Shown in pieces: positions 1 to 6,210 of a DNA stretch of 6,210 nucleotides. The stretch is from the NCBI GenBank assembly GCA_030630935.1, contig DAOVMD010000196.1, positions 1 through 6,210 on the forward strand, given 5' to 3'. This stretch comes from Candidatus Mcinerneyibacteriota bacterium. Lineage in GTDB: Bacteria > AUK180 > JAQVHJ01. The first letter of the stretch is position 1; each line of letters begins with the position of its first letter. The notes beneath the pieces were generated by a model. The model was not told the DNA's origin. It did no database searches and saw only the letters and a program-made list of their open reading frames with translations. A program made the position numbers and the translations under genes.

Positions 1-51
1 ACAGATGCAGCATAATATGTAATGCAAAAACAATTATCAATTAATAATTAT

Positions 52-72
52 CAAGGGAGCAAGCTCCCCTTG
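52..72. repeat. Short inverted repeat (hairpin)
   Basis: Arms CAAGGGAGC and GCTCCCCTTG pair over nine bases with one bulged C and almost no loop. It follows directly on the AATTATCAA-type repeat. No T-run follows on either strand. Confidence 0.6.
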
Positions 73-102
73 AACATAACTATTTGTAAACCTAAATAAG
101 CG

Positions 103-121
103 CCAGTCCAAACTGGACTGG
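103..121. repeat. Perfect hairpin, 8-base stem and 3-base loop
   Basis: CCAGTCCA (103-110) and TGGACTGG (114-121) are exact reverse complements around the loop AAC. It is G+C-rich against an AT-rich surround. Its function is unknown. Confidence 0.7.
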
Positions 122-165
122 TGTGAAGGTTAGTACTTTGAAAAGTATTATTATTAGCCATAACA

Positions 166-183
166 ATGGGGTTTCACCCCCAT
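166..183. repeat. Perfect hairpin, ATGGGG/CCCCAT
   Basis: ATGGGG (166-171) pairs with CCCCAT (178-183) around a six-base loop. It is the third of four hairpins in this leader region. No T-run follows. Confidence 0.6.
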
Positions 184-209
184 AAATGTGTAGCAAAGCG
201 AAACTATTG

Positions 210-285
210 CATTTGAACGCTTTTGTTAACAATTGAACTATTTAACACTTAAACGCATGCGAAGCATGCATTGAACACTTTAACT
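210..285 (+). repeat. Degenerate TTGAAC/TTTAAC tandem repeat tract
   Basis: The words TTTGAACGCTTTTGTTAAC, AATTGAACTATTTAAC, CACTTAAACGC and ATTGAACACTTTAAC follow one another and vary on one theme (TTGAACNCTTTTAAC). The GCATGC hairpin at 255-269 interrupts the tract. This is a different family from the TTCGTGGCTAA repeats elsewhere in the window. It has no coding capacity. Confidence 0.5.
255..269. repeat. GCATGC-GAA-GCATGC hairpin with GCGAAGC tip
   Basis: Two GCATGC arms (255-260 and 264-269) are separated by GAA, so the centre reads GCGAAGC (259-265). That seven-mer is known to fold as an exceptionally stable DNA mini-hairpin with a GAA loop. The same seven-mer sits in both copies of the 34-base inverted repeat at 1145 and 3541. 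Confidence 0.7.
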
Positions 286-296
286 TTTTTATTTCC

Positions 297-325
297 TTGA
301 TATTCTTACAATTTTATTGTATAAT
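297..325 (+). promoter_or_regulatory. Sigma-70-type promoter for the gene at 383
   Basis: A -35 box TTGATA (297-302) and a perfect -10 box TATAAT (320-325) are separated by 17 bases. Transcription would start near 332 and leave a leader of about 50 bases. It is the best promoter match in the window and suggests the small gene is transcribed on its own. Prediction only. Confidence 0.65.
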
Positions 326-371
326 TATATTTGGCAAAGGATACATTAAGAACTATTATTATATTTTTAAC

Positions 372-377
372 AGGAGG
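372..377 (+). promoter_or_regulatory. Strong ribosome binding site (AGGAGG)
   Basis: A full AGGAGG lies five bases before the ATG at 383. It fixes this start codon and supports the gene being real and well translated. Confidence 0.8.
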
Positions 378-382
378 TTAAA

Positions 383-871
383 ATGACTTTTGAAGAATTT
401 AAGACAATGTGGGAGACTGAAGCAAAAACAGAACTGGGTGCAATTAAAATGTATTTAATCGGGATTCTGGAACTGGTTACAGAAGAGAATAAATATGGGA
501 ATAAAATGATTGCAATGTGTGTTCATAAAGACGAGTTCAATGAAGATTTTAAGCCAAGATCAAGCCAGCAATTTTATATTGGACAATTTGCAAAAAAAGT
601 AAAGGGAACAGATTATTATGGAGCCATTGCAGCTTCATACCTGGGGGGAACTCATGAAAACGGTTACAAATACGATTATAAAAATGCCCTTGTTGAGAAA
701 AAAGCAGGAACTTCCCGTGGTGAAAAAGAAACAAAAATCTTTATCCAGAGCGGTGGAAAAGATAACCCAACTCCGGTATCTCTTAAAAAAAATAAATATG
801 GCTATTGGAAATTAATTTGTTCATCTTCACTTTGCACCGGTGTTAAAGATATTAAATCAGACGACTTCTAA
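383..871 (+). CDS. Uncharacterised 162-residue protein (possible DUF6935-like)
   Basis: The reading frame is complete from ATG to TAA, with its own promoter (297-325) and a strong AGGAGG site, so it is very likely a real gene. The product has no signal peptide or membrane segment and should be cytoplasmic. The N-terminal half (residues 1-50) looks helical, with acidic starts such as MTFEEFKTMWETEA. The second half is rich in G, Y and K. The stretch around residues 115-155 (KIFIQSGGKDNPTPVSLKK, then YGYWKLICSSSLCTGVK) resembles, from memory, small proteins carrying DUF6935. Those end in a similar 'phosphoprotein-like' segment of S-G-G/A-D-x-P-x-P-V-x-LKK followed by W-K-L and S-S-x-C. The family role is unknown, and this match was not checked against any database. 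It is the only gene on the plus strand, divergent in function from the pilus genes, and followed by repeats rather than by a clear terminator. Confidence 0.75.
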   Translation: MTFEEFKTMWETEAKTELGAIKMYLIGILELVTEENKYGNKMIAMCVHKDEFNEDFKPRSSQQFYIGQFAKKVKGTDYYGAIAASYLGGTHENGYKYDYKNALVEKKAGTSRGEKETKIFIQSGGKDNPTPVSLKKNKYGYWKLICSSSLCTGVKDIKSDDF

Positions 872-884
872 AAAAGACTAGAAA

Positions 885-991
885 TTACGAAAGTACTAAG
901 ACTCGAAAACACGAATAGAATTTGCCGCGAAGACACGCAGACCACGAAAGAAATCCGATTGTAATTTGCCACGAAAACGCGAAAGTTCGAA
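885..991 (-). repeat. TTCGTGGCTAA repeat cluster R1 (minus orientation)
   Basis: About three degenerate units read as GCC(A/G)CGAA followed by ACGCGAA or ACACG on the plus strand. The two clearest units have their GCC(A/G)CG words at 924 and 968, exactly 44 bases apart. The cluster starts 14 bases after the stop codon of the gene at 383 and reads TTAGCCACGAA-like on that gene's coding strand. Confidence 0.75.
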
Positions 992-1030
992 AATAAATAT
1001 TTCTTTAGCATATCGCCAACCAACTTAAGA

Positions 1031-1131
1031 ATTACATAGAGATGCATCTTAAGTATCATTTGCTTTCTGGTTCTAAGTATTAGCATAAATTATAACAAAA
1101 ATATTAAATAAGTATAATTTTTTTTGTGTTC
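1031..1131. repeat. Direct repeat, copy 1 of about 100 bases
   Basis: Bases 1031-1079 align without gaps to 1376-1424 with 43 of 49 identical, including an exact 18-base word (1062-1079, GCTTTCTGGTTCTAAGTA). Similarity continues more weakly, with gaps, to about 1131. Read on the minus strand both copies are open, which creates spurious reading frames. Confidence 0.75.
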
Positions 1132-1144
1132 TTTTAACTTGTTA

Positions 1145-1178
1145 AAAAGTTTGAGCGAAGCGAGCAATATATAATATT
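1145..1178 (+). repeat. 34-base inverted repeat, left copy
   Basis: This stretch is the exact reverse complement of 3541-3574; with one mismatch the match extends left to 1142. The core TTGAGCGAAGCGAGCAAT carries GCGAAGC at 1155-1161, and the right side is AT-only (ATATATAATATT). Cluster R1 (minus orientation) lies to its left and cluster R2 (plus orientation) to its right. The other copy has the same flanking arrangement. Confidence 0.85.
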
Positions 1179-1183
1179 CTTTT

Positions 1184-1256
1184 TTCGTGTTCTTCGTGTC
1201 TGGAGTTTACCCCGAATTCACTTCGGGGTGGCTAAGTAAGTTTGTGCTTTCGAGGT
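1184..1256 (+). repeat. TTCGTGGCTAA repeat cluster R2, split by a hairpin
   Basis: TTCGTGTTCTTCGTGTCT (from 1184) begins a normal unit, but the expected TCGTGGCTAA end is replaced by a 21-base hairpin (1209-1229) that then runs into GGCTAAG. A further degenerate half-unit, GTGCTTTCGAGGTTAAT, ends near 1260. The cluster begins about six bases after the left copy of the 34-base inverted repeat. Confidence 0.6.
1209..1229. repeat. Perfect hairpin, ACCCCGAA/TTCGGGGT
   Basis: Eight-base arms (1209-1216 and 1222-1229) pair exactly around the loop TTCAC. It lies inside what would otherwise be one TTCGTGGCTAA unit. No T-run follows on either strand, so a terminator role is unlikely. Confidence 0.75.
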
Positions 1257-1311
1257 TAATTTCTTGATATAACCTTAGAACAAGAATATTAAAGACATAA
1301 GTTTTTTTTAA

Positions 1312-1378
1312 CTTAATCCCTTTAATTCCTGTAATATATTTTTTTAATCCCTTCCTTTCCTTAATCCCTGTAAAAATC
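1312..1378 (-). repeat. Degenerate TTAATCCC/TTAATTCC tract
   Basis: The words CTTAATCCCTTTAATTCCTG, TTTTAATCCCTTCC and CCTTAATCCCTGTAAAAATC follow one another. On the minus strand they read as repeats of (A/C)AGG(A/G)ATTAA(A/G)GG. This is a third repeat family in the window and is fused to the second direct-repeat copy at 1376. Confidence 0.55.
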
Positions 1379-1475
1379 ACACAGAGATGCATTATAAGTA
1401 TTATTCGCTTTCTGGTTCTAAGTAACATTATAATATAGAACAAAAAAATAAGTAAGTATATATTTTCTGTTTTTT
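1376..1475. repeat. Direct repeat, copy 2 of about 100 bases
   Basis: This is the partner of 1031-1131 at an offset of 345 bases. It includes AGAGATGCAT (1383-1392) and the exact 18-base word at 1407-1424. It ends where cluster R3 begins. Confidence 0.75.
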
Positions 1476-1478
1476 GTT

Positions 1479-1583
1479 TTTCGTGTCCTTCGTGCTTTCG
1501 TGGCTAATCAAATTCGTGTTTTCGCGTATTCGTGGCTAACAAACTTCGTGGTTTTATGATTCTTTCAGAATTTCGTGGTTAGG
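1479..1583 (+). repeat. TTCGTGGCTAA repeat cluster R3
   Basis: Four units have CGTGG(C/T) words at 1499, 1531, 1547 and 1574, so the spacing is irregular (32, 16 and 27 bases). The cluster lies directly 3' of the secretin gene and its last unit runs into that gene's final codons. On the secretin coding strand it reads TTAGCCACGAA. Confidence 0.8.
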
Positions 1584-3424
1584 TATATTCCGTTTAATGT
1601 AAGGTTCATACCAACTGTCGAACTTTTTCTAATTTTCTTTTCCTGTTTAATCTGCCAGAGTTGATATCCTGCAGCAATAAATGAAATCCCTGCAAGTGTG
1701 TAAGATGAATCCCTGAAAGTTTTCCTATTATACATTGAATGGCGTAATGAATTTAAATTTAATGTTGCTGCTTCATAGATATCTCTTTTTTCAGTATATT
1801 CCCTGTTTAAATAATAACCTCCAAGTGAAAAGCATAAACCTGTGATAAAATATGTATTGGATTTATTCTTCATAAAGCTGATGTCTTTTCTTTCAGTTAT
1901 TGTTTCATAGTCAAATGGTTTTAGTTCAATATCTGATTTAGGTTTGATCTCTTCATTATATATTCTTTCAGAATCATCGTTCTTTACGATATGCGGTCTG
2001 ATATAAAAAACCAGTTCCGTTCCTTCGTCCTTCTTTTTAAACTGTCTGAAAAAATAACCTAAGATAGGAATCTTTCCTGCAATAGGGAACCTATCTTCAG
2101 CAAAGGTATCGTCTCTTTTTATTAATCCACCGATTACAATTATATCTCCGTCTTTAACCCTTACAACGGTATTGGCTTTTTTCTTTGATGTTGCAGTTTT
2201 TCCAGAACCGGAGGTGGGGATAAAATCACTTACTTCAGGATGAAGTTCGAGTATGATCTCATCATTTCCAGTAACGGTTGCTTTTAACTTCAGGATTACA
2301 CCGGTCTGGATTTTCTCTAAAGATGTCAAAGGAGTTTCAACATTCCCGGTTGTGACTTCAAAGTATTGGTCACAACCGACATTTATCTCTGCTTCATGAC
2401 CACTTAGAGTGGATATATGCGGTTTTGCAATTATCTTTGCTTTGTTCTCCGTTTCAAGAGCTTTTAAGAAAGCTGAAAACTGTCCTGATTCCCAAGCTTC
2501 CTTATCAAAAGACCCGGAGATAATCCCTCCGGTTGCTGTAGCAGTTGACCCGGGCTGAAATTCAATCTCTGTAAAGTTTCCTGTTTTCCCAATTGTACTG
2601 AAACCGTAATCCTTTGTTATCCCGGCTTTATACTCGACTATTATAGCTTCTATCATAACAACAGGGGTAGGGATGTCTATCAGATCTATGTATTCAATTG
2701 CTTTTAGTATATCTTGGCTGCTTCCTACAAGTAAAATAGCATTACCCTCTTTTAAAACTTTTACTTTTATATTGGGAACAATATCTGAAAGTACCTCAAC
2801 AACATCCTCTGCTTTTAAATGATCAATTATTATGAATGAACTTGAGCTTAAGATTGATGCTGCAGGTGAAGTTAACGATGAATCACCGATTATATAAATA
2901 TTATCCAGAACTTTTAGTGTATACTTTGTTCCGCCAAGTAAAAGTTCAATCCCTTCCTGTAAAGTAACATCTGTCAGGCGAGCATCTACAGTTCCCACTA
3001 AAGTACCATGGATAACAATATTTATCTCTGCCTTATCAGCGATTTCATTTAGAACTTCCTTAAGGTCAGCACTCTTAATATCACAACTTAAATTATAACC
3101 GTCAGAAGTAATATTAAGCTTTCCACCCTTACGCTTGGGAGTGGAGACCAAGTACATATTACCTTTCTTCTGATAAGTGTAACCATTAGCTTCAAGAATA
3201 CGCTTAAGAGCAACCTCTAATGTAACATCCTTTAAGTTAATCGAAATTTTACCCTTTACACTTGCATCAGGAACAATGTTGACTCCTGCCTGCTGTGAAA
3301 GGATACGTAGAATCTCAAGGATCTCAGTGTCCTTTGCATTGATTGTAATCTTCTTCTCAATCCCGAAAGTTAGGACCGCGAAAAGTAAGATTAGTAAGAC
3401 TAATAAAAATGTTTTCCTTTTCAA
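1565..3424 (-). CDS. Secretin (type II secretion / type IV pilus outer-membrane pore)
   Basis: The protein is complete at 619 residues. It would form the outer-membrane ring through which a type IV pilus or type II secretion pseudopilus works. Residues 1-21 are a signal peptide (KRK, then a run of L/V/F) with no lipobox. Two STN-like N-domains follow (about 24-95 and 105-180), then a NolW-type N-domain (about 196-260). The secretin core spans about 317-480, with the hallmark FPIAGKIPILGYFFR at 446-460 and GGLI at 432-435. A longer in-frame TTG exists at 3436, but it lies on the Shine-Dalgarno sequence itself. I chose TTG 3424 because GGAGG (3430-3434) stands five bases before it and the protein then begins with the signal peptide. 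Unusually, about 140 residues follow the core, with two hydrophobic segments (about 523-540 and 574-590). The last residues, LTTKF, are encoded by a TTCGTGG repeat unit. Pseudopilin genes lie upstream. The secretin identity is certain; pilus versus secretion role is not. Confidence 0.93.
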   Translation of the reverse strand: MKRKTFLLVLLILLFAVLTFGIEKKITINAKDTEILEILRILSQQAGVNIVPDASVKGKISINLKDVTLEVALKRILEANGYTYQKKGNMYLVSTPKRKGGKLNITSDGYNLSCDIKSADLKEVLNEIADKAEINIVIHGTLVGTVDARLTDVTLQEGIELLLGGTKYTLKVLDNIYIIGDSSLTSPAASILSSSSFIIIDHLKAEDVVEVLSDIVPNIKVKVLKEGNAILLVGSSQDILKAIEYIDLIDIPTPVVMIEAIIVEYKAGITKDYGFSTIGKTGNFTEIEFQPGSTATATGGIISGSFDKEAWESGQFSAFLKALETENKAKIIAKPHISTLSGHEAEINVGCDQYFEVTTGNVETPLTSLEKIQTGVILKLKATVTGNDEIILELHPEVSDFIPTSGSGKTATSKKKANTVVRVKDGDIIVIGGLIKRDDTFAEDRFPIAGKIPILGYFFRQFKKKDEGTELVFYIRPHIVKNDDSERIYNEEIKPKSDIELKPFDYETITERKDISFMKNKSNTYFITGLCFSLGGYYLNREYTEKRDIYEAATLNLNSLRHSMYNRKTFRDSSYTLAGISFIAAGYQLWQIKQEKKIRKSSTVGMNLTLNGIYLTTKF

Positions 3425-3429
3425 ATTTA

Positions 3430-3434
3430 CCTCC
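3430..3434 (-). promoter_or_regulatory. Ribosome binding site deciding the secretin start
   Basis: On the minus strand GGAGG is followed by TAAAT and then TTG at 3424-3422. This is the same five-base spacing as the AGGAGG of the gene at 383. It makes the TTG at 3424, not the one at 3436, the likely start codon. Confidence 0.75.
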
Positions 3435-3445
3435 AAAACTATTTA

Positions 3446-3538
3446 ACTACAAAGACACGAATTTTCTTAGCCACGAAGTCACAAAACCCCGAAGTTTATT
3501 AATTGTTTAGCCACGAAAACGCGAAGGACACGAAGGAT
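3446..3538 (-). repeat. TTCGTGGCTAA repeat cluster R4 (minus orientation)
   Basis: Two clear units, with GCCACG at 3470 and 3510, read TTAGCCACGAA on the plus strand. A third partial unit (CTACAAAGACACGAA) lies nearest the secretin start. Unlike clusters 3' of genes, this one is on the 5' side of a gene and is inverted relative to R5. Confidence 0.75.
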
Positions 3539-3540
3539 AA

Positions 3541-3574
3541 AATATTATATATTGCTCGCTTCGCTCAAACTTTT
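3541..3574 (-). repeat. 34-base inverted repeat, right copy
   Basis: This is the exact reverse complement of 1145-1178, with GCTTCGC (the complement of GCGAAGC) at 3558-3564. It starts two bases after cluster R4 and lies 27 bases before R5. The AT-rich end of the element abuts a repeat cluster in both copies, even though the copies point in opposite directions. This suggests the core and the adjoining cluster form one unit. Confidence 0.85.
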
Positions 3575-3601
3575 AAAAAGATTATTATTAAATAAGTTCT
3601 A

Positions 3602-3718
3602 TTTCGTGCATTTCGTGCCTTCGTGGCTAAATACAATAGAATTCTTTTCGTGTTCTTCGAGACTTCGTGGCTAATAGAAATCGAAATTCTTTCTTGGCTT
3701 TTAAGCTTTCGTGTTTTC
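3602..3718 (+). repeat. TTCGTGGCTAA repeat cluster R5
   Basis: Two good units have CGTGGC at 3622 and 3666, exactly 44 bases apart. A decayed third unit (TTCTTGGCTTTTAAGCTTTCG) follows. The cluster is 3' of the GxxExxY gene and reads TTAGCCACGAA on that gene's coding strand. Confidence 0.8.
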
Positions 3719-3734
3719 TGAATAAAATGTTTAG

Positions 3735-3747
3735 ATTATGAGAAGAA
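3735..3747 (+). repeat. 13-base inverted repeat flanking GxxExxY, left arm
   Basis: ATTATGAGAAGAA here is the exact reverse complement of 4199-4211. ACCATG follows 12 bases further in, and the right arm has ACCATG seven bases further in. There is no obvious target-site duplication outside the arms. Confidence 0.5.
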
Positions 3748-3782
3748 GAATATCTGTTTACCATGCTTAAAAGATCTTGTGA

Positions 3783-4151
3783 TTAATTTACAATTCTTTT
3801 TATTTCTAAAACTGATTTAGAAAAATTCAGAATAAGTGCAACTTTCAATCCAGTTGCTTTCAAGTATGATATTACTTGTGCTATATGAAAATCGGTAAGC
3901 TCTTTTACTGCTTTTAATTCAATTACCATTTCATTGTTAATCAACAAATCTATAACATGTGTTCCAACTAAACTTTCCTTAAAGAAAATATTTATCTGTT
4001 TCTGTTTTTCAAAATTAATCTTATCATTGCATAGTTGAATCTCTAAAGCATTCTGATAAATTGATTCTAAAAAACCAGATCCTAAAGTTTTATGAACTTT
4101 AATTGCTGAGTTAATTACTCTGCTAGAGATCTCTTCAAATTGCTTGGGCAT
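3783..4151 (-). CDS. GxxExxY protein (PD-(D/E)XK nuclease-fold family)
   Basis: This is a complete 122-residue cytoplasmic protein, close to the usual size of its family. The name-giving motif is GFLESIY, with G26, E29 and Y32. The nuclease-fold core follows as D68 (HVIDLL), then E78-x-K80 (VIELKAV), then Q92-x3-Y96 (AQVISYL), so all residues expected of an active PD-(D/E)XK site are present. The family is widespread in environmental bacteria and its role is not established; nuclease activity is an inference from fold. ATG 4151 is supported by AGAAGG eight bases upstream, and the frame closes with a stop a little further upstream. The gene interrupts the pilus locus, has a candidate promoter of its own, is bracketed by a 13-base inverted repeat, and has TTCGTGGCTAA clusters on both sides. 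Family assignment is firm; function is open. Confidence 0.9.
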   Translation of the reverse strand: MPKQFEEISSRVINSAIKVHKTLGSGFLESIYQNALEIQLCNDKINFEKQKQINIFFKESLVGTHVIDLLINNEMVIELKAVKELTDFHIAQVISYLKATGLKVALILNFSKSVLEIKRIVN

Positions 4152-4159
4152 ATTTATAA

Positions 4160-4165
4160 CCTTCT
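4160..4165 (-). promoter_or_regulatory. Ribosome binding site of the GxxExxY gene
   Basis: AGAAGG on the minus strand stands eight bases before the ATG at 4151. The next in-frame codons upstream contain no alternative start before a stop near 4185. Confidence 0.65.
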
Positions 4166-4198
4166 GAATTTCAATCTCTTTTTTTCATGGTCGAACTT

Positions 4199-4211
4199 TT
4201 CTTCTCATAAT
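4199..4211 (-). repeat. 13-base inverted repeat flanking GxxExxY, right arm
   Basis: This is the reverse complement of 3735-3747. It overlaps the -10 box proposed for the GxxExxY promoter, so promoter and repeat may share function or simply share sequence. Confidence 0.5.
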
Positions 4212-4235
4212 ATATCAAAGAGCCTATATTGTTAA
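4207..4235 (-). promoter_or_regulatory. Candidate promoter of the GxxExxY gene
   Basis: On the minus strand TTAACA (4230-4235) and TATTAT (4207-4212) are 17 bases apart, five of six matches each to the -35 and -10 consensus. Transcription would start near 4200, about 50 bases before the ATG. In DNA this AT-rich such matches can arise by chance. Confidence 0.45.
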
Positions 4236-4255
4236 AATTACTTAATTAAAAAATC

Positions 4256-4443
4256 TTTTCCTTCGTGCTTTTCCTATCTTCATGGTCAATTAAATCATTC
4301 TTCCTTTCGTGCCTTTCGCGTCTTCGTGGCTAATTGAACTTACTTTCATTTCGTGTCCTTCGTGTTTTCGTGGCAAATATAAAAGGACCTTTTTCGTGCC
4401 TTTCGCGTCTTCGTGGCTAATGCAATTCTATCTTCGTGGTTTA
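4256..4443 (+). repeat. TTCGTGGCTAA repeat cluster R6, regular 44-base array
   Basis: Four full units have C(A/G)TGG words at 4281, 4325, 4369 and 4412, giving steps of 44, 44 and 43 bases. A partial unit follows at 4433-4443. The second and fourth units share 30 identical bases (4305-4334 and 4392-4421). Each unit is about 30 bases with three TTCG(T/C)G words at about nine-base steps; the DNA between units differs and is AT-rich. On the pseudopilin coding strand the array reads TTAGCCACGAA and it overruns that gene's 3' end. Confidence 0.85.
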
Positions 4444-4853
4444 ACGAGGATTTCATATTTCTCTGTCATCTTCGCATCTTCAATTTCAATCATTATTTTC
4501 ACAAGTCCATCTTTATCTTCGTGGTCAATTCTCGTCACTTTAAAGATTTCGCGGTTTGTCAGAAGTTTCTCATTTCTAAATAAAGAGCAGTTGTCAATAT
4601 GATAAATTATTTTATTATCGTTTATTATTTCGAGTCTTCCGGTAGATGCATCACTTTCCTTCGCAGAATACAAATCTTCTCGTATCAAATTTACCATTGT
4701 GTTTATTATAATTGATTTTTCCGATTTTTGCAAGGAAAATTTTGTGGTTTGTGTGAGAATCTTTAAGAAAAAAAAGAAGAATACAGAAATCAATGAGACT
4801 ATTACCAATACAATCAAGACTTCTGTTAATGTAAATCCCTTTTTCTTTACCAT
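4428..4853 (-). CDS. PilW/GspJ-like minor pseudopilin
   Basis: This 141-residue protein begins with a class III (prepilin) signal: MVKKKG, cut after G6, then FTLTEVLIVL with F7 as the new N-terminus and the conserved glutamate E11 at mature position 5. A hydrophobic helix runs to about residue 30. The prepilin peptidase would cleave and methylate it, and it would sit in the inner membrane before joining a pilus or pseudopilus tip. The rest (IIYHIDNCSLFRNEKLL, then alternating strands) fits the PilW/PulJ/GspJ type better than a major pilin. It is somewhat short for GspJ. The ATG overlaps the upstream pseudopilin by seven bases, with AGGA just before it, which indicates translational coupling. 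The last residues KPRR and the stop come from a TTCGTGG repeat unit, so the C-terminus may have been cut or replaced. Pseudopilin is certain; subtype is tentative. Confidence 0.88.
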   Translation of the reverse strand: MVKKKGFTLTEVLIVLVIVSLISVFFFFFLKILTQTTKFSLQKSEKSIIINTMVNLIREDLYSAKESDASTGRLEIINDNKIIYHIDNCSLFRNEKLLTNREIFKVTRIDHEDKDGLVKIMIEIEDAKMTEKYEILVKPRR

Positions 4854-5215
4854 AATATCCTGTATAGTTTTATTTTTTCTTTTAACATTTCATGCTCAAC
4901 TGAAACCTCTAGAAAAGTAAGTTCTCCTTCAACCCGAATCCTTTCTTCAACTTTAAAAATATAATCATTAAAGTTCCTGGTAAATGTTCTGTCTTCAAGA
5001 GTTTCGCTATTCTCAAATTTATTAATTTCTTCTTCAACTATATTTGAACATAATATCAATGCTGAGTCAATGACGTCATTAGACTTTAGATTATTTGAAA
5101 TTGAGTTTAAGAAACTTAGAACAGGAATGAAAACCATTAATAACAGGAATATTCCTATCAAAGTTTCTATTAAAGTAAACCCGGATTCTTTTTTAAATCT
5201 TAATAAACTTTCCAT
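4847..5215 (-). CDS. PilV/GspI-like minor pseudopilin
   Basis: This 122-residue protein has a prepilin leader MESLLRFKKESG, a cleavage site after G12, then FTLIETLIGIFLLL with mature F13 and the conserved glutamate E17. Prepilin peptidase would process it at the inner membrane. Length, the ETLIGIFLLL form of the helix, and its place just before a GspJ/PilW-like gene fit the PilV/GspI group, which primes the tip complex in type IV pili and type II secretion. The soluble part is short and charged (residues 45-122). The ATG lies inside the last codons of the upstream gene (16-base overlap), with no clear Shine-Dalgarno sequence, so translation probably depends on coupling. It overlaps the next gene by seven bases. 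Pseudopilin is certain; the exact class is less so. Confidence 0.88.
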   Translation of the reverse strand: MESLLRFKKESGFTLIETLIGIFLLLMVFIPVLSFLNSISNNLKSNDVIDSALILCSNIVEEEINKFENSETLEDRTFTRNFNDYIFKVEERIRVEGELTFLEVSVEHEMLKEKIKLYRILW

Positions 5216-6210
5216 TCAAGCACTTTTGGTTTAAGGTTTTTGAAATATAAAGGTAAATAAAGATTCTTATCCATTTTATTTCTATCTATCTTTGCATTTT
5301 TCAGATAATTCTTATTTTTCCCATCAGAAAAATCTCCTGAATATAATATTCCGTCAAGAGTTCCCTGAAAGTTTGTTGTCCCGTAATTAATTATTCCACC
5401 ATTAATATAGACTTCCTTAGAAATTCTGGCTTTAGTCTGAACTTTATCGTCCTTATCAAACTTACCAGGGAGTGAAGATATAATAAAACCGTTTATTTTG
5501 GTCTCACCGCCGATTTCAATCTTACCATTGATAATCCCGGATTCTCTTATGTTAGTCTGATAAATAACAGTATTATTAAATTCTGACTTCCCTGAAATAA
5601 TTAACTTTTCCGTTGATTGAATATAGCAGTTACTAAAATGATTCTCACCATTTATCAAGACTTCTCCAAAACAAATAATATTTATGTTTTCAAGTGTTGA
5701 TCCATTCAGGATATAAAGATTCTCACTAATGATTAAATCAATGTTATTTAATTTTGTACCTTTTGTTAACCTTAGACTTCCTTTGATATATAGAATTTTC
5801 CCTTCGGATAGTTCATTAATCTCTTCAGCTTCACCAATATTCACATCTGATTTTATATAAACAGGTTTATCTTTAATATTGGTTTCAAGTTTCTCTAAAC
5901 CTGACCATTTAATATCATCATCATTAAATATCTTCTGATAATAATCATTAATCTGTTTAATTAACTCAAGGTTCAGTTTTGGTAGTAGATTTTTTGGTGA
6001 ATAACTTTTCAGGTCAACCTTTGCATCTTCAATTTCATAAATTGAGATAGGGGATGATGCCCCTCCGATAATCTCTGACTCTTTACCTGAAATAATTAAT
6101 GGGTTCAAACGATTATTAGAATACACGGCATACGTAAAATTATCATATATATTAATCCCAAATTTCTGTGAAACAGTTTTTTCCATAAAGTTATTAGATA
6201 CCTTTGTACT
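5200..6210 (-). CDS. PilX-like pilus assembly protein, beta-helix type (5' end outside window)
   Basis: The frame stays open to the right edge (336 residues visible). The first ATG inside, at 6186, has no ribosome site, so the true start and any N-terminal prepilin-like or membrane helix lie beyond the window. Just after that ATG comes NFTYAVYSNNRLN, typical of PilX-type pilus assembly proteins that follow the membrane segment with a 'Y-A-x-x-S' entry. From the internal Met, residues about 110-285 are a run of short strands with I-x-I/NG/SG turns (LYIKGSLRL, LYILNGSTL, VLINGENHF, LIISGKSEF, INGGIINYGTTNFQGTLDGI), which reads as a right-handed beta-helix. The end, VLEWKVY, matches a recurring V-x-x-W-[RK] finish of this group. 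It starts the overlapping minor-pseudopilin operon, so a role in pilus tip assembly is inferred. An unrelated bactofilin-like protein is the main alternative. Confidence 0.75.
   Translation of the reverse strand, partial: STKVSNNFMEKTVSQKFGINIYDNFTYAVYSNNRLNPLIISGKESEIIGGASSPISIYEIEDAKVDLKSYSPKNLLPKLNLELIKQINDYYQKIFNDDDIKWSGLEKLETNIKDKPVYIKSDVNIGEAEEINELSEGKILYIKGSLRLTKGTKLNNIDLIISENLYILNGSTLENINIICFGEVLINGENHFSNCYIQSTEKLIISGKSEFNNTVIYQTNIRESGIINGKIEIGGETKINGFIISSLPGKFDKDDKVQTKARISKEVYINGGIINYGTTNFQGTLDGILYSGDFSDGKNKNYLKNAKIDRNKMDKNLYLPLYFKNLKPKVLEWKVY

Follow-up and report, generated by a model that had tools for sequence, protein, structure and literature searches.

The clusters of short repeats in this 6,210-nt stretch of DNA (the window, meaning the whole stretch analyzed) are most likely end sequences of GxxExxY elements, or derivatives of such elements that lack the gene; the element is apparently a chromosomal unit, roughly 0.5 kb long, with a single small gene for a predicted PD-(D/E)XK nuclease between inverted arrays. 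A GxxExxY gene is present at 3783-4151; the preliminary description had not named it, and it accounts for the arrays of the window. In many phyla, members of a protein family annotated from a motif alone have inverted arrays on both sides of their genes, and in genomes of this kind matching arrays without the gene are common as intergenic repeats. The GxxExxY element is very widespread and almost unstudied. The open-access papers searched mention GxxExxY only in passing; no description of flanking arrays turned up in them, and searches with the repeat strings gave no relevant match there; the association may be on record elsewhere.

Repeat arrays and the 34-bp core

The window is an entire contig (C208) of an assembly of 3.16 Mb in 471 contigs, and this genome was searched by pattern. 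The clusters consist of a 28-mer, TTAGCCACGAAGACACGAAGGACACGAA, present in 13 window copies in both orientations and made up of direct units (TTAGCCACGAA.CACGAA.CACGAA). Features are listed by position, strand and type.

921-948, plus: 28-mer unit, diverged
965-991, plus: 28-mer unit, diverged
1026-1104, plus: a different dispersed repeat of about 80 nt, which recurs in the window at 1371-1449 (81%)
1145-1178, plus: 34-bp core, copy A (AAAGTTTGAGCGAAGCGAG tail/linker module and AT-rich end; exact inverted repeat; 45-copy family)
1184-1235, minus: 28-mer unit interrupted by a hairpin sequence of 27 nt (equally split array on contig C288)
1202-1228, plus: hairpin sequence GGAGTTTACCCCGAATTCACTTCGGGG within the array, present in arrays of other contigs too
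1480-1507, minus: 28-mer unit
1513-1539, minus: 28-mer unit
1565-3436, minus: secretin (PF00263, STN, N0, Secretin_N), likely TTG start near 3424 after GGAGGT
3437-4427, no strand: insert of about 1 kb separating the pilin and secretin genes; relatives lack it
3467-3493, plus: 28-mer unit (left, outer)
3507-3534, plus: 28-mer unit, left end of the gene-less array-core-array 3507-3630
3541-3574, minus: 34-bp core, copy B, exact inverted repeat with copy A
3603-3630, minus: 28-mer unit, right end of 3507-3630
3647-3674, minus: 28-mer unit
3783-4151, minus: GxxExxY gene, 122 aa, PD-(D/E)XK nuclease fold (TIGR04256 / PF13366 PDDEXK_3)
4262-4289, minus: 28-mer unit, diverged
4306-4333, minus: 28-mer unit
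4350-4377, minus: 28-mer unit
4393-4420, minus: 28-mer unit, right outer end, adjoining CCACGAAG, the pilin's last codons and stop
4428-5215, minus: two overlapping prepilin-like genes (4428-4853, 4847-5215)

Consecutive 28-mers recur every 40-44 nt, mostly 43-44 (3603-3674, 4262-4420, 921-991), and are separated by unique spacers. The 40-44-nt spacing was considered as that of a CRISPR array, a reading that was dropped: the 28-mers are diverged, the spacers measure 12-16 nt (the criterion is 26-72) and the window is without cas genes. A search of Rfam returned no match.

The preliminary description centered on an exact 34-base inverted repeat, and this was confirmed: 1145-1178 (AAAAGTTTGAGCGAAGCGAGCAATATATAATATT) is the reverse complement of 3541-3574 without a mismatch. 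The perfect match stops at these 34 bases (over 44 nt, complementarity is 91%), and the longest inverted repeat in 100 dinucleotide shuffles of the window averaged 13 nt, with a maximum of 18, against 34 in the real sequence. The AT-only end was said to lie against a cluster; it does abut an array in both copies, and in a third near-copy (C288:11362-11392, 3 mismatches) the AT-rich end likewise lies against one. The claim that each core sits inside a palindromic cluster pair holds in part: arrays converge on both cores, but the layout is clean only at copy B (3507-3534, core, 3603-3630). The cluster sequence ascribed to both sites, TTAGCCACGAA, occurs exactly only at 3467 and 3507; to the left of copy A the cluster has TTTGCCGCGAA and TTTGCCACGAA (921-948, 965-991), of the form TTTGCCRCGAA. 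A gap of about 150 nt, holding the repeat at 1026-1104, separates this cluster from the core, and the array on the right (1184-1235) is interrupted by the 27-nt hairpin sequence (1202-1228).

The first half of the core, AAAGTTTGAGCG, has 45 copies in the genome, compared to none for the reversed control. Of 33 inspected copies, 27 immediately follow an array of the same strand at its outer end; the preceding arrays are mostly GTTCTCGTTAGTTCTCTTCAGTTCCCTGTtaaataaa, with CTCTGCGTCCTCTGCGGTGAAA and ATCCCGTCC types and hairpin-split arrays also present. Such arrays occur in 3.4% of random 60-nt stretches from the same loci. An array of opposite orientation faces AAAGTTTGAGCG in one of the 33 copies, namely copy B of the window. 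Because most copies directly follow outer array ends, the 34-bp core is a tail or linker module on the outer side of arrays, and the convergent copy B is exceptional. What survives of the proposed defined composite element is thus that the clusters are non-random, inversely arranged and part of a genome-wide repeat system; the core is not its heart, most of the inspected copies being array tails rather than the center of a convergent composite, and two oppositely oriented copies just happen to lie on either side of the secretin.

GxxExxY genes and their inverted arrays

The GxxExxY gene lies between the arrays of core B and the next arrays, with core B on one side and the pilin genes on the other. 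Its product belongs to GxxExxY (132.4 bits against TIGR04256, where the cut-off is 35; 2e-38 against PF13366), a family named from its sequence motif only. In an alignment of 66 proteins the motif G26-E29-Y32 is invariant, as are G24, D68, E78, K80 and N109, while Q92 and Y96 are almost so. A search of the PDB by sequence gave no match. The AF2 model (pLDDT 95, pTM 0.87) resembles folds of the Cas4/RecB/lambda-exonuclease type: its best VIA match is SSO0001, a Cas4 nuclease, at Z 10.4 with an rmsd of 3.2 over 98 residues, and the other structure matches listed have Z <8 and favor no single family. By modeled fold and by its D...ExK residues, the protein is predicted to be a PD-(D/E)XK nuclease. 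Nucleases of the Cas4 / RecB type (SSO0001, lambda exonuclease, MGME1) are the nearest solved folds, and their D-ExK and QxxxY motifs are conserved; unlike these, the 122-aa protein is a bare nuclease domain, and the window has no cas or recombination context. PADLOC gave a weak Cas4b match (E 0.017). At one other GxxExxY locus (L138, G002:C16, about 1450-1880) a gene with CGAAT-type arrays lies between apparent cas4 and cas1 genes of a CRISPR operon, as read from translation.

This genome carries six GxxExxY genes. Four of them (window, C42, C69, C461) have clean inverted arrays and two (C28, C351) have weaker array traces. The inverted arrays are wholly different: AACAGGGATGTACGGGATGTACGGGATG on C461, GACAGGGAACTGAAGAGAACTAACGAGAACTT on C69 and ACAGAGACTTTTACGAGACTTGTAAGGGACTTTT on C42. 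The comparison was extended to 98 GxxExxY loci from many phyla, picked through protein similarity alone, in which the two 250-bp flanks were compared. A strict inverted score of at least 15 was reached at 53 of the 98 loci, but at none of 444 shifted positions in these loci; it was reached in 2/98 when the best of 20 shuffles was taken, and in 1.3% of mismatched pairs. Some loci lack clear inverted arrays. Direct-orientation matches between flanks were seen at 23/98 loci, partly because the arrays are themselves repeated. In Prevotella nigrescens (L170, NZ_CP082843) the arrays flanking GxxExxY are seemingly direct, not inverted (ACAAATCGGGACAAATCGAACAAAT).

Each array end comprises about three units of 8-10 nt (the best unit period falls in this range in 56/64), the sequence of which varies between elements and matches across the two ends of one element. 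Outer ends are mostly TTAACC(A/G)C... or GACAGGA..., and the median element is 507 bp. Array similarity is correlated with protein similarity (Mantel r 0.31; 0/2000 permutations), a result that fits recognition of the arrays by the protein but could also reflect plain linkage. The loci of the two nearest relatives of the window protein, both in Deltaproteobacteria, have the CACGAA unit in common, and the array at L046, whose protein is 52% identical to that of the window, differs. Across 65 gene-bearing elements target-site duplication gave no signal above that of mismatched pairs; it could have been lost from old insertions.

Insertion sites and array numbers

In three lineages a GxxExxY element separates genes that are neighbors in relatives, in each case from comparison between species at the level of genes rather than bases. 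In relatives of the window (G005, G003, G002) the second pilin gene overlaps the start of the secretin gene, whereas in the window the two are separated by 990 bp made up of arrays, core and GxxExxY, and array-type sequence (AAACCACGAAGATAG) supplies the last codons and the stop of the pilin. Parabacteroides has radA and a FAD gene 13 bp apart, as against radA-array-GxxExxY-array-FAD gene in Bacteroides finegoldii, and fabD-fabG of Sphingomonas exists in forms with and without the element. In the search for a base-level empty site G003 had no syntenic match for the G002 element, Prevotella yielded no clean comparison and the G046 family comprised one genome only. Array-like words (GACCACGAAGATAAAGATGG, AACCGCGAAATC) also occur in the coding end of the window's pilin (4428-4560).

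Arrays greatly exceed genes in number and are enriched in GxxExxY-bearing genomes. The genome of the window has, against its six GxxExxY genes, 45 core modules plus exact TTCGTGGCTAA arrays on 10 contigs. Among 60 genomes, CRCAGAG-type arrays gave 523 matches in the 19 with GxxExxY and 69 in the 41 without (reversed control 18), and possession of at least 5 matches is associated with presence of the gene (Fisher p 6e-5). One genome (G053) has 149 matches and a single GxxExxY gene. Of the 69 matches in genomes without the gene, 52 come from one near-complete genome (G014) with no GxxExxY match: its gene may have been lost, its enzyme may have diverged, or another factor may spread the arrays. 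Loci with gene-less arrays, where tested, yielded no remnants of GxxExxY. The protein is nearly absent from the phages, plasmids and viral contigs searched and so does not resemble a frequent passenger of other mobile DNA.

A nuclease proposed to spread arrays, and the alternatives

The explanation we favor, and regard as probable, is that the nuclease acts on the triple-unit arrays and so spreads array-bounded DNA, in a relation like that of REP sequences to RAYT. The nuclease would bind the triple-unit arrays and nick or cut DNA there, and array-bounded DNA would thereby be copied or moved into intergenic sites; that GxxExxY itself recognizes and moves the arrays is what we infer. The likeness to REP / BIME and RAYT (TnpA-REP) lies in a nuclease-type gene flanked by inverted short repeats, with many gene-less repeats elsewhere in the genome, in chromosomal and intergenic positions (PMC2817692, PMC8266576). 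However, RAYT is an HUH tyrosine transposase whereas GxxExxY is of the PD-(D/E)XK type, and REPs are GTAG/CGTC-tagged hairpins whereas GxxExxY elements end in three direct units of 8-10 nt (PMC2817692, PMC8266576); in a further difference, the array unit sequence varies between GxxExxY elements within one genome. Because both enzyme and repeat type differ, the system is not a member of REP/RAYT, but it has there its closest working parallel. If the nuclease spreads arrays, GxxExxY gains a directly testable function, and bacterial repeat populations have a new enzymatic route comparable with REP/RAYT. GxxExxY elements may explain a type of 'junk' repeat that is common in bacteria. More tentatively, and in our judgment somewhat against the balance of probability, GxxExxY with its triple-unit ends could form a separate class of minimal mobile element, in which a RecB/Cas4-like nuclease, the only protein, mobilizes itself and large numbers of gene-less arrays without target duplication. 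Were this true, the class would span many bacterial phyla and some archaea, and its arrays would be the source of common intergenic repeats of the CACAGAG / CACGAAG / ACAGGATT type.

The arrays might instead be recognition or regulatory sites of another host factor – a nucleoid protein, or a terminator-like or RNA-level element – between which GxxExxY merely settles, or which it cuts in the role of parasite or guard, without being the mover. Numerous arrays in a genome without any GxxExxY gene (G014), the absence of target-site duplication in our test and the frequent position of arrays directly after stop codons would all fit; but the ends of one element match each other and differ from those of other elements in the same genome, as is expected of element ends but not of host sites in general, and arrays lie immediately outside the gene at loci from many phyla, so that we consider this reading unlikely, though it is the most credible of the competing accounts. 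Much less probable is that the pairs flanking the core represent MITEs of the ordinary kind, belonging to a classical DDE insertion sequence located outside the window. Terminal inverted repeats, as looked for in MITEs and DDE insertion sequences, are indeed present, and the array-core-array of 3507-3630 is a short gene-less segment of 124 bp between inverted ends; yet these ends are repeat arrays, the gene found between such ends encodes a PD-(D/E)XK nuclease and not a DDE transposase (no DDE parent was seen), and target duplications were not seen around gene-bearing elements.

Least probable of all, and in our view hardly credible, is the idea that recombination between the two 34-bp copies flips the 2.4-kb secretin segment, as the preliminary description had suggested. 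It draws on the perfect inverted repeat around a single gene, and homologous recombination between repeats of 34-44 bp is possible in principle. Profile searches, however, found no recombinase gene within the 6.2-kb window, and relatives have the same orientation: four secretin orthologues (49-54% identical) come from within the same taxonomic class, and in all three orthologue loci with a readable operon secretin and pilin share a strand, which is also the arrangement of the window. Moreover the core belongs to a set of 45 dispersed modules, most of which do not form such pairs, and the window holds numerous further inverted array pairs besides the core pair.

Other sequences accompany the arrays. 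The gene for a DUF6935 protein (window 383-871) adjoins them, and several copies of the repeat of about 80 nt (GATGCAT..TTTGCTTTCTGGTTCTAAGT) adjoin a ACAGGGATTAAACGGATTAAA array; this repeat is also found at L025 (C427) and L003 (C288). The GGAGTTTACCCCG...CGGGG hairpin sequence, often preceded by GTGTC/GCGTCC-like bases, lies within arrays of differing families (window 1202-1228, C288, C152, C461) and may be another small mobile sequence, one with arrays as its target.
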